From positions 744,001 through 808,000 of the forward strand of contig NZ_JAGSHX010000001.1 in the NCBI RefSeq assembly GCF_018138715.1: 64,000 nucleotides of DNA, read 5' to 3'. The stretch comes from Streptomyces asiaticus. GTDB lineage: Bacteria; Actinomycetota; Actinomycetes; Streptomycetales; Streptomycetaceae. The position numbers and the translations under genes are program-made. How positions within the stretch are numbered: the first letter of the stretch is position 1; the number at the start of each line of letters is the position of its first letter. This document shows, piece by piece, positions 1-64,000 of this stretch. The notes under the pieces are model-generated. The model saw only the letters and a program-made list of their open reading frames with translations. It made no database searches and was not told the DNA's origin.

Positions 1-254
1 ATCACGGCGTCGCCGCTGTGGCGCAGGGCGATGATTTCGTGGTCCTGGTCGGGGAAGGCGCGGCGGCTGTCGTGGTAGTAGCCGCGCACGGCCGTGTCGC
101 CGTCGTGGACCGTCATGGTGGGGATCAGCTCGTAGCGCGGATGCGGGAAGGTGGCCAGGACGTCGTCCCACTCCTGGCGGACCTCGTCGTGGAAGTGGTC
201 CAGGACCAGCTTCTGGCGGGACGCGAGGATTTCGTCGCTGATCACGGTGGTCAT
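1..254 (-). CDS. SnoaL-like (NTF2-fold) protein, 3' end beyond the window
   Basis: The first 84 residues are visible (MTTVISDEILASRQKLVLDH...). A segment with YELIPTM, then VRGYYHDSRRAFPD and DHEIIALRHSGDAV, is typical of small SnoaL-like or ester-cyclase-type proteins of the NTF2 fold. The ATG at 254 has a good Shine-Dalgarno (GGAGG, 261-265 read on the minus strand) just upstream. The gene lies downstream of and in the same direction as the MBL-fold gene at 1339-2442, so the two were probably one operon before the IS element landed between them. The substrate is unknown and the C-terminus is not seen. Confidence 0.7.
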   Translation of the reverse strand, partial: MTTVISDEILASRQKLVLDHFHDEVRQEWDDVLATFPHPRYELIPTMTVHDGDTAVRGYYHDSRRAFPDQDHEIIALRHSGDAV

Positions 255-273
255 CGGGAACCTCCGAGGAAGG

Positions 274-291
274 CCCCGCCTTCAGGCGGGG
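274..291. repeat. Left-end subterminal hairpin of the IS605-type element
   Basis: A perfect 7-bp stem (CCCCGCC / GGCGGGG) with a TTCA loop. It matches the imperfect palindromes that TnpA recognises at the ends of IS200/IS605 elements. It lies about 10 bp upstream of the ribosome-binding site of the minus-strand SnoaL-like gene and could hamper read-through into it. Confidence 0.6.
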
Positions 292-409
292 GAGGGATCG
301 GACTCCTGCGGAGCAGGGCAGGGAGAGCCGGATCGCCGTCGGGGCGATGCGGTGCCAGCCACTGACAACCCGTCATACGATCACGAGCTGATGCGCTGGT
401 TTGTGAACC

Positions 410-1348
410 ATGGCCACTCACGTGAAGCGGGCGTATCGGTACCGCTTCTATCCGACCGGCGCGCAGGCGGTGGAGCTGTCGCGCACGTTCGGTTGCGTGC
501 GGAAGGTCTACAACATGGCGCTCGCGGCCCGTACTGAGGCGTGGACGTTGCGTCAGGAGCGGGTCAGCTACAACGCGACGTCGGCGATGCTGACGGCGTG
601 GAGGAAGACCGGGGAACTGGCCTTCCTCAACGATGTGTCGTCGGTCCCGCTCCAGCAGGCCCTGCGGCACCTCCGGGCGGCGTTCACCGCGTTCTTCGCC
701 CAGCGGTCGAAGTACCCGCTGTTCACGTCGCGCAAGAGATCTCGCAAGTCCGCCGAGTACACCTCCAGCGCGTTCCGGTTCCGGGAGGGGAAGCTGACAC
801 TGGCGAAGATGGATCAGCCGCTGGACGTCGCCAGGGTCTACGCCCGCATCGCCGACCGTCGCCGTGACCATCTGCACAAGCTGACCACTCGACTCGTGCG
901 TGAGAACCAAACGCTCGTGATCGAGGACCTCGCCGTCCGGAACATGCTCAGCAACGGCAAGTTGTCCCGGGCGATCTCCGACGCGGCATGGTCGCAGTTC
1001 CGGAGCATGCCGGAGTACAAGGCCGCCTGGTACGGCCGCGAAGTGATCGCGGTCGACCGCTGGTTCCCCTCCTCCAAGCTGTGCTCCGTGTGCGGCACCC
1101 TGCAAGGGAAGATGCCGCTCGGCGTCCGCACCTGGACGTGCGACTGCGGCACGACCCATGACCGGGACGTGAACGCGGCGAGGAACCCTCTGGCCGCCGG
1201 ACTGGCGGTGTCGGCCTGTGGAGCCGGTGTAAGACCTCAACGGGAGTCCTCCCGGACGGGGCAGTCGGTGACGAAGCAGGAAGCCCTACGGCGCGAGCCG
1301 CAGGAATCCCCCTCGTTTCGTTTACGAGAGGGAGGAAGTCAACGGTGA
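410..1348 (+). pseudogene. tnpB: TnpB (RNA-guided nuclease family) with an in-frame internal deletion
   Basis: The 312-residue frame has the TnpB N-terminal helical part (RAYRYRFYPTGAQ, FGCVRKVYN), the RuvC-II glutamate (LVIEDLAVRNM), the zinc finger (CSVCG...CDCG) and the RuvC-III aspartate (HDRDVNAARN). The sequence jumps from KLTLAKMDQPLD directly to VARVYARIADRRRDHLHK. Family members have about 80-90 residues between these blocks, including the beta-strand core and the GxDxG-type RuvC-I motif with the first catalytic aspartate. The deletion keeps the frame open, but two of three catalytic residues cannot cleave DNA. The 3' end (to about 1342) would normally also encode the reRNA/omega-RNA. 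The stop at 1346-1348 lies just outside the element. Confidence 0.8.
1308..1331. repeat. Right-end hairpin of the IS605-type element
   Basis: CTCGT (1312-1316) pairs with ACGAG (1324-1328) around a TTCGTTT loop, and flanking C and G runs extend the stem with a bulge. This is the expected right-end structure, followed by GGAAGTCAA at the element border. In intact elements the same region is the 3' part of the TnpB guide RNA. Confidence 0.55.
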
Positions 1349-2442
1349 GTCACTGCCTTGTGGGTGAAGGTGGGGCCGGTGCCGGGGTTGGTCCAGGCGG
1401 CGGTCAGCTCGCTGGAGGGGAAGAACTGAAGGAAGCGGGGGTCGGCCTGGGCGCGGTCGACGAGCGTCTTCTCGATGACGAGCGAGTTGTACTGCTCGGC
1501 GGTCGTCTCGATGGTGTTGGCGTTGAGGACGACCTCCTGCTGCCAGGCGCGGGCCCAGCGGGCGATGCCGGGCATGCGGGAGTGCTCGGGGGTCAGACAC
1601 TCGGCGGCGATGGCGTTCTCACTCGACGCCCAGATGCCGCTGGAGGTGTTCAGCAGGAGCGTCTGGTTGCCCAGTACGTGGCCGGGGGTGGAGATGACCG
1701 CGACACCGGGGCCGAGGAGCAGCGAGCCGTCGACGGCGGCAAAGGCCTCGGGCCGCACATCCCGATAGGTCTCGGGCTGGTACCAGGGCCGCTGGAGCGG
1801 GTGGAGCTCGGACATGGCCAGCAGCTCATGCCGCTGCACGATCACTTTGGCGCGGGGGAACACGGGCTCGACCGGAGCGTCGCCGAGGTCCGGCTGGGGT
1901 GTGCTGGTGCCGATCCACCGGCGCAGATCCTGGGTGTGCAGATGGTCGAAGAGGAGATAGTCGACGTCCTCGGGCGCGATGCCGAGCCGGGCCAGATGCC
2001 CGAGGACGGTGCCGTGTTCGGTGACCATCAGGGATCGGACCGGGCCGGGTGTGCGACGGGCCAGCGCGGCGAAGTACGGGGTGTTGCGGCCGAGTTGGAC
2101 ATCGCTCGGCTCGAACAGGAGCACCCGCCGCCGCCCGTCGCTCTCGGTCCAGCGGATGACGAGCATGCGGTTGGTGATGGCGAGGAACGGGGCGATGGCC
2201 CGGGAGGCGCGGAAGAGGCCGAACCTCGTCGGATAGGGGAGGGTCACCAGGTCGCAGGTGGTGACGGTGTCCGGGGTACCGGTGGCCGCGAACTCGGTGC
2301 GCAGCGCCTCCGCCCGGGTGCGGGCCCACACGAGTTGTGCGCCGTAGCCGCCGGGTATGTCCGCGAGGCCGCCGAGGGTGGTGATCGGGGTGCCGAGCGT
2401 GGGCATGTCGAGGACGTCGGTGTCCTGCCAGGCGAGTTTCAT
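1339..2442 (-). CDS. MBL-fold metallo-hydrolase family protein
   Basis: The 367-residue protein starts MKLAWQDTDVLDMPTLG. It carries the family signature DYLLFDHLHTQDLRRW, an actinobacterial variant of the HxHxDH zinc motif, and later STPGHVLGNQTLLL, where a metallo-beta-lactamase zinc histidine is expected. I place it in the metallo-beta-lactamase superfamily, possibly lactonase-like; the substrate is unknown. The ATG at 2442 follows a short leader from a strong promoter (2529-2558). The last codons (KAVTHR-stop) run into the right end of the IS element, so the natural C-terminus may have been replaced. It is divergent from the TetR gene that probably represses it. Confidence 0.75.
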   Translation of the reverse strand: MKLAWQDTDVLDMPTLGTPITTLGGLADIPGGYGAQLVWARTRAEALRTEFAATGTPDTVTTCDLVTLPYPTRFGLFRASRAIAPFLAITNRMLVIRWTESDGRRRVLLFEPSDVQLGRNTPYFAALARRTPGPVRSLMVTEHGTVLGHLARLGIAPEDVDYLLFDHLHTQDLRRWIGTSTPQPDLGDAPVEPVFPRAKVIVQRHELLAMSELHPLQRPWYQPETYRDVRPEAFAAVDGSLLLGPGVAVISTPGHVLGNQTLLLNTSSGIWASSENAIAAECLTPEHSRMPGIARWARAWQQEVVLNANTIETTAEQYNSLVIEKTLVDRAQADPRFLQFFPSSELTAAWTNPGTGPTFTHKAVTHR

Positions 2443-2500
2443 CGATCGAGTCCTTCTTCCCTGGTCAGCTCGTGAACCCGGTGCGATCGCCCACGGCGAC

Positions 2501-2515
2501 ACTTGCACTGCAAGT
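2501..2515. promoter_or_regulatory. Probable TetR operator 1
   Basis: ACTTGCACTGCAAGT is a perfect inverted repeat (7-bp arms, 1-bp centre) in the divergent intergenic region between the MBL-fold and TetR genes. A related copy lies 35 bp away, which supports a real binding site for the adjacent TetR protein. Confidence 0.75.
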
Positions 2516-2528
2516 CTTGTGGGCCGGA

Positions 2529-2558
2529 ACGCTAGACTTGCGGCGTAAGTGATGTCAA
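2529..2558 (-). promoter_or_regulatory. Sigma-70-type promoter of the MBL-fold gene
   Basis: On the minus strand TTGACA (2558-2553) is followed after 18 bp by TAGCGT (2534-2529), a good housekeeping-type promoter. Operator 2 (2536-2550) fills the spacer, so repressor binding would block RNA polymerase directly. Confidence 0.65.
2536..2550. promoter_or_regulatory. Probable TetR operator 2
   Basis: ACTTGCGGCGTAAGT is an inverted repeat with one mismatch and the same ACTTGC...AAGT outer arms as operator 1. It lies inside the promoter spacer of the MBL-fold gene and upstream of the TetR start. Confidence 0.7.
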
Positions 2559-2571
2559 GGGAAGGTGACGC

Positions 2572-3270
2572 ATGACGGCGCGAGGAACCGGCCGGGGCAG
2601 GCGGGTCGGCCTGACCCGCGAAAAGGTGATCGCGGCAGCGGTGACGATGATCGACCGCGATGGCCCCGACGCCTTCTCCCTGCGCAAGCTGGCCACGGAG
2701 CTCGACATCGAGAACATGTCGCTCTACAACCACGTACCGAACAAGGAGGCTCTTCTCGACGGCGTCGCCGAAGCGCTGCTGGCCGGCATCGCCTTTCCCG
2801 AGGAGAAGGGCGGGTCATGGCAGAGGCGGATCCGGGCGCACGCCGCCGCCTTCCGCGCGGCCGCCAAGCAGCACCCGAAGGCTTTCCCCCTGGTGCTGAC
2901 CCGGCCCACGCAGTCGCCCGCCGCCCTGGAGGCCATGCGCTCCACGCTGGCCTGCCTCGACGAACTCCGCCTCGCCCCCGAGGAGATGGTCCACGTCCTG
3001 CGCGGCTACACCGCCTTCATGGTCGGCTCGATCATGCGCGAACTGGGTTACGCCATCTATCTGGGCGCCATGGACAGCGATCAGGTCCAGCAGCGGACCG
3101 AAGCCATCGCGGCCTCCGGCGATCCGATTCTGACCGCGACCGCGCCCTATCTGGCCGACAGCGATCACGACGCGGAGTTCCAGTACGGCCTGGAACTGAT
3201 GATCTCCGGCCTGGCCGCCAAGGTCGGCGTTCCCTATGAGGCCCCGGCCGCGCGTATCAGCTCGATGTGA
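2572..3270 (+). CDS. TetR/AcrR-family transcriptional regulator
   Basis: The 232-residue protein has an N-terminal TetR helix-turn-helix (residues about 15-60: REKVIAAAVTMIDRDGPDAFSLRKLATELDIENMSLYNHVPNKEALLDG). The C-terminal ligand domain resembles TetR_C_1. ATG 2572 has GGGAAGGTG upstream. It is divergent from the MBL-fold gene, and the shared 129-bp region has two copies of the palindrome, so repression of its neighbour and autoregulation are likely. The inducer is unknown. Confidence 0.88.
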   Translation: MTARGTGRGRRVGLTREKVIAAAVTMIDRDGPDAFSLRKLATELDIENMSLYNHVPNKEALLDGVAEALLAGIAFPEEKGGSWQRRIRAHAAAFRAAAKQHPKAFPLVLTRPTQSPAALEAMRSTLACLDELRLAPEEMVHVLRGYTAFMVGSIMRELGYAIYLGAMDSDQVQQRTEAIAASGDPILTATAPYLADSDHDAEFQYGLELMISGLAAKVGVPYEAPAARISSM

Positions 3271-3421
3271 TGTGTCACGAGTGCGTATCCGTCTTGCGGT
3301 GGGGCGCCCACCTGGGGATGTGTGGTGACGCGGCTCGCCTAGAGTGCCGATCATGTCTCAGTCAAAGATCTTCAAGAACCCTGTTCAGCACCCACGGTCC
3401 ACCTCGATACCGTCCCGGCGG

Positions 3422-4189
3422 ATGAAGAAGACCCTGATCGCGGCCGTCGGTATCGGCATGGCCGTCGCGTTGAGCGGCTGCAACGAGGACACCGGCAGTG
3501 CCACGGACAAGGACACCGGCGCCGCGGAGTCGAAGGCGCCTTCCGCGGGGTCGTCCCAGTCCTCCGCCCCGGCGAGCCCCTCGGGCGATCAGCCGGTGTT
3601 CACGGGGTGGCAGACGCAGACCTCGCAGAAGCACCACTTCCGTTACGACGTGCCCGCCAAGTCCGAGAAGTGGAAGACTCTCGACGAGGAGACGGCCCTC
3701 TCCTACACGGACGAGAACGGCCAGCCGATCGTCGTCATGACCGCGGCCGGCAACTACCGTGAGGGTGGCTGCGCGTCGAGCCCCAACCCCAAGGCCGTCG
3801 GCGAGGCGGGCAAGGGGCAGCTCGCCACCGTCGGCACCACGGGCGGCGGCAAGGACGGCTCGCTCCAGGAGAACGCCCGCAACTGGGCGGGCAACTGGGG
3901 CTTCGCCGCGTACGGCGGCGCGGACCACAAGCCCAAGATCAAGGTCAGCGAGGCCAAGCCGTGGAAGCAGGGGGGTATTGACGGCTACACCGCGACCGCC
4001 CAGGTCACCGTCACCAACCGCCCCAGCGCCTGCGTTCCGCCGAAGGCCGTCGTGCACAGCATCGCGCAGAAACTCCCCGACGGGACGATGCACGGCTGGG
4101 TGATCTACGCGGACCAGGGCGTTCCGAAGGCGCTGACGGACGCCCAGATCAAGAAGATCATGAGCACCGTCCGGTCCACCGGCAGCTGA
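3422..4189 (+). CDS. Secreted lipoprotein of unknown function
   Basis: From ATG 3422 the protein has a classic lipoprotein signal (MKKTLIAAVGIGMAVALSGC, lipobox LSGC), a Ser/Ala/Pro-rich linker and a globular domain of about 190 residues with HFRYDVPAKSEKW, SYTDENGQPIVVMTAA and a conserved-looking C-terminal KKIMSTV. The open frame begins further upstream (3344), but only the 3422 start gives a normal signal peptide. Streptomycetes carry many such lipoproteins; I cannot name its function. Confidence 0.75.
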   Translation: MKKTLIAAVGIGMAVALSGCNEDTGSATDKDTGAAESKAPSAGSSQSSAPASPSGDQPVFTGWQTQTSQKHHFRYDVPAKSEKWKTLDEETALSYTDENGQPIVVMTAAGNYREGGCASSPNPKAVGEAGKGQLATVGTTGGGKDGSLQENARNWAGNWGFAAYGGADHKPKIKVSEAKPWKQGGIDGYTATAQVTVTNRPSACVPPKAVVHSIAQKLPDGTMHGWVIYADQGVPKALTDAQIKKIMSTVRSTGS

Positions 4190-4261
4190 CCACCGGCCGG
4201 CTGCCGGGCAGGGCGTGCCGCCAGGCTACGGAGCCGTACGGGGGTCGCGGGAGGTTCGGGT

Positions 4262-4285
4262 GCCGGACCCGGAAACGGGTCCGGC
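4262..4285 (+). terminator. Stem-loop terminator after the lipoprotein gene
   Basis: GCCGGACCCG pairs perfectly with CGGGTCCGGC around a GAAA tetraloop (10 bp), followed by an unusually T-rich stretch (4295-4330). It is a strong factor-independent terminator 72 bp after the lipoprotein stop. Confidence 0.8.
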
Positions 4286-4468
4286 TCACCATCTCTTATA
4301 AGTATTTTTCGGATTGCGGATATTTTTTCGTGGTAGCTGCCGCGGAACCTCTCCAGTAGATTCCTGCTGGTGCGCGCACGGGAACGGCCGTGAAAATCCA
4401 GCGGGTTGCTTCCTGTTTTCCGTGCGCGACGTCAACGGAAGCCCATAGGCGTGATGGAGATCGTAGCA

Positions 4469-5020
4469 GTGCAGAGACGAGCGATGAATCTGATGGCGGC
4501 CGTGGTATGCGCCGGTGCCGTCGTGGTGGGTGCCGGTGCTCCGGCGAATGCGGTGGAGTCCGAGCCGGAAGTCATTCCGATCGACCTCCTGCTGGCCGGA
4601 TCCTATGCGGATTCGGTCCGGGATGCGATGGGCATATGGAACAAGGCCGTTCCGGGAATCAGGTTCGTCGAGCAGGACACCCCGGCGGCTTTACGGGTCA
4701 AGGAATACACGACCGCGAACGGAACCGGTTCCCACGCATTTGTCAATGGTTTGGGCAGGGGCTGGGTCTACCTCGAAACCGGGGATGCCCAGAAGTACAA
4801 GCCGTCCCGTATCGCCGTGCATGAACTGGGGCACATTCTGTCGCTCAGCGACCTCGGACCGGGCAGTGTCTGCTCCAAGGTGATGTCCGGAGCCTGGGCC
4901 GGCCCCGAGTGCACCAACGATCAGCCGGACGCGGAAGAAGCCGCCGAAGTCGCGGATTTCTTCGCCGTGCACGATGTCGGTGACCCGGTACCGGGCTGGG
5001 GCACTCCCTCGGAGGGCTGA
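4469..5020 (+). CDS. Snapalysin-like extracellular metalloprotease (M7)
   Basis: The zinc motif HELGHILSLSD (HExxHxxxxxD, aspartate as third ligand) followed by CSKVMSGAWAGPEC is the snapalysin pattern, including the two cysteines of the disulfide after the active site. A Sec signal (LMAAVVCAGAVVVGAGAPANA) precedes it. GTG 4469 is chosen because GGAG (4456-4459) is well spaced from it; ATG 4484 or ATG 4454 are alternatives. Snapalysins are small neutral proteases secreted by streptomycetes. The usual divergent LysR activator is absent here. Confidence 0.8.
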   Translation: MQRRAMNLMAAVVCAGAVVVGAGAPANAVESEPEVIPIDLLLAGSYADSVRDAMGIWNKAVPGIRFVEQDTPAALRVKEYTTANGTGSHAFVNGLGRGWVYLETGDAQKYKPSRIAVHELGHILSLSDLGPGSVCSKVMSGAWAGPECTNDQPDAEEAAEVADFFAVHDVGDPVPGWGTPSEG

Positions 5021-5034
5021 ACACGCCGTCCGCG

Positions 5035-5061
5035 TGGCCGACCGCCCGATTCGGTCGGCCA
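5035..5061 (+). terminator. Stem-loop terminator after the snapalysin-like gene
   Basis: TGGCCGACCG (5035-5044) pairs perfectly with CGGTCGGCCA (5052-5061) around a 7-nt loop, 15 bp after the protease stop. Confidence 0.75.
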
Positions 5062-5160
5062 CCCGCCGTACCGCCCACCCGCCGTACCGGCCGCTCACCT
5101 CCGGCGCTCTCGCGCAGCCGGAACGTATTGATCAAGCTCTCAACTGGCTGTTCCGCCTCG

Positions 5161-5182
5161 GGGAGGCATGCGCATGCCTCCC
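5161..5182. promoter_or_regulatory. 22-bp perfect palindrome upstream of the metal-chelate/isonitrile operon
   Basis: GGGAGGCATGC is followed at once by its exact complement GCATGCCTCCC, about 90 bp before the binding-protein start. It does not look like the iron box (TTAGGTTAGGCT type) or the Zur box known from Streptomyces. It could be an operator for an unidentified regulator or a hairpin in the leader. Confidence 0.45.
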
Positions 5183-5271
5183 AACGGGCGGGAACCGATG
5201 CCCTATTCGCCACGACTACTGGACCGGGGTGACGTTCCCTCCCCCTGTGGCAAGTGGATCCAGGAGTTTCG

Positions 5272-6342
5272 ATGCGTTCTCGTGTGTGGTGGGGTGCGAC
5301 GGCTGTCGTGCTGGGCGGCCTCCTCGTGGCGGGCTGTGGCGACGGAGGCGGCAGTGGGGACGGCGACACGGCGGGCGCCGGGAAGCCCGCCACCGGCGGC
5401 TACCCGGTCACCGTCACCGACTGCGCGGGCGCCGAGACCACGTTCTCGAAGGCACCCGAGAGGATCGTCACCAGTAACGCCTCCAGTCTGGAACTGCTGC
5501 TCCGCCTGGGCGCCGGTGACAAGGTGCTCGGCACCGGCTTCCCGCCCGGCAAGGGCACGCTGCCCGGTGAACTCGACGCGCGGGCGCGGAAGGTGAAGGT
5601 GCTCGCCCAATCCGTGATCCCGAAGGAGAAGCTCCTCGGCTCCGGTGCGGATGTGTACATCGACACCTTCGCCTCGATGAACATGGGCGGCGGCATGGGC
5701 GACGCTCCGACGGAGGAGGAGTACAAGGCGGCCGGGATCAAGCACATCTACCTCAAGTCCACCGCCTGTGCAGCGCGGAACAAGCGCGCACTGACCGAGT
5801 TGTCCGCGGTGGAGGCCGACATCACCTCCCTCGGCGCGGTCACCGGCACGAGCACGAAGGCGAAGGAACTCGTCGACGGCATGAAGGAGAAGGTGGGCGC
5901 CGTCCAGAAGGCGGTCGGCGGGACGGCGGAGGACGAGCGGCCGACGTACTTCTTCTTCGACTACGACGCCGGGACCAAGCAGCCCACCGCCGTATGCGGG
6001 AGGCAGGTCGCCAACGCCGTGATCACTCTGGCCGGTGCCCGCAATGTCTTCGCCGACTGCGACGGCGACTACAAGCAGGTCGGCTGGGAGGATGTCATTT
6101 CCAGGAACCCGGACTGGATCCAGCTGGGCGTCCGTAACCGGGGCAGCGAGGCGGCGAACGAGAAGGCGTTCGACGAGGCGCGGAAGTGGCTCGAGTCGAA
6201 CTCCGCCACCAAGGGCCTGAAGGCCGTCAAGGAAGGCCACTTCCTGCGCATCGGCTCCGAGCAGACCACCATCGCCGGCGTCGAGAACGCCGACACCGTC
6301 CAGCAGATCGCCAAGACCCTCTACCCGGGCAAGGTCGGCTGA
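5272..6342 (+). CDS. ABC importer, metal-chelate substrate-binding lipoprotein
   Basis: A 356-residue protein with a lipobox (LLVAGC) and the periplasmic-binding fold of siderophore/cobalamin transporters: FSKAPERIVTSNASSLELLLRLGAGDKVLG, later NPDWIQLG and VQQIAKTLYP. ATG 5272 has AGGAG five bases upstream. A methionine-rich loop MNMGGGM (residues 136-142) lies where ligand-contacting residues are expected, which is unusual and may fit a copper ligand (inference). It is the first gene of a co-directional operon with its permease (2-bp gap) and ATPase, followed by exporter and biosynthesis genes, so the cargo is probably the operon product in metal-bound form. Confidence 0.85.
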   Translation: MRSRVWWGATAVVLGGLLVAGCGDGGGSGDGDTAGAGKPATGGYPVTVTDCAGAETTFSKAPERIVTSNASSLELLLRLGAGDKVLGTGFPPGKGTLPGELDARARKVKVLAQSVIPKEKLLGSGADVYIDTFASMNMGGGMGDAPTEEEYKAAGIKHIYLKSTACAARNKRALTELSAVEADITSLGAVTGTSTKAKELVDGMKEKVGAVQKAVGGTAEDERPTYFFFDYDAGTKQPTAVCGRQVANAVITLAGARNVFADCDGDYKQVGWEDVISRNPDWIQLGVRNRGSEAANEKAFDEARKWLESNSATKGLKAVKEGHFLRIGSEQTTIAGVENADTVQQIAKTLYPGKVG

Positions 6343-6344
6343 CC

Positions 6345-7439
6345 GTGCTCGACGTCACGGTGAGCGGAAAGGACACCGACGACGGCGCCACCGGCGCCCC
6401 CGCGCGCACGCGGCGTTCCGTGCCCGCCGGGCCGCTGGCGCTGCTCCTCGCGGTCGCGCTGCTCGCGGCCCTCACAGCGGCGGTCGCCTGGGGCTCCACG
6501 TCGATCCCGCCGGGCGAGGTGTGGAGCGTGGTCTGGCGCAGGCTGACCGGCCATGACCCCAGGCCCGGCACGAATGACCTGATCGTCTGGCAACTGCGCC
6601 TTCCTCGCGCCCTGTTGGCCGCGCTGGTGGGTGCCGGGCTCGGACTGGTCGGTACGGCGATGCAGGCTCTCGTCCGCAACCCGCTGGCCGACCCGTACTT
6701 CCTGGGCGTCTCCAACGGCGCCTCACTCGGCGCCGTCGCCGCCATCGTCCTGGGCCTCGGCACCGGGGGCGCTCTGGGTCTCGGCCTGTCCGCCGCCGCG
6801 TTCGCGGGAGCCGTGGCCACCTTCGCCCTCGTCTGGGCGGTGGCCCGGCGCGGCGGGGGATTCGCGCCGCTCAGACTGGTGCTCGCCGGGGTGGCCATCG
6901 GGCAGTTCCTGTCCGGCTTCACCAGCTACCTCGTCCTCCAGGCCGGGGACGAGCAGCAGACGCACAGTGTGCTGTTCTGGCTCATGGGCAGCCTGGGCGG
7001 CGCGAGCTGGCCCCTGCTGGCCGCCCCGGCGGTGGCCGTTCCGGCGGTCCTGCTGCTGCTCCAGGCCCGGGCCCGGGGGCTCAACGCGCTGCTGATGGGT
7101 GATGAGACGGCCGCCGGGCTCGGCATCGACGTCGTACGGCTGCGCCGTGAGCTGTTCGCGGTCACCAGCCTGCTCACCGGCGTCCTCGTCGCGGTCTCCG
7201 GGGCCATCGCCTTCGTCGCGCTCATGGTCCCCCACGTCTGCCGTCTGGTCGTCGGCGGTGACCACCGTCGCCTGCTGCCCGTGTCGGCGCTCTTCGGCGC
7301 GCTGCTGCTGGTGGTGGTCGACCTGGTGTGCCGCACGGCCATGGAGGCGCAGGAACTGCCGGTCGGGGTCGTCACCTCGCTGATCGGCGCTCCGGCGCTG
7401 CTGTATCTGCTGGACCGGCGGTTGGGGAGCGGGAGTTGA
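6345..7439 (+). CDS. FecCD-family permease of the metal-chelate importer
   Basis: A 364-residue multi-spanning protein with the family hallmarks LRLPRALLAALVGAGLGLVGTAMQALVRNPLADPYFLGVSNGA and GAIAFVALMVPHVCRLVVGGDHRRLLP. GTG 6345 lies 2 bp after the binding-protein stop, so translation is probably coupled. It forms the membrane channel for the ligand captured by the upstream lipoprotein. Confidence 0.88.
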   Translation: MLDVTVSGKDTDDGATGAPARTRRSVPAGPLALLLAVALLAALTAAVAWGSTSIPPGEVWSVVWRRLTGHDPRPGTNDLIVWQLRLPRALLAALVGAGLGLVGTAMQALVRNPLADPYFLGVSNGASLGAVAAIVLGLGTGGALGLGLSAAAFAGAVATFALVWAVARRGGGFAPLRLVLAGVAIGQFLSGFTSYLVLQAGDEQQTHSVLFWLMGSLGGASWPLLAAPAVAVPAVLLLLQARARGLNALLMGDETAAGLGIDVVRLRRELFAVTSLLTGVLVAVSGAIAFVALMVPHVCRLVVGGDHRRLLPVSALFGALLLVVVDLVCRTAMEAQELPVGVVTSLIGAPALLYLLDRRLGSGS

Positions 7440-7513
7440 GGACCGGACGGAGGGCGGGAGACGCGGTCCTGCCCGAGGAAGTGGGAGCCGAGGACGGACC
7501 GGGGGAGCGTCGG

Positions 7514-8287
7514 TTGCGGATCGACATCGAGGACCTGAATGTCGCGTACGCCGGACGCACGGTGGTGGCCGGCGCCCACCTCATCGCGGCCGCGGGCGAG
7601 ATCACCGGCCTGGTCGGGCCCAACGGCAGCGGCAAGTCCACGCTGCTGCGGACCGTGTACCGGCACCTGAAGCCCGTCGCCGGGCGCGTTCTGCTCCAGG
7701 GCACCGACATCCGCGAGCTGAGCCCCGCCCGCTCGGCCCGGCACATCGCCGCCCTTCCGCAGGAGCGCGGTGAGGACTTCGAGCTGACGGTGCGTGAGGT
7801 CGTCGCCATGGGGCGCACCCCCTACCAGCGGGCGTTCGCCGGGGAGGACGCCGCCGACCGGGACATGGTCGCCCGTGCCCTCGCCGATGTCGGCATGGCG
7901 GACCACTCCGCCCGCCGCTTCACCGAGCTGTCCGGCGGCGAACGTCAACGCGTGCTGCTGGCCCGCGCGTTCGCCCAGGCGACGGACGTCCTGGTCCTGG
8001 ACGAACCGACGAACCACCTCGACATCCGCCACCAGGTCGAACTGCTCGCCCTGCTGCGCGGCCACCGTCGTACGACCCTGGTCTCGCTGCACGACCTCAA
8101 TGCCGCCGCTTCGGTGTGCGACCGGCTCCACGTCCTGCACGAGGGCCGCGTGGTCGCCTCCGGCGCACCCCGCGACGTGCTGCGACCGGCCCTGCTGGCC
8201 GAGGTGTTCGGCGTGCGCGCGGCCGTGGTCGAGCACCCGCTGACCGGGGACCCGCTGATCGCCTTCGACCACCGGGAGGGCGCATGA
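7514..8287 (+). CDS. ATPase of the metal-chelate importer
   Basis: An ABC ATPase of the FepC/BtuD type: Walker A GPNGSGKST, signature LSGGERQRVLLARA, Walker B VLVLDEPTNHLD and a following H-loop (LVSLHDLN). TTG 7514 is preferred because GGGGGAG (7501-7507) precedes it and it gives a normal N-terminus (RIDIEDLNVAYAG). A TTG at 7436, overlapping the permease stop, is the alternative and would add 26 residues. The 3' end overlaps the MFS gene by ATGA. Confidence 0.85.
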   Translation: MRIDIEDLNVAYAGRTVVAGAHLIAAAGEITGLVGPNGSGKSTLLRTVYRHLKPVAGRVLLQGTDIRELSPARSARHIAALPQERGEDFELTVREVVAMGRTPYQRAFAGEDAADRDMVARALADVGMADHSARRFTELSGGERQRVLLARAFAQATDVLVLDEPTNHLDIRHQVELLALLRGHRRTTLVSLHDLNAAASVCDRLHVLHEGRVVASGAPRDVLRPALLAEVFGVRAAVVEHPLTGDPLIAFDHREGA

Positions 8288-9735
8288 CGGACGACGCTTC
8301 CGGTGCGGAGCGGCGCGGGGACGTGCCGGAACGGCCCGGGGACGTGCCGAAGCGGCGCGGGGACGTACCCGAAGTCCACGACCGCTGGCTCCTGGTGTCC
8401 GTGGCGGGCGTCCTGTCGTTCGTGGCGATGCTCGACATGAACATCGTGAACGTGGCGCTCGCGGACATCTCCGAGGGCCTGGGGGTGTCGGCCGCGACGG
8501 CGCAGTGGGCGGTCCTGGGCTATCAACTCCCCGTCGTCGCCCTGCTGTTGCCCGTCAGCCACTGGCTCGACGACATGAGTGTCCGCCCCGCGCTGCTGGC
8601 CGCGACCGCCGGCTTCGGACTGTGCGGCGCGCTCGCCGCCGCGTCCCCCTGGGCGTTCTGGCTGATCGCCGCCCGGATCGGACAGGGCGCGTGCGGCGCC
8701 GTGCTGTTCGTGCTGATGCCGGTGCTTGCGGTCCGCTCCGTGCGGCCGGAGCTGCGCGGGCGCGCGATGAGCGTGCCGGCGACCCTCGGCCCCCTGGGCG
8801 CCGTCGTCGGACCGGCGGTCGGAGGGCTGCTCCTGGACCATCTGTGCTGGCGCTGGATCTTCCTGGTCAAGATCCCGCTCTGCCTGGTGGCGCTGGCGGT
8901 GGTGTGGCGGGCGATGCCCCGGGGCGGGCGCCTGCGCGGCCCTGACCGGCGCTCCCTTGTCGATACGGCCCTGGTGGCCACTGGAGTAACGATCCTGCTG
9001 CTGTCCCTGACCCTGGGCTCCGACGCGCCCGCCTGGCTCGCCCTCGTCCTCGTCGCCGTACCGCCGCTGTGGTGGTGGCTGCGGGGCCCGGGCGGCCGTC
9101 CGGTGACCGGGCTGCTGCGGGCCGCGGGGCTGCTGCGGGTGCACGGCGCGGTGCTGGCGCTGGCGGTGGGCTTCGCCGCCATGCACTACGTGGTCGCCCT
9201 GCGCCTCCAGCGCGACGAGGACGTCAGCGCGACCACCACGGGCCTGACCGTGCTCGCCTTCCCCCTCGGCATGGGGCTGGCGGGCCCCCTCGGCGGACGG
9301 CTCGCCGACCGCTACGGTGCCAGGCCCGTCGCGGTCACCGGTGCCGCCCTCACCGCCACCGGACTGCTGCTGCTCGTCCTGCCGGGCGACGGCTGGTCCC
9401 CGCCCGAGGTGGCCTGGCGGCTGGTCCTGGCCGGAATCGGCATGGGGCTGACCGGAGGACCCACCCAGGCCCTGGTCATGGGCGCCGCTCCACCGGGTCG
9501 CGCCGCCACGGTCGGCTCCACGGTTCAGCTCGCCCGCAGCCTCGGCTTCACCCTCGGCCCGGCTCTGGCCACGGCGGCCTGGAGGCTGACGGGCCCGGAC
9601 GGCGGCGCACGGACCGGCCTGGCGCTGGCCGCCACCGCCGCCTGCCTCGCCGTGCCACTGCTCGCCCTGCCCGCCCGGGGCCCGGCGAACCTCCCCGGGA
9701 GCGCCACCGACGCGGCACCCGCCGCACCCCGCTGA
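8284..9735 (+). CDS. MFS transporter (DHA2-like), probable product exporter
   Basis: The protein of about 483 residues has multiple membrane segments and the MFS motif-C-like stretch GPLGAVVGPAVGGLLLDHLCWRWIFLVKIP. This places it with drug:H+ antiporters. Its cytoplasmic N-terminus holds three 7-residue repeats (ERRGDVP, ERPGDVP, KRRGDVP) encoded by three 21-bp repeats at 8308-8370. It overlaps the ATPase gene by 4 bp and stands 37 bp before the amidotransferase gene. Export of the small molecule made by the next three genes, whose metal complex the ABC system would take back, is the likely job. Confidence 0.82.
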   Translation: MTDDASGAERRGDVPERPGDVPKRRGDVPEVHDRWLLVSVAGVLSFVAMLDMNIVNVALADISEGLGVSAATAQWAVLGYQLPVVALLLPVSHWLDDMSVRPALLAATAGFGLCGALAAASPWAFWLIAARIGQGACGAVLFVLMPVLAVRSVRPELRGRAMSVPATLGPLGAVVGPAVGGLLLDHLCWRWIFLVKIPLCLVALAVVWRAMPRGGRLRGPDRRSLVDTALVATGVTILLLSLTLGSDAPAWLALVLVAVPPLWWWLRGPGGRPVTGLLRAAGLLRVHGAVLALAVGFAAMHYVVALRLQRDEDVSATTTGLTVLAFPLGMGLAGPLGGRLADRYGARPVAVTGAALTATGLLLLVLPGDGWSPPEVAWRLVLAGIGMGLTGGPTQALVMGAAPPGRAATVGSTVQLARSLGFTLGPALATAAWRLTGPDGGARTGLALAATAACLAVPLLALPARGPANLPGSATDAAPAAPR

Positions 9736-9772
9736 GCCATCGATCCCCAGCCCTCACCGAGGAGTCGTACCC

Positions 9773-11599
9773 ATGTGCGGAATCACCGGCTGGGTGTCCT
9801 TCCACCAGGACGCCCGCACCCAGGCCCCGGTCATCGAAGCCATGACCGCCACGCTCACCCCGCGCGGGCCCGACGCGGGCGGAGTCTGGCTCGGCGAGCA
9901 CGCCGCGATCGGCCACCGCCGCCTGGCCGTCATCGACATCGAAGGCGGCGTACAGCCGATGACCGACCGGCCGGAAGCCCCGACGAGCGTCCTCACCTAC
10001 AGCGGTGAGATCTACAACCACCATGAGCTCCGCGCCCGACTGAGGAACCTGGGCCACGAGTTCCGCACCCACAGTGACACCGAGGTGGTGTTGCGCGCCT
10101 ACGCCGAGTGGGGCGAGGCGGTGGCCGACCACCTGGACGGCATGTTCGCGTTCGCGGTGTGGGACGAGCGGAGGCGGCGGCTGCTCCTGGTCCGCGACCG
10201 GCTGGGCGTCAAGCCCCTGTTCTGGGCGGCCGTCGACGGCGGACTGGCCTTCGCCTCCGAACCCAAGGCGCTCTTCGCCCACCCCGAGATACGGCCGCGG
10301 GTGGACGCGGACGGGCTGCGCGAGGCGTACAGCCTGCTGTTCAACACCGGTCCGACGGTGTGGTCGGGCGTGCGGGAGGTCGAGCCCGGCGGCCTGCTCC
10401 TCCTGGACCGGCACGGCATCCGCGAACGCCGCTACTGGCGGCTGGAGGCCGGCGCCCACCCGGACGACCGGGACGCGACCGTCGCCCGCGTGCACGACCT
10501 GGTGAGCACCGCCGCCCGCGCCCAGCTGGAGGCCGACGTCCCCCTCTGCTCCCTGATGTCCGGCGGCCTCGACTCCACCGTCCTGACCGCCCTGCTCGCC
10601 GACGAACTGCGCCTGCGCGAGGGCCCCGACGCCCGCATCCGCTCCTACGCCGTCGACTACAGCGACCAGGCCGAGAGCTTCACCGGCGACGTCCTGCGCA
10701 CCGGCCACGACACCCCGTACGCCACGGAAGCGGGCGCGTTCATCGGCACCGATCACAGCACGGTCGTACTGGACCCGCGTGCCCTGCTCGACCCCGAGCA
10801 CCGCAAGGCCGTGGTCGTGGCCCGCGACTCGCCGATCGGCGTCGGCGACATGGACACCTCCCTCTACCTCCTCCTCGGGGAGATCCGGGAACACTCCACC
10901 GTCGCCGTGTCCGGTGAGGCCGCCGACGAGGTCTTCGGCGGCTACCCCTGGTTCCACGACCCCAAGGCGCTCGCCGCGCCCACCTTCCCCTGGCTGCTGG
11001 TGACCGGCGACGAGGCCGCCATGCCGCTCAACCCCGAACTCGACCTGCGCATCGGCGAGTTCCGCGACGACACCTACCGCGGCGCCCTGGCCGCCGTACC
11101 GCACACCGAAGACGAGTCGGAGACCGAGCACCGGCAACGCGAGATGCAGTACCTGTCGCTCACCCGCTGGCTGCGCCAGCTCCTGCACCGCAAGGACCGG
11201 CTGAGCATGGCACAGGGCCTGGAAGTGCGCGTCCCCTACTGCGACCACCGGCTCGTCGAGTACGCCTTCACCTCCCCATGGGCGCTGAAGAGCTTCGACG
11301 GCCGGGAGAAGAGCCTGCTGCGCGCGGCCGGCACCGGCCTGGCCCCCGAGTCGGTGCTGCACCGGCCCAAGAACCACTACCCGGCCACCCACCACCCCGA
11401 CTACAACCGCGGCCTCCAGGACATGGCCCGCGACGCGCTCGCCGACGACCGGGTCCGCTCCCTCGCCGACGAGACCCGCATCAAGCCCTGCCTCGACACC
11501 GCGCCCGATCAACTCCGATGGGGCCACCGGCTCCGCCTCGAACGCGTCGTCGACCTCGCCCTCTGGCTCGACCACCACCAGCCCGACCTCGCCCTCTGA
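9773..11599 (+). CDS. Asparagine-synthetase-like glutamine amidotransferase
   Basis: 608 residues with both AsnB domains: an N-terminal class II glutaminase with nucleophile Cys2 (MCGITGWV, then RGPD, HRRLAVID, SGEIYN, SDTEVVL) and an ATP-pyrophosphatase synthetase domain with the PP-loop SGGLDS (residues 263-268) and SGEAADEVFGGY. It moves ammonia from glutamine to an adenylated carboxylate. Its place between an exporter and P450/isonitrile synthase genes suggests it amidates a pathway intermediate instead of aspartate, giving a primary carboxamide (inference). The SD is GAGGAG at 9759-9764. Confidence 0.85.
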   Translation: MCGITGWVSFHQDARTQAPVIEAMTATLTPRGPDAGGVWLGEHAAIGHRRLAVIDIEGGVQPMTDRPEAPTSVLTYSGEIYNHHELRARLRNLGHEFRTHSDTEVVLRAYAEWGEAVADHLDGMFAFAVWDERRRRLLLVRDRLGVKPLFWAAVDGGLAFASEPKALFAHPEIRPRVDADGLREAYSLLFNTGPTVWSGVREVEPGGLLLLDRHGIRERRYWRLEAGAHPDDRDATVARVHDLVSTAARAQLEADVPLCSLMSGGLDSTVLTALLADELRLREGPDARIRSYAVDYSDQAESFTGDVLRTGHDTPYATEAGAFIGTDHSTVVLDPRALLDPEHRKAVVVARDSPIGVGDMDTSLYLLLGEIREHSTVAVSGEAADEVFGGYPWFHDPKALAAPTFPWLLVTGDEAAMPLNPELDLRIGEFRDDTYRGALAAVPHTEDESETEHRQREMQYLSLTRWLRQLLHRKDRLSMAQGLEVRVPYCDHRLVEYAFTSPWALKSFDGREKSLLRAAGTGLAPESVLHRPKNHYPATHHPDYNRGLQDMARDALADDRVRSLADETRIKPCLDTAPDQLRWGHRLRLERVVDLALWLDHHQPDLAL

Positions 11600-11612
11600 G
11601 GAGCGCCCCCGC

Positions 11613-12890
11613 ATGACCCTCCAGGAGCCCCTGCCCGCCATGGACGCGCACGGCCCACACGACGAACCCCTGCCCGACCCGGTCCCGCTCATGGGCTGCC
11701 CGTACAAGGCCAATCCCTATCCGCTGTACGAGCGGATGCGTGCGAGCGGCCCCGTCCATCGCGTCCTGTTCCCCAGCGGTGTCCACGCCTGGCTCGTCAC
11801 CGGTTACCAGGCCGCCCACGCCGCGCTGAACGACGACCGCCTGGGCAAGAACCACGACCGCGGCAACGACCACTGGCGCGCCCGTGCCTCGATCATGCCC
11901 GAGCCGCTCCACTCCCAGCTCCAGGTGCACCTCCTGCACCAGGACCCGCCCCACCACACCCGCATGCGGCGCTTCGTCACCGACGCCTTCACCCCGCGCC
12001 GTATCGAGCGGCTGAGGCCCCGGTTCCAGGAACTGGCCGGCGCCCTCGTCGACGCCCTCCCGGACACCGGTCCCACGGACCTCGTCACCGGCTTCGCCGC
12101 CCCCTTTCCGTTCCGGGTCCTCGCCGAAGTCATCGGCCTGCCATCCGAGTTGACCGCCCGCTTCGACCGCGACTGGGGCAAGGTCGTCCAGCCGGTGGGC
12201 CCCACCGACCCCGGACGCCCGCTGTACGAGGCCCGTCTGCACGGACTACAGGGCTACATCGCGGACGTCGTCGCCCACAAGCGCGAACACCGGGAGGACG
12301 ACCTGCTCAGCAGCCTCGTCGAGGCCCGCGACCGCCGAGAGCTGTCGCAGGAGGAGCTGGACTCGATGATCTTCCAGCTCCTGGTGGCCGGCCAGGAGCC
12401 GGTCACCAATCAGATCACCACCTCCCTGATCGCCCTCTTCCGCCACCCCGCCGAGCTCGCCCGGCTGCGCGACGACCCGGACCTGACGCCCCGCGCGGTC
12501 GACGAACTCCTCCGCCACGACAGCGCCTTCGAGCTGACCACATGGCGCTTCCTCGACCAGGACGGCGACCTGCACGGTACGAGGATCCCGGCCGGCGACT
12601 CGGTGATCATCTCGCTGTGCGCCGCCAACCGCGACCCGCGCCGCTTCCCCGACCCCGACGCACTCGCCCTCGACCGCTCGCCCAACCCCCATCTGGCCTT
12701 CGGCCACGGCATCCACTTCTGTCCCGGAGCCGCCCTCGCCCGCGCCGAGCTCCAGATCGCCCTGGACACCCTCCTGGGCCGCCTGCCCGGACTGCGCCTG
12801 GCCATCGACGACGCGGACATCGCGTGGATCCCGGCGGTCCTCGGACGGGGCACCAACCACCTGCCCGTCGGCTACGACCGGCGCATATGA
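11613..12890 (+). CDS. Cytochrome P450 of the isonitrile cluster
   Basis: A 425-residue bacterial P450 with heme loop FGHGIHFCPGAALAR (ligand Cys370), ExxR as E298-LL-R301 and an I-helix LLVAGQEPVTNQI. The catalytic threonine expected right after the acidic residue (E262) is a proline (Pro263). Loss of that threonine is known in several phenol-coupling P450s such as CYP158A2, OxyB and CYP121, so oxidative coupling of phenols is plausible here (inference). It starts 13 bp after the amidotransferase gene, with the SD in that gene's stop region, and overlaps the isonitrile synthase gene by ATGA. Confidence 0.88.
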   Translation: MTLQEPLPAMDAHGPHDEPLPDPVPLMGCPYKANPYPLYERMRASGPVHRVLFPSGVHAWLVTGYQAAHAALNDDRLGKNHDRGNDHWRARASIMPEPLHSQLQVHLLHQDPPHHTRMRRFVTDAFTPRRIERLRPRFQELAGALVDALPDTGPTDLVTGFAAPFPFRVLAEVIGLPSELTARFDRDWGKVVQPVGPTDPGRPLYEARLHGLQGYIADVVAHKREHREDDLLSSLVEARDRRELSQEELDSMIFQLLVAGQEPVTNQITTSLIALFRHPAELARLRDDPDLTPRAVDELLRHDSAFELTTWRFLDQDGDLHGTRIPAGDSVIISLCAANRDPRRFPDPDALALDRSPNPHLAFGHGIHFCPGAALARAELQIALDTLLGRLPGLRLAIDDADIAWIPAVLGRGTNHLPVGYDRRI

Positions 12891-13804
12891 CCCACCGCTC
12901 CACGAGCGGCATCAGCGCCGCCATCCTCAACCTGCTCCTGCCGCACCACCGCACGACCGGGCCTTCGCCCGGGGGAGCGGTGGCCTTCCCGCACCAACTG
13001 CGCCAGATCGCCGGCTTCGTACGCGCCGGAGAACCCGTGGTCTTCACCCTGCCCGGCTTCCCCTGCAAGTCCCCCAACCCCGCCAAGGTGCTCGGCCACC
13101 TCCCCGACCAGGGCGAACGCCTCTCCCTCGACTTCCTGAACACCCTGTGCGAGGAGATCGAGCGGATCCACCCGCCGGGCGCCCGCGTGATCATCTGCTC
13201 CGACGGCCATGTCTTCGGCGACCTGATCCGCGTCCCGGACGACCACATCGACGCCTACGCGGACGCACTCGGACACCTCATACAGGAGGCGGGCCTGCAC
13301 CGCCTCTCCGTCTTCGACCTGCGCGATGTGCTGGGTGACCTGCCCCACGGCGCCAAGCGCGCCCGGGTGCACCAGGGTTACGCCCCCACCCTGGAGGCGC
13401 TGCGGGCGGAGGTCCGCTCCGAGGGCCACACCCTGGCCCTGTACCGGGGCATCACCCGATTCCTCGTCGACGACACCGCCGACTTCACCGGCACCCGCTC
13501 CGCCCTCCAGCGCGAGTGCCGCCAACGCGCGTACGGCGTCATTCAGCGCAGTCGCGCCTGGGGAGATCTGATCGCCGAGCACCACCCTCGCGCCGTCCGG
13601 TTGTCCATTCACCCCCAGCCCATCGGCGCCCCGAAGTTCGGCATCCGCCTCCTCGACGCTCCCGACGTCTGGACCACCCCCTGGCACTCCGCCGCCCTGC
13701 GCCGCGCCGACGGCACCTGGACCCTCCTGCCCCGCACCCGCGCGCGGCAGCTCGGCCGTCTCGTCCACCGGCACGGCAGACCGAGCCATTACGAACAGGG
13801 CTGA
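12887..13804 (+). CDS. Isonitrile synthase, DIT1/PvcA/IsnA family
   Basis: The 305-residue protein has the conserved blocks of the L-tyrosine/L-tryptophan isonitrile synthase family: FTLPGFPCKSPNPAKVLG, LPDQGERLSLDFL, IICSDGHVFGDLI, HQGYAPTLEALR and RLSIHPQPIGAPKFGIRLL. Known members convert the alpha-amino group of Tyr or Trp to an isonitrile using ribulose 5-phosphate as carbon source. The usual partner PvcB/IsnB (Fe/2-oxoglutarate decarboxylating desaturase) is missing, so the carboxylate is probably retained, which fits the neighbouring amidotransferase. It is translationally coupled to the P450 gene and is the last gene of the operon. Confidence 0.9.
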   Translation: MTHRSTSGISAAILNLLLPHHRTTGPSPGGAVAFPHQLRQIAGFVRAGEPVVFTLPGFPCKSPNPAKVLGHLPDQGERLSLDFLNTLCEEIERIHPPGARVIICSDGHVFGDLIRVPDDHIDAYADALGHLIQEAGLHRLSVFDLRDVLGDLPHGAKRARVHQGYAPTLEALRAEVRSEGHTLALYRGITRFLVDDTADFTGTRSALQRECRQRAYGVIQRSRAWGDLIAEHHPRAVRLSIHPQPIGAPKFGIRLLDAPDVWTTPWHSAALRRADGTWTLLPRTRARQLGRLVHRHGRPSHYEQG

Positions 13805-13928
13805 GCCCGTGCCCCGCTGTGGCACGCGTCACCACGAGGCATCGGAACTCGGGTGTCGGCCGTTCCGACTCCTCTACCGGTGCGGCTGGACTGGCTGAGG
13901 CCGTACGAAGCGATCGGAGTTTCCTCAC

Positions 13929-14186
13929 ATGGAGCAGAATCACCGACCCGCCCGCCGCCGGGCGGCCGCGTCGCTGTCCGGAGCATTGCCCCCGCCGGCG
14001 CTGTGCGGCTTCCTCCTGCTGCTCGTGGTGGTGTTCGCCGCTTCCTACGCCGTCGGCACGAGCGTCGGGCCCGTCGCCCCCGGCATGCACCGCACCGGCA
14101 CGACACAGGACGGCTCAGGCGGCGGTCACGACGGCGGCGGCATGGAGATGGACGGCATGGGCACGGACCACGGAAGCGGGCGCTGA
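13929..14186 (+). CDS. Small membrane protein with Met/His-rich tail, copper operon
   Basis: 85 residues: a basic N-terminus, one membrane segment (ALCGFLLLLVVVFAASYAVG) and a tail with GMHRTG, GGGHDGGGMEMDGMGTDHGSG. Such Met/His-rich tails bind copper. It overlaps the copA start (TGATG), so the two are translationally coupled. It starts 124 bp after the isonitrile synthase gene. GGAG at 13915-13918 is the SD. A metal-buffering or sensing role at the membrane is inferred. Confidence 0.75.
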   Translation: MEQNHRPARRRAAASLSGALPPPALCGFLLLLVVVFAASYAVGTSVGPVAPGMHRTGTTQDGSGGGHDGGGMEMDGMGTDHGSGR

Positions 14187-16513
14187 TGGCCGCCGAATCG
14201 ACTTCCCGGACGGTCGTGACCGACCTCTCCGTCGGCGGAATGACCTGTGCGGCCTGTGTGCGGCGCGTCGAGAAGAAGCTGGCCAGGCTGGACGGGGTCA
14301 CGGCGACGGTGAACCTCGCCACCGGCCGGGCCCGGGTGAACCACCCGCCCGGCGTCGGCCCGGACCAGCTGGTCGCGGCCGTCGAGCAGGCCGGCTATTC
14401 CGCCGTGCTCCCCGAGCCGCCCAGGAAGCGACGGCGCGAGGACGGGGATGGAGGGGACGAAGCGGAGGACGCCCGGCAGGAGCGCGACCGGCTGGTGGTC
14501 ACGGCCCTGCTCGCGGTGCCGGTGCTGGTCCTGTCGATGGTTCCCGGTACGCAGTTCCGCAACTGGCAGTGGCTGTGCTTCGTACTCGCCGCGCCCGTCG
14601 TCGTCTGGGGAGCCTGGCCCTTCCACCTGCGGGCGGCGCGCGGACTGCGACACTCGGCGGCGACCATGGACACCCTGGTGTCGCTGGGAGTCGCGGCTTC
14701 CTTCGCCTGGTCCTCCTACGCGCTGTTCCTCGGCGGCGCCGGCGCCCCCGGCATGCGGATGCCGTTCAGCCTGGTGCCCACCGCCTCGGACGGCGTCGCC
14801 CACATCTATCTGGAGGCCGCCGTCGGCGTACCGCTGTTCGTCCTGGCGGGCCGCTACCTGGAGGCACGGGCCCGGCGGGGAACCGGCGCGGCACTGCGCT
14901 CACTGGCCCGGCTGGCCGCCAAGGAGGTCTCGGTACGCGACGGCGACGGCGAGCGCCTGATCCCGATCGGACAACTGCGGGTCGGTCAGGTCTTCGTCGT
15001 CCGGCCCGGGGAGCGCCTCGCCACCGACGGCACGGTCGTGGAGGGCGGCTCGGCCCTCGATCTCTCCCTGGTGACCGGGGAGAGCGAGCCGGTGGAGGTC
15101 GGCCCCGGCGCGCCGGTGATCGGCGGTGCCGTCAACGCCGGAGGGCTGATTCTCGTACGGGCCACCGCGGTGGGAGCCGACACGCAACTGTCCCGTATCA
15201 CCCGGCTGGTGACCGAGGCCCAGGCGGGCAAGGCACGGGCGCAGCGGCTCGCCGACAAGGTCGCGGGGGTCTTCGTCCCCGTCGTGCTCGCCCTGGCCGT
15301 CACGGTGCTCGGATTCTGGCTCGGGGCCGGCGCCGAGCCGCAGGCGGCGATCACCGCGTCCGTGGCCGTCCTGGTCGTGGCGTGCCCCTGTGCGCTGGGC
15401 CTGGCGACCCCCACCGCGCTGATGGCGGCGACCGGCCGGGGCGCCCAACTCGGCGTCCTGGTCAGCGGGGCACGGGCGCTGGAGGGACTGCGGCACCTCG
15501 ATGCCGTGGTGCTCGACAAGACCGGCACTCTCACCTCCGGGCATATGAGCGTCGCCCGGGTCACGGCCGTGCCGGGCGGACTCGGCGAGGAGCGAGTGGT
15601 CCGGCTGGCGGGCGCGGTCGAACAGGGATCGGAACATCCGCTGGGGCGTGCCATCACCGCGTATGCCCGGCGAACCGTTCCCGGGGAGCCGCTTCCGGCC
15701 GTGGCCGACTTCCTCGCGCTGCCGGGGAGGGGCGTCCGCGGGCGGGTGGCGGGACGGCTGGTCGAGGTCCTGGCCCCGGACGACGTGGTGCCGCCCACCC
15801 TGGCCCAGGCGCTGCCGGCCGGCGGGACCGCCGCCCGCACCCCGGTCGTGGTCCGCGTCGACGGCGAGCCCGAGGCACTGATCGAGCTCGGGGACGTCCT
15901 GCGACCGGGAAGTTACCGGGCCGTGGACCGGCTCCGCCGCCTGGGGGTGCGACCGGTGCTCGCCACCGGCGACCGGGAGGCACCCGCCCACGCCGTCGCA
16001 GCCGACCTCCGCATCGAGGAGGTGCACGCCCGCTGTACCCCGGAGGACAAGGCCGCTCTCGTCCGCGAGCTGCGGGAGCAGGGCTGCCGGGTCGCCGTCG
16101 TCGGCGACGGTGTCAACGACGCGGCCGCCCTGGCCGGCGCCGACCTCGGCATCGCCATGGGCACGGGCACGGACGTGGCGATCGGGGCGGCCGACGTGAC
16201 CCTGGTACGCGGTGACATCGAGACCCTGGCGGACGCGGTCGGCCTCGCCCGCAGTGCGCTGGGCACGATCCGGGCCAACCTGCTCTGGGCGTTCGGCTAC
16301 AACGTCGTGACGGTGCCGCTGGCCATGGTCGGACTGCTCAACCCCATGTTGGCCGCGGCCGCGATGTCGGTCAGCTCGCTGCTCGTGGTCGGCAACAGCC
16401 TGCGGCTGCGTGTCTGGCAGCCGTCACCGACGGGCAGACGCCGGCAGCCGTCACCGACCGGCGGACCGACCGGCGGACGCCCTTCCCGGCCCGCCGCCCG
16501 GACGCCACTGTGA
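14186..16513 (+). CDS. copA: Copper-translocating P1B-type ATPase
   Basis: 775 residues: one N-terminal heavy-metal domain (GGMTCAACVRR, CxxC at 21-24), the membrane metal site CPC (400-402), phosphorylation site D444KTGT, TGES actuator loop, hinge GDGVNDAAALA, and YN plus MSVSSLLV motifs in the last membrane helices, typical of Cu+-ATPases. The C-terminus ends in a repetitive Pro/Arg tail (QPSPTGRRRQPSPTGG). It pumps Cu+ out of the cytoplasm. The neighbours (Met/His-rich small protein upstream, PCuAC-like protein 70 bp downstream) make this a copper efflux operon beside the putative metallophore genes. Confidence 0.92.
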   Translation: MAAESTSRTVVTDLSVGGMTCAACVRRVEKKLARLDGVTATVNLATGRARVNHPPGVGPDQLVAAVEQAGYSAVLPEPPRKRRREDGDGGDEAEDARQERDRLVVTALLAVPVLVLSMVPGTQFRNWQWLCFVLAAPVVVWGAWPFHLRAARGLRHSAATMDTLVSLGVAASFAWSSYALFLGGAGAPGMRMPFSLVPTASDGVAHIYLEAAVGVPLFVLAGRYLEARARRGTGAALRSLARLAAKEVSVRDGDGERLIPIGQLRVGQVFVVRPGERLATDGTVVEGGSALDLSLVTGESEPVEVGPGAPVIGGAVNAGGLILVRATAVGADTQLSRITRLVTEAQAGKARAQRLADKVAGVFVPVVLALAVTVLGFWLGAGAEPQAAITASVAVLVVACPCALGLATPTALMAATGRGAQLGVLVSGARALEGLRHLDAVVLDKTGTLTSGHMSVARVTAVPGGLGEERVVRLAGAVEQGSEHPLGRAITAYARRTVPGEPLPAVADFLALPGRGVRGRVAGRLVEVLAPDDVVPPTLAQALPAGGTAARTPVVVRVDGEPEALIELGDVLRPGSYRAVDRLRRLGVRPVLATGDREAPAHAVAADLRIEEVHARCTPEDKAALVRELREQGCRVAVVGDGVNDAAALAGADLGIAMGTGTDVAIGAADVTLVRGDIETLADAVGLARSALGTIRANLLWAFGYNVVTVPLAMVGLLNPMLAAAAMSVSSLLVVGNSLRLRVWQPSPTGRRRQPSPTGGPTGGRPSRPAARTPL

Positions 16514-16583
16514 TGCCCCTGTTCGCCGCTTGTGGACCGCCTGCCCGCGACCGCGGCCCGACACCGAGGTGGAGACCAGCCCG

Positions 16584-17096
16584 ATGACGAACCCCTCCTG
16601 GACGCCCAGCCACCGTCGCCTCACGGACTCCCTGCGGGCCGCGGTCGCTCCGGCCTGCGCCTGTGTCCTGGCGCTGGGTGGCCTCGCCGTGTGGACCGCC
16701 GCGGGCAACGCGGGCAGTCCTCCGCGTATCGACGTCACCGGCGCACGGCTCTTCCTCCCCGCCCCGGGAGTGCCGCGGACCGCCGCGTTCTTCCGGATCA
16801 CCAACACCGGCGGTGTGCGGGACCGGTTGGTCGAGGTGACGTCCTCCGCGGTCACCGGGGAGGTCTCGCTCAGCCGCCACCGGATGACCGGGCGGGGATC
16901 GGCCTACCCGCAGGCCGCGGAGTCCCTGCCGGTTCCGGCGGGCGGCTCGCTCGACATGTCACCGTTCACCAGCGATGTGACCGTCCCGGCCACGGCCCGC
17001 TGGCGGGCCGGAGACCTGGTGCCCTTCACCCTCCGTTTCGAACACAGCGGACGTGTCGAGACCAACGCCGTCGTCGTGCGGCCCGGCGAGGGCTGA
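16584..17096 (+). CDS. PCuAC-like copper chaperone, membrane-anchored
   Basis: A 170-residue protein with an N-terminal membrane or signal segment (PACACVLALGGLAVWTAAGNAG) and a cupredoxin-like PCu(A)C domain: RIDVTGARLFLPAPG, AAFFRITNTGGVRDRLVEVTS, RHRMTGRG and LPVPAGGSLDMSPFTSDV. Family members deliver extracytoplasmic Cu+ through a H-M-x-M set of ligands. Here His and Met of RHRM are kept, but the usual HxM near the end is replaced (SDVTV), so metal binding may be weaker or different. ATG 16584 has GGTGGAG upstream. Confidence 0.75.
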   Translation: MTNPSWTPSHRRLTDSLRAAVAPACACVLALGGLAVWTAAGNAGSPPRIDVTGARLFLPAPGVPRTAAFFRITNTGGVRDRLVEVTSSAVTGEVSLSRHRMTGRGSAYPQAAESLPVPAGGSLDMSPFTSDVTVPATARWRAGDLVPFTLRFEHSGRVETNAVVVRPGEG

Positions 17097-17396
17097 GTGA
17101 GCCTGACCGCGTCCCGTCCGCTGGTCGCCGTCGTGGGCGAGGCCACCGAGCGGCCCTGCCGTAGGCCTTCGGACCACACATCCGCATCGGCCCGCGGGAG
17201 GTGATACGCGCCGGTCCGCGGGTCTCGCCCCGGTCACCTCCAGGGCGACCTGCCGTGGGCCGCCGAAGAACCCCGCCCGCGGTTTTTCCTTCCGCTGGGC
17301 AGAAAACCGGCTTCCGGGTGTCTCTGGCGCACTTTACGGTGCGGTCGCGCTGCGCTTCCGCAGCGCGCACCCGCGCCGCATCCTGGAGGTACATCG
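17097..17396. other. Intergenic leader of the cutinase gene with one hairpin
   Basis: These 300 bp hold no convincing gene. The clearest element is a perfect hairpin GCGCTGCG-CTTC-CGCAGCGC at 17347-17366, just upstream of the SD GGAGG (17382-17387) of the cutinase gene. It may affect translation or end transcripts from the copper operon. Confidence 0.5.
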
Positions 17397-18380
17397 ATGC
17401 GTCCAACCCGCCGTCGCTCCAGATCGACTTCCCCGTTACGGTCCCGATCCCGCCTCGTGGCCGTGCTGATCGTGCTGGCGACCACCCTCACCTCGGCGCT
17501 GTTGACCGTCTCCGTCACACCCTCCGCGGCCGCCGAGCGGCCGTCCCGGAGCATGCCCGCGGTCGGCTCGCCCACCGAGAACGCTTCCGTCCCCGCGGCG
17601 GTCCCGGATCCGACGACCGCTTCGCTCGAGGCCACGAACGGGCCGCTGGCCACCGCCGCTTACACCGTTCCCAATCCGAACGGGTACGGGTCCGGCACGA
17701 TCACGTACCCGACGGCCGGCGGCTCGTACCCGGGCGTCGTGCTGATGCCGGGCTATCAAGGCACCCAGCAGAACCTACAGTGGCTCGCGCCCCGCCTCGC
17801 TTCCTGGGGCTTCGTCGTCATCAACGTCGGCACCCTTACGCTGGGCGACGATCCCGCGTCGCGCGGTCGTCAGATCAGCGCCGCCGGCACCCAGCTGCTC
17901 TCGCTCGGCTCCGCCGTCGGCAACCCGATCTACGGGAAGGTCAATGGCACGCTCGGCGCGGCCGGTCACTCGATGGGCGGCGGCGGTGTGATGGTGGCGC
18001 TCCGGGACGACTCCCGCTTCAAGGCGGGCGTGCCCCTGGCCCCGTACAACCCCAGCCAGAACTTCTCCGGAGTCACCGACCCGACCTTCTTCATGACCTG
18101 TCAGAGCGACCCCGTCGCCCACGCCAACACCTACGCTCTGCCCTGGTACAACTCCATGACCCGGGCCGAGAAGCTCTTCGTCGAGGTTCCCGGCGACCAT
18201 CTCTGCCCGATGACCGGCTACGGCAACAAGGCCAAGCAGGGCAAGTGGATCGTGTCGTTCTTCAGCCGCTGGCTGTACGGCGACACCCGCTTCAGCCCGT
18301 TCCTGTGCGGTGCCGCGCGGGAAGCGGACAAGAACAACCCCTCCCTGGTCACGCGCTGGCAGGACACCTGTCCGTTCTGA
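17397..18380 (+). CDS. Secreted cutinase / polyester hydrolase homologue
   Basis: A 327-residue secreted alpha/beta hydrolase. After a signal peptide (LVAVLIVLATTLTSALLTVSVTPSAAA) and a linker comes a domain close to actinobacterial cutinases and PET hydrolases: oxyanion region VLMPGYQGTQQNLQWLAPRLASWGFVVI, nucleophile elbow GHSMGGGG (Ser192), an Asp in TCQSDPVAHAN, a His in VPGDHLCP and the C-terminal disulfide pattern FLC...TCPF. The double-glycine GHSMGGGG elbow is a hallmark of that group. It probably cleaves ester bonds of cutin, polyesters or lipids outside the cell; the natural substrate is unknown. Confidence 0.85.
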   Translation: MRPTRRRSRSTSPLRSRSRLVAVLIVLATTLTSALLTVSVTPSAAAERPSRSMPAVGSPTENASVPAAVPDPTTASLEATNGPLATAAYTVPNPNGYGSGTITYPTAGGSYPGVVLMPGYQGTQQNLQWLAPRLASWGFVVINVGTLTLGDDPASRGRQISAAGTQLLSLGSAVGNPIYGKVNGTLGAAGHSMGGGGVMVALRDDSRFKAGVPLAPYNPSQNFSGVTDPTFFMTCQSDPVAHANTYALPWYNSMTRAEKLFVEVPGDHLCPMTGYGNKAKQGKWIVSFFSRWLYGDTRFSPFLCGAAREADKNNPSLVTRWQDTCPF

Positions 18381-18406
18381 GCGGATCCTCGTAGGGCCCC
18401 TGGGGA

Positions 18407-18434
18407 GGGCTCCTGCGGTCCGCCGCGGGAGCCC
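18407..18434. terminator. Bidirectional terminator between cutinase and IclR genes
   Basis: GGGCTCCTGCGG pairs with CCGCGGGAGCCC (12 bp, one G-T wobble) around TCCG, followed by TTCT. It sits between two convergent genes. Confidence 0.75.
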
Positions 18435-18490
18435 TTCTCACGAGCCCGTCCATGCCCACTCCGCGTGCGGCACCCCTTGGAGGCGTCGGC

Positions 18491-19276
18491 TCACGCGCCG
18501 TTCTGCCGACGGGACAACGCGCGGGAGATGGTCCGGCCGGTGGCCATGACCACGGGCGCGAGCGCGCACTCCCCGGCACCAGAGGTCCCCGGGACGACGG
18601 ACACGGCGGCGACGACCCCGCCCGTCGCGTCCCGCACGGGGGCCGCGGCCGACACCGTGCCCCCGGGGCCGGGCCACCGGCCGTTCACCGCGAAGCCCGC
18701 CCCCTCCACCTCGGCGAGCACGTGACGCAGGCCGGTCGCCAGGGCGTGGTGGACCAGATAGCGCTCTCGGACGGTGGACCCCGCGTACGCGAGGAGCACC
18801 AGGCCGTCACCGGTGGTGTGCGCCGGGCGCCGGCCGCCGACCGGTTCGCCTGCTCCGCCGGTGTCCGGGGCGCCGATCCGCTCCACGAGCACTGTCTCCA
18901 TGCCGTCCAGCACCGCCAGCCGAACCTGCTGCCGCCCGGTCTTCCGGTACAGGCCGAGGAGGAAGGGCATCGCCACGTCTCTCAGCTCCAGCCAACGTGG
19001 GGCCATTGCCGCGACCGCCCACAAGTGCAGACCGATCTCGTAGCGGCCGTTCCGGTGCCGTTCGAGTGCGCCCCAGGACAACAGCTCGCCGACAAGCCGG
19101 TGCGTAGTGGCCAGCGGCATCCCGGTTCGCCGGCTGATGTCCGTAAGAGTCAGCCGACGGCGTTCCCCCGCGAACGCGTCCAGCACGCTGAGAACCCGGC
19201 CGGCCACCGAGCGGGGGGCCGGTTCCTTCCCGGCGGGCGCGCCGCTGGGCGGAGGTGGAGGCGGCGCTGAACGCAT
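18491..19276 (-). CDS. IclR-family transcriptional regulator
   Basis: 261 residues: a Pro-rich N-terminus (MRSAPPPPPPSG), a winged HTH (VAGRVLSVLDAFAGERRRLTLTDISRRTGMPLATTHRLVGELLSWGALER) and the IclR effector domain (RYEIGLHLWAVAAM, VERIGAP, GFAVNGRWPGPGG, GGVVAAVSV). ATG 19276 has AAAGGA upstream. It lies between two secreted esterase genes and is divergent from the PHB-depolymerase-like one, so control of esterase expression by a hydrolysis product is a reasonable guess. Confidence 0.85.
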   Translation of the reverse strand: MRSAPPPPPPSGAPAGKEPAPRSVAGRVLSVLDAFAGERRRLTLTDISRRTGMPLATTHRLVGELLSWGALERHRNGRYEIGLHLWAVAAMAPRWLELRDVAMPFLLGLYRKTGRQQVRLAVLDGMETVLVERIGAPDTGGAGEPVGGRRPAHTTGDGLVLLAYAGSTVRERYLVHHALATGLRHVLAEVEGAGFAVNGRWPGPGGTVSAAAPVRDATGGVVAAVSVVPGTSGAGECALAPVVMATGRTISRALSRRQNGA

Positions 19277-19710
19277 CGGGGAATCCTTTCGGCGGATAGG
19301 GCCGTGTGCCGCACAAAGGAGGCATGCGCTGACATGCCTACAACAAAGCTTCAGATGCGGGCAGCGGCAGGGCCACCCCTCGTCCTTGGATATGAAGCTG
19401 TCGTTTGCGCATAAGCCCGTTGTCCACGCCGTGGAGCCTCCGGGAGCGCGGGCGCATGAGCACGCGGCCGGATTGATGCGGATGACGCATCGACAGATCC
19501 CGGTTTCGGTGCTGGACACCGCTCGAACACAGCTTGGAGACTCACGGGTGGTACGGCGATGCCCGCCACCCCGCCTCGCTCTCTGAACGACGCGGCCCGG
19601 CCACGCATCGGCGCTCACCCCGCCGTACCGCTCCTTCTCGGTTCCCCCGCACCAGGCGATCGGCTCCACGTCCGGCCCTCCCGGGCCGCCCGACATCTCA
19701 CGGAGGACCC
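19277..19710. other. Divergent promoter region between IclR and esterase genes
   Basis: This 434-bp region has no supported gene. It contains an inverted repeat GATGCG-GATGA-CGCATC (19475-19491) that could be an IclR operator, and SD GGAGGA (19702-19707) of the esterase gene. Confidence 0.4.
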
Positions 19711-21090
19711 TTGAGAAAGATGACCAGGCGTACGGCCTTCGCCATGGCGGCGGGCACCGTCACCGGCTCGTTGGTGATCAACACGGCCACCGCGGCGGCC
19801 GATGCCCCGGCGCCGGGACGGCCGGTGGCGGCCGGAGCCAATCCCGCGCTGCGGACCGCCCTCATCACACAGGTGACGCCCAGGAACAACTGGCGGGTGA
19901 CCGCCGTCGCCATCCGCTACGCGGCCCCCATCGACATGCGCGGCGGCGTCATCCCGCCCTCCGCCTTCCAGGTCACCGCCGACCTCGGCGGGCAGAGCGC
20001 GGCCCGAACGGTCACCCGGGTCTACCCGAACACCGCGGCCAGGGCGGACGACCTCCCCGACGCCGGACGGCCGGGCAGATACCTCGTCATCGAGCTCGAC
20101 CCGGACGACGCCAACGCACGGGCCTCCGGCACCGACCCTCTTCCGCTCCATCGCGCCTACACCGTCAGGCAGGTGGCCGATGTGCGGACCCCCGGTGGTG
20201 ACCTGGTGCTCGCGGCCGGTCCGTTGGCGATCCGGAACGACGACGTCATCACCCCGGTGGTCGACGACTTCACAGCGGGATCGTTCACCGACTCCACCGG
20301 ATTCGAACTGGCCTTCCGGCTGTACCAGCCGGAAGGGTGCGTGCGGAGTCCGGGGGCGGCCGCGCGGTATCCGCTCGTCGTCACCCTGCACGGCGGTGGC
20401 GAGGTCGCCGACAACAACGTGACCCAGCTCACCGCCAATCGCGTCGCCGTCACCTTCGCCAAGCCGGAACGCCAGCGTCGGCACCCGGCGTTCGTGCTCG
20501 CCCCCCAGATCCCACTGCCGCGCCCCATGGACGGACCCGACGGTACGGACTGGACCGACCCCAAGGTCCGGACGGCGCTGGTCGAACTCATCGACGCCTT
20601 CACAACGCAGCGCCCCGTCGACGCGGATCGGCTCTATCTCGTCGGTCTGTCATCGGGTGCGCGAGGCATCTTCAACCTGCTCCCGCGGCGTCCCCACACC
20701 TTCGCCGCGGCCCTGGCCACCGCCGGCTGGGGCGACCCGTCCACCATGGACGGGATCACGCACATCCCGATGTGGACCGACCACTCCATTGACGACCCGG
20801 TGGTCCCCTACCGCGAAGGACGGTTCGGAAAGCCCGGCACCTGGACGCTGATGAACACACTGGAGAGCGCCGGTGCGCAGGTCACCCGCGGGGAGTGGGC
20901 CAACGACCTGCCGAAAGCGGAGTTCGAAGCCCGCTCCAGGGCCCTGCTGAACCGGGCCCGCCGGGCCGGCAGCCATGTGCTGTTCACGAGCTACACGCCC
21001 GGAACGACGCCGGTGAGCCCGCACTTCGCGTGGGCCCAGACATACGAGAACGACGTCGTCATCGACTGGCTCTTCGACCAGTCCCGTTAG
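19711..21090 (+). CDS. Secreted esterase, PHB-depolymerase-like, with N-terminal Ig-like domain
   Basis: About 459 residues: a twin-arginine-type signal (MTRRTAFAMAAGTVTG), an N-terminal beta-rich domain of roughly 150 residues as in EstA-type esterases, then an alpha/beta hydrolase domain (YPLVVTLHGGGEVADNN). Nucleophile elbow GLSSGARG, an Asp in HSIDDPVVPY and a His in VSPHFAWAQTY form the likely triad. The TTG at 19711 is closest to the SD GGAGGA; ATG 19720 is the alternative start. With the cutinase and the IclR gene it forms a small group of secreted ester-cleaving functions. Confidence 0.78.
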   Translation: MRKMTRRTAFAMAAGTVTGSLVINTATAAADAPAPGRPVAAGANPALRTALITQVTPRNNWRVTAVAIRYAAPIDMRGGVIPPSAFQVTADLGGQSAARTVTRVYPNTAARADDLPDAGRPGRYLVIELDPDDANARASGTDPLPLHRAYTVRQVADVRTPGGDLVLAAGPLAIRNDDVITPVVDDFTAGSFTDSTGFELAFRLYQPEGCVRSPGAAARYPLVVTLHGGGEVADNNVTQLTANRVAVTFAKPERQRRHPAFVLAPQIPLPRPMDGPDGTDWTDPKVRTALVELIDAFTTQRPVDADRLYLVGLSSGARGIFNLLPRRPHTFAAALATAGWGDPSTMDGITHIPMWTDHSIDDPVVPYREGRFGKPGTWTLMNTLESAGAQVTRGEWANDLPKAEFEARSRALLNRARRAGSHVLFTSYTPGTTPVSPHFAWAQTYENDVVIDWLFDQSR

Positions 21091-21157
21091 GCGTACGGCC
21101 GCGCCTCGCTGCCACGCTGCCCTGGGCGGCCACGAAAGGCCAGGGCTTGGACCGGAC

Positions 21158-21192
21158 GCGCCCGGCCCCACCGCGCTGGTGGGACCGGGCGC
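21158..21192. terminator. Bidirectional terminator between esterase and GH16 genes
   Basis: A 15-bp stem with one C-A mismatch (GCGCCCGGCCCCACC against GGTGGGACCGGGCGC) and a GCGCT loop lies between two convergent genes. Confidence 0.75.
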
Positions 21193-21220
21193 TCCGCTAC
21201 TCGGATGAACGTGTGCGGCG

Positions 21221-22195
21221 TTACTTGCTCACCTTGACGGAGAACCAGTCCACGCTCATTCCCTCACCGGAGGTGGTGTCCGCCGCCGGTGAGGTGCAGC
21301 CGCAGACCTTGTTCGGATAAGAGCCGCCGACCGCGACGTTGAAGATGGCGAAGAACCCGTGGTCGACCGCCTTCTTCCAGGTCTCGGCTGACACCTGGTT
21401 CTGCTTCACCGTGAAGGTCTCCTTGCCGTCGCGGTAGAAGCGCAGCTGTTCGGCGGAGGTGTCGGTGCGATCCACGATCACGGAGTACGTGTGGTAGTCG
21501 GTCTGACAGCCGTCGCACGGCAGCAGATCGCTGGTGATCCCGTCCGGGTCGTGACACTCGCCCGCCCACTCACCGCAGTGGAAGGTGCTCGAGTGCTTGC
21601 TCAGCCCGTTGACGGCCTCCATGATGTCCAGCTCACCGATGCTCGGCCAGTTGGTGGCCCCGACCGGGCGCGCGTCGGCGCCCATGGCCCAGAAGGCGGG
21701 CCAAATTCCGAGGGCCTTCTCCGGGTTGGGCTGCTTGAGGGAGGCGCTGATCTCCAACTGCCCACCGGCGGGCGCCTCGAAGTCGGTGCGCTGGGTCTCC
21801 ACACGGCCGGAGGTCCACTTACCCGAACCGTCACGGATCGGCTTGATCACCATATGCCCGTCACCGTCGTGGTAGACGTTGTCGGTCGAGTCCGTGACCG
21901 ACTCGATCTCGCCGGTGCCCCAGTTCGCGGCGCCGCCCGGGTAGCCGGTGCCGATGTCGTACAGCCAGTCGTTCTTGTTCAGACCGGTGCCCGCCGCGCC
22001 GTCGAAGTCGTCCTGGAAGACGGTGGTCCACTCGGCCTTGGCCGCGGGCTCGCCCGCGGCGGCGGTGTTGGAGGACACCGTGAGAGCCAGCAGTCCGGTC
22101 ACCGGAAGCGACAGGGCGGCCACGAAGGCCAGAACGCGTCGTCGGCGGCGGGGTTTGGCCTCCGCCGTCGTATCTGAGGAAGTGATCCTGAACAT
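21221..22195 (-). CDS. Secreted glycoside hydrolase family 16 enzyme
   Basis: A 324-residue protein with a membrane or signal segment (RRRRRVLAFVAALSLPVTGLLALTVSSNTAAA) and a GH16 beta-jelly-roll: WTTVFQDDFDG, NWGTGEIE, LGIWPAFWAMG and the catalytic motif GELDIMEAVNG (ExDxxE). FHCGEW and GFFAIFNVAVGGSYP are conserved in the beta-1,3-glucanase branch. It probably hydrolyses beta-1,3-glucans or related polymers outside the cell. ATG 22195 has no strong SD. A CebR-like operator about 140 bp upstream suggests sugar control. Confidence 0.85.
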   Translation of the reverse strand: MFRITSSDTTAEAKPRRRRRVLAFVAALSLPVTGLLALTVSSNTAAAGEPAAKAEWTTVFQDDFDGAAGTGLNKNDWLYDIGTGYPGGAANWGTGEIESVTDSTDNVYHDGDGHMVIKPIRDGSGKWTSGRVETQRTDFEAPAGGQLEISASLKQPNPEKALGIWPAFWAMGADARPVGATNWPSIGELDIMEAVNGLSKHSSTFHCGEWAGECHDPDGITSDLLPCDGCQTDYHTYSVIVDRTDTSAEQLRFYRDGKETFTVKQNQVSAETWKKAVDHGFFAIFNVAVGGSYPNKVCGCTSPAADTTSGEGMSVDWFSVKVSK

Positions 22196-22334
22196 GTGGG
22201 GGGCTGCTTTCGTTCGAAGGAACAGCGGTGCCGCGATGTGCGAGCCCCCGTAGCCCGCTCCTGGCGTGGGGGTGATGGGAGATCGGGCTACGGGAACTCG
22301 GGCACAGTGGGCAGAGTGAGCGCCCATGGGGTCG

Positions 22335-22348
22335 AGAGAGCGCTCACA
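22335..22348. promoter_or_regulatory. LacI/CebR-like operator upstream of the GH16 gene
   Basis: AGAGAGCGCTCACA agrees at 11 of 14 positions with the CebR box TGGGAGCGCTCCCA known for cello-oligosaccharide control in Streptomyces. A second half (GTGAGCGC, 22316-22323) makes a wider inverted repeat with GCGCTCAC (22340-22347). Confidence 0.5.
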
Positions 22349-22406
22349 CGGAACGACTGTCTTGGACCCCGCCCTTGTCGGTCAAGGGCCGTGCTGAATT
22401 CACTAG

Positions 22407-23135
22407 TTGAACGAAAGCCCGTGGCCTGACCGCACCGCCGCGGAAGTATCGATCGCCCCACTTCAGAGTTGGAGGCATGTCCGGGGTGCCGGTACTGGCG
22501 CTCACCAACTCTTGACGACGCGCGCGGTCACCCGTGACGAGGCCGCCGCCAGCGTCGGCATCTCCCGCAAGCTGGCCGCCTTCCACCTCGACAAGCTCGT
22601 CGACGCCGGGCTGCTGCGCGCCCGTTATGAAACGCCCGGCGGGATCCGGAAGGTCGGCAGACGGCCGAAGGTGTACGAACCCACCGACGCTCAGATCTCG
22701 GTCAGCATCCCCGAGCGGCGCCATGAACTCCTGGCGGACCTGCTCCTGGACGCCGTCCTCACCGAGGGGACCGAGGAAAACGCCGCGCAGGCGGCGGTGC
22801 GGGCCGCCGAGCGGCGCGGCCGGCGGATGGGCGAGGCCGCGCGGGACGAGACCCGCCCGGGCCGCCTGGGCCCCGAACGCGGGCTGACCGTCTGCGAGCG
22901 CCTGCTGGATGAGTACGGCTATGAGCCCGTCCGGCAAGTCCCCACCGAGCTTCGGCTGCGCAACTGCCCGTTCCACCCGCTCACCGCGAAGGCCCCCGAC
23001 TTGGTGTGCGGCATGAACCACGCCTTCCTCGCCGGTTACGTCAACGGCCTCGAGGTCAACGGGGTCCGGGCCGTGCTGGCTCCCGAGCCCGGGGAGTGCT
23101 GTGTCCGGCTGGGACCGAGCGACACCGATCAATGA
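22407..23135 (+). CDS. ArsR/SufR-like HTH regulator with C-terminal Cys cluster
   Basis: The winged HTH (VTRDEAAASVGISRKLAAFHLDKLVDAGLLRARYE) is followed by a regulatory domain with ISVSIPERRHELLADLLL and a C-terminal LRNCPFHPLTAKAPDLVCGMNHAFLAGYVNGL...CCVRL. The spaced cysteines recall Fe-S-binding SufR-type regulators. The first 35 residues (SIAPLQSWRHVRGAGTGAHQLLTTR) do not resemble the usual N-terminal helix, so the start or a small frameshift there is uncertain. It is divergent from the GH16 gene. Its target is unknown. Confidence 0.7.
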   Translation: MNESPWPDRTAAEVSIAPLQSWRHVRGAGTGAHQLLTTRAVTRDEAAASVGISRKLAAFHLDKLVDAGLLRARYETPGGIRKVGRRPKVYEPTDAQISVSIPERRHELLADLLLDAVLTEGTEENAAQAAVRAAERRGRRMGEAARDETRPGRLGPERGLTVCERLLDEYGYEPVRQVPTELRLRNCPFHPLTAKAPDLVCGMNHAFLAGYVNGLEVNGVRAVLAPEPGECCVRLGPSDTDQ

Positions 23136-23250
23136 TGGGCAGATGGCCCGGGATCGCTGATACGGGCCGCTCTCGGGCGGCCCACTGGCCCGTCGATGGA
23201 CGGCGGGGCCAGCGGGCGGCGGCCGGTTTCACCGGCGGGGTGATCCCTCG

Positions 23251-23298
23251 GAGAGGCCAAGAAGCCGAGAGGCCAGGAAGCTGAGAGGTCGAGAGGCT
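23251..23298. repeat. Short tandem GAGAGG repeats
   Basis: Two near-identical 16-mers (GAGAGGCCAAGAAGCC, GAGAGGCCAGGAAGCT) are followed by two shortened 8-bp units (GAGAGGTC, GAGAGGCT). They lie between the ArsR/SufR-like gene and the convergent secreted-protein gene. The role is unknown. Confidence 0.6.
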
Positions 23299-23313
23299 CA
23301 GCGGCCTGGGAGC

Positions 23314-23985
23314 CTAGAACAGGCGGTTCAGGCGGAGCGACAGGTAGCAGCCGCCGGCGCGGCCGTCGGTGTCGTCGCCTATGGTCACGGAGTGGCCCTC
23401 ATAGGCCGTGTCGTAGGTGTCCTTGGGGCGGTAGTTCTTGCACTGCCCCCCGGCGTCGGCGCCGCCGTCTCCGTAGAACTGCACATCGAGGCCGACGTCC
23501 GAACGACCGGAGAGGGCGAAGGTGAGGTTGCACCAGCCCGCTCGGCCGTCGGTGTCCACCCGGATGTTGTCGCCGAAGGTCTTGAACGGCTTGATCGGGA
23601 TCGGGTGCGGGCCCCCGTTCTGGCACTGGCTGTCGTCGCTGCCGGGCTCCGGCTCCCAGGTGTAGGTGGCGGTCAGGCCCGCGAGGGAGTTCGACGGGTC
23701 GTAGATGCCGAAGGCCAGCTGGCAGCCGCCCGCGCGATTGTCGGTGTCCAGTCGGATGGCGGTGGACCAGTCGGGCGCGGTGACCCACCGCTCCGGCGGA
23801 TTCGTCGGCCCGTCACACTGGCCGTCGCCGTCGGGGTAGAAACGAACGCCCAGCTCGGGCGAGGCGTTGGCCGAGGACGACGCGGCGCTGGCCGACGTGG
23901 CCGTCAGGCCGCTCACCATCAATAAGCCGACCGCCAGCGCGGATCCCATTCGGGTCGATCTTTTGCCCAGCTTCAGCTTTCTCAC
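23314..23985 (-). CDS. Secreted protein made of three Cys-containing repeats, unknown function
   Basis: After a Sec signal (MGSALAVGLLMVSGLTATSASA) the mature protein is three repeats of about 60 residues. Each has an aromatic or acidic start with QC (FYPDGDGQCDG, WEPEPGSDDSQCQNG, FYGDGGADAGGQCKNY) and ends in a D-rich GRAG-x-C block (DTDNRAGGCQLAF, DTDGRAGWCNLTF, DTDGRAGGCYLSL). One disulfide per repeat is likely. The beta-rich, Asp/Gly-rich pattern could suit a carbohydrate- or calcium-binding surface, but I recognise no named family. It is divergent from the AfsR-like gene. Confidence 0.75.
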   Translation of the reverse strand: MRKLKLGKRSTRMGSALAVGLLMVSGLTATSASAASSSANASPELGVRFYPDGDGQCDGPTNPPERWVTAPDWSTAIRLDTDNRAGGCQLAFGIYDPSNSLAGLTATYTWEPEPGSDDSQCQNGGPHPIPIKPFKTFGDNIRVDTDGRAGWCNLTFALSGRSDVGLDVQFYGDGGADAGGQCKNYRPKDTYDTAYEGHSVTIGDDTDGRAGGCYLSLRLNRLF

Positions 23986-24599
23986 GTGTGTCTCCCAGGG
24001 TGTCTTCGCTTGATGCCGAAAAGGTGCCGAACCGTTCCACGAGCGCGCATGACCATCACTGAATTCCTGGCTGGTGCGTTGGAACAGGGCGGAGCAGGGA
24101 GGAGCGGAGAGGAACAGAGGGAAACCGAGGTGGATCAGACGGAGCAGACGGGAAGGCGAAAATGGACCCTCCCCGGACCGCGGCGCCGCTGGTGGCAGGT
24201 CACGGCGACAACGGCAGAATTATCCAGGCCACGTCAGGACGAGCGGCAAGCTGGATATCGGCCAGGTATGGCCGAATCAGAGGCGCCTTCAGGACGAAGG
24301 TGAATATGGGGTTTCCTGGTGGTGGAGCGATGGGCGCGCGCTATCAGATGGGGCTCTGTCCTGGGGAGGGGCCGGTCGACCCCGGGATATGGACCAAGGC
24401 CATTGGCCGACGAGTGGGGCGCGCGCCGCCCGACCGGAAGCGCTCATGGCCGAATACGGCGGGGAAGGGAGAGGGATTTCTGGACACCACCGGCGCTTGC
24501 GGGAAGCATGTCCACCTGGCATACGCCGGTGAAGGCCTCTCGCGTCCGAGGGCGGGTCCGAGGGCGGGCTGGGGGCGGGGCTCGGGTCGGGGGGAGACC
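23986..24599. other. Long non-coding region upstream of the AfsR-like gene
   Basis: I see no supported gene in these 614 bp, although a frame stays open across them. The stretch 24080-24160 is purine-rich with repeated GGAGCGGAGAGGAACAGAGG-type words, and GGGGGAG right before ATG 24600 is the SD of the regulator. It probably holds the divergent promoters. Confidence 0.4.
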
Positions 24600-27500
24600 A
24601 TGCGCGTTCAGGTACTTGGGCCGTTACGGGCCTGGCACGGCGAGACCGGAATCGACCTCGGCACACCTCATCAGCGAGCCCTCCTCGGCCTGCTGGTCCT
24701 GGCAGGGGGACGGTCGCTGTCCCGGGCGGAACTGGCCGACGCCCTGTGGAGGGACCGGCCACCGCGCAGCGCCGTCAATCTCATCCAGACCTACGTCAAA
24801 CGATTACGCCGCCTGCTGGAGCCCGCCCGTCCGGCCCGGACCCCCAGCGCGCTGCTGCCCAGGGTCGGGGACGGCTACGCGCTCCGCGTTCCCCAGGACG
24901 ACGTCGACCTGTCCCGCTTTCGGCAGCTGGCGACGCGGGCCGAGGCCGCGCGGCGCGACGGCGACGATCGCGGCGCGGCAGCGCTGCTGGCTGAGGCGCT
25001 CCGGCTGTGGCAGTCCCCGCCGATGGCGGATCTGCCCCTCCTGGCCGCTCATCCCGCGGTGGTCGCGCTGGCCGAGGAGCGGCGGGCCGCGGTGGCGAAG
25101 TACGGTGACGCGATGATCGCCGCGGGGGACGCCGAGGAGGCCCTGCCCGTGCTGGCGGAGACCGCGGCCGCGCACCCGCTGGACGAGCGGGCACAGGCCC
25201 GTCTGATGCGGGCCCACGGTGCCGTCGGACAGCGGGACACGGCCTTCACGATCTATCTGGACAGCCGCCGCAGACTCGCCGACGAACTGGGCGTGGAGCC
25301 CGGCGCCGAATTGACCGCCGCCTACACCGCGTTGCTGGGGGAGACGGCCGGGAGACCGGGAGCCTGTGCAGCAGGCCCCACGGGAACCCCTTCCCGTGGG
25401 GCCGACGTCATTCCGGACGCCCCCGGGCCCGTCCCCGGGCCCGTCCCCGGGCCCGTCCCCAGGCCCGTCCCCGGGCACGAACCCGGGCCCGCGTCGGGAT
25501 CCGCCCCCGGACCCCGGCCCGGGGACGATCAGCCGACGAGCCCGGACCGGCCCGCCCCACCCGCCCAACTCCCTGCGGATGTCTACGGCTTCACCGGCCG
25601 ATCGGCCGAGCTGTCCGCGCTCGACCGGCCCTGGACCGGGGACGAGCGGCCCGACCTCCGGGCGCCCGGACTCGCGACCATCGCGCCCGGACCCGCGACC
25701 ATGACGATCTCGGTGATCTCCGGAACCGCCGGCGTCGGGAAGACCGCGCTGGCCGTCCACTGGGCACATCAGGCACGCGACCGGTTTCCCGACGGGCAGC
25801 TGTACGTCAATCTGCGCGGCTACGACCCGGACCGGCCGCTGTCCTCCGGTGACGCCCTCACCCGCTTTCTGCGCGCCCTGGGGCTGAACGGTCGGCACAT
25901 ACCCCTCGACCCGGACGAGCGGGCGAGCCGCTACCGCACCGAGATGGCCGATCGCCGGATGCTCGTCGTGCTGGACAACGCCCTCTCGGTCGAACAGGTG
26001 CGCCCGCTGCTGCCGGGCACGCCCTCCTGCGCGGTGCTGGTGACCAGCAGGGACAGCCTGGCCGGTCTGGTGGCGCTGCACGGCGCCCAGCGGATCGAGC
26101 TCGGCCCGCTGGTCCCCGCCGAGGCGACCGCGCTGCTGCGCCTGCTCATCGGCGACCGGGCCCGGACGGACCACACCTCGTCCGCCGTGCTGGCCGAGCA
26201 GTGCGCACGGCTGCCGCTGGCGCTGCGGGTGGCGGCCGAACTGGCCGCCACCCGCCCGGGAGTGACCTTGTCCGAGCTGGTGGCGGAGCTGAGCGACCAG
26301 CAACGGCGGCTCGAACTGCTGGACGCGGGCGGGGACTCCCGGGCCACCGTGCGATCGGTGTTCTTCTGGTCCTACCGTCATCTGCCTCCCGCGGCCGCCC
26401 GGACGTTCCGGCTGCTCGCCCTGCATCCGGGGCCGGACTTCGGCGTCCACGCCACCGCCGCCCTCACCGGCGAGGACGTGGACCGGGCCGGCAGTCGGCT
26501 CGCCCTGCTGACCCGGGCCCATCTGGTGCGGTCCTCCGGGCCCGGGCGGTACGCCATGCACGACCTCCTGCGCGCCTACGCGGACCGCCTGTCGCTCACG
26601 TACGACGATCAGGAGGACCGCCAAGCGGCCGGCATCCGCCTGCTCGACCACTACCTGGCCGGTGCCACCGCGGCGATGGACACGCTCTACCCCGCCGAGC
26701 GGCACCACCGCCCCGGCACCGCGCCCACGGCGGCATCGGCCCCGCCCATGCGGGACCAGGCGGTGGCGCGGGCCTGGCTGTCCGCCGAGATCCCCGTCAT
26801 GAGCTCGGTCTGCGCCAGGGCCGCGGAGGGGCACCGGGCCGACTACGCCGTGCGCCTGGCCGCCGTGCTCTTCCGCCACCTGGACGGCGGCCACCACATG
26901 GAGGCGCTGTCGTTCCACACCCACGCGCTGCGCGCGGCCGAGCACATCGGTGACCGCGCCGGCCGGGCCCACGCACTGACCAACCTCGGCGTCGTCCACT
27001 GGCGGCTCGGCGCATACCGATCGGCCGCCGTCCACCTGCGGCAGGCCCTGGTCCTCCATCGCGCGTCGGGCGACCGTGCGGGCCAGGCCCGTACGCTGTC
27101 CAATCTGGGCAATGTGCACTGGCGGTCGGGCGACCATCCGTCCGCCGCGCACTGTCACCAGCAGGCCCTGTCGCTGTACGAGGAACTGGCCGACCGGGTC
27201 GGCCAGGCCCGCACCCTGACCAACCTCGGCAATGTGTGCCAGCGCCAGGGCGAGTACGACCTGGCCGACGCCTATCAGCGCCGGGCACTGGAGCTGCACG
27301 GCGTGACGGGCGACCAGATCGGCCGGGCCCGTACGCTGACCAACCTCGGCACCGTGCGTCTCCGCCAGGGCCGTTACGAGGCGGCAGCCGACCACCACGG
27401 TCAGGCCCTCGAGCTCTTCCGCCGGTTCGGCCACCACGGGGGGCAGGGATATGCGATGACCGGTCTGGGGGATGTGTATCTGCGGCAGGGGCTGCCTCTC

Positions 27501-27761
27501 GTGGCCGCCGACCACCACCGCCAGGCCCTGCGCCTGTTCCGTACGAACGGCGAGCGCTACGGCGAGGCGTCCGCGCTCAACGGCCTGGGTGAGGCGCTGC
27601 GCGGGGCCGGGCGTCCTGGCGAAGCCGTCGTCTACCACGTCAGGGCCGAGGCGGTCGCGGCGAGCACCGGTGAGCGCGACGAGCAGGCGCGCGCCCAGCT
27701 CGGCGCCGCGCTGGCGCGCGGCGACAGCGGCGCCGCCGACGCGTCCCCCACCTTGCGTTAG
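24600..27761 (+). CDS. AfsR/SARP-type regulator: DNA-binding, BTAD, NB-ARC and TPR domains
   Basis: 1053 residues. An OmpR-like winged helix (MRVQVLGPLRAWHGETGIDLGTPHQRALLGLLVLAGG...RAELADALW) and BTAD domain fill residues 1-250. A Pro/Gly linker (PGPVPGPVPGPVPRPVPG) precedes an NB-ARC ATPase with Walker A GTAGVGKT (375-382), LVVLDN and a GLPL-like CARLPLALRVAAEL. At least six TPR units of 40 residues fill the C-terminus (GRARTLTNLGxVxxRQGxY). AfsR-type proteins activate secondary metabolism. It converges on the lasso operon (42 bp between stops), so it may or may not control it. Confidence 0.9.
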   Translation: MRVQVLGPLRAWHGETGIDLGTPHQRALLGLLVLAGGRSLSRAELADALWRDRPPRSAVNLIQTYVKRLRRLLEPARPARTPSALLPRVGDGYALRVPQDDVDLSRFRQLATRAEAARRDGDDRGAAALLAEALRLWQSPPMADLPLLAAHPAVVALAEERRAAVAKYGDAMIAAGDAEEALPVLAETAAAHPLDERAQARLMRAHGAVGQRDTAFTIYLDSRRRLADELGVEPGAELTAAYTALLGETAGRPGACAAGPTGTPSRGADVIPDAPGPVPGPVPGPVPRPVPGHEPGPASGSAPGPRPGDDQPTSPDRPAPPAQLPADVYGFTGRSAELSALDRPWTGDERPDLRAPGLATIAPGPATMTISVISGTAGVGKTALAVHWAHQARDRFPDGQLYVNLRGYDPDRPLSSGDALTRFLRALGLNGRHIPLDPDERASRYRTEMADRRMLVVLDNALSVEQVRPLLPGTPSCAVLVTSRDSLAGLVALHGAQRIELGPLVPAEATALLRLLIGDRARTDHTSSAVLAEQCARLPLALRVAAELAATRPGVTLSELVAELSDQQRRLELLDAGGDSRATVRSVFFWSYRHLPPAAARTFRLLALHPGPDFGVHATAALTGEDVDRAGSRLALLTRAHLVRSSGPGRYAMHDLLRAYADRLSLTYDDQEDRQAAGIRLLDHYLAGATAAMDTLYPAERHHRPGTAPTAASAPPMRDQAVARAWLSAEIPVMSSVCARAAEGHRADYAVRLAAVLFRHLDGGHHMEALSFHTHALRAAEHIGDRAGRAHALTNLGVVHWRLGAYRSAAVHLRQALVLHRASGDRAGQARTLSNLGNVHWRSGDHPSAAHCHQQALSLYEELADRVGQARTLTNLGNVCQRQGEYDLADAYQRRALELHGVTGDQIGRARTLTNLGTVRLRQGRYEAAADHHGQALELFRRFGHHGGQGYAMTGLGDVYLRQGLPLVAADHHRQALRLFRTNGERYGEASALNGLGEALRGAGRPGEAVVYHVRAEAVAASTGERDEQARAQLGAALARGDSGAADASPTLR

Positions 27762-27803
27762 CCCCGCGCCGGCCCCGTCCCGCCACCCGACCGCGCCTTC
27801 GGC

Positions 27804-29555
27804 TCAGACGAGAAGCTGACGTCCGGCCAGTTCCCGGTACAGCGGCGAGGCGTCGACGAGTTCGGCATGGGTACCGCGGGCGACGACCCGGCCCTCTTCG
27901 AGTACGACGATGAGGTCGGAGCGGACGATCGTGGACAGCCGGTGGGCCACGACCAGCACCGTGCGGTTGACGGAGACGGAGTCGATCGCCTCGGCCAGAG
28001 CGGCCTCGTTGCGGGCGTCCAGGCTGGCGGTGGGTTCGTCCAGCAGGAGCAGCGGTGGCGCGGCCAGCAGCACGCGGGCGATGGCCAGCCGCTGGCGTTC
28101 ACCACCGGAGAGCAGCACCCCGCCGTCCCCGACCTGGGCGTCCAGCCCCTGGGGAGTGCGGTGGACGAGACCGCACAGGTTCACGGCGTCGAGCACGCGC
28201 AGCAGGGCGGCGTCGTCGGCGCCGGGAGCGCCCAGCAGCAGGTTGTCCCGCAGGCTGCCCGCCAGCGCGGGCGCGTCCTGCTCGACATAGCCGAGCTGGC
28301 CGCGCAGGACGGCGAGCGGCAGTTCACGGGCGTCGACCCCGTGGAGGCGGACGGCGCCCGCCGTGGGCTCGTAGAACCGCTCGGCGAGGGCGAGCAGGGT
28401 GCTCTTGCCCGCGCCGGACGGCCCGACGAGCGCGACCCGGAAGCCCCGCGGGATGTCCAGACTGACGCCGCGCAGCACGGGTGTGCCGTCGGGATAGTCG
28501 AAGTCCACGTTCTCGAAGGCGAGGGCCGGCCGGTGTGCCGGGCCGACGGGGACAGGACGGCGGACGGCCGCGGGGCCGGCCTGGGGTTCGGTGGGCAGGG
28601 CCCGTACCTCCTCGATCCGGGCGAGCGCCCCGAGCCCGGCCTGGAAGGTGGTGTACGCCTGAAGTGCCTGGGCCATGGGCTGAACGAACAGCAGGAGATA
28701 GAGGACGAACGCGACGAGGTCCACCACGTCCACCGCGCCCGACGCCACGCGGGCGCTGCCGTAGCCCAGCACGGACAGCAGGGCCGCCTGCATCGCGACA
28801 TTGGCCAGGGGGACGGCCAGCGACTCCAGGCGGGCCACGCGGAGCCCGGCCTCGTAGGCGGCCGCAGCGCTCCGCCCGATCTGCGCGGCCTCACGCTCCT
28901 CCGCGCGGGCGGCACGGATGGTGCGCACCGCGGTCAGCGCTCGCTCGACGGAGGCCGTCATGGCGCCCACGGCCTGCTGGGCCCGGCCGCTCAGGTGCCG
29001 GATCCGGCGCGAGACCGTGGCCACGGCGACGACGCCGGCCCCCACCGACAGCAGGGTCACCACCAGCAGCGGCGGATCGATGCTCGCCATCAGGACCACG
29101 GCACCGAGCGCGACCACCACGCCCGAGCCCAGGTCCACCAGACCGCCGGTCACCACGGACCGCAGCAGAGTGGTGTCGGCGCCCACCCGGGAGATCAGGT
29201 CCCCGGTGCGCCGCCGGTCGAACTCCCCGACCGGCAGCCGCAGCAGAGTCTCCACCAGGGTGCGGCGGGCCATGAGGACCACGCCCTCCGCGGTGCGCTG
29301 GAGCAGATAGCGCTGGACTCCTTCCAGGGCCGCGGCCGCCACCACCACACCGACCAGGAGGGCGAGGGCGGTGCCGAGGCCGGAGCCCCCGCTCGCAGCG
29401 CCCAGCGTCCGCTGGACCAGCAGCGGCTGGGCGAGGGCCGCCGCCGACGACACCAGGGACAGCCCCATGACCGCCAGCAGCGCGCCGCGGTGGGGGGCGA
29501 GGTACGGCCACAGCCGGGACGGCCGGCGGCCGGATGCGCCTGGTGCGCCGCTCAC
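27804..29555 (-). CDS. Lasso peptide ABC exporter (D protein)
   Basis: A 583-residue fused ABC exporter: an N-terminal six-helix domain (RRPSRLWPYLAPHRGALLAVMGLSLVSSAAAL...) and an ATPase domain with Walker A GPSGAGKST, signature LSGGERQRLAIARVLL and Walker B LLLLDEPTASLDARNE. The GTG at 29555 overlaps the B2 stop as GTGA, so it is translated with the maturation genes. It is the usual exporter and self-immunity pump of lasso clusters. Confidence 0.88.
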   Translation of the reverse strand: MSGAPGASGRRPSRLWPYLAPHRGALLAVMGLSLVSSAAALAQPLLVQRTLGAASGGSGLGTALALLVGVVVAAAALEGVQRYLLQRTAEGVVLMARRTLVETLLRLPVGEFDRRRTGDLISRVGADTTLLRSVVTGGLVDLGSGVVVALGAVVLMASIDPPLLVVTLLSVGAGVVAVATVSRRIRHLSGRAQQAVGAMTASVERALTAVRTIRAARAEEREAAQIGRSAAAAYEAGLRVARLESLAVPLANVAMQAALLSVLGYGSARVASGAVDVVDLVAFVLYLLLFVQPMAQALQAYTTFQAGLGALARIEEVRALPTEPQAGPAAVRRPVPVGPAHRPALAFENVDFDYPDGTPVLRGVSLDIPRGFRVALVGPSGAGKSTLLALAERFYEPTAGAVRLHGVDARELPLAVLRGQLGYVEQDAPALAGSLRDNLLLGAPGADDAALLRVLDAVNLCGLVHRTPQGLDAQVGDGGVLLSGGERQRLAIARVLLAAPPLLLLDEPTASLDARNEAALAEAIDSVSVNRTVLVVAHRLSTIVRSDLIVVLEEGRVVARGTHAELVDASPLYRELAGRQLLV

Positions 29556-30106
29556 GGGGCGAGCCCCCGTCGCCGCCCGGGCGCCGCCGGAGTGTCCGTC
29601 AGCTGGGCGGAGCCGATGCGCTGGAGTACGCGATAGCCGACGGTGACGTCCTGGTTGTCGTTGAGTACGACGCCGTGCACCTCGGTCCAGGCATGGAAGG
29701 TGTCCTTCTCGAACGTGCTGGTCAGCGCCCTGGCCACACAGACCTCGGCGGGCAGCCCCAGAGCCGTCAGATAGCGGGCCAGGGCCAGGGAGCGGGGCAG
29801 GCAGTCCGCCCGGGGCAGCAGGACCCGCAGCACCGCCTGGGACCAGAACACCTGTCGCCGGGCCAGGAGGACGCCCGCATCCGGGTGGAGTTCGCGCGGA
29901 CGCCAGGCGCCCGGGGCCGGCCGGGCTCCTTCGAGGAGCGGGCGGGCCCTGCTCCAGCCGCGACGGCGGTAGGTCCACGCCGTGACGGCGGTGGCCCGGA
30001 GCGCGCGCAGTCGCAAGAGCGGTGGCACGCCCGGCGGCGCCGCGCCCGGGGCCGGATCCGCCAGGAAGAACTCCCAGTCCGTCAGCGGCTTGGTGAGGGC
30101 TCTCAC
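29552..30106 (-). CDS. Lasso peptide leader protease (B2, transglutaminase-like)
   Basis: 184 residues. The C-terminal half has the cysteine-protease triad of B2 enzymes: Cys in PRADCLPRSLALARYLTALGL, His in DTFHAWTEVHG and Asp in LNDNQDVTVGYRVL. It removes the leader from the precursor once the B1 protein has delivered it. The N-terminal part is variable and Arg-rich. GTG 30106 overlaps the B1 stop (GTGA), and its own stop overlaps the exporter start. Confidence 0.9.
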   Translation of the reverse strand: MRALTKPLTDWEFFLADPAPGAAPPGVPPLLRLRALRATAVTAWTYRRRGWSRARPLLEGARPAPGAWRPRELHPDAGVLLARRQVFWSQAVLRVLLPRADCLPRSLALARYLTALGLPAEVCVARALTSTFEKDTFHAWTEVHGVVLNDNQDVTVGYRVLQRIGSAQLTDTPAAPGRRRGLAP

Positions 30107-30399
30107 GGTCGCCCCTCCTCGGCCGGGGCGAGCAGGCCGTGCTGGGCGAGCTGGTGCGTGAGGGTGGTGACGCCGGCTTCGAGGGTGCCGCTGGGTGCCT
30201 CCACCAGTTCCCCGAGATGGGCGACCACCTCCTCGACCGTGCCGAACCGCAGGGCGGCGCCGAGCATCAGCGTCGCGGTCGCGTTCAGGGCCAGATAGAC
30301 GTCCATACGGGTGTCGAGGATCACCCCCGCCTCGTCGGTCGGATCGAAGACGGCGTGGTCGGCCAGGCGCAGCAGAGGGGGAGCGGGGTTCACGGTCAC
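30103..30399 (-). CDS. Lasso peptide leader-recognition protein (B1, PqqD-like RRE)
   Basis: 98 residues with the PqqD-like fold: LLRLADHAVFDPTDEAGVILDTRMDVYLALNATATLMLGAAL, then VEEVVAHLGELVEAPSGTLEAGVTTLTHQLAQHGLL. Stand-alone B1 proteins bind the leader motif YxxPx(L/V)xxxG, which is present in the precursor at 32219-32347. The GTG at 30399 overlaps the cyclase stop (GTGA). Confidence 0.9.
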   Translation of the reverse strand: MTVNPAPPLLRLADHAVFDPTDEAGVILDTRMDVYLALNATATLMLGAALRFGTVEEVVAHLGELVEAPSGTLEAGVTTLTHQLAQHGLLAPAEEGRP

Positions 30400-32114
30400 G
30401 GGGTCCTTCCCTCGTAGTGACGCAGGAAGATCTCGGTCATGGCGGCGTGGACCAGCGTCTCGGCGTTGCGGCGCCTGCGGTGCGGGTCGGTCAGCACCTC
30501 GGCCAGCCGTTCCGGGTTCACCACACCCATGCGGACGAGCCGGGAGTCGGGCCCGCCCATCAGCTCATGGAAGGCGTCCGTGTCCGCCAGGGCGCGGTGC
30601 TTGTGCGCGGAGGACATCCACAGGCGTCCGTACCGGCGCCATACGGACGCGGGCAGCCGGGTGGACAGCAGCAGCCGGAGCACCGGCTTGGTGATCACCT
30701 GCCCCTGGTAGGGGATCATCCGGTACGCGTCGGGCATCCGCGCGGCCAGCCTGCGCAGGTCCCGGGAGCCCAGAGGGTTGCACATCATGATTTCGCGCGG
30801 CCGCCACGACGTCAGATGCGCGCAGGCGTCCTTGACCGAGTAGTCGTCCTCGGCCGGTACGTCCGCGAACGGGTCGTCCGGGACGCCCGGCACGGGTTCG
30901 AGGAAATCCGTGGCCCGGGCGAGGCCGCCGCCGGACCGGATGTCGTCGAACAGCGAGCGGCTCCGGGAGGCGGTGCGGACGATCCGCGGGGCTTCCCAGC
31001 GGGAGCTGATCAGACCCGCGCAGAGCGCCGCCCTCTCGCGGAACGGGATGTCTCCGGCCAGGGCGTCGTGCAGACCGTAGCGGAGCGGGCCGAACCGCAG
31101 GTCGCCGTCCCTGCCCCACACCAGCAGCCTGATGCCGTCGCCGTGCACCCGCTCCGCCAGCTGCTCCAGCCAGGGAAACCCCACATTCAGGAAGGGGTGG
31201 GGGAAGGAGCGCCCGCGCGGTGGGAAGTCGCCGTCGTAGCCCGCCTTGACCATCTCCAGCGGAACGGACAGGTGGTCGCAGATCGTTCGCGCATAGGCGG
31301 ACTCGTCGGCCAGCGGGTCGTCCACCACATGGTGGTAGGCCACCACATCGGCCCCGGCCTCGACCAGGGCGCACAGCACGGCCGCCGAGTCGAGTCCGCC
31401 GCTGACCATGACTCCGACCCGCCCGGCGCCCACGTACGCCCGGGCCTCCCGCAGCAGCATCTCGTAGGCGAGCTCGGCGTACTGGGCCAGGGGAGTGCGG
31501 CGCGGCAGGTCCAGCGGCGCGAGGGCGTCGAATCGGACGGTGGACAGGGTCCTTTGGTCGGCGACGACGAGCTCGCCGGGGCGCACGGGGGTCAGTCCGT
31601 GGTAGATGAAGACCTCGTCGCCGCGACAGCACCGCCAGATGGCCTGTCGGCTGAACTCCTCGCGTTCCCGGTCGAGCAGATCGGCCGGGTCGGTGGACCA
31701 GCTCACCACCGGGCCGTCCCTGCGGTACAGCAGTCCCTCGGTGCTGACGAGGTTCCGGAACAGCGTCACCTTGCGTGGGGTCACCAGGGCCCCGCACAGC
31801 TCACCGGGCAGCCGCGCGAGTTCCGCGTGGCGGCCCTCGCGGATCAGATCCGCGATCCGCCGCTGCCATCCGTCCGTCGCCGGACGGGTCACCGGACCCG
31901 ACAGCAGCAGATGCTCCCCGGGGCCGGTCTCCACCGGCCGGAGGGAAGTGTCCGGGGCCGGTCGCCGCACCGCCCGGTGAGGCGCCGGCGGTGTTCCCCG
32001 GCCTGCGAACGGCAGGCGGGCGAGCCCGATTTCCGCGTCGGCGGTGTCGAAATCCACCCGACCGGAGATTCCGAGAAAGTCCCCGACCAGCAACAGAGCA
32101 CCCCTTTTCGCCAC
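30396..32114 (-). CDS. Lasso cyclase (C protein, asparagine-synthetase-like)
   Basis: About 572 residues related to asparagine synthetase: an N-terminal glutaminase-like domain without the Cys2 nucleophile, and an ATP-pyrophosphatase domain with PP-loop SGGLDS (VGVMVSGGLDSAAVLCALVEAGADVVAYHHV). Lasso cyclases adenylate the ring Asp/Glu side chain and close the isopeptide bond with the core N-terminus. Only a GTG at 32114 can serve as start in this frame, and its SD is weak. It is the first processing gene after the precursor, from which a strong hairpin separates it. Confidence 0.88.
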   Translation of the reverse strand: MAKRGALLLVGDFLGISGRVDFDTADAEIGLARLPFAGRGTPPAPHRAVRRPAPDTSLRPVETGPGEHLLLSGPVTRPATDGWQRRIADLIREGRHAELARLPGELCGALVTPRKVTLFRNLVSTEGLLYRRDGPVVSWSTDPADLLDREREEFSRQAIWRCCRGDEVFIYHGLTPVRPGELVVADQRTLSTVRFDALAPLDLPRRTPLAQYAELAYEMLLREARAYVGAGRVGVMVSGGLDSAAVLCALVEAGADVVAYHHVVDDPLADESAYARTICDHLSVPLEMVKAGYDGDFPPRGRSFPHPFLNVGFPWLEQLAERVHGDGIRLLVWGRDGDLRFGPLRYGLHDALAGDIPFRERAALCAGLISSRWEAPRIVRTASRSRSLFDDIRSGGGLARATDFLEPVPGVPDDPFADVPAEDDYSVKDACAHLTSWRPREIMMCNPLGSRDLRRLAARMPDAYRMIPYQGQVITKPVLRLLLSTRLPASVWRRYGRLWMSSAHKHRALADTDAFHELMGGPDSRLVRMGVVNPERLAEVLTDPHRRRRNAETLVHAAMTEIFLRHYEGRTP

Positions 32115-32168
32115 ATGGTCCAGCCAGTACCTGATGGCCCGCCCATATCAGGCGGGGCCGAGCGGCAT

Positions 32169-32197
32169 CCGCTCCCGCCCGAAGGGGGCGGGAGCGG
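32169..32197 (-). terminator. Attenuator-like hairpin between lasso precursor and cyclase genes
   Basis: A perfect 12-bp GC-rich stem (CCGCTCCCGCCC against GGGCGGGAGCGG, 5-nt loop) begins 21 nt after the precursor stop. With no T-tract it more likely limits read-through or protects the precursor mRNA than ends all transcripts. This gives more precursor than enzyme, a common layout in lasso operons. Confidence 0.7.
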
Positions 32198-32218
32198 AGC
32201 GGGTGGTACCGGCCGCCG

Positions 32219-32347
32219 TTAGCTGAGGCGCCGGTGCGTGGTGATGACGTTGTCGAAGGTCTGCCCGATGGTGAGCCATCCGGTCAGTTCCTCGACCGTG
32301 CCCAGCACGGTGACACTGGGCTCCACATACGCCAGCTTGATCTTCAT
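32219..32347 (-). CDS. Lasso peptide precursor, predicted core WLTIGQTFDNVITTHRRLS
   Basis: A 42-codon gene (MKIKLAYVEPSVTVLGTVEELTG plus core) right upstream of the cyclase, with SD GGAGGAA at 32352-32358. The leader keeps the actinobacterial motif Y-x2-P-x-V-x3-G-x5-T-G: Tyr -17, Pro -14, Val -12, Gly -8, Thr -2. That is the same register as I recall for the fusilassin/fuscanodin precursor, whose core also starts with Trp. Cleavage after TG leaves a 19-residue core. Trp1 to Asp9 gives a 9-membered-residue ring (WLTIGQTFD) and a 10-residue loop and tail (NVITTHRRLS). By hand the cyclised peptide is about 2239.19 Da monoisotopic. Confidence 0.88.
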   Translation of the reverse strand: MKIKLAYVEPSVTVLGTVEELTGWLTIGQTFDNVITTHRRLS

Positions 32348-32453
32348 CGGAGTTCCTCCCCTTTGGCCGGGTTCGGTGCGTGTTCCTCCTCAGGTTGCGT
32401 CGTACGTTTGGACGAGGACTGGACGTCCGGTGGACACGGCCGCGCCGCCCTTG

Positions 32454-33068
32454 TCAGGGCACCTCCGGTCCGCGGTACTCGCGCATCGCGTCGATGAGCC
32501 AGCGCGCCAGATAGTCGGCGAACGAGGACCGCGGGAGGAGCCGGTACGTGGGCGCGTCGTCGAGCTGCCAGAGCAGCACCGGGACGGGGCCCACCGTGGT
32601 CGACACCGCCCGGCCGGGGCCGAAGGCACGGGGGTGGAGGTCCAGCCGGCAGCCCTTCTCCAGCACCTGGCGGGCGGCCGGGCCGCTCAGCTCGAGCGTG
32701 GTGCGGTTCGCCGAGACGTCCACGACCGAGCCCGGGTCTCCCGCGAGTGCCTGCCGCAACTCGGCGGTGTCGATGGGCCCTTCGGACACCACGAGCCACT
32801 CGTCGGGGCCGAGCCAGACGGCCGTGTGGGGGCCGGACGCGGTGGTGTGGCCGCACTCTCGCGGCAGCGGCGCCCCCAGGGTCTTCTCCACCCGGCCGGC
32901 CGCCTCCGAAGCGGGCTCGAGGCGCAGGTTCACCATGGTGAGGAACGGCCGCTCGGCGAGCGTGACGCCGCGGGCGCCGGTGACGGCGGCCGCGCGCATC
33001 CGGTCCGCCAGATGTGCCAGGGGGCTGGTGCGCAGCCCCACCGGGCTCGCGTCGGTCGGCTCAGCCAT
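32454..33068 (-). CDS. soxG: Sarcosine oxidase, gamma subunit
   Basis: A 204-residue protein with the SoxG pattern: [75 protein letters not shown] and [17 protein letters not shown]. It is the small structural subunit of heterotetrameric sarcosine oxidase. ATG 33068 overlaps the 3' end of soxA by 8 bp. It is the last gene of the glyA-sox operon. Confidence 0.9.
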
Positions 33069-35964
33069 CTCGCTTGGTCCCTTCGGGGTCGTAGAGCACG
33101 GGTTCGGTGACCTGGACGGGGACGAGGTCGTCGCCGACGGGGGCGAGGAGCGTGTCCCCGACGCGGTCCCGCCCGGCGGCGACCAGGGCGAGGGCGAACG
33201 GCCGGCCCAGCGCCTGGCTGTGGTAGCTGGAGGTGACATGGCCGAGCATCGGCACCGGCCCGGCCTCGGGGGTGACGGGCACGTCCGCCGCGATGAGCTG
33301 GGTGCCCTCGGGCAGCCGGGTGCCGCCATCGCTCGGCAGGAGGCCGACCAGGTGCTTGCGGTCGGGGCGGGAGGTGTCGGGGCGGGAGTACGAGCGCTTG
33401 CCGATGAACTCCTTCTGCTTGGAGACCACCCAGGACATGCCCGCGTCCCCAGGGGTGACGGTGCCGTCGGTGTCCTGGCCGACGATGATGTAGCCCTTCT
33501 CGGCCCGCAGGACGTGCATGGTCTCGGTGCCGTACGGGGTGATGTCGTACGGTCGGCCCACCGCGTACACCTCCTCCCAGACCGCCAGGCCGTACCACGC
33601 CGAGACGTTGATCTCGTAGGCCAGTTCGCCGGAGAAGGAGATCCGGCAGATGCGGGCCGGGATACCGGAGGCCAGGGTGGTCTCGCGGAGGGCCATGAAG
33701 GGGAACGCCTCGTTCGACACGTCGACGTCGGGGGCGAGATGGGCGACCACCTCGCGCGACTGCGGGCCGACCACGGCGATCGTCGTCCACTGCTCGGTCA
33801 CCGAGGTGCAGTGGACGTCGAGTTCGGGCCACTCGGTCTGGAGCCACTCCTCCAGCCAGTCCAGGACTCCGGCGGCGCCGCCGGTCGTGGTGGTCATGAA
33901 GTAGCGGTTCTCCTCGAGGCGCAGCGTGACGCCGTCGTCGAAGATCATGCCGTCCGGCTTGCACATCACGCCGTAGCGGGCCATACCGGGCCTGAGCTTC
34001 TTGAAGCCGTTGGTGTAGACGCGGCCCAGGAACTCTCCGGCGTCCCGGCCCCAGATCTCGATCTTGCCGAGAGTGGAGGCGTCCATGAACGTCGCCCCCT
34101 CGCGGGCGGCGCGGCACTCGCGGGCCACGGCCGAGTCCATGTCCTCACCCGGCCGGGGGTAGTACCAGGGGCGCTTCCACTGGCCGACGTCCTCGAACAC
34201 CGCCCCCTGGGCGACATGCCAGTGGTGGATGGAGGTCATGCGCTCCGGGTCGAACAGCTCACCGCGCTCCCGCCCGGCCAGGGCGGCGAAGGCCACCGGC
34301 GTGTACGGCGCCCGGTAGGCCGTGGTGCCGATCTCTCCGGGTGACGCGCCCGCGCCGAGGATCTCGGCGATGACACCGATCGCGTTGACGCCGGAGGTCT
34401 TGCCCTGGTCGTTGGCCGTGCCGAGCGAGGTGTAGCGCTTGACGTGCTCGACACCGCGCATGCCGGTCCCGGTGGACCGCCGGATGTCGGCGACGGTGGC
34501 ATCGCGCTGGAGGTCGACGAAGTGGGTGTCCCAGCTGCCGGGCTCGCCCTCGGGGGCGGGCACCAGCCACAGCGCGCGGATCGGGCCGGCTCCGGGCCGT
34601 GCGTCCCCGGGCGACGGCAGGGGAACCGGGAACCCGGCGTCCGTCGCCGCCCGGGCACCGGCCTGTGCCCCCTCGGCCAGACAGCCGTCGAGGTCGTACG
34701 TCCCCCGGGCCGCGCCGACGACCCGCTGGTCCCGTACGGTGCCGTCGGGCACGAACGCGACCAGGTCCTCGTCCCAGCGCAGCCTGCCCTGGCGCTGGCT
34801 GTGCAGGTGCACCACCGGGCTCCAGCCGCCCGAGACGGCGAGCAGGTCGCAGTCGAACGACTCCGGCTCGCCGGTGAGTCGGCCCTCCTCGCCGAGGGCC
34901 TGGACGGTGACACCGGTGAGCCGCCCGCCGCCCGCGGTGCCGACCACCGCACCGCCCGTCAGCACCCGCACACCGGTCGCCGTGGCGACCTCGGCGGCCC
35001 GGCGGGACAGCTCGGGACGCGCGTCCACGACGGCGGCGATGTCGATCCCGGCGGCGTGGAGATCGGCGACCGTGTCATAGGCGCTGTCGTTGGTCGTGCT
35101 CACCACGGCCCGCGAGCCGGGAGCCACGGCGTACCGGTTGAGGTAGGAGCGCACGGCCCCGGCGAGCATCACCCCGGGCCGGTCGTTCCCGGCGAAGACC
35201 AGCGGACGCTCATGGGCGCCGGTCGCCAGCACCACCTGGCGGGCGCGGATGTGCCACAGCCGCTGGCGCGAGACGCCCTCGGCGGGATCGGGCGCGTCGG
35301 GTCCGAGGTGATCGGTGCGCCGCTGCACGGCCAGCACATAGTTGTCGTCGTAGGAGCCGAACGCCGAGGTGCGGTGCAGGACGACGGCCTCCGGGGCGGC
35401 GTCGAGGGCCGCGCGGACCTCGGCGACCCACTCGAGGGCGGTCTGCGCGCCGACCCGCTCGGCGCGCCCGGAGAGCAGCGAACCGCCGGGCTCGGGCTGG
35501 TCGTCGAGGAGGATCACGCGGGCGCCGGAGCCCGCGGCAGCGGCGGCGGCCGCGAGCCCGGCCGGTCCGGCGCCGATGACCAGGACGTCGGTGTGGACGT
35601 ACTTCTTGTCGTAGACGGCGGGGTCGGGGGCCGGGTCGAGCCGTCCCATCCCGGACAGCGTCGTGGCGGACAGCCCGTCGTACAGCTCCACGGTCGTCGC
35701 CGGAAGCATGCCCTCCGAGCACGAGCCGCCGAGCTGCACCAGGGCGTTGGGCTCCTCGACACCCGCGGCGACGATGCCGCGCGGGCGGCCGCGGTAGATC
35801 GACGGGGCGACCTCGACGACCCCGTTCGCCAGCATCGCCGAGGCCACGGTGTCCCCGGGGTGCCCGGTCAGCTCCCGCCCGTCGACGGTGAACCGCAGCA
35901 CGGTGCCACGCTCGATACGGCCCCCTTGCCGGAGCCGGCAGCGCTGATGGGGCTGGTCGGTCAT
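33061..35964 (-). CDS. soxA: Sarcosine oxidase, alpha subunit
   Basis: 967 residues: an N-terminal ferredoxin-like stretch ([30 protein letters not shown]), a dinucleotide-binding domain ([30 protein letters not shown]), a central oxidoreductase part, and a C-terminal GcvT-like folate-binding half ([27 protein letters not shown], ...[21 protein letters not shown]). The complex oxidises sarcosine to glycine and passes the one-carbon unit to tetrahydrofolate, making H2O2. ATG 35964 overlaps the soxD stop (ATGA). Confidence 0.93.
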
Positions 35965-36257
35965 CGGTTTCCTCCGGCCTGGGGCAGTTCGGGGCGGGGC
36001 GCGTCGAGCCGGTAGGAGGCCAGCGCCTCGTAGCTGACGGTGTCGCGCAGGACGTTGAACCAGCGGCGGCAGCCGGTGCTGTGCATCCACCGCTCGGCGA
36101 AGGGGCCCTTGGGGTTGTCCCGGTAGAAGACGTACGCGGCCCACTGCTCGTCGTCGAGGTCGGCGGGGCGCTCGGGGTAGGGGACATGGGCCTGTCCCCC
36201 GTAGTGGTACTCGGCCTCGTCGCGAGGACCGCACCATGGGCAGGTGATCAGGAGCAC
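35961..36257 (-). CDS. soxD: Sarcosine oxidase, delta subunit
   Basis: 98 residues with the small zinc-binding fold: [25 protein letters not shown], then [38 protein letters not shown]. The CPWCG pair with the later His and Cys form the metal site. GTG 36257 has GAAGGA upstream. A 79-bp gap with direct repeats separates it from soxB. Confidence 0.93.
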
Positions 36258-36271
36258 GGTGTCCTTCTCTC

Positions 36272-36340
36272 AGCGGGCTCTCGGTGGACGCTCAGCGCGC
36301 TCTCGGCAAGCGCTCAGTGGGCGCTCAGCCGGGTTCTCAG
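36272..36340. repeat. Degenerate CTCAG-type direct repeats between soxB and soxD
   Basis: The word CGCTCAG or TCTCAG recurs five times, starting as two 22-bp units (CTCAGCGGGCTCTCGGTGGACG, CTCAGCGCGCTCTCGGCAAGCG) followed by units of 11-12 bp. The last overlaps the soxB stop. It looks like slipped-strand expansion in the only real gap of the operon. Confidence 0.55.
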
Positions 36341-37557
36341 TGGGCCACTGCCGCGGCGCCGTGTTCGTCGATCAACGCGCCCGTCGCGAAGCGTTCGAGG
36401 GCGAAGGGGGCGTTCAGCGGATGCGGTTCGCCCGTGGCGATGGTGTGCGCGAAGGTCCAGCCGGCGGCCGGGGTGGCCTTGAACCCGCCGGTGCCCCAGC
36501 CGCAGTTGACGTAGAGGTTCTCGACGGGGGTGGTGCCGATGACAGGGGAGGCGTCCGGGGTGACGTCGACGATGCCGCCCCAGGTCCGCAGCACATGCGC
36601 GCGGGCGAAGACGGGGAACAGCTCGACGGCGGCTGCCATCTGCTGCTCGATGACATGGAAGGAGCCGCGCTGCCCGTAGCCGTTGTACGAGTCGACGCCC
36701 GCGCCCAGCACCAGCTCGCCCTTGTGCGCCTGGGAGACGTAGACGTGCACATGGTTCGACATGACCACGGTCGGGTGCACCGGCTCGTGCAGTTCGGAGA
36801 CCAGCGCCTGGAGCGGATGGGACTGCACCGGCAGCCGGAAACCGGCCAGCTCGGCCAGCACACTGCTGTGCCCGGCGGCCGCGAGGCCGACCCGGCCGGC
36901 GCGGATGCGGCCACGGCTGGTCTCGACGCCCACCACCCGGTCGCCGTCCTTGAGGAAGCCGGTGACCTCGCACCCCTGGATCAGGTCCACACCCATGGCG
37001 TCGGCCCGGCGCGCCAGCGCCCACGCGACATGGTCGTGCTTGGCGATACCGGCCCGCGGCTGGAAGGTGGCGCCGAGGACCGGATACCGGGTGCGGGACG
37101 AGACGTTGAGGATGGGGCAGACCTCGGCGACCTCGTCCGGCGTCAGCCACTGGGCGTCCACGCCGTTGAGGCGGTTGGCGCCCACCCGGCGCACGCCCTC
37201 GCGGACGTCCTGGAGGGTGTGTGCGAGGTTGAGGACGCCGCGCTGGCTGAACAGGAAGTCGTAGTCCAGCTCCGCCGGCAGCCCCTCCCACAGCTTGAGC
37301 GCGTGCTCATAGATCGCCGCGCTCTCGTCCCACAGATAGTTGGAGCGGATGATCGTGGTGTTGCGTGCCATGTTGCCGCCGGCCAGCCAGCCCTTCTCCA
37401 GGACCGCGACGTTGGTGATGCCGTGGTTCTGGGCCAGGTAGTAGGCGGTGGCCAGGCCGTGGCCGCCCGCGCCGACGATGACGACGTCGTACGAGGAGCG
37501 CGGCTCGGGGTTGCGCCAGAGGAAGTCCGGGTGCTCCGGCAGCGGCTGGGCGGTCAT
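36337..37557 (-). CDS. soxB: Sarcosine oxidase, beta subunit
   Basis: 406 residues of the DAO-type flavoprotein family: FAD-binding [23 protein letters not shown] near the N-terminus, [34 protein letters not shown] and a C-terminal [32 protein letters not shown]. It carries the site where sarcosine is oxidised. ATG 37557 overlaps the glyA stop (ATGA). Confidence 0.94.
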
Positions 37558-38870
37558 GCCGCGCCTCCGTTCGGGCGGGGGTAGAGGGGGAAGGCGGAGG
37601 CGAGCTTCTCGACCCGGTCGCGGAGCAGGCCCGCGCGCTCGTCGTCGAGCCGCTCGTCCTTGAGGGCCTGGGCGATGATGTCGGCCACCTCCCGGAACTC
37701 CGTCTCGCCGAAGCCGCGGGTGGCCAGGGCCGGAGTGCCGATCCGCAGCCCCGAGGAGACCATCGGCGGACGGGGGTCGAACGGCACCGCGTTGCGGTTG
37801 ACCGTGATGCCGACGCGGTGCAGCCGGTCCTCGGCCTGCTGTCCGTCGAGCGCGGAGTCGCGCAGGTCGACGAGGACCAGATGGACCTCGGTGCCGCCGG
37901 TGAGCACCGTGATCCCGGCCTCGGCCACATCGTCGGCCAGCAGCCGCCCGGCGAGGATGCGGGCTCCGTCCAGGGTGCGCCGCTGGCGCTCCCTGAACTC
38001 CTCGCCCGCCGCCACCTTGAAGGCCACCGCCTTCGCCGCGATGACATGCTCCAGCGGGCCGCCCTGCTGACCGGGGAAGACCGCCGAGTTGATCTTCTTG
38101 GCCAGGTCGGCACGGCTGAGGATCACCCCGCCGCGCGGGCCGCCGAGGGTCTTGTGCGTGGTGGTCGTCACGACATCGGCGTACGGCACCGGGTTGGGGT
38201 GGAGGCCCGCGGCCACCAGCCCGGCGAAGTGGGCCATGTCCACCATCAGGTACGCGCCGACCTCGTCCGCGATCCGGCGGAACGCGGCGAAGTCCAGCCG
38301 GCGGGGGTAGGCCGACCAGCCCGCGACGATCATCTTGGGGCGGTGCTCCTTGGCCAGCCGCCCGACCTCGTCCATGTCGATGCGCAGATCGGACTCGCGC
38401 ACGTGGTACGGCACGACGTTGTAGAGCTTGCCGGAGAAGTTGATCTTCATGCCGTGGGTCAGATGGCCGCCGTGCGCCAGGTTCAGCCCCAGGATGGTGT
38501 CGCCGGGGGAGAGCAGGGCGAACATCGCGGCCGCGTTGGCCTGGGCGCCCGAGTGCGGCTGGACGTTCGCCGCCTCGGCGCCGAAGAGCTCCTTCACCCG
38601 GTCGATGGCGATCTGCTCGACCACGTCGACGTGCTCACAGCCGCCGTAGTAGCGGCGGCCGGGGTAGCCCTCGGCGTACTTGTTGGTCAGGACCGAGCCC
38701 TGGGCCTCCATGACCGCCGACGGAGCGAAGTTCTCCGAGGCGATCATCTCGAGCGTGGACTGCTGGCGGTGCAGCTCGGCCCCCACCGCGGCGGCGATGT
38801 CCGGGTCGAGCTCGCTGAGCGGGAGGGTGAGAGGGGAGGCGAATGTGCTGGTCGACGGGTTGATTGCCAT
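37554..38870 (-). CDS. glyA: Serine hydroxymethyltransferase
   Basis: 438 residues, full length: [40 protein letters not shown], the PLP-lysine motif [14 protein letters not shown], and [13 protein letters not shown] near the end. As first gene of the sox operon it can join the glycine and 5,10-methylene-tetrahydrofolate made by sarcosine oxidase into serine. It is probably a second, catabolic copy besides a housekeeping one elsewhere. Confidence 0.95.
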
Positions 38871-38904
38871 CTGTGCACCATCCTGAGAGCCAACTAATGG
38901 GCAA

Positions 38905-38916
38905 CTGATATATCAG
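38905..38916. promoter_or_regulatory. Probable GntR operator in the glyA-gntR divergent region
   Basis: CTGATATATCAG is a perfect 12-bp palindrome in the 96-bp region between the divergent genes. Similar TGATATATCA cores are typical for FCD-type GntR regulators, so it probably controls both promoters. Confidence 0.65.
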
Positions 38917-38966
38917 CCTCTGCGGTAAGGTATGAGAGCTCGCGACACAGGTCAAGGGGGCATTTC

Positions 38967-39632
38967 ATGCAGCAGGTGGCGACCGAACCCGCGGGCGAGG
39001 AGCTCTCCCTCGCCGAGCGCGCCTATCGCGCCATCCGCGACCGGCTCGTCATGCTCGAGATCCGCCCGGGCGCGCCGATCAACGAGGACCAGCTGGCGCA
39101 GTCCCTCGGCGTCGGACGCACGCCGGTGCGCGAGGCGCTCAAGCGGCTCCAGTACGAGCGGCTGATCACGACCTACCCCCGGCGCGGCACCTTCGCCACC
39201 GACGTCAACATCACCGACCTGGCCCATATCTCCGAGGTGCGCCAGGAGTTGGAGCCCCTGGCCGCCGCCCTGGCCGCGCGGCGCGCCACGGCCGCGGACC
39301 GTGCGACCCTGACGGCCGCCCTGCGGGAGCTGGCGGGCGCGGACTCACCCCAGCGCGACGCCGCCGAGCTGATGCGCCTGGACCTCCAGGTCCACCGCGC
39401 GATCTACGCCGCCACGCACAACCCGTACCTGGAGGACACGCTCGTCCGCCACGACAATCTGGCGACCCGCATCTGGTGCCTGTTCATCGACCGCCTGTCC
39501 GACATGGCCGGTCACGTCGGAGAGCACGGGCCGTTGATCGAGGCGGTCGCCGCCGGTGACGCCGACAAGGCGGCACAGCTCGCCCACAGCCATGTCGAGG
39601 GCTTCGAACGGGCCATTCGCGCCGCGATCTGA
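38967..39632 (+). CDS. GntR-family regulator with FCD domain, probable control of sox operon
   Basis: 221 residues: winged HTH (SLAERAYRAIRDRLVMLEIRPGAPINEDQLAQSLGVGRTPVREALKRLQYERLITTYPRRGTFA) and a helical FCD ligand domain (SEVRQELEPLAAALAARRA, LDLQVHRAIYAATHNPYLEDTL, EHGPLIEAVAAGDADKAAQLAHSHVEGFERAI). The SD AAGGGGG precedes ATG 38967. Divergent placement and the shared palindrome suggest that it senses a sarcosine- or glycine-related metabolite. Confidence 0.9.
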   Translation: MQQVATEPAGEELSLAERAYRAIRDRLVMLEIRPGAPINEDQLAQSLGVGRTPVREALKRLQYERLITTYPRRGTFATDVNITDLAHISEVRQELEPLAAALAARRATAADRATLTAALRELAGADSPQRDAAELMRLDLQVHRAIYAATHNPYLEDTLVRHDNLATRIWCLFIDRLSDMAGHVGEHGPLIEAVAAGDADKAAQLAHSHVEGFERAIRAAI

Positions 39633-39860
39633 GACGGGTCCCCATACCCCACCCCCGTTGACAGGCCGATCGTCCGCGGCGTCCGCCTCAGTGTGTGGCG
39701 CCCCGCGGATCCTCCCGGTGCCTACGGGGCCTGCCCGCCAGCGTGGTCCACAGGTGCGGGGCGACATCGTCCTCCGGGAGCTGGGCGATCATGAAACGGA
39801 CACAGCGTTCGATCTTGACCCGCCACAGCGGACCCCCGGCCGTGGCTTGCCCGGGCCAGG

Positions 39861-40187
39861 GGCATTGCCGACGGGCGGACACTCGCGGCGGTTCTCACCG
39901 CCGGTGCGGACGGCGCCTGGCTGGGCACGGTGTTCCTCGCCAGCCCCGAGGCGGTCGAGGTGCACGACGTACAGCGGGCCTACGACATCGTGTCGGGGTT
40001 GCCGTGGCCGACGGCCATCGGTGAACGGGTCCGCCGCAACCGGTTCACCGATGAGTGGGCGGAGCGTGAGGCGACGCTGCGGGAGCGTAAGGAGGAATTC
40101 GCGCCCCCGGAAGACGTCAATCCCTTCGAGGCCCCGCCCGACCCCGACACGAACCTGGGCTCGCGGCCTCGGTCGCTGCTGGGCTGA
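39861..40187 (+). pseudogene. Nitronate monooxygenase remnant
   Basis: The frame reads GIADGRTLAAVLTAGADGAWLGTVFLASPEAVEVHD, the conserved C-terminal FMN-phosphate-binding part of 2-nitropropane dioxygenase/nitronate monooxygenases. It continues with YDIVSGLPWPTAIGERVRRNRFTDEWAEREATLRERKEEF and PFEAPPDPDTN. The N-terminal two-thirds are gone, a short segment is missing between VEVHD and YDIVSG, and the last residues (SRPRSLLG) look frameshifted. Confidence 0.75.
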
Positions 40188-40217
40188 CGGAGAGTGTGAA
40201 CGGCGAGGAGGCCGGGG

Positions 40218-41177
40218 TCAGCCCCTGGGGCGGGTGACCAGGCGGCCCCGGACCTTGCCGTGGCGGAGTCGGTCCAGGCCCTGGTTGAGGTCGGCGAAGG
40301 GGATCTCCTCCACGACCGGTTCGATCCGGCCGTCCGCGATGAAGCCCAGGACCTGGCGGTATTCCTCCTTGCTGGCGCCGTAGGAGCCGCGGAGCTGCAC
40401 GCTTTTGCGAATGAGGCTGCCGTTGGAGAAGGTCGTGGTCCTGGTGCCGAGGCCGACCATGATCACGCGGCCGTGGCGGCGTACGGCATCGATCGCGTCG
40501 GACGTGGTCGAGCCCACGCCCGCGAAGTCGATGATGGCATCGGGCCGCAGGTCGGCCAGCGCCGCGGTGTCGGTGAAGCATTCGCGGGCGCCCGCCGCGT
40601 GGGCGGCCTCGAAGGTGTCGGGGTTGATGTCCACGCCGTAGACCGTGGCCCCCGCGATCACTCCCGTACGGACTCCGTTGAGGCCGAGGCCGCCCAGGCC
40701 GATGACAGCGATCACCTCGCCCGGTTTGGCCCGGGCCTCGGTGCGGACCGCGTGGTAGGCGGTGACGACGGAGTCCGTGGCGACGGCCGCATGGACGGTG
40801 GAGACGTTGTCGGGCAGGGGGACCAGGGTGGAGGCATGGGCCACCAGGCGTTCGGCGTAACCGCCGTCGACGCCGATGCCCGGTGCGTAGGACGCCTGGA
40901 CCTGCGGATGCGCGATGATCGCGACGGCCACGCGGTCGCCTGTCGCATAGCCCTCCACCCCTTCGCCGAGGGCGGAGACGGTACCTGCGACCTCGTGGCC
41001 GAAGGTGAAGGGCGGGCGGCACATGGGCTCGATCAGGCCGTCGATCATATGGACATCGGAGTGGCACAGCCCGGCGGCCTCGACGTCCACCACGACCCAG
41101 CCCGGGTCGGCCACCGGGTCCGGCAGTTCGGCACGCTCCAGCGGGGCGCCCTGTGCCACGTACCGGAATGCCTTCAT
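40218..41177 (-). CDS. Zinc-dependent alcohol dehydrogenase, MDR family
   Basis: 319 residues with a GroES-like domain (GLCHSDVHMIDG, FTFGHEVAGTVSALGEGV) and an NAD(P)-binding domain (VIAVIGLGGLGLNGVRTGVIAGATVYGVD). Catalytic-zinc Cys and His-Glu are present. The four-cysteine structural-zinc loop is replaced by a short segment (VAIIAHPQVQASYAPGIGVDGGYAE), as in some shorter relatives. ATG 41177 has GGGAG upstream. Substrate unknown; no operon partners. Confidence 0.82.
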   Translation of the reverse strand: MKAFRYVAQGAPLERAELPDPVADPGWVVVDVEAAGLCHSDVHMIDGLIEPMCRPPFTFGHEVAGTVSALGEGVEGYATGDRVAVAIIAHPQVQASYAPGIGVDGGYAERLVAHASTLVPLPDNVSTVHAAVATDSVVTAYHAVRTEARAKPGEVIAVIGLGGLGLNGVRTGVIAGATVYGVDINPDTFEAAHAAGARECFTDTAALADLRPDAIIDFAGVGSTTSDAIDAVRRHGRVIMVGLGTRTTTFSNGSLIRKSVQLRGSYGASKEEYRQVLGFIADGRIEPVVEEIPFADLNQGLDRLRHGKVRGRLVTRPRG

Positions 41178-41364
41178 CGATTACTCCCAAGGGCTCGTTG
41201 GCAGAGGAACCGCCGCAGCCTATCGCCGTGTCAGTTTCCGCCTGGGACAGTGAGGTCGGACCAGGGGCCGAGGCACGGCGGGGGAGGTACGACCACGGTC
41301 CGATCTGGAAGTGTGGTCCGTGCTCCGACGACGTGGCGTACGCGTCGGCGACATCGTTGCCCCC

Positions 41365-42099
41365 ATGACCGTCACTTCTCCGTCAGCCGCCGCGCCGCGG
41401 GCTCTTTTTCCGGGACCCTGGGTAGGTGGCGCATCCCTCGTGGTCGGGCCCTTGCTGGTGCTCACCGGTGTGCTGCTCCGTATGCGCTTCGGCTTCTTCT
41501 TTCCCGCGCAGCTGAGCGCGTACGAGCGGCATCCGCATCTCATGACCGCCTCGTACAGCCTTGTCGCTGCGGGGTGGGTGCTGCTCTGGCCGGGAGTGGC
41601 GCTCCTGGCCGCCCGGATCGGTGAACGTTTCCGGGAGCTGGCCGTATGGGGTGGTGTTCTCACGGTCCTGGGCCTGTTCGCCCGGGCGTTTCACGCGGGT
41701 GTGGACCACGCGGACTTCCAACTGGTGACCGCCGATGGCGCGGCGTCGGCGGCCCGCACCGTGAGCGAGACCTATGGCGCCTTCCACGTCTTCAGCGTGC
41801 TGAACGCGGCCATCATGGGCGGCTGGATCCTGCTGGCCGTCGGCGCCCACCGCGCACGGGTGCTCGGACCCCTGCGTGCGGCGGCCCTGGGCCTGGTGTC
41901 GATGATGCCACTGGGGGTGCTGAAAGGGACGACCGCGTGGTCGGTCGCGGCTGCCACGGGGCTGTGCGTGGCACTCGTACCGCTGGGCGTGGCCGCGTGG
42001 CGCGCGGGGCCAACTCCGCGTGCGGCCACCGTCGTCGGGAGGCTTGTGCTGCTGGGCGCGGTGGCCACCGCGATGTTCTGCTTCGGGCAGGCGGGATGA
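41365..42099 (+). CDS. Polytopic membrane protein preceding a two-component system
   Basis: About 244 residues with six or seven hydrophobic helices (WVGGASLVVGPLLVLTGVLL, WVLLWPGVALLAARIG, IMGGWILLAVGA, MFCFGQAG). I recognise no family. The start at 41365 lacks a clear SD, so it may be leaderless or start elsewhere. It overlaps the sensor kinase gene by ATGA and may be a signal partner of the kinase. Confidence 0.65.
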   Translation: MTVTSPSAAAPRALFPGPWVGGASLVVGPLLVLTGVLLRMRFGFFFPAQLSAYERHPHLMTASYSLVAAGWVLLWPGVALLAARIGERFRELAVWGGVLTVLGLFARAFHAGVDHADFQLVTADGAASAARTVSETYGAFHVFSVLNAAIMGGWILLAVGAHRARVLGPLRAAALGLVSMMPLGVLKGTTAWSVAAATGLCVALVPLGVAAWRAGPTPRAATVVGRLVLLGAVATAMFCFGQAG

Positions 42100-43385
42100 G
42101 CGCTCGGTATTGTCGTGCGGTGCGCATTGTGCGGTGGAGCCCGCGGACCGGGCCGCATCTGCTGGCAGTCGACGCCTGTGTGGCGGGCGTGGTGACAGCC
42201 GCGTATGTGGCACTGGCCGGGCAGGGCGGGTCCGACGGATCGCCCCGGTTCTCCTGCCCGGTGTGGGCGGGCTGGCTGGTGGCGGCGGGGGTGGGAGCAC
42301 CGCTGGCCGTTCGGCGCCTGTGGCCCCTGCCCGCCCTGACGGTGGCACTGGGCGCCACGGCAGCGGCGACGCTCCTCGACACCACCCGCGACCCCTACGT
42401 CTCCACTGCCCTGACCCTCTACGCGGTGGCGCTCCTGGTACCGCCCCGCCGGGCCGTGGCGGCGCTGGCACTGACTCTGGCCGTCTCGGCGGCCGTGGTC
42501 ATCACCGGGGAGGCGGCGCTGACCCCATCCGGCCCATGGCCGGAAGCGGTCGGAACCGCGGCGCTGGTGTGGCTGGTGGCCGGTGGCGCATGGGGCGCGG
42601 GCCGTGCCGTACGTGAGCGGCGGGCCCGGGTGGCGCGGCGCGAGCGGCGCCTGGCCGAGGAAGCGCTGGCCGAGGAACGCCTGCGCATCGCCCGGGAGTT
42701 GCACGACATCGTCTCGCACAGCCTCAGCGTGATCGTCGTCAAGGCGTCCGTCGCCAACCACGTGGCCAAGGAACGTCCCGAGGAGACGCAGGACGCCATC
42801 GGCGCGATCGAGCGGACCGGCCGGGAGGCGCTGACCGAGATGCGGCGCGCCCTGGGCGTACTGCGCGGCGACACCGCCACACCGCACCCGCCAGGTGCCG
42901 ACGCCGTACCGCACCCGCCAGGTGCCGGTTCTGCGCAGATGGCACCTCCTCCCGGACTGGACGACCTACCCTCCCTGGTCCGGCGCGCCGAGCAGGCGGG
43001 CATCCGCACCAGGCTCCGTACCCGGCTGGCGGCCGACCTCCCCGCGGGGACGGCACTCACCGCCTACCGCATCGTCCAGGAGGCGCTGACCAACGTCGTC
43101 AAGCACGCCGGCGACGGAACGCACTGCGAGGTCACCGTCACCGCCGATTCGCGCGGCCAGGTGCACATCGAGGTGGTGGACGACGGAGCGGGGAGGGCGA
43201 CCGTGTCCGGTCGAGGGGACCTCAGGGGCGGTCACGGGCTGGTGGGGATGCGGGAACGGGTGATGATGTACGGAGGCACACTTGACGCCGGGCCCCGGCC
43301 CGGCGGCGGGTTCGCCATCTCGGCCCGCCTCCCGGCCGAACACGCGCACGGCGTCGCACCGGACCGAAGGGAGCCGACCGCATGA
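42096..43385 (+). CDS. DesK/NarX-type sensor histidine kinase
   Basis: 429 residues: several N-terminal membrane helices, a coiled-coil (RERRARVARRERRLAEEALAEE), the HisKA_3 box with phospho-His (RLRIARELHDIVSHSLSVIVVKASVANHVA) and an HATPase domain (IVQEALTNVVKHAG, VVDDGAG, GHGLVGMRERVMMYGG). Two 20-bp copies (42881-42900, 42908-42927) add a 9-residue repeat (PHPPGADAV/PHPPGAGSA) in the linker. It overlaps both flanking genes by ATGA. Confidence 0.92.
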   Translation: MSARYCRAVRIVRWSPRTGPHLLAVDACVAGVVTAAYVALAGQGGSDGSPRFSCPVWAGWLVAAGVGAPLAVRRLWPLPALTVALGATAAATLLDTTRDPYVSTALTLYAVALLVPPRRAVAALALTLAVSAAVVITGEAALTPSGPWPEAVGTAALVWLVAGGAWGAGRAVRERRARVARRERRLAEEALAEERLRIARELHDIVSHSLSVIVVKASVANHVAKERPEETQDAIGAIERTGREALTEMRRALGVLRGDTATPHPPGADAVPHPPGAGSAQMAPPPGLDDLPSLVRRAEQAGIRTRLRTRLAADLPAGTALTAYRIVQEALTNVVKHAGDGTHCEVTVTADSRGQVHIEVVDDGAGRATVSGRGDLRGGHGLVGMRERVMMYGGTLDAGPRPGGGFAISARLPAEHAHGVAPDRREPTA

Positions 43386-44089
43386 CCGCACCGATCCGGG
43401 TCCTGGTCGCCGATGACCAGTCCCTGCTCCGTGGCAGCTTTCGGGTGCTCATTGACACCGCGCCCGGGCTGACCACGGTGGGCGAGGCCGGCACCGGCGC
43501 CGAAGCCGTCGAGAGCACTCGGCGGCTGCGCCCGGACGTGGTGCTCATGGACATCCGGATGCCCGGCATGGACGGGATCGAGGCGACGCGGCACATAGCC
43601 CGGTCGCCCGGGACAGCGCAGACACGCATCCTCATCCTGACCACTTTCGACCTCGACGAGTACGTGTACGGCGCGCTGCGGGCCGGGGCAGCGGGGTTCC
43701 TGCTGAAGGACACCTCGCCCGAGGTCCTGCTGGCCGGTATCCGCACCGTCGCCGCCGGAGAGTCCCTCCTGGCACCCTCGGTGACCCGGCGCCTGATCGC
43801 CGCGTTCGCCCGTCTTCCCCACGCCTGTCCGGCGCCCGGCTCCTCGCTGGAGAACCTCACGGACCGCGAGCGAGAGGTACTGCTGCTGGTGGCCCGCGGC
43901 TTCTCCAACACCGACATCGCCGAGTACCTCCACCTCAGCCACGGCACCGTCAAGACACACATCGGGCGGCTGCTGAGCAAGCTGGCAGCGCGCGACCGTG
44001 CGCAACTGGTCATCAGTGCCTACGAGTCAGGGCTCGTCCGCTCGCAGGAGCCACCTCTCGCCACCGGTGAACTCGATGCCCTGGAATGA
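43382..44089 (+). CDS. NarL/FixJ-family response regulator
   Basis: 235 residues: a receiver domain with DD (VLVADDQSLLRG), phospho-Asp in VVLMDIRMPGMDG and K in FLLKDTSPE, followed by a LuxR-type HTH (LTDREREVLLLVARGFSNTDIAEYLHLSHGTVKTHIGRLLSKL). It is the cognate regulator of the overlapping kinase. The targets are unknown, but the membrane protein in the same operon is the obvious candidate. Confidence 0.93.
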   Translation: MTAPIRVLVADDQSLLRGSFRVLIDTAPGLTTVGEAGTGAEAVESTRRLRPDVVLMDIRMPGMDGIEATRHIARSPGTAQTRILILTTFDLDEYVYGALRAGAAGFLLKDTSPEVLLAGIRTVAAGESLLAPSVTRRLIAAFARLPHACPAPGSSLENLTDREREVLLLVARGFSNTDIAEYLHLSHGTVKTHIGRLLSKLAARDRAQLVISAYESGLVRSQEPPLATGELDALE

Positions 44090-44141
44090 GGATGCTCAGG
44101 CAGGAACGCAGAACGAGGGCGAAGAGTGACCGTCGCGTCGG

Positions 44142-44696
44142 CTAGGGAACGCTTGAGGAGTGCTGCTCGGCCCAGCCGGTCGCAGTCACCACCTCGCGCG
44201 CGATATCCACGACGGCACGCCCATCCGTCACCACCCGTACGGTCTCCGCGGTGGCTTTCTGGTCCAGCAGCCGTGCCTTGCGAGCACTGCTTTCCAGTTC
44301 CTGCTCGAGCTCGGAGCCGAGTTCCCGGCGCACCAGCCGCTCTCGGACGGTGGCGTCGGAGGCGGTGAGCAGAACCCGTATGATCCGTGTCCCCGTTCCC
44401 ATAGCGCGCTCGAACATTCCCGTGGACTCAGGCAGCACACTTACGGTGTTGGTGTAGATCAGTCGGCGGTAGCCGCGTCGGGCGAAGTTCGCCCACACGG
44501 CCGTCAGGTTGCTTTCGGTGATTTCCGAGCAGTGAGGATCTCCCTCAGGGGCCGGATGGACCTGCCCCATGAAGTCGCCGTCGATGACCGTGTGCGAGAC
44601 GGCCGCGGCCCGTAGTACGGCCGATACCTCCCACCCCACCGTCGTCTTGCCGACCCCGGCCCGCCCTCCGATGAGCAGTACTTCCGCGTGATCCAT
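44142..44696 (-). CDS. P-loop ATPase/kinase-like protein
   Basis: About 184 residues: Walker A in MDHAEVLLIGGRAGVGKTTVGWEV near the N-terminus, then VIDGDFMGQVHP and a basic region LTASDATVRERLVRRELGSELEQELE, as in small nucleotide or shikimate-kinase-like P-loop proteins. ATG 44696 is chosen because the P-loop then starts where expected; an ATG 21 bp upstream is possible. The substrate is unknown. Confidence 0.72.
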   Translation of the reverse strand: MDHAEVLLIGGRAGVGKTTVGWEVSAVLRAAAVSHTVIDGDFMGQVHPAPEGDPHCSEITESNLTAVWANFARRGYRRLIYTNTVSVLPESTGMFERAMGTGTRIIRVLLTASDATVRERLVRRELGSELEQELESSARKARLLDQKATAETVRVVTDGRAVVDIAREVVTATGWAEQHSSSVP

Positions 44697-44743
44697 GGGG
44701 GCAGCCTGCCAGCACACATCCGTCTGGGGCCATCCGATATCGA

Positions 44744-45103
44744 TTGGCCATGTGTCTCAGTGCGGGTTCTGGTCCAGCCGACCCGCAGGTCAACCGCTTT
44801 GGCGGAGCTTTCTCGCGTGAACAAGCACTGGAACGACTCACTGGGATCGAGCGGCAGTGGGCTGAGCGAGGCCATGGTCTATGTGCCATCGAGCTCAAGG
44901 CGAGCGGTGAGTTCGTCGGTCGAAGTGGTCTGCGGTACTGGGAACAGTTCGATGAAGTGGAACTGGGCTGGACCCTGCGGGCGGATCAGTGGGGTCCCGG
45001 GTATGCGACCGAGGCCGCGCGAGCGTGCCTGGACTGGGGTTTTGCCACGCTTGACGACGACTACTTCACGGCTCTCATGCGGCCGGGCAACGAGGCATCG
45101 GCG
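44744..45103 (+). pseudogene. GNAT acetyltransferase fragment cut by an ISL3-type element
   Basis: The frame carries a RimJ/RimL-like GNAT core: FSREQALERLTGIERQWAERGHGLCAIELKASGEFVGRSGLRYWEQFDEVELGWTLRADQWGPGYATEAARACLDWGF, ending at RPGNEAS. About 25 residues are missing at the N-terminus, and the C-terminal helix is replaced by the stop-codon end of a transposase gene, so the enzyme is dead. Confidence 0.75.
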
Positions 45104-45699
45104 TCACGAGATCAGGACTCTCTTCCTCAACAGGGTGAAGCTGGCGCGGCCGAACATCTGGCGCCTCAGTATTTTGATCCGGTTGACATGACCCTCCACG
45201 ACGCCGGAGTTCCAGGGCAGTGTGAGGCCCGCGGTGACGGCGTCGAGGTCTGTTCGAGGCGTTGGGCGAAGCTCCGGAGGCTGGGTAGTTCGATGGTGGA
45301 GGTAGCCGCTTCGATCGAGGTCGGCAACTGGTCACCCGGGAGGTGAGCGACCATGTGCCCGAAGGAGCGCACGTGCTCGGCAAGTGCCGTCAGCTCGGGG
45401 CAACTGCCCGGTGAACATCTCCTCCGCGGTAGCGGCACGGGAGAAACGCAAGATCGTGTTGAGGGTCATCCCGAGCTGCCGGGCGACGGACCGCTTGCTG
45501 TGCCCGGCGGCGAGGAGAGCGTGGATGGTGGCGTGCTTGGCGCGGGTGCGTTCGGCGAACCGGTGCCCTGTCGGCCAGGGCGACGCAGCTGGCTCCGCCT
45601 CTTCCTGCGGTTCCTCAGGCTGGGCCGGCGTGGGACGCAAGCAGCCACGGTGCCGGTAGACGCACTTCTCGGCGGCTTCGCCCAGGTTGTTGCCAGAGA
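45104..45699 (-). pseudogene. ISL3-family transposase, 3' half
   Basis: In pieces the minus strand reads LWHNLGEAAEKCVYRHRGCLR, then GHRFAERTRAKHATIHALLAAGHSKRSVARQLG (HTH region), ELTALAEHVRSFGHMVAHLPGDQLP, LPSLRSFAQRLE and finally RIKILRRQMFGRASFTLLRKRVLIS-stop, the characteristic C-terminus of the family. The pieces are in different frames (an extra A right after the intron junction, and another shift near 45250), so it is inactive. Confidence 0.78.
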
Positions 45700-45761
45700 G
45701 TACTGGTGGGCCGTCGGCGAGGTGCCTGCTGAGCAGGCCCTTTTCCCACGGCCCCCAGCCC

Positions 45762-45795
45762 GAACGACGCGTGCGACTTTCGCCGCACGTCGCTC
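45762..45795 (-). ncRNA. Group II intron domain V
   Basis: A 34-nt hairpin beginning GAGCGACGTGCGGC, with the GAAA tetraloop and returning GTCGCACGCGTCGTTC, including the catalytic AGC and the two-base bulge. It starts 8 nt after the intron ORF stop, as usual. Confidence 0.88.
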
Positions 45796-45803
45796 TCCGG
45801 TGA

Positions 45804-47589
45804 CTACTCCGTGAGTGCTGGAGCAGGTCTTGTGCCGTGGATGTCCGCGTGACAACTCCCGCAGACCACGAGGGTTTTGCGGTGTCGAGCGGCCATGAGA
45901 TCTGCCCACGGCGGCCGGTTCCCGGATCGTCCGAGATCGGCGAGTTTGGCGACGTGGTGAACCTCCACCTCGTCGACGCGTCCGCATGCCTCGCATCGTC
46001 CCGCCAGGAGCCGGGTGACCAGTTCCTTGCGTTTGATGGTGACCGGGGCCAGCCGACGGTCAGTGATGACCGTCTTCTTGTTCTGTCGCAGCGGGATCCC
46101 GCCGAACCTTCCGACCAGTGGTTTCCTGTCGATGCGTTCTACGCGCGCCTCGAAGCACTTGCGTGGCCCGTGCGGCGTGTCGATGGTGGTCGCGTACTTG
46201 CGGGCCATCTTCGACACCGACGAGCGGTGCTTGTTGACGAGTGTCATCAGCATCGAGGTCTCCATGACCCATTGCAGCCGGGCGAGTCGGAAGACGTCGC
46301 CGGCCATCAGGTAGTACTGGACGATGCCGCGGTACTCCGATCCGTAGGTGCTGATGATGACGTGGTCGTCCTGGTTCAGCAGTTCGGGTCGGCGCGCGGG
46401 TTTTCCGCGCTCCTTGTACTGGGCTTGCTTGGCAGATACCACCGAACGAGGGACACGCAGACCGATGGTCCCATTGACAGTGCGTCGCCTGCCGGAGATC
46501 TTGCGGTCGTTGTGAAGCACGGTGATGTCGTAGCCGAGGAACCTCGCCGCCCTGGTTCGGGCGTGCGTGATAAGTGTTTTCTCCGGCGACAGTTCCAGCT
46601 TGAGATCGTCCCGCAGGAACTGCGCGAGGTGCTCCTTGATTTCTTCGGCTTCTGCCTTTGGTCCGGCGAACCCGACGAGGGTGTCATCGGCATAGCGCAC
46701 ATACCTCAGCCGCCGGTAGCCAGGATCCTGAGTATCCATTGCTGGGCATGCTGTGGAGTTGCTTGCGCAGTTCCCGCACCTTGGTGAGATCTCCGCGCTT
46801 GCGGGCACTTGCCATTGCCGCCCACACCCGGTGAAAGGCACGGTTCGACTTCCTGACTCGCCCCCGGGCGCATTCCGGGATAAGAACCTTCTCGATGTAC
46901 TCATCCATCTTATGCAGATAGATGTTGGACAGGATCGGTGACACAACGCCACCCTGTGGACTGCCGCTGTGCGTGGCATTCCAGACCCAGTCCTCCATGT
47001 ATCCGGCCGTGAGCATGTTACGCACCAGCCGCAGGAACCGATTACCGTGGATCTTCTCACCCAGGATTCGGAGCATGACCGAATGGTCAAGCCGGTCGAA
47101 GCACTGGGCGATGTCCCCCTCGATGAACCAGGCTGTGCCTGTCCAGGTATTGACCACATCGCGTAACGCGGTGTGGCAACCCCGGCGGGGACGGAAACCA
47201 TGGGACGAATTGGAGAACGTCGGCTCGTAATACGCCTCAAGCAGCAGGCGGATCACCTCGCCAACGAGCTTGTCGCTCCAGGACGGCAGGCCGAGCGGGC
47301 GCAACTTCATGCTGGCCCGTCCTTTCGGGATGTAGACCCTGCGAGCTGGGCTCCACCGGTAGCGTTCGTGGCGCAGCGCGTCGATGACGTGCTCGATCTT
47401 GCCCAGCGACATGCCGTCCACGGTCTCCCCGTTGACCCCGGGCGTCATCGCTCCCTTGTTGGAGTACAGACGTCCGTAGGCCAGCAGATACAACTGCGGA
47501 TTCAAGAGCTGTCGATACAGTTCATTGCACGGCAGGCCACGCCTGCCGCGTTCACGGAGGACACCCAGCACCGTTTCGGCGCTCTGCAT
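45804..47589 (-). pseudogene. ltrA: Group II intron reverse transcriptase/maturase with HNH domain, frameshifted
   Basis: The first frame (47589 to about 46741) has RT blocks 1-4: YIPKGRASMKLRPLGLPSWSDKLVGEVIRLLLEAYYEPTFSNSSHGFRPRRGCHTAL, GDIAQCFDRLDH and SGSPQGGVVSPILSNIYL. The second frame gives DTQDPGYRRLRYVRYADDTLVGF (active-site YADD), the maturase X domain and an HNH nuclease (CEACGRVDEVEVHH...VVCGSCHADIHG). One extra base at 46740 (between codons for MPS and MDTQ) breaks the frame just before YADD. All domains are otherwise well kept, so the lesion is recent or a sequencing error. Confidence 0.85.
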
Positions 47590-48124
47590 TACGCATACCT
47601 CCCGACTCTGTGGTGTCCGATCACCTGGCCCCCTTCGCCCGATGTGGACGGCTTTCCCGTCCTCCCTGGCCGGTCGTGACTCCGGCGACTACTACGGGGC
47701 CTCCGTCGCCTTAGGAAGATCTCTTCCCGTAGGCGATCCCATGTTCGTCCTTGTCGTACGTCGTAGCGTGATGTAGGTGCCCCATTCATCTCCTTGAATG
47801 CCCTCGCTGGGCATCGCTCCGCACTCCGGAGGTTGCGTCGACCATGGCATCAAGCCGTCGCAGGGTGCGGCGTCGGTGTCAGGTATCTTTCCGACGGACT
47901 CGACCTTCAGTCTTCTGGAGACTGGGGTTCAGGCAATCCAGCTTTCACCGTGTCACGCGGGTCCCTCGACGCCCCGTCTCCAATACCTGAGCCCGGCCGT
48001 CGATTTTCTGGCATGCTGCGGTCCCATCACCGTTTCCGGATTAGGTAAGCCATCAGACCCAAGAACCTCCCTCCAAATTCTTCCCGACTGAATTGGGAAT
48101 ACGACAAGGCGCCTCATGGCGCAC

Positions 48125-48837
48125 TGCCATCGGTCGGCGACTGGAGGGCCTGCGGGGCGCCGCGGGTGGCACCTTCGGCGAAGAAGGGCGCGCGGTCACG
48201 GCAGACGATCTCGATGCCGGGCCGCTCGGCGAGCCAGGCCGCGAGCGTGTCCGCCTCCCGATCGGGAAGGAGGTCGACCGGGTGGACGTGTCTCGACGTC
48301 GACGAGCACGGTTCCGTAGACACGGCCCTTGCGCTGGGCGTACTCGTCCACGCCGACCACGCGGGGTACTGCGGTGACGGGGTCCGGAAGCGAGGCGGTC
48401 AGCCTCAACAGGGTGTTCCGGCTGACCGGAACCTTGAAGGCGTCCGTCATCCGGGCGCCGGCCCGGCCCGCGAGCGCGAGACCGACCGATACCAGCATCG
48501 ACCGCAGCCGCTCGGTCCGTCGCCCGAACCTGCGCGTGAGACCGGGTACTTGCTCGGCGAAGGTCATGCGCTCGCAGGATTCCTCCTCGCAGACGAACCT
48601 CCGCACCCGCAACGACACCACGACGAACTTGCCCGCCGTCGGCAAATCGCGAGGAAATCGCAGGTAGGAGCCGTGTATTCGCCTCGACCAGCACTTGCAT
48701 CCCGGACAGGCCGCCCGCCCTGCGGGCGTACGGGCCTCGACCCGGACGACCGTGTCGATCACCTCGACCTATTCCACCAACACGCCCTCGACCGAGGAGA
48801 ACAGCAGCTCGTTCAACCGCGGCAGCACTTCGTTCAC
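48125..48837 (-). pseudogene. ISL3-family transposase, 5' half
   Basis: From GTG 48837 the frame reads VNEVLPRLNELLFSSVEGVLVE, an in-frame TAG, then VIDTVVRVEARTPAGRAACPGCKCWSRRIHGSYLRFPRDLPTAG (zinc-ribbon start typical of ISL3 TnpA), [40 protein letters not shown] and, after shifts, [46 protein letters not shown] missing G before the intron junction adds another frameshift. Confidence 0.78.
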
Positions 48838-48896
48838 GGCGAAGGACTGTCGACCACACCACCATCCAGCCAGGCGATTTTCGGGCGAACTTCAGT

Positions 48897-48985
48897 GGTT
48901 GTAGGCGGTCAGTGCGCGCATGGCTGGCTGGCCGCGCATGAACCTGGCTGCACTCATCAGGACCCAGTTGGAATCGATCATCTAG
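48897..48985 (+). repeat. Left inverted repeat flanking the methyltransferase gene
   Basis: This 89-bp segment (GGTTGTAGGCGGTCAGTGCG ... ATCATCTAG) matches the reverse complement of 49863-49930 along its length, apart from an 18-bp internal duplication around GCGCATG and a few substitutions. Confidence 0.7.
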
Positions 48986-49001
48986 GGAACCGGGAGGCGC
49001 T

Positions 49002-49853
49002 CTACGGGCGGATCGCCGAGATCAGTCCGCCGGGCCGTTCCTCGCGCTGCGGAGGGGTGCTGATCGGGCGGCCGTAGGCGGCAGCGCGCTCGCGCAGGGT
49101 GTGGCTGGCGGCCTCCCAGCCGTGCCCGGCCAGCCAGCCCACCGGATCGTCGGGCATCTCCGAGACCCACATGGACGCCGCCGATCCCGGCACGGCGTCC
49201 GCGCCGAAGCGCTCGATCACGCCGCGCGAGCCCAACGTCAGCCCCATCCAACTGCCTGCCGCCGACTGCGCGCTGATCCGGGCCAGCAGCAGCTCCACCG
49301 CGTCCTCGGACAGATAGATCAGCAGTCCTTCGGCGATCCACGCGGTCGGCACGGCCGGGTCGTGCCCTGCGGCGGCCAGCGCGGCTGGCCAGTCCTCACT
49401 CAGATCCACCGCGACGGGGATCCGCTCGCAGCGTGCGACGGCCCGCTCCTGGCGCAGCACCGAAGCCTTGAAGTCCAGTGGCGCGGCGGTGTCGACCTCG
49501 AACAGTCGGGTGCCCTCGGGCCAGTCGATCCGGAAGGCCCGGCTGTCCATGCCGGCGCCGAGCAGCACGACCTGCCGGACCCCGGACTCGGAGGCCTGCT
49601 GCAACAGGTCGTCGAGGAACTTCGTCCTGATGACGATGGAGAACGACACGGCCAGCCGACGACGGCGCGCGGCCTCGTCATCGGGCAGCGGCGGCGAGGA
49701 GGGCCACAGGCCGCCGGCGGTGGCGAAGGCCTGTGCCAGTGGGTCGCGGAACAGCGCGTTCTCCCGCTCGGTCTCCAGCGCCCGCACCCTGGCCACCCCC
49801 ACCGCCGTGGCCCACACTCCCGACGGCTGCATCCGCTCCTGCTCATCAGTCAC
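49002..49853 (-). CDS. SAM-dependent O-methyltransferase, LCM/PPM-like
   Basis: 283 residues of the leucine-carboxyl-methyltransferase-like family (PF04072 type): RTKFLDDLLQQASESGVRQVVLLGAGMDSRAFRIDWPEGTRLFEVD (SAM-binding, GAGxDxR) and TAWIAEGLLIYLSEDAVELLLARI. The members often methylate polyketides or other secondary metabolites. It is intact although both sides are decayed mobile DNA, and inverted repeats flank it closely. A related gene lies at 61443-62363. Confidence 0.85.
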   Translation of the reverse strand: MTDEQERMQPSGVWATAVGVARVRALETERENALFRDPLAQAFATAGGLWPSSPPLPDDEAARRRRLAVSFSIVIRTKFLDDLLQQASESGVRQVVLLGAGMDSRAFRIDWPEGTRLFEVDTAAPLDFKASVLRQERAVARCERIPVAVDLSEDWPAALAAAGHDPAVPTAWIAEGLLIYLSEDAVELLLARISAQSAAGSWMGLTLGSRGVIERFGADAVPGSAASMWVSEMPDDPVGWLAGHGWEAASHTLRERAAAYGRPISTPPQREERPGGLISAIRP

Positions 49854-49862
49854 CGCGCCAGC

Positions 49863-49930
49863 TTAGATGATTGACTTCAAGGGTCCTGATGGTGGAGCCA
49901 GGTTCATTCGCGCACTGACCGACTACGACC
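49863..49930 (-). repeat. Right inverted repeat flanking the methyltransferase gene
   Basis: The reverse complement reads GGTCGTAGTCGGTCAGTGCG, then AATGAACCTGGCT, ATCAGGACCC and ATCATCTAA, matching 48897-48985 in opposite orientation. It starts 10 bp from the methyltransferase start codon and may be the 5' border region of the IS5-type element to its right. Confidence 0.7.
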
Positions 49931-49969
49931 ACCGAAACCACCATTAGGCGAAGATCAACAGATGGTCGT

Positions 49970-50634
49970 TTGCGGCCATGTCCCATTGCTCGTTGGCTCG
50001 TTGGGCAGCTCGTGGGGAAGGGACAGGGCCCGCCGTGGCTGGTGACGGGTGACCTGTGGGTGAGGATCGAGCCACTGCTGCCCGTACGGACTCGGCGGCG
50101 GCGTAATCCGGGTCGGCTGCCGCTGGATGACCGCAAGTGTCTGCAGGGCATCTTGTTCGTGCAGCACACCGGCATCCAGTGGGAGTGGTTGCCCCAGGAA
50201 CTGGGCTTCGGCTCCGGGATGACTTGCTGGCGTCGGTTGCGGGACTGGCACGAGGCCGGGGTGTGGGATCGGCTGCACCAGGTGCCGCTGACCGAGCTGC
50301 ACCGGGCCGGGAAGCTGGACTGGTCCCGGGCGGTGATCGACGGCTCGCACCAGCAGGCACGTCGGGGCGGCCCAAAACCGGGCCGAGCCCGGTCGACCGC
50401 GCCAGACCGGGCTCGAAGCACCACGGGATCATCGACGCACGCGGGACCCCGCTGGCCGTCACGCTCACCGGCGCGAACAGGCATGTCCGCTGGATGGTAG
50501 AACGCACGAACGCCTGGATCCACGGCTTCCGCCGCCTGCGGATCCGCTGGGAGATCCGCGACGACATCCACGAAGCCTTCCTCAAGCTGACCTGCTGCGT
50601 CATCACCTACAGGCGGGTCAGGGCTTTCTGCTAG
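49970..50634 (+). pseudogene. IS5-family transposase with frameshift and internal deletion
   Basis: The N-terminal part LVTGDLWVRIEPLLPV, RLPLDDRKCLQGILFVQHTGIQWEWLPQELGFGSGMTCWRRLRDWHEAGVW and SRAVIDGSH (first catalytic Asp) is in one frame. A shift near 50380 moves PSPVDRARPGSKHHGIIDARGTPLAVTLTGANRHV to the next frame. That runs directly into RWMVERTNAWIHGFRRLRIRWE (Glu of DDE), so the middle with the second Asp is deleted. Confidence 0.82.
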
Positions 50635-50639
50635 ATCCT

Positions 50640-52745
50640 CTAAGGAGTTGGCGCTGTGCTCGATGGGCCCGCCGTGGAAGCGGCGGACACTGTGCCGTAC
50701 ACGCTCAGCGTCATGGACAGCCTGCCCCAGTCGTCGCGCATGATGACGTGTGCTTGGTACTGGGTACCCGGCTCAGCCGACTGAGGGGGATGGAAGAGGA
50801 CGGTGTACCGGCAGGGGGCTGAGACCCGGATCGCCTGCCCGGGATGGGCCGTCTTGGGGCAGGAGGTGGGAGTCACACCGAATGCGACGTGGCCGGGATC
50901 CGCCTTGTCGACGGTCAGGGTCCGCTCGTCGTCGCACTGCATGAAGTCCTCCCATGCGTAGTCGTCTGTGGCTTCGCCGCCTGCGGGCGCGCCCAAGGTG
51001 AGAGTGCCCTCTGAATCGAGCTGACATCTGACGGGACCCTGGCCGGGGTCCGTGGGCGGCGATGAGGTGATCCGGGTGGGCGACGGGGGTGCCGTGGCCT
51101 TGGTCGGGGGGCGGGGGGACGTACGGCTCGGCGACGGGGGCCGGGTGGGGGTCCGGGGCGCGGTGGAGATCGGGTCCGGGGGCCGGGTGCCGGTCGCGGC
51201 CAGGGAGGTGACCTGCCCGCTGGGGGTCGGCCTCGCCCGCGGCTGACCGCCGCCCGCGGTGGCGAGCCCGGCGAAGACCCCGCCGACCACCAAGGCGGCT
51301 ACCGCCGCAGTGATCGCCGCCGGATTGGAGGCGGCAGCGGCGAACCCCGTCTTCCCGGCCGCCGCGCCGCCGTGGCCCGCTATATGGCCGATCACTCCCC
51401 CGGCGGCCAGCGCCCCGCCGGCCGTCGCCAGAGCCACCACGCCCAGCGCCCGCTTGCGCACCTCCTCCTCCTGGCGGAAGTACGCCTCGTCCGCGGCCGA
51501 GCCCAGTGCGCGGGCCGCGGCCGCGCCCAGGTCGAGGACCTGGTGCCAGGCGCCCCAGCGCAGGGAGCGGGCCAGGGCGGGGGCCGTCGTACGGGCCAGG
51601 GCGCAGACGGCCGCATGGTCGCGGGCGCGTGCCGCAGCCGCGAGGACGTGGCAGACGACGGGGGCCTCGGCGGCGATGTCATGACGGGTGGCCGTTGTCG
51701 CGGCCGCCCAGGCTGTCAGGGCGGGCGCCAGCTTCGCCGCGTCCCGGGCCGGGCCGGTGCGCTCGGCGACCAGGTGGGCGACGCGACCGGTGGTGCGGTA
51801 ACCCGTGCCGGAGGAGCCGATGAGGGCCAGCGAGGTCAGCTCCGTGATCGCGGCCTTGTCCACGCCGCCCGCCAGGATCGGCAGCAGCTTCGCGGACAGC
51901 GGCAGCGGGGACAGCGCGTCCAGCAGACGCAGGAGTACGGACGCGGCGTCGCTGAGCCCGTTCGCGAGCCCCGTCACCCGCGCGTCCTCGTCCACCTCGA
52001 AGGTCGTGTCCGCCGCCGCCTGCACCAGCGTCAGCGGATGGCCCCGGACCGCCGTGACGAGCCGTCTGGCCGCCTCGTACTCCTCGTCGCGCAGTGGCCG
52101 CCGTAACTCTTCCCCGAACAGCGCGAGCGCGGGCTCCTCCTGGAGGCCCTCAAGGCGAAGCGCCCGCCCCTCGTCCCAGGTGTGGCGCTCGGCGGTGGCC
52201 AGCAGCACATCGCATCCGGGCGCGGCGTCCATCAGCTCGGCCAGCTCGGCGGTCGAGCCCTGGAAGTCGTCAATGACGAGCAGCGCCCGCACCGAGCCCA
52301 TCAGGCGGCGCACCCTGGCCGGCTCCGGCTTGTAGTCTTCCGCCTCGTAGCAGGCGTGGAAGAGCTCCTGGACGAGGTCCTCGGCCGGCACACCCGCCGC
52401 CGGGAGATACACCACGTCTCGGCCGCTCGTCGCGGCGTCCGCGGCGTAACGGCGCAGTAGTACGGACTTCCCGGTCCCGGGTGGGCCGTAGACCTGCACT
52501 GGGTAGCCCTGCCCCAGCCACCGCTCCAGTGCGGCCAGCTCACGATCACGCCCCAGTAGCTGGGGCGCGCGGTCGGGCAGTGCGCGGCCCGCGGGACGGG
52601 TGCGCCGCCGCGTGGGCGGCGGGCCCTCGCTCCGTACGCTGACGGACGAGCCCAGCGCGGCGTTGATGACGACGTTATGGTCGCCGACGACGACCTGGCT
52701 GCCCTCGACATCACCGTGGACATGGATGCCGTGCGTACCGGCCAT
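50640..52745 (-). CDS. STAND-type ATPase with membrane segment and C-terminal beta domain
   Basis: 701 residues. The N-terminus (HVHGDVEGSQVVVGDHNVVINAAL) is a short beta motif often seen before signalling ATPases. Then come AAA/NB-ARC features: QLLGRDRELAALERWLGQG, Walker A GPPGTGKSVLLRRY, Walker B ALLVIDDFQG and GHPLTLVQAA. Helices, two hydrophobic segments (GVVALATAGGALAAGGVIGHIAG, AAITAAVAALVVGGVFAGLA), a Pro/Thr linker and a Cys-containing domain follow. ATG 52745 with GGGGAGG is preferred over 52772. The stop codon lies at the border of the IS5 remnant. A membrane-linked sensor or defence role is possible but unproven. Confidence 0.75.
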   Translation of the reverse strand: MAGTHGIHVHGDVEGSQVVVGDHNVVINAALGSSVSVRSEGPPPTRRRTRPAGRALPDRAPQLLGRDRELAALERWLGQGYPVQVYGPPGTGKSVLLRRYAADAATSGRDVVYLPAAGVPAEDLVQELFHACYEAEDYKPEPARVRRLMGSVRALLVIDDFQGSTAELAELMDAAPGCDVLLATAERHTWDEGRALRLEGLQEEPALALFGEELRRPLRDEEYEAARRLVTAVRGHPLTLVQAAADTTFEVDEDARVTGLANGLSDAASVLLRLLDALSPLPLSAKLLPILAGGVDKAAITELTSLALIGSSGTGYRTTGRVAHLVAERTGPARDAAKLAPALTAWAAATTATRHDIAAEAPVVCHVLAAAARARDHAAVCALARTTAPALARSLRWGAWHQVLDLGAAAARALGSAADEAYFRQEEEVRKRALGVVALATAGGALAAGGVIGHIAGHGGAAAGKTGFAAAASNPAAITAAVAALVVGGVFAGLATAGGGQPRARPTPSGQVTSLAATGTRPPDPISTAPRTPTRPPSPSRTSPRPPTKATAPPSPTRITSSPPTDPGQGPVRCQLDSEGTLTLGAPAGGEATDDYAWEDFMQCDDERTLTVDKADPGHVAFGVTPTSCPKTAHPGQAIRVSAPCRYTVLFHPPQSAEPGTQYQAHVIMRDDWGRLSMTLSVYGTVSAASTAGPSSTAPTP

Positions 52746-52813
52746 GGGGCTGTCCTCCCCCGTAGCGCCCACCCAGGGAGGAAGTTATAGCAGCCAAATG
52801 GGCTGTCCAGGTC

Positions 52814-53034
52814 TTAATGTTCGTTATTGCCCGAAGTTGTCCGACGGGTTTCGTTCACCGCCGGCGAACGGCCGTGGGAGTTCTTGTCCTCGTGCTTGCC
52901 GTGGTCGCCGTGGTCATCATCCGCCACCGGGTTCGTGCTCAGCACGCAGCCGGTGTCGGAGTCGATCCGGACCTCCTTGAGGTGGTGGTCGCACTCGATC
53001 TTCACGACCCACACCAGCGGCTGGGCCGTCGCAG
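52814..53034 (-). pseudogene. PepSY-domain protein, C-terminal fragment
   Basis: The minus strand reads WVVKIECDHHLKEVRIDSDTGCVLSTNPVADDDHGDHGKHEDKNSHG. This is the end of a PepSY domain (VKI...LKEVRIDSDTG.VL) and a His/Asp-rich tail. The preceding part is missing, replaced by an IS fragment. Confidence 0.6.
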
Positions 53035-53182
53035 GTGGGTGATCGAGCGGACGATGTCACGGCTGTCCGGCTACCGCAGGCTCAGTCCCCGCTATGAGCG
53101 CAATCCCCGCAACTACCTGGCCTTCCTCGGTCTCGCCGCAGCCATCTTCTGCTACAAACGCCTCGTCCGCCTCACCACATAG
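53035..53182 (+). pseudogene. IS5-type transposase C-terminal fragment
   Basis: RRWVIERTMSRLSGYRRLSPRYERNPRNYLAFLGLAAAIFCYKRLVRLTT is the usual C-terminal end (with the ExxR-type catalytic Glu region) of an IS5-family transposase, different from the copy at 49970-50634. Nothing else of the element remains. Confidence 0.75.
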
Positions 53183-53234
53183 GACACGGTCTTAGTGCGG
53201 GAGTCGTTTCGAGGTGACCGTGGGAGTCGACGGC

Positions 53235-54366
53235 TCACGGGGTCTGCTCGCCTCCGGTGAACATGTTGATCAAGCCGTGGGGTGCGTCGTCTCCGTAGAA
53301 CAACTCGTGGACGTAGGTGCCTTCGGTGGCGGCCGCAGCGCTGCGGGGGAACATGGCCTGCTCGTATTCGGTGAGCGCGGTCTCGACGTCGTCGGGGTGT
53401 GCGGCGAGGGCTTTGCCGAGTTCGGCGGCGTCGTACATGGCCAGGTTGGCGCCCTCGCCGTTCGGGAGCGAGAGGTGGGCGGCGTCCCCGAGCAGGGTCA
53501 CACCCGGCACCCGCGCCCAACGGTGCTCGACGGGCAGGGCGAAGAGGGGGCGCGGCACCGGGGCGGTGTCACCGTCGGCGATCAGCGCGGTGAGCTCCGG
53601 TGCCCAGTCGGCGAACTCCTGCGCGATCCGCGCGGTGGCCGCGGTGGAATCGGTGAAGTCGATGTCCGCGAACCAGTCCCGCGGCCGGGCGAGCATCACA
53701 TAGGCGTGCAGGGTGCCGCCCTTCTCCCGGCGAGCCAGGAATCCCTTGCCCGGCGCGAGCGCGAACAGCGACCCGCCGCCGACCGCTTTCGCGCCGGTCG
53801 GGTGGCGGGTGTCGGCGTCGAACAGGTAGGTCTCGACGGCCGACATGCCGATGTACTCGGGGGTGGCGTCGGACACAGCGGCCGGACCCGTGACCACGCG
53901 CCGTCCGCGCCGACCAGCAGGCCGGTGGTGACGGTGGTGCCGTCGGCGAAGGTCACCTCATGGCGGCCCTCCCCGAGGGCACGGTCCCGCTGACCTTGTG
54001 CCCCCACCGGACGGTGTTGGCCGGGAGCGAGTCGAGGAGCATCTGCCGCAGCTCGCCGCGCCACACCTCGGGGCTGCCCCCCGTACCGTCGTCGACCTTG
54101 TCGAACAGGACGGCCCCTTCCCGGTCGAGGACCCGTATCGCCTGGCGGCCCTCCAGAACGAGGCCGCGGAACTCATCCGTCAGGCCGGCCGCCTCGAGAG
54201 CCGGCTGTCCGCTGTCCTCGTGGATGTCGAGCATGCCGCCCTGCGTGCGCGCCGTCGCAGAGGCCTCCGCTTCGTAGACGGTGGCCGGGATGCCGTGGAC
54301 GTGCAGGACGCGGGCGAGCGTGAGGCCGCCGAGTCCGGCGCCGATGATCGTGACGTCAGTGGTCAT
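53235..54366 (-). pseudogene. FAD-dependent monooxygenase (TetX-like) with two frameshifts
   Basis: Frame one starts [34 protein letters not shown] (FAD dinucleotide motif) and runs to HKVSGT. Frame two has [33 protein letters not shown]. Frame three continues [29 protein letters not shown] and VTLLGDAAHLSLPNGEGANLAMYDAAELG (second FAD motif). Shifts lie near 53990 and 53885. Intact relatives hydroxylate aromatic compounds or antibiotics such as tetracycline; this copy should be inactive. Confidence 0.82.
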
Positions 54367-54578
54367 GATGGTTCCTTGTTGTCGCACGCCTGCCGGATGG
54401 GCGCCCGGCAGGATCCATGCGAAAGGTTCCAGGCCCCGCCGACCGACCACCGACAACGGACCAACAGCCACCGATGTGCGACCGACACCGCGGCTTTTCC
54501 GTCCGATCAGCCCAGTCCGGGCGGGGGAGCGGCGTGGTGGTTGCGGGCGGCTCGCCCGCGCACCAGCGCATTGCACGG

Positions 54579-54653
54579 CAGGGGCGGCAGGATTCGAACC
54601 TGCGGCGCGCGGGTTTGGAGTCCGCTGCTCTGGCCGGGCTGAGCTACGCCCCT
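54579..54653 (-). tRNA. tRNA-Trp (anticodon CCA), variant copy
   Basis: A 75-nt cloverleaf: acceptor AGGGGCG/CGCCCCT (7 bp), D stem GCTC/GAGC, anticodon arm GCGGA-CTCCAAA-CCCGC with anticodon CCA, variable loop GCGCC, T arm GCAGG-TTCGAAT-CCTGC and discriminator G. The last anticodon-stem pair (31-39) is A-C instead of a Watson-Crick pair, and the 3' tail is not a full encoded CCA. It sits at the edge of a pseudogene-rich region, a common place for integration of mobile elements. Confidence 0.8.
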
Positions 54654-54956
54654 TTGACGCTGTCAGTCTGACACCTGCCGGCCGAGACCGGCCACGGGAT
54701 TTCTGAGCGGCTGAGTGGCGGATGACGACCAGTCCTTCGATGGCCGGGCGATCCGGGCCGGAGGGAGGCCGGGAGGGCGCCGACCCCCTCGCGAAGCGAC
54801 GGCCGGGGGCGGTTAGGGTTCCATGGGCGGTTGGGGTTCCATCACCCCGGCGCCGCTACCGGACGCGTCGGCAGGAATCCAAACGGGGAACGCGCCCGGG
54901 CGGTTGCGGTATCGCGTCGCTCGGCCGACCGCACACAGTGGGGAAGGCACATCACG
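54654..54956. other. Intergenic region downstream of tRNA-Trp
   Basis: No gene is supported. The region starts with a short inverted repeat TGTCA-GTC-TGACA (54661-54673) and has a direct repeat of GGTT-GGGGTTCCAT type near 54813-54842. SD-like GGGGAAGG precedes the next gene. Confidence 0.4.
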
Positions 54957-55694
54957 ATGATGAGCGGTGACGGCGGTGCCAGCGGTGACACCGCGGTACT
55001 CGACGACCCGGTGGGCGAGTCGCTGCGCGGCCGCCACGCGGATCTGGGGCGCCGGCTGGGCCGGGCTGCCACCTACCTGCCGGGAGTCGCGACCTTCTCC
55101 GCGGTACCCGCCGACGCGGGCGCGGCGGACTGGGCCGGTCTCGCACGGCTCCTCGGTCCTGACGCGTTCGCCGACATGTTCAGCTGCCAGGCGTCCCCTC
55201 CTCCGGACTGGGAGCAGGTTTTCGTCCTCGAAGGCCGGCAGATGATCTGGTCCGGCAGCAGCCGCCCCGATCAGCCCGACGCGGCGAACGGCACCGACGT
55301 GGTCGAACTGGACGCTGCCGATGTGCCTCAGATGCTCGACCTGGTCGCACAGACCCAACCGGGGCCGTTCTGGCCGCGCACCCTCGAACTCGGCACCTAC
55401 CTCGGCATCCGCGACGGCGGCGCACTGGTGGCCATGGCGGGCGAACGGCTCCGGCCCCCGGGATGGACCGAGATCAGCGCCGTCTGCACGGCCCCCGAGG
55501 CACGCGGGCGAGGCCACGCCGCCCACCTGGTCAGTACCCTCGTGGCACGCATCCTGGCTCGGAACGAACGCCCCTTCCTGCACGTGGCCGAGACGAACAC
55601 CGGCGCGATCGCGCTCTACGAACGGCTCGGCTTCGCGAGCCGGAAGCGGGTAACGTTTCGCGGCTTCCGCACCCCCTGCCTCCGCACCCCCTGA
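54957..55694 (+). CDS. GNAT-family N-acetyltransferase
   Basis: 245 residues. The C-terminal half is a GNAT fold: VVELDAADVPQMLDLVAQTQPGPF, GALVAMAGERLRPPGWTEISAVCTAPEARGRGHAAHLVSTLVARI (acetyl-CoA loop of RGxGxA type) and AETNTGAIALYERLGFASRKRVTF. The N-terminal 110 residues are a second, GNAT-like half without that loop. ATG 54957 or the next ATG 54960 may be the start. Substrate unknown; no operon partner. Confidence 0.85.
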   Translation: MMSGDGGASGDTAVLDDPVGESLRGRHADLGRRLGRAATYLPGVATFSAVPADAGAADWAGLARLLGPDAFADMFSCQASPPPDWEQVFVLEGRQMIWSGSSRPDQPDAANGTDVVELDAADVPQMLDLVAQTQPGPFWPRTLELGTYLGIRDGGALVAMAGERLRPPGWTEISAVCTAPEARGRGHAAHLVSTLVARILARNERPFLHVAETNTGAIALYERLGFASRKRVTFRGFRTPCLRTP

Positions 55695-55713
55695 CGGTAC
55701 CGCCACGCCGCCG

Positions 55714-56199
55714 TCAGCCATCCCGGCCTGCGGAGGCCGCAAGAGCATCTGTCCCCATGTCCTTGCGCATTGCTTCCCTGACCGCTTCCAGCGTGCCGAT
55801 GACGTTGAAAGGGTCCTCCCGTTCCACCTCCTGCCGGCCCAGGCCGGCGCCCGCCGCGTCCCGGAGCCGACGCACGGCGCGGAAGTATGTGAGCGCGGGG
55901 TCCACGACACTTCGCGGGGCGAGAATCTCGACCTGATAGCGCAGGTCGTAGCAGCGAGCGAACGCACGCCGCGCCGCTACAGGGCGCTCATCGTCAGGCA
56001 TGTCGCGATCAAGGATGAGGAGCTGTAGCTCGCTGCGTACCTGGGCCAGCGTCGCCAGGTACCCCGCGTACAACTCGCGCTTGCTGCGCCTCCACTCGCC
56101 CTGCGCTTCCCGGCGGTCCTTGCGGACCTCGATGAGAAGCGTGGAGGCCATCGCGATAATGGCGCCCAGCAGTGTCGCTATCAGCGTCGTCCACTCCAT
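55714..56199 (-). CDS. Membrane-anchored helical protein of unknown function
   Basis: 161 residues: one N-terminal membrane helix (MEWTTLIATLLGAIIAMASTLLIEV) followed by a long helical, partly coiled-coil part (RKDRREAQGEWRRSKRELYAGYLATLAQVRSELQLL). Such proteins are frequent in streptomycetes; no function can be given. Confidence 0.7.
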   Translation of the reverse strand: MEWTTLIATLLGAIIAMASTLLIEVRKDRREAQGEWRRSKRELYAGYLATLAQVRSELQLLILDRDMPDDERPVAARRAFARCYDLRYQVEILAPRSVVDPALTYFRAVRRLRDAAGAGLGRQEVEREDPFNVIGTLEAVREAMRKDMGTDALAASAGRDG

Positions 56200-56275
56200 C
56201 GCAGCAGGCTACGGCAGGGGCGATGTGTCGAGTAGAGCGGTGATCCAGCACCGAGCGCGGCGTCACGAGGCGGGA

Positions 56276-56926
56276 TCAGGGGTCCGTTTCTGTCTGAGGA
56301 GGCTCCGGGGACCCCATGAAGATGTTGCTGACCGAGGGGTGTTCTGGGCCGCCCATGGCGATCTGGGAGTAGCCTCCCATCGCGATCTGCGTGGGCGGGG
56401 CAGCCGGGGGCGGCGGCGGACTGGGAACCCCGGTGTTTCCCCGGGCAGGATGATGTGGGTTGCCCGACGCTTCGGGCCGAGGTCCGGTCGATGGGCCGTC
56501 CGCTTGTTGAGAGGCGATGTTTCGGCTGGGCGTACCGATGTTGCCGGCGTCCTGGCGGGCGCAGTCTGTCACGGCGTTGATACAGGTCTGCAGGACCTGC
56601 AGGATGGAGAATCCCTTTCCGTCGAAGCTTTCGCCGGAATTGAGTCGAGCGACGTAGGTGTCGAGGAGTTCAGCCGCTGCGGTGAGCTTGTCCAGCTGAG
56701 CGGCCTCGCAGTGGCGTGTTGCGGCGTGGAGCCAGAACTGCGCCTGGACCAGATCGTCGAACCACTCGCGCTGGTGTTCCTGTTTGAGGATCGCCGCTCC
56801 TCGCCCTCCAGCGAACTCGGACCGGAGAAGTCGCCGCTCTCCCCGTGCGCGTGGGGCGGCCCGACACCAGTAGGGCAGGGGTGGCTGCGCCCCGCGGTCT
56901 ACGCCGTACTGCCGGCACGCTGACTC
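56276..56926 (-). CDS. Hypothetical protein with C-terminal IAMGG repeats, start unresolved
   Basis: The open frame reads AAILKQEHQREWFDDLVQAQFWLHAATRHCEAAQLDKLTAAAELLDTYVARLNSGESFDGKGFSILQVLQTCINAV, a helical domain. A Pro-rich linker and a short repeat tail (TQIAMGG, SQIAMGG, SNIFMGS) follow. No ATG, GTG or TTG occurs in frame upstream of the helical domain before the stop at 56927-56929; the first GTG is at 56572, inside the domain. Either the 5' end is frameshifted or the gene is truncated. Confidence 0.5.
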   Translation of the reverse strand, partial: ESACRQYGVDRGAQPPLPYWCRAAPRARGERRLLRSEFAGGRGAAILKQEHQREWFDDLVQAQFWLHAATRHCEAAQLDKLTAAAELLDTYVARLNSGESFDGKGFSILQVLQTCINAVTDCARQDAGNIGTPSRNIASQQADGPSTGPRPEASGNPHHPARGNTGVPSPPPPPAAPPTQIAMGGYSQIAMGGPEHPSVSNIFMGSPEPPQTETDP

Positions 56927-56971
56927 TCACCTCGGCGCCTGCTCGTCTCGGGCCGTCGCGTGGGACGGCTG

Positions 56972-57460
56972 TCAGCCGAAGTCGTCGGGGACGATGCGGA
57001 GTTTTTGTGCGATGCGGGCGAGGGCCTTCTGGTCGGCGGCGTTGAGCGAGTCGAGGACGATGCGGCGTACGGCGCGCAGGTGGGTGGGCGCTGCCAGGTG
57101 CACGATGTCGAAGCCGGCGTCGGTGAGTTCGGCGAGGGTGTAACGGCCGTCGGCCGGGTCAGGTGTCCGTACGACCCAGCCGCGCTGTTCACAGCGTTTG
57201 ATGACGTTGGACAGGCGGGAGAGCGACCCGCTGGCGAGGAAGGCGAGTTCTCCCATCCGCAGCTTGCGCTGCGGGGCCTCGGAGAGGTGGCTGAGCACGA
57301 GGTACTCGAACAGGGTGAGGCCGTGTTCCTGCCGCAGCGGCGACTCCAGCTTGCCGGGCAGCAGCAGGACAAGGGAGATCATCCCCGTCCACGCCGCCTT
57401 CTCCTGCTCGTCGAGCCATCGCAGCTCCTCATGGTCCTCGTGTTCGCCCGCGCCGCTCAT
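56972..57460 (-). CDS. MarR-family transcriptional regulator
   Basis: 162 residues with the MarR winged helix: LTLFEYLVLSHLSEAPQRKLRMGELAFLASGSLSRLSNVIKRCEQRGWVVRTPDPADGRYTLAELTDAGFDIVHLAAPTHLRAVRRIV. ATG 57460 has GGAGGG upstream. It is divergent from the RidA-family gene; two direct-repeat sites between them are the probable operators. Confidence 0.9.
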   Translation of the reverse strand: MSGAGEHEDHEELRWLDEQEKAAWTGMISLVLLLPGKLESPLRQEHGLTLFEYLVLSHLSEAPQRKLRMGELAFLASGSLSRLSNVIKRCEQRGWVVRTPDPADGRYTLAELTDAGFDIVHLAAPTHLRAVRRIVLDSLNAADQKALARIAQKLRIVPDDFG

Positions 57461-57513
57461 GGGCCCTCCCGTGCAGGTCATGGATCTCCCGGCTCTCCGG
57501 TGACGGTCGGCAT

Positions 57514-57566
57514 CACTTTACGCTTGAAGTCATTGCCCGTTAGTCTCACTTTACGCGTGAACTCAT
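57514..57566. promoter_or_regulatory. Two direct-repeat MarR operator candidates
   Basis: CACTTTACGCTTGAAGTCAT (57514-57533) and CACTTTACGCGTGAACTCAT (57547-57566) differ at two positions and lie 33 bp apart. The core TTTACGCGTGAA is nearly palindromic. They fill the divergent MarR-RidA region. Confidence 0.7.
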
Positions 57567-57607
57567 GTAAGAGGAAACGCACCCTATGGACAGGAAGATG
57601 GAGCATC

Positions 57608-58066
57608 ATGAGCACCGTCACCTTCGGCATCACTCCGGGCTACGGCGAGAAGCTGCACGAGGCCCTCGGCTACAGCGGGGCCGTCCGCGTCGGCGACCGG
57701 GTCGAGATCTCCGGTCAGGCCGGGGTGGATGACGACCTGGTCATCCCCGACTCGCTGGAAGACGAGATCATCCAGGCTTTCGACAACGTGGAGCGCACGC
57801 TCGACACGGTCGGCGCGACATGGAAGGACGTCATCCACGTCAACTCCTACCACAAGGTCACACCGGGAGATGACGCCATCGGCGACGACCACAACACGGT
57901 CATGGCCGAGCAGTTCCGCCGTCGCCTCGACGGCCGCGCGCCGATCTGGACCGAGACCGGCGTCACGGTCCTCGGCCTCGCCGCCATGCGCGTGGAGATC
58001 CGCGTCACCGCCATCGTCGGCTCCGGGAACGGCCGGACCGGCATCCCGGCCACCCCGGCCTCGTGA
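57608..58066 (+). CDS. RidA (YjgF/YER057c/UK114)-family protein
   Basis: 152 residues with the RidA fold: YSGAVRVGDRVEISGQAGVDDD, IIQAFDNVERTLDTVGATWKDVIHVNSYHKV, RAPIWTETGVTVLGLAAMRVEIRVTAI. Archetypal RidA hydrolyses reactive enamine/imine intermediates with an Arg near the C-terminus (here RVEIRVTA). Divergent to a MarR gene, so it is probably induced by a small-molecule signal. Confidence 0.88.
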   Translation: MSTVTFGITPGYGEKLHEALGYSGAVRVGDRVEISGQAGVDDDLVIPDSLEDEIIQAFDNVERTLDTVGATWKDVIHVNSYHKVTPGDDAIGDDHNTVMAEQFRRRLDGRAPIWTETGVTVLGLAAMRVEIRVTAIVGSGNGRTGIPATPAS

Positions 58067-58181
58067 AGGACCTGGCGCAGTCCACGTGGCCGCGGCCTAC
58101 CCCCCCGCCCAGTAGGACTCCGTCAGGGGCGGTTTCGCCGAGTCCGGTGACTCCCCGGGCGACACAGGCCGGCCCGCGAGG

Positions 58182-59351
58182 TCAGCCGGCGAGCACGGTG
58201 TCGAGCCAGTCGAAGGTGCGCTGGTGGAACAGGGAGAGCGCGCCCTCGTGGCAGTGCTCGCCCGCGCCTTCGTCCTCACGGAAGGAGATCAGCTCCTTCT
58301 GACAGGTCAGCTCGTCGAACAGACGCTGCGGCTGCCCCTGGAAGAACTGGTCGTTCTCGGCTTCGAGTACGAGTGTCGGGCAGGTGACGCGGTCGGCGAT
58401 ACCCGCCATGGTGTACGCCTCGGTCGCCTTGACCAGGTCGTCGATGTCGGACACACCGAAAGTCCACCGGCCGTTGCGCACCACCCATCGCACCATGGTG
58501 TTCCGCGCCATCAACGCCTCCATACCGCCGGGCATCGAAGCGGCGCGGTCGGCGGTCGCGGCGATGACCGCGTGGAAGTCGTAGGCGCCGTCGTGCAGCA
58601 CGCACGCGGCGAGGCGGTGCTCGAAGGCGGCCGCCCTCGCGGCGAGGATGCCGCCGAGGCTCGTGCCGACCAGCACGAGTCGCCCGGCGTCCACCTCGGG
58701 CACGGTGAGCGCGAAGTCGACGGCGGGGGTGACCACGGCCTCCCAGTCCGGCCGGAAGCGCAAGCCCTGCTCACGGACGGTACTGCCCTGGCCGGGCCCG
58801 TCGAACGCGATGACGTTGTAGCCGCGCCGCAGCGCGCCCGCGGCCAGTGCCAGGTAGTTCTCCTCGAGGGTGGAGTCGTACCCGCCGTGGTAGAGCAGGG
58901 TCGGGCGCGGGGTGCCCGAATCGTCGGCGAGGAACAGGTAGCCGGGAAGCGTGGTGTCCCCGTACGGGATGCGCAGGGCGCGGGCCGGAGGGTCGAGCAG
59001 GGCGGCCGCCTCGGCGAACGTCTGCTGGGAGGCCTTGGCGAGCCGCGCCGACTCGGCGTCGGCGGCGGGGTTCTCGCGGCGGTAGAAGTCGGCGGTCCGG
59101 TAGTAGTTGGACGCGCGCAGCAGCGCCTCCCGGGCGCTGACCCGGTGACCGGCGGCCAGCGCGTCCCGGCCGATGCGCTCGATGCGCGCCGCCGTCGCGG
59201 CCCACTGGGCCGACCAGGCCTCCTCGTCACCCTCCGGGATCTGCCGGCAGGTGACCAGGACCTCGCCGAGGTCGGCGCCGCCATAGACGGCGTAGCCCGC
59301 GGAGCGCAGTGCCTCGAAGGAGAAGGATTCGTCGTCGTAGAGGAATTTCAT
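58182..59351 (-). CDS. Alpha/beta hydrolase (FrsA/DHPON-hydrolase-like)
   Basis: 389 residues: an N-terminal helical lid (EEAWSAQWAATAARIERIGRDALAAGHRVSAREALLRASNYYRTADFY) typical of the 2,6-dihydroxypseudooxynicotine-hydrolase/FrsA-like group. The catalytic domain has RPTLLYHGGYDSTLEEN, nucleophile VGTSLGG, Asp in LEAENDQFF and His in GAGEHCHEGAL. ATG 59351 follows AAGGG. It probably cleaves a C-C or ester bond of a small molecule. Confidence 0.85.
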   Translation of the reverse strand: MKFLYDDESFSFEALRSAGYAVYGGADLGEVLVTCRQIPEGDEEAWSAQWAATAARIERIGRDALAAGHRVSAREALLRASNYYRTADFYRRENPAADAESARLAKASQQTFAEAAALLDPPARALRIPYGDTTLPGYLFLADDSGTPRPTLLYHGGYDSTLEENYLALAAGALRRGYNVIAFDGPGQGSTVREQGLRFRPDWEAVVTPAVDFALTVPEVDAGRLVLVGTSLGGILAARAAAFEHRLAACVLHDGAYDFHAVIAATADRAASMPGGMEALMARNTMVRWVVRNGRWTFGVSDIDDLVKATEAYTMAGIADRVTCPTLVLEAENDQFFQGQPQRLFDELTCQKELISFREDEGAGEHCHEGALSLFHQRTFDWLDTVLAG

Positions 59352-59664
59352 CGTCGAGCCCTTCTGCTGCTGGAACCGTCTGCTCGATTCCCTCTCGGGG
59401 ACAGGTGCGAACTCGATCTTCCCGGCTGCCACCGGGCGCCGCCGGGCGGGCGGTGCAGAACCACCCGGATGACGGAGACCGTCCACCGTTTGACGCCCAC
59501 TCTGCCCGGCTTCCTCATTCACCGCGACCACCCAGGTACGCCGCCGCCTCGTCCTCCAGCAGCAACGTACCGGCCAGCGCCTCATCACCTGGGTGGCCCT
59601 GCCACCCCCACCTCTCGTTCCCGCGCCCGCAATCAGGAGTCCGGTGGCCTTGACCAATTCACGG
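59352..59664. other. Intergenic region without a recognisable gene
   Basis: The 313 bp between the hydrolase start and the epimerase remnant hold no supported gene or strong hairpin. It presumably contains the hydrolase promoter. Confidence 0.35.
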
Positions 59665-59956
59665 AGGGATCCGTCGACGAGAGCGCGCCGCTGCGGCCGG
59701 ACTCCGAAGCCGCCTACTCTGCGGTGAAGGCGGTCGCCGAGCAGAGGGCCTTGTGCTCGAATGGCGAAACGGCCGGCCGGGACAGGCGTACTTCGTCACC
59801 GACCAGCACCCGGTCATCCTCCGCGAGTTCATGGAGGCGTTGTTCGGGATCTACGGCGTCGATACGCCGATTCCCGACCTGGACGCCGGGACCGCCGCCC
59901 GCGAGGTCCCCGCCGGGTCGGGCGGATCGTGCGGGCCGCCGCTCAGGAGCACCTGA
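59665..59956 (+). pseudogene. NAD-dependent epimerase/dehydratase remnant
   Basis: One frame gives APLRPDSEAAYSAVKAVAEQRAL, the catalytic YxxxK region of an extended SDR. A second frame gives NGRPGQAYFVTDQHPVILREFMEALFGIYGVDTPIPDLDA, the C-terminal substrate-binding part of the same family. The piece between them and both ends are missing. Confidence 0.7.
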
Positions 59957-59978
59957 GTGGCGGCTGTCCGGTGATGGT

Positions 59979-60218
59979 CTAGAACGGCATGTGGCCTCGG
60001 GCGCGCCGCCCGGCGGAGCCGCTGCGGCCGACTGCCTTGGAACTGCTGCGGAAGGGTTTGCTGAGGATACGTCCCAGGAGCCCGGGGGCTTTGCCGCCGG
60101 CGCGTGATCCGGCGCCCAGGGTGCGTTGGGTGCCGCGTTCAGGGTGCCGGGACAGGCGTGGGACCAGGAAGGCCAGTACGGCCAGGACGGCACAGATACC
60201 AACAATGGCGAAGATCAT
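59979..60218 (-). CDS. Small conserved membrane protein
   Basis: 79 residues: an N-terminal membrane helix (MIFAIVGICAVLAVLAFLVPRLS) and a basic tail with HPERGTQRTLGAGSRAGGKAPGLLGRILSKPF and GRSGSAGRRARGHMPF. I recall close relatives in many streptomycetes, so it is likely a real gene; the function is unknown. Confidence 0.7.
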   Translation of the reverse strand: MIFAIVGICAVLAVLAFLVPRLSRHPERGTQRTLGAGSRAGGKAPGLLGRILSKPFRSSSKAVGRSGSAGRRARGHMPF

Positions 60219-60297
60219 GGCGAAGTACTCCCGTGTGAGGTGTGTCCGCCGCCGGGTACCCCCGTGGGTGCGGCCGCATGCCGCGACGGCTCAGGTG

Positions 60298-61413
60298 TTA
60301 CGACGCGACCGTGCCACCGGAGTGCCGATCGTTGTCTTCTGGCTGCTGTGGTGGGTGGCTGAGTTGTTCGCGCAGGTAGTTCCAGACCACGGCGATCAGT
60401 GCGGCGACCGGTACGGCGAGCAGACTGCCCACGATCCCGGCGAGGCTGCTGCCCAGCGTGACCGCCAGCAGGATGACCGCGGCGTGCAGGCCCAGGCCGC
60501 GGCTCTGGATCATGGGCTGGAACACATTGCCCTCGAGCTGCTGCACCACGACGATGATGGCCAGCGCGATGAGCGCGTCCGTGAGGCCGTTGGACACCAG
60601 CGCGATGAGTACCGCGACCGCGCCCGCGAACAGGGCTCCCACGATGGGGACGAACGCGGAGATGAAGGTCAGGACCGCCAGGGGCAGGATCAGTGGTACT
60701 CCCAAGGCCCACAGTCCGAGCCCGATGAGGATGGCGTCGAGCAGGCCGACCAGCGCCTGGGAACGCACGAAGGCGCCGAGGGTGTCCCAGCCGCGTGCGG
60801 CCACGGTGGGGACGTCGGTGGCCAGCCGGCCGGGCAGCTGGCGGGTGAGCCAGGGCAGGAACCGCGGGCCGTCCTTGAGGAAGAAGAACATCAGCAACAG
60901 CGCCAGGACGGTGGTGATCAGGCCGTCGACCACGGTGCTCACCCCGGTGACGACAGTGGTGACGATGTTGCCGGTGCTGCTCTGGAGTCGGGCGGCCGCG
61001 GTGTCGGAGGCCTTCGCGAGCTGGGCGTCGCCGATGTTCAGCGGTGGTCCGGCGGCCCATTGGCGTATCTGGTGGATGCCTTCGGTGACACCGTCGGTCA
61101 GTTCGCCGGACTGGGCGGCCACCGGTACGGCGATCAGCGCCACGATGCCCGTGGCGACCAGGAGGAACAGCACGGTCACGACCGAGGAGGCCAGCGCGGG
61201 AGGCCACCCGCGCCCGCGCAGAAAGCGGGCCGGGGGCCAGGTCAGGGTGGTGAGGAGCAGGCTGAGGACAAGTGGCCACAGGACCGGCCACATCCGGCCC
61301 AGAGCCCATAGGACCACCGCGGCCATGGCGAGGATCAGCAGCAGTTCGAGGGAGATTCGCGCTGACAGGCGGAGCGCGGCGCGGGTTCTCGTCGGATTCA
61401 ACGGGGCAGGCAT
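60298..61413 (-). CDS. AI-2E-family membrane transporter
   Basis: 371 residues with the AI-2E (PF01594) pattern: two N-terminal helices, a soluble loop (QSGELTDGVTEGIHQIRQWAAG), FFFLKDGPRFLPWL, and a C-terminal bundle with PLILPLAVLTFISAFVPIVGALFAGAVAVLIALVSNG and QQLEGNVFQPMIQSRGLGLH. Members export autoinducers, ions or other small molecules; the substrate is unknown here. Confidence 0.9.
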   Translation of the reverse strand: MPAPLNPTRTRAALRLSARISLELLLILAMAAVVLWALGRMWPVLWPLVLSLLLTTLTWPPARFLRGRGWPPALASSVVTVLFLLVATGIVALIAVPVAAQSGELTDGVTEGIHQIRQWAAGPPLNIGDAQLAKASDTAAARLQSSTGNIVTTVVTGVSTVVDGLITTVLALLLMFFFLKDGPRFLPWLTRQLPGRLATDVPTVAARGWDTLGAFVRSQALVGLLDAILIGLGLWALGVPLILPLAVLTFISAFVPIVGALFAGAVAVLIALVSNGLTDALIALAIIVVVQQLEGNVFQPMIQSRGLGLHAAVILLAVTLGSSLAGIVGSLLAVPVAALIAVVWNYLREQLSHPPQQPEDNDRHSGGTVAS

Positions 61414-61442
61414 GGACCCACCGGTACCCCGTTCGTGCTGTG

Positions 61443-62363
61443 CTATCGCCGCTGTCCGGGGCGGGGCCTGTGGGCGAACACCCATCGGTTGCCCGCCAGT
61501 GCGTCGTTGTGTTCGGGGCGCGGGCCGCGTCCGTGCCGGCGGGTGTAGTCGAAGGGGGTCCGGACGGTTGTGGTCCAGCCCTTGTCCGCGAGGTCGCCCG
61601 CGGAGTCGGGCCGTGGTTCCCGGCTGAACAGGTTGAGCAGGTCGATGCCGATCTGGTGTTGCGTCGCGGTGTAGAGGGGGCTGTCGCGGTATTCGAGCAA
61701 GTCCTTGTCGAGTTTGACCTCGAACGCCAGCGTGCTTCCGCCCGCGCTCAGCCGGTCCACCGTGCGGATGAGGTTCGTCTCGGAGGTGCTGGGCAGGTAG
61801 AACAGCAGCCCTTCGGCCAGCCAGGCGGTCGGTGCGGCCGTGTCGAAGCCCGCGTCGGTCAGTGCCGCGGCCCAGTCGGCGCGCAGGTCGAGGGGGATCG
61901 GTACGCGGGCCGCTTTCGGGGTGGTCGGCAGTCCGCCGAGCACCTTGTGCTTGAAGTCCAGCACGCCTTCCCGGTCGATCTCGAAGATCACACAGCCGGG
62001 AGGCCAGTCGAGTCGGAACGCCCGCGCATCCAACCCCGCCCCGAGCAGGACCACTTGGCGCGCCCCTCCCGCCCGCACCGACTGGAGGAGGAAGTCGTCG
62101 AGGACCCTGGTCCGCAGGCCGAAGTAGCGGGCGAAGCGCCCCCACAGCGGGTTCGCGTCTCCGTCCGGGACCTGGTGTATGCGCACCGGCCAGTCCGCGG
62201 AGGCCGGTGCGGCGTGGACGAAGTGTTCCGCGTAGATGTCTTGTGCCAGGCTGTCGTGGCGGTGGGTCTCGATCGCCCGGGCCGCGGCGACCATGAGAGC
62301 GGTCAGGCCGACACCCCCTTCCACGCCATCCACACCGGTGTTGTGATGCGCTGTGTCGGTCAT
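61443..62363 (-). CDS. SAM-dependent O-methyltransferase, LCM/PPM-like
   Basis: 306 residues, same family as the gene at 49002-49853: TRVLDDFLLQSVRAGGARQVVLLGAGLDARAFRLDWPPGCVIFEIDREGVLDFK and TAWLAEGLLFYLPSTSETNLIRTV. ATG 62363 overlaps the stop of the alcohol dehydrogenase gene (ATGA), so the two act in one pathway. Confidence 0.87.
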   Translation of the reverse strand: MTDTAHHNTGVDGVEGGVGLTALMVAAARAIETHRHDSLAQDIYAEHFVHAAPASADWPVRIHQVPDGDANPLWGRFARYFGLRTRVLDDFLLQSVRAGGARQVVLLGAGLDARAFRLDWPPGCVIFEIDREGVLDFKHKVLGGLPTTPKAARVPIPLDLRADWAAALTDAGFDTAAPTAWLAEGLLFYLPSTSETNLIRTVDRLSAGGSTLAFEVKLDKDLLEYRDSPLYTATQHQIGIDLLNLFSREPRPDSAGDLADKGWTTTVRTPFDYTRRHGRGPRPEHNDALAGNRWVFAHRPRPGQRR

Positions 62364-63487
62364 GTGTCCTCCCTTGGCCCCGCGGGAATCAGGACGGGTT
62401 TGACCACGCGGCCCGCGTCGCAGTCGCGTTCGGCTTGGTTGATGTCGGTGAGGGGATAGGTGCGGATCAGCTGGTCGAAGGGAAACCGCCCGGCCTGCCA
62501 GAGCCTGGTCAGCCGTGGGATCAGCAGTCCGGGCACCGCGTCCCCTTCGCAGATGTGGGAGATCCTCCGGCCCCGGTCCAAGGTCCCCGGTTCAAGTGGC
62601 AGTGGGGTATGGAGGCGTGCCACCAGGCCGAGGTGGCCGGTCGGGCGCAGGGCCCGGAGGGCGTTGTTGATCAGCTGGGGGGAGCCTGTGGTGTCCAGCG
62701 CGTAGTGTGTGCCGCCGTCGGTCAGTTGCCGGACGCGGTCGGGAAGGTCGGACAGGTCGGGCAGGCCGCCCGATGCGGCGTGCAGCGGGATCGCCTGGAG
62801 CCGCTCGGCGAGGGCCAGCCGCCCGGGGTGCCGGTCGACGGCCACGGTCACTGCCCCGGCGGCGGTGGCCGCCATCACCGCGGCCAGGCCGACCGCTCCG
62901 GCGCCGTAGACCGCGATGGTGTCGCCGGGGCCGACACCGAAGGAGTGGAAGACCGCTCCGGCGCCGGTGAGGAAGCCGCAGCCGAGCGGTCCGAGGAGTT
63001 CGATGGGCAGCGTGGGATCGACCCGGACGGCGTTGCGGGCCGGGACCATCGCGTATTCGGCGAAGGAGGACTGGCCGAACCAGCGGGGGGCCAGTGCGCC
63101 TCCGTCCGCGTCGGTGAACCGTGCCGCGTGTTCCCGCCGTCCGCCGAAGAGGTTCAGCGTGGGGAAGGAGTCACAGTAGGCGGGCGCCGCGCCCATGCAG
63201 TTCCGGCAGTGTCCGCAGGAGTCGAAGCTCAGCACGACGTGGTCGCCGGTGCTCAGGCCGGTGCCAGGGCCGCCTGTCTCCACGACGACTCCGGCCCCTT
63301 CGTGGCCGAGCACCGCGGGCAGTGGTGAGCGGCCGGCCGAGTGCCGCACCGCGAGATCGGTCCGGCACATCCCGCAGCCCGCGATCTTCACCAGGACCTC
63401 GCCGTCGCCCGGCCCCGCGTGCAGCATCACCTCCTCGAGGGTGAACCGGCTCTCGTACGAGCGCAGTACCGCCGCGGCGAACCTCAT
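62360..63487 (-). CDS. Zinc-dependent aryl-alcohol-type dehydrogenase
   Basis: 375 residues of the MDR family, benzyl-alcohol-dehydrogenase branch: catalytic zinc Cys in GCGMCRTDLAVRHSAG, GHEGAGVVVETGGPGTGL, full structural-zinc loop (CGHCRNCMGAAPAYCD) and NAD domain (GDTIAVYGAGAVGLAAVMAATAAGA). It interconverts an aromatic or allylic alcohol and aldehyde. It overlaps the upstream aldehyde dehydrogenase remnant and the downstream methyltransferase gene by ATGA, marking a three-gene operon. Confidence 0.9.
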   Translation of the reverse strand: MRFAAAVLRSYESRFTLEEVMLHAGPGDGEVLVKIAGCGMCRTDLAVRHSAGRSPLPAVLGHEGAGVVVETGGPGTGLSTGDHVVLSFDSCGHCRNCMGAAPAYCDSFPTLNLFGGRREHAARFTDADGGALAPRWFGQSSFAEYAMVPARNAVRVDPTLPIELLGPLGCGFLTGAGAVFHSFGVGPGDTIAVYGAGAVGLAAVMAATAAGAVTVAVDRHPGRLALAERLQAIPLHAASGGLPDLSDLPDRVRQLTDGGTHYALDTTGSPQLINNALRALRPTGHLGLVARLHTPLPLEPGTLDRGRRISHICEGDAVPGLLIPRLTRLWQAGRFPFDQLIRTYPLTDINQAERDCDAGRVVKPVLIPAGPREDT

Positions 63488-64000
63488 CCGCGCACCTCAA
63501 CCGGACGGTGTACGACGAACGGGCTGAGATTGCCGTACAGCCCCCACGGCCCGCCCGCCACGCCGACACCGCTGTCCTTGATGCCCGCGAAGGGCTGGGC
63601 GAGGGAGGTTTCGGCGTGGTGGTTGATCCACGCGGTTCCGCATTCCAGCCGGCCGGCCACCGCCTCGGCCGGTCCAGGGCGGTGCCCCATACCGAGTCGC
63701 CCAGCCCGAAGCCGGTGTCGTTGGCCGCTTCGATGGCTTCGTCGAGGCTGACGTACGGCAGCACCGGCAGGACCGGACCGAACTGCTCCTGCGTGACCAC
63801 GGGGCTGTCGGGCGGGGCATCGCCCAGGATGATGGGGGCGAAGAAGTAGCCCGGCCGGTCCAGCCGGTGGCCGCCGGCCACGGCACGGTCGGCAGTGGAC
63901 CTCACCGCGTATCGGCCGGTCGTCCTTGATCGGCTGGGTATCGGGGGCCAGCTCGGCGAAATAGCGCAGGCGTGCCGCCGTGCGGGCGACCTCCGCGTGC
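63484..64000 (-). pseudogene. Aldehyde dehydrogenase with internal deletion and frameshift, 5' end beyond the window
   Basis: The 5' visible part (HAEVARTAARLRYFAELAPDTQPIKDDRPIR) belongs to the N-terminal NAD domain. It jumps, in another frame, to VAGGHRLDRPGYFFAPIILGDAPPDSPVVTQEQFGPVLPVLPYVSLDEAIEAANDTGFGLGDSVWGT. It shifts again to AVAGRLECGTAWINHHAETSLAQPFAGIKDSGVGVAGGPWGLYGNLSPFVVHRPVEVRG. The middle, with the catalytic Cys and Glu, is deleted. It overlaps the alcohol dehydrogenase start (ATGA). Confidence 0.82.

What the first reader, a model, noticed from the sequence alone, without database searches (positions are those of the whole stretch)
5272..13804. Isonitrile synthase, amidotransferase and P450 in one operon with a metal-chelate importer: a possible new isonitrile metallophore pathway
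Seen: SBP, permease, ATPase, MFS, AsnB-like, P450 and DIT1/PvcA-like genes run in one direction with overlaps or small gaps. Known: these synthases turn the amine of Tyr/Trp into an isonitrile, and isonitriles bind Cu(I) and other soft metals. PvcB-type decarboxylases are absent, so the carboxylate should stay, and the AsnB-like enzyme could make it a carboxamide. A phenol-coupling P450 could then dimerise it. As I recall, hazimycins are exactly such dityrosine bis-isonitrile amides. Inference: the operon makes a hazimycin-like compound and recovers its metal complex.
Basis: partly seen in the sequence, partly recalled or inferred. Interest (0 to 1): 0.9.

Follow-up and report, generated by a model that had tools for sequence, protein, structure and literature searches.

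The report
Copper-scavenging isonitrile operon under SigC-type control
A soil bacterium carries a set of genes that very likely makes, exports and re-imports a copper-grabbing isonitrile compound of the hazimycin type, and a conserved DNA switch suggests that it is turned on by the same kind of copper-starvation regulator that mycobacteria use for a chemically different copper scavenger.

Summary
The seven genes are there as described (5272-13804, + strand), with conserved motifs. [quoted passage not shown] text not held). The cassette recurs: 62 of 136 distinct PvcA-family loci have importer, AsnB and P450.

Two things were missed. First, the unit continues to about 17096 with a small His/Met-rich protein, a copper P-type ATPase and a PCuAC copper chaperone. 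Second, both parts are preceded by GGAAC-N17-CGACT. That element precedes a cassette gene in 96 of 96 importer-bearing loci; 210 sites have spacing 17, against a mean of 5.6 for 19 other spacings. A SigC-like sigma gene lies in 74 of these 96 loci; in the window's genome it is on another contig. In five mycobacteria-like genomes the element stands between sigC and a copper-type ATPase gene.

Best reading: a hazimycin-type copper scavenger system switched on by a SigC-type copper-starvation sigma factor, with candidate copper sensors (Met/His-rich membrane protein, zf-HC2 anti-sigma) beside the sigma gene. Chemistry and regulation are inferred from sequence and untested.

The parts
5191..5219 (+). 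SigC-type promoter-like element GGAAC-N17-CGACTAC, 81 nt before the SBP start
   Evidence: 96 such sites before SBP genes in 137 sources
5272..6342 (+). substrate-binding lipoprotein of a FecCD-type importer; Met-rich segment SMNMGGGMG
   Evidence: Pfam Peripla_BP_2; the eight commonest forms of this segment (52 of 94 relatives) are all Met-rich
6345..7439 (+). FecCD permease
   Evidence: Pfam PF01032 2.3e-92; GTG start at 6345 is my choice
7328..8287 (+). ABC ATPase (ORF limits; the real start is probably near 7480)
   Evidence: Pfam ABC_tran
8284..9735 (+). MFS exporter
   Evidence: Pfam MFS_1 5.1e-47; in other loci often with its own element (43 sites)
9773..11599 (+). AsnB-like glutamine amidotransferase, MCG N-terminus and SGGLDST motif kept
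11613..12890 (+). cytochrome P450, heme motif FGHGIHFC; I-helix AGQEPVT with Pro at the usual Thr
   Evidence: Pro at that place in 104 of 104 relatives compared
12887..13804 (+). PvcA/DIT1-type isonitrile synthase
   Evidence: Pfam 3.1e-75; NF045653 275.7 bits, under its cut-off of 600; PDB 3e59
13844..13870 (+). second SigC-type promoter-like element GGAAC-N17-CGACT, 85 nt before HM
   Evidence: one of six such HM sites
13929..14186 (+). HM: small protein with a hydrophobic stretch and a His/Met-rich tail (by eye)
   Evidence: relatives in the same place
14186..16513 (+). copper-translocating P1B ATPase (HMA domain, CPC motif)
   Evidence: TIGR01511 489.7 bits over cut-off 397; Pfam
16584..17096 (+). 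PCu(A)C copper chaperone (start uncertain)
   Evidence: Pfam PF04314 1.2e-17 (on the longer ORF 16410-17096)

Best explanation
The region is a hazimycin-type copper-scavenging (chalkophore) cassette. Inferred chemistry: the PvcA-type enzyme turns the amine of an aromatic amino acid, most likely tyrosine, into an isonitrile; the AsnB-like enzyme turns the carboxylate into a carboxamide; the P450 couples two such units; the MFS protein exports the product. Inferred uptake: the SBP-FecCD-ATPase importer takes the copper complex back, and the HM, CopA-type ATPase and PCuAC proteins hand copper on, probably to cuproenzymes such as cytochrome oxidase. Inferred control: the importer/biosynthesis unit and the copper-handling unit are each read from a promoter GGAAC-N17-CGACT by a SigC-like (ECF36) sigma factor active in copper starvation. 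In 74 of 96 importer-bearing relatives the sigma gene lies in the fetched locus, often with a Met/His-rich membrane protein; in the window's genome both lie on another contig. What is shown is gene content, co-conservation, the element and its exact spacing, and sigma linkage. Product, metal and regulation are inferred.
For: Families. Co-conservation: 62 of 136 distinct loci with importer+AsnB+P450+PvcA. Element: 210 sites at spacing 17 against a mean of 5.6 (0-13) for 19 other spacings in 137 sources; at least one before a cassette gene in 96 of 96 importer loci, 6 of 12 loci with P450 but no importer, 1 of 1 with AsnB+P450 but no importer, and 1 of 27 loci with neither importer nor P450. Sigma: SigC-like gene in 74 of 96 importer loci; the L182 and L178 sigmas pass NCBI's SigC cut-off (232.6 and 228.3 against 219). 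49 of 49 genomes with an importer cassette have the sigma at E 1e-35, against 216 of the other 342 (presence read off the printed list by eye). The window's genome has one such sigma, beside a Met/His-rich membrane protein and a PepSY_TM gene. In five of 15 mycobacteria-like genomes with SigC the element stands divergent beside sigC and in front of a P1B ATPase with an HMA domain; in three (one of them among the five) it precedes a PPE gene. Nine sites precede an HMA protein like CopZ (one tested). Papers (passages): M. tuberculosis SigC drives ctpB and the ppe1-nrp chalkophore operon and protects from copper starvation (PMC7924339; PMC9147137); the C. glutamicum sigma-C regulon is activated in copper deprivation (PMC7337898).
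Against: The four Streptomycetaceae sigmas tested, the window's included, fall under the SigC equivalog cut-off (151.8 to 206.8 against 219). The element was first noticed upstream of SBP genes, so its presence there is not an independent test. Genome-wide in G000 the relaxed element (up to one mismatch) is not enriched over the reversed control (179 against 547), nor is a stricter form with spacing 15-19 (3 against 3, though only the cassette's has spacing 17); in 19 SigC-bearing genomes counts are 85 against 96. Support comes from placement and spacing. No full element lies before the window genome's own sigma gene. In the mycobacteria-like stretches several sites have no clear target, and in L302 the site points away from the ATPase. 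PvcA scores far under the curated tyrosine-isonitrile synthase cut-off, so tyrosine is not shown. The closest solved AsnB relative is a hydroxyamidotransferase, which would give a hydroxamate rather than an amide.
Confidence: 0.75

Rival explanations
1. Same cassette, but the product is not hazimycin: the AsnB-like enzyme makes a hydroxamate, or the P450 makes a different oxidation, giving another copper or iron ligand.
For: Best solved relative of AsnB is 7ylz 'hydroxyamidotransferase', 555 bits over 606 residues. FecCD-type importers mostly carry iron chelates and cobalamin (general knowledge).
Against: Copper genes adjoin and share the promoter element. The sequence alone does not settle what the amidotransferase accepts.
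Confidence: 0.2
2. The conserved GGAAC-N17-CGACT block is not a sigma promoter but the operator of a transcription factor or part of a leader RNA.
For: By eye, a GC-rich hairpin follows the element in many loci.
Against: The element is asymmetric with fixed spacing, as in ECF promoters (general knowledge); a SigC-like sigma gene is linked; the element stands beside sigC in five mycobacteria-like genomes; no Rfam family matches window 4900-5400 (best 13.7 bits, gathering 59.5).
Confidence: 0.1
3. The cassette serves another metal such as zinc or iron, and the copper genes are chance neighbours.
For: The SBP, permease and ATPase pass no copper-specific family; their best NCBIfam hits are putative F420-0 importers, under cut-off.
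Against: Copper ATPase and PCuAC genes recur beside cassettes of different layout; nine sites precede an HMA protein like CopZ; in M. tuberculosis the sigC growth defect is mended by copper and not by zinc (PMC7924339, passage).
Confidence: 0.07

Closest known systems
Hazimycin biosynthesis cluster (Matsuda et al. 2024, J Antibiot 77:228-237)
   Same: As recalled: isonitrile synthase, amidotransferase, P450 with importer/exporter genes; copper-binding product in Kitasatospora and Streptomyces
   Different: The paper could not be read here and its sequence was not compared. Whether it reports the sigma factor, the promoter element or the copper ATPase is unknown to me
SigC (ECF36) copper-starvation regulon of Mycobacterium tuberculosis and Corynebacterium glutamicum
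   Same: SigC-like sigma; in M. tuberculosis a P1B ATPase gene and an isonitrile chalkophore operon in the regulon (PMC7924339, PMC9147137, PMC8999054, PMC7337898, passages)
   Different: There the chalkophore is an NRPS-made diisonitrile lipopeptide; here a PvcA-type isonitrile pathway with its own ABC importer
PvcA and the pvc pathway of Pseudomonas aeruginosa (species and pathway recalled)
   Same: Isonitrile synthase family (3e59, E 1.4e-82)
   Different: No PvcB among the scanned neighbours; AsnB, P450 and importer instead
SF2768 diisonitrile chalkophore of Streptomyces thioluteus
   Same: Isonitrile copper scavenger in Streptomyces (PMC9600254, passages)
   Different: Made by an NRPS cluster; its isonitrile enzyme is of the Fe/2OG type (recalled), not PvcA

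Membership tests
Hazimycin-type chalkophore cassette | PvcA-type synthase, AsnB-like amidotransferase and P450 adjacent | tested here: met
   gene list of the published cluster is recalled
Hazimycin-type chalkophore cassette | importer and exporter genes adjacent | tested here: met
Hazimycin-type chalkophore cassette | direct sequence match to the published Kitasatospora cluster | not tested
   no record of it at hand; eight other Kitasatospora loci match at about 62-80%, AsnB in three of the eight
Hazimycin-type chalkophore cassette | product is a dityrosine bis-isonitrile amide that binds copper | not testable with these tools
   needs chemistry
PvcA/DIT1 isonitrile synthase | Pfam PF05141 over gathering score, core motifs kept | tested here: met
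   253.6 bits against 26.4; motifs
L-tyrosine isonitrile synthase NF045653 | score over the curated cut-off of 600 | tested here: not met
   275.7 bits
SigC (NF007231 equivalog) | score over 219 bits | tested here: not met
   window genome's sigma 172.9, 172.3; L182 and L178 relatives pass. SigC-like, not SigC by this test
SigC regulon | copper P-type ATPase and chalkophore genes behind one promoter type | tested here: met
   elements at 5191 and 13844
SigC regulon | transcription depends on the sigma and on copper starvation | not testable with these tools
   needs RNA work
Copper-translocating P-type ATPase | TIGR01511 over cut-off | tested here: met
   489.7 against 397

The most novel reading that the evidence does not exclude
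A SigC-type (ECF36) copper-starvation regulon is an old actinobacterial module that has taken up unrelated isonitrile copper scavengers: NRPS diisonitriles in mycobacteria and PvcA-type hazimycin cassettes in Streptomycetaceae and Pseudonocardiaceae. Its missing copper sensor is encoded beside the sigma gene: a Met/His-rich membrane protein and/or a zf-HC2 anti-sigma factor that holds the sigma when copper is bound.
Probability: 0.35. Interest if true: 0.85.

Novelty: new variant of a known kind. Interest (0 to 1): 0.62.

Why it matters
It links two copper fields studied apart: actinomycete isonitrile natural products and SigC-controlled copper acquisition. A 2021 paper says that no anti-SigC factor had been identified and asks how copper deficiency is sensed (PMC7924339, passage). 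The Streptomyces cassettes put candidate sensors beside the sigma gene in harmless, genetically workable bacteria, so the question becomes testable. It also suggests how to switch on silent hazimycin-type clusters: chelate copper or express the sigma gene.

Tried and rejected
Rfam search of window 4900-5400 gave only a chance-level hit. A perfect palindrome at window 5161-5182 looked like an operator but was not listed for any of the other 99 upstream regions (three best palindromes printed per region), so I dropped it. I asked whether the Streptomyces Met/His-rich protein and the L182 zf-HC2 membrane anti-sigma are homologous: hhalign gives no support, so both stay as separate candidates. Pfam finds nothing in four Met/His-rich proteins tested. 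Whole-genome counts of the element gave no enrichment. The alignment A2 used a wrong frame for L178 and is not relied on; one search repeats it in the right frame. Two items (the L073 HMA protein and the L178 zf-HC2 protein) were given in a wrong frame and their empty results mean nothing; one search repeats both. I did not predict structures, since the tool returns no coordinates that would place the Met-rich SBP loop. Rows dropped: of the places, ten weak or partial ones were not fetched, 74 were; 15 of 16 f6 g13 genomes with a SigC hit went into (G703 was left out); of the sites only nine stretches from eight genomes were looked at. Loci are cut at about 10 kb, so 'no sigma in locus' understates linkage.
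Full report
What is there. The window is 744001-808000 of contig C1 of an 11.88 Mb genome; the nearest named cassettes are in Streptomyces iranensis, S. endocoffeicus, S. rugosispiralis and S. niphimycinicus (PvcA 94, 93, 92 and 86%; tree). The seven genes of the finding are real and collinear, without internal stops. Downstream come a small His/Met-rich protein (13929-14186), a copper-translocating P-type ATPase (14186-16513, TIGR01511 489.7 bits over a cut-off of 397) and a PCu(A)C copper chaperone (to 17096).

Enzymes. The PvcA-type protein keeps the family's conserved motifs and matches solved PvcA structures, but scores 275.7 against a curated cut-off of 600 for tyrosine isonitrile synthase, so tyrosine is likely and not shown. 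The AsnB-like protein has the N-terminal MCG and SGGLDST motifs; the genome has relatives at 49% and 41%, so it is an extra copy. Its closest solved relative is a hydroxyamidotransferase, which leaves a hydroxamate product open. The P450 has a proline where the I-helix threonine usually stands, in all 104 relatives compared (103 AGQEPVT, 1 AGQDPVT); from general P450 knowledge this points to unusual oxygen chemistry and would suit radical coupling, but this is inference.

How widespread. PF05141 hits occur in 63 of 391 genomes of the order, 61 of them in the same genus. I fetched 74 of the places (ten weak or partial ones left out) and 68 named loci by a scan of genome contigs with the window's own PvcA, which favours close relatives. 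These 142 loci are 136 distinct ones: 62 with importer+AsnB+P450, 30 with importer+P450 and no AsnB, 4 with importer only, 12 with P450 and no importer, 1 with AsnB+P450 and no importer, 27 with neither. In the 74 loci of the order sample alone, 28 have the full set. Named carriers of all or part of it include Streptomyces, Kitasatospora, Saccharothrix, Kutzneria, Saccharopolyspora (no close importer in the locus) and Protofrankia (importer and PvcA only, locus cut at the contig end). The gene set is therefore a known, recurring kind. On the PvcA tree the label 'importer without AsnB' needs 13 changes, at least 11 forced by well-supported branches, and 'importer with AsnB' needs 10, at least 6 forced; the labels mix importer and AsnB, and cut loci may hide genes, but AsnB seems to have come or gone several times. 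Those strains should make a product without the amide.

The control element. Regions upstream of SBP genes share GGGAAC and CGACTAC at a fixed distance. With GGAAC and CGACT as the pattern, spacing 17 gives 210 sites in 137 sources (136 loci and the window), while 19 other spacings give 0 to 13, mean 5.6. Of the 210, 96 precede SBP, 43 MFS, 30 P450, 6 HM, 5 other cassette genes and 30 none of these. The pattern was first seen before SBP, so the independent tests are the MFS, P450 and HM sites and the spacing. At least one site precedes a cassette gene in 96 of 96 importer loci, 6 of 12 loci with P450 and no importer, 1 of 1 locus with AsnB+P450 and no importer, and 1 of 27 loci with neither. 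Nine sites precede a small protein like the copper chaperone CopZ (the one tested is an HMA domain, 3e-17). The window has two sites: 5191, 81 nt before SBP, and 13844, 85 nt before HM. So the importer/biosynthesis unit and the copper-handling unit appear to share one control.

Which regulator. A SigC-like ECF sigma gene lies in 74 of the 96 importer loci (46 of 62, 28 of 30, 0 of 4), and within 700 bp upstream of SBP on the same strand in 47 of 102 SBP-bearing loci before removal of duplicates. The sigmas of L182 and L178 pass NCBI's SigC cut-off; four from Streptomyces and Kitasatospora score 151.8-206.8 against 219, so I call them SigC-like. The window's genome has a single such sigma, on C6, 55% identical to that of L182 with the next paralogue at 36%; the four near relatives also have one each, 95-97% identical to it. 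Every one of 49 genomes with an importer cassette has the sigma at E 1e-35, against 216 of the other 342 (Fisher p 1.3e-9, relatedness not corrected; presence read off the printed list by eye). The sigma is thus wider than the cassette. I then searched 15 mycobacteria-like genomes (15 of the 16 of group f6 g13 with a SigC hit, all over the cut-off; the name is my inference from PPE and ESX genes) and four others for GGGAAC-N17-CGACT. I looked at nine stretches from eight genomes, chosen because a site lay beside sigC or shared its first bases. In five genomes the element is divergent beside sigC and in front of a P1B ATPase with an HMA domain (all five Pfam-tested); in three it precedes a PPE-family gene (all three Pfam-tested). 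[quoted passage not shown] tuberculosis (PMC7924339, passages). The SigC recognition sequence itself is not printed in the passages I saw, and the 2007 source was not held.

Against this reading: raw genome-wide counts are not above control (179 against 547; 85 against 96), and no full element precedes the window genome's sigma gene (a one-mismatch site lies before the neighbouring PepSY_TM gene). Several sites in the mycobacteria-like stretches have no clear target, and the one in L302 points away from the ATPase.

Candidate sensor. Beside the sigma gene in many cassettes, and beside the window genome's sigma on C6, is a membrane protein with a loop rich in Met and His (18 aligned; no Pfam family in four tested). 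In some loci a zf-HC2 protein, typical of anti-sigma factors, lies divergent from the sigma gene (L057; L182; L177 and L178); zf-HC2 proteins with DUF2275 also lie among the copper genes of mycobacteria-like L296 and L302. The Met/His-rich protein and the L182 zf-HC2 protein are not recognisably related. PMC7924339 states that no anti-SigC factor had been identified and that copper sensing was open; PMC8999054 lists SigC as ECF36 and reports a conformational-change model. My proposal that one of these proteins senses copper is inference.

Mechanism, step by step. Shown by sequence: genes, families, co-conservation, elements, sigma linkage. From known families: PvcA makes isonitriles; P1B ATPases and PCuAC handle copper; SigC responds to copper starvation. 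Inferred: product of the hazimycin type, copper as the metal, re-import through the FecCD importer, hand-over to cuproenzymes, sigma-dependent induction.

Novelty. Hazimycin biosynthesis is published (Matsuda et al. 2024, seen only as a citation in PMC11085572). I found no paper that joins SigC-type control with PvcA-type cassettes in the search listings, but the hazimycin paper could not be read and may mention the sigma gene. I therefore rate it a variant of a known kind, with the regulatory link as the new part.

Noticed in passing
L147, 8585-10903 (Archangium lansinium): A P450-PvcA pair 82% and 77% identical to the window's sits in a myxobacterial contig without importer or element in the locus and without a SigC-like sigma in its genome at E 1e-30; it falls inside the Streptomyces clade of the PvcA tree: recent transfer between phyla, or a mixed assembly.
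   Followed up: partly
upstream of SBP in many relatives, e.g. window 5219-5271: By eye, a GC-rich hairpin and a conserved GTACCGAGTGGATCC-like stretch lie between the element and the SBP start; a possible leader structure, not analysed.
   Followed up: no
L031-L036, L047: Another PvcA group (49-55% identical) pairs with an AsnB-like gene at 47-51%, without close importer or P450 and without the element before a cassette gene: perhaps a separate isonitrile-amide pathway.
   Followed up: no
This hints at SigC-type control of a PPE/ESX unit.
   Followed up: partly
L303 3593-5083 (-) and L296 4-987 (-): A PepSY_TM protein neighbours the SigC-like sigma gene both in the window's genome and in a mycobacteria-like genome.
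   Followed up: partly
window 410-1348: IS605 OrfB/TnpB-type protein.
   Followed up: no
window 4484-5020: Peptidase M7 (snapalysin-type) protein, Pfam 6.5e-20, just upstream of the cassette; not seen as part of it.
   Followed up: partly
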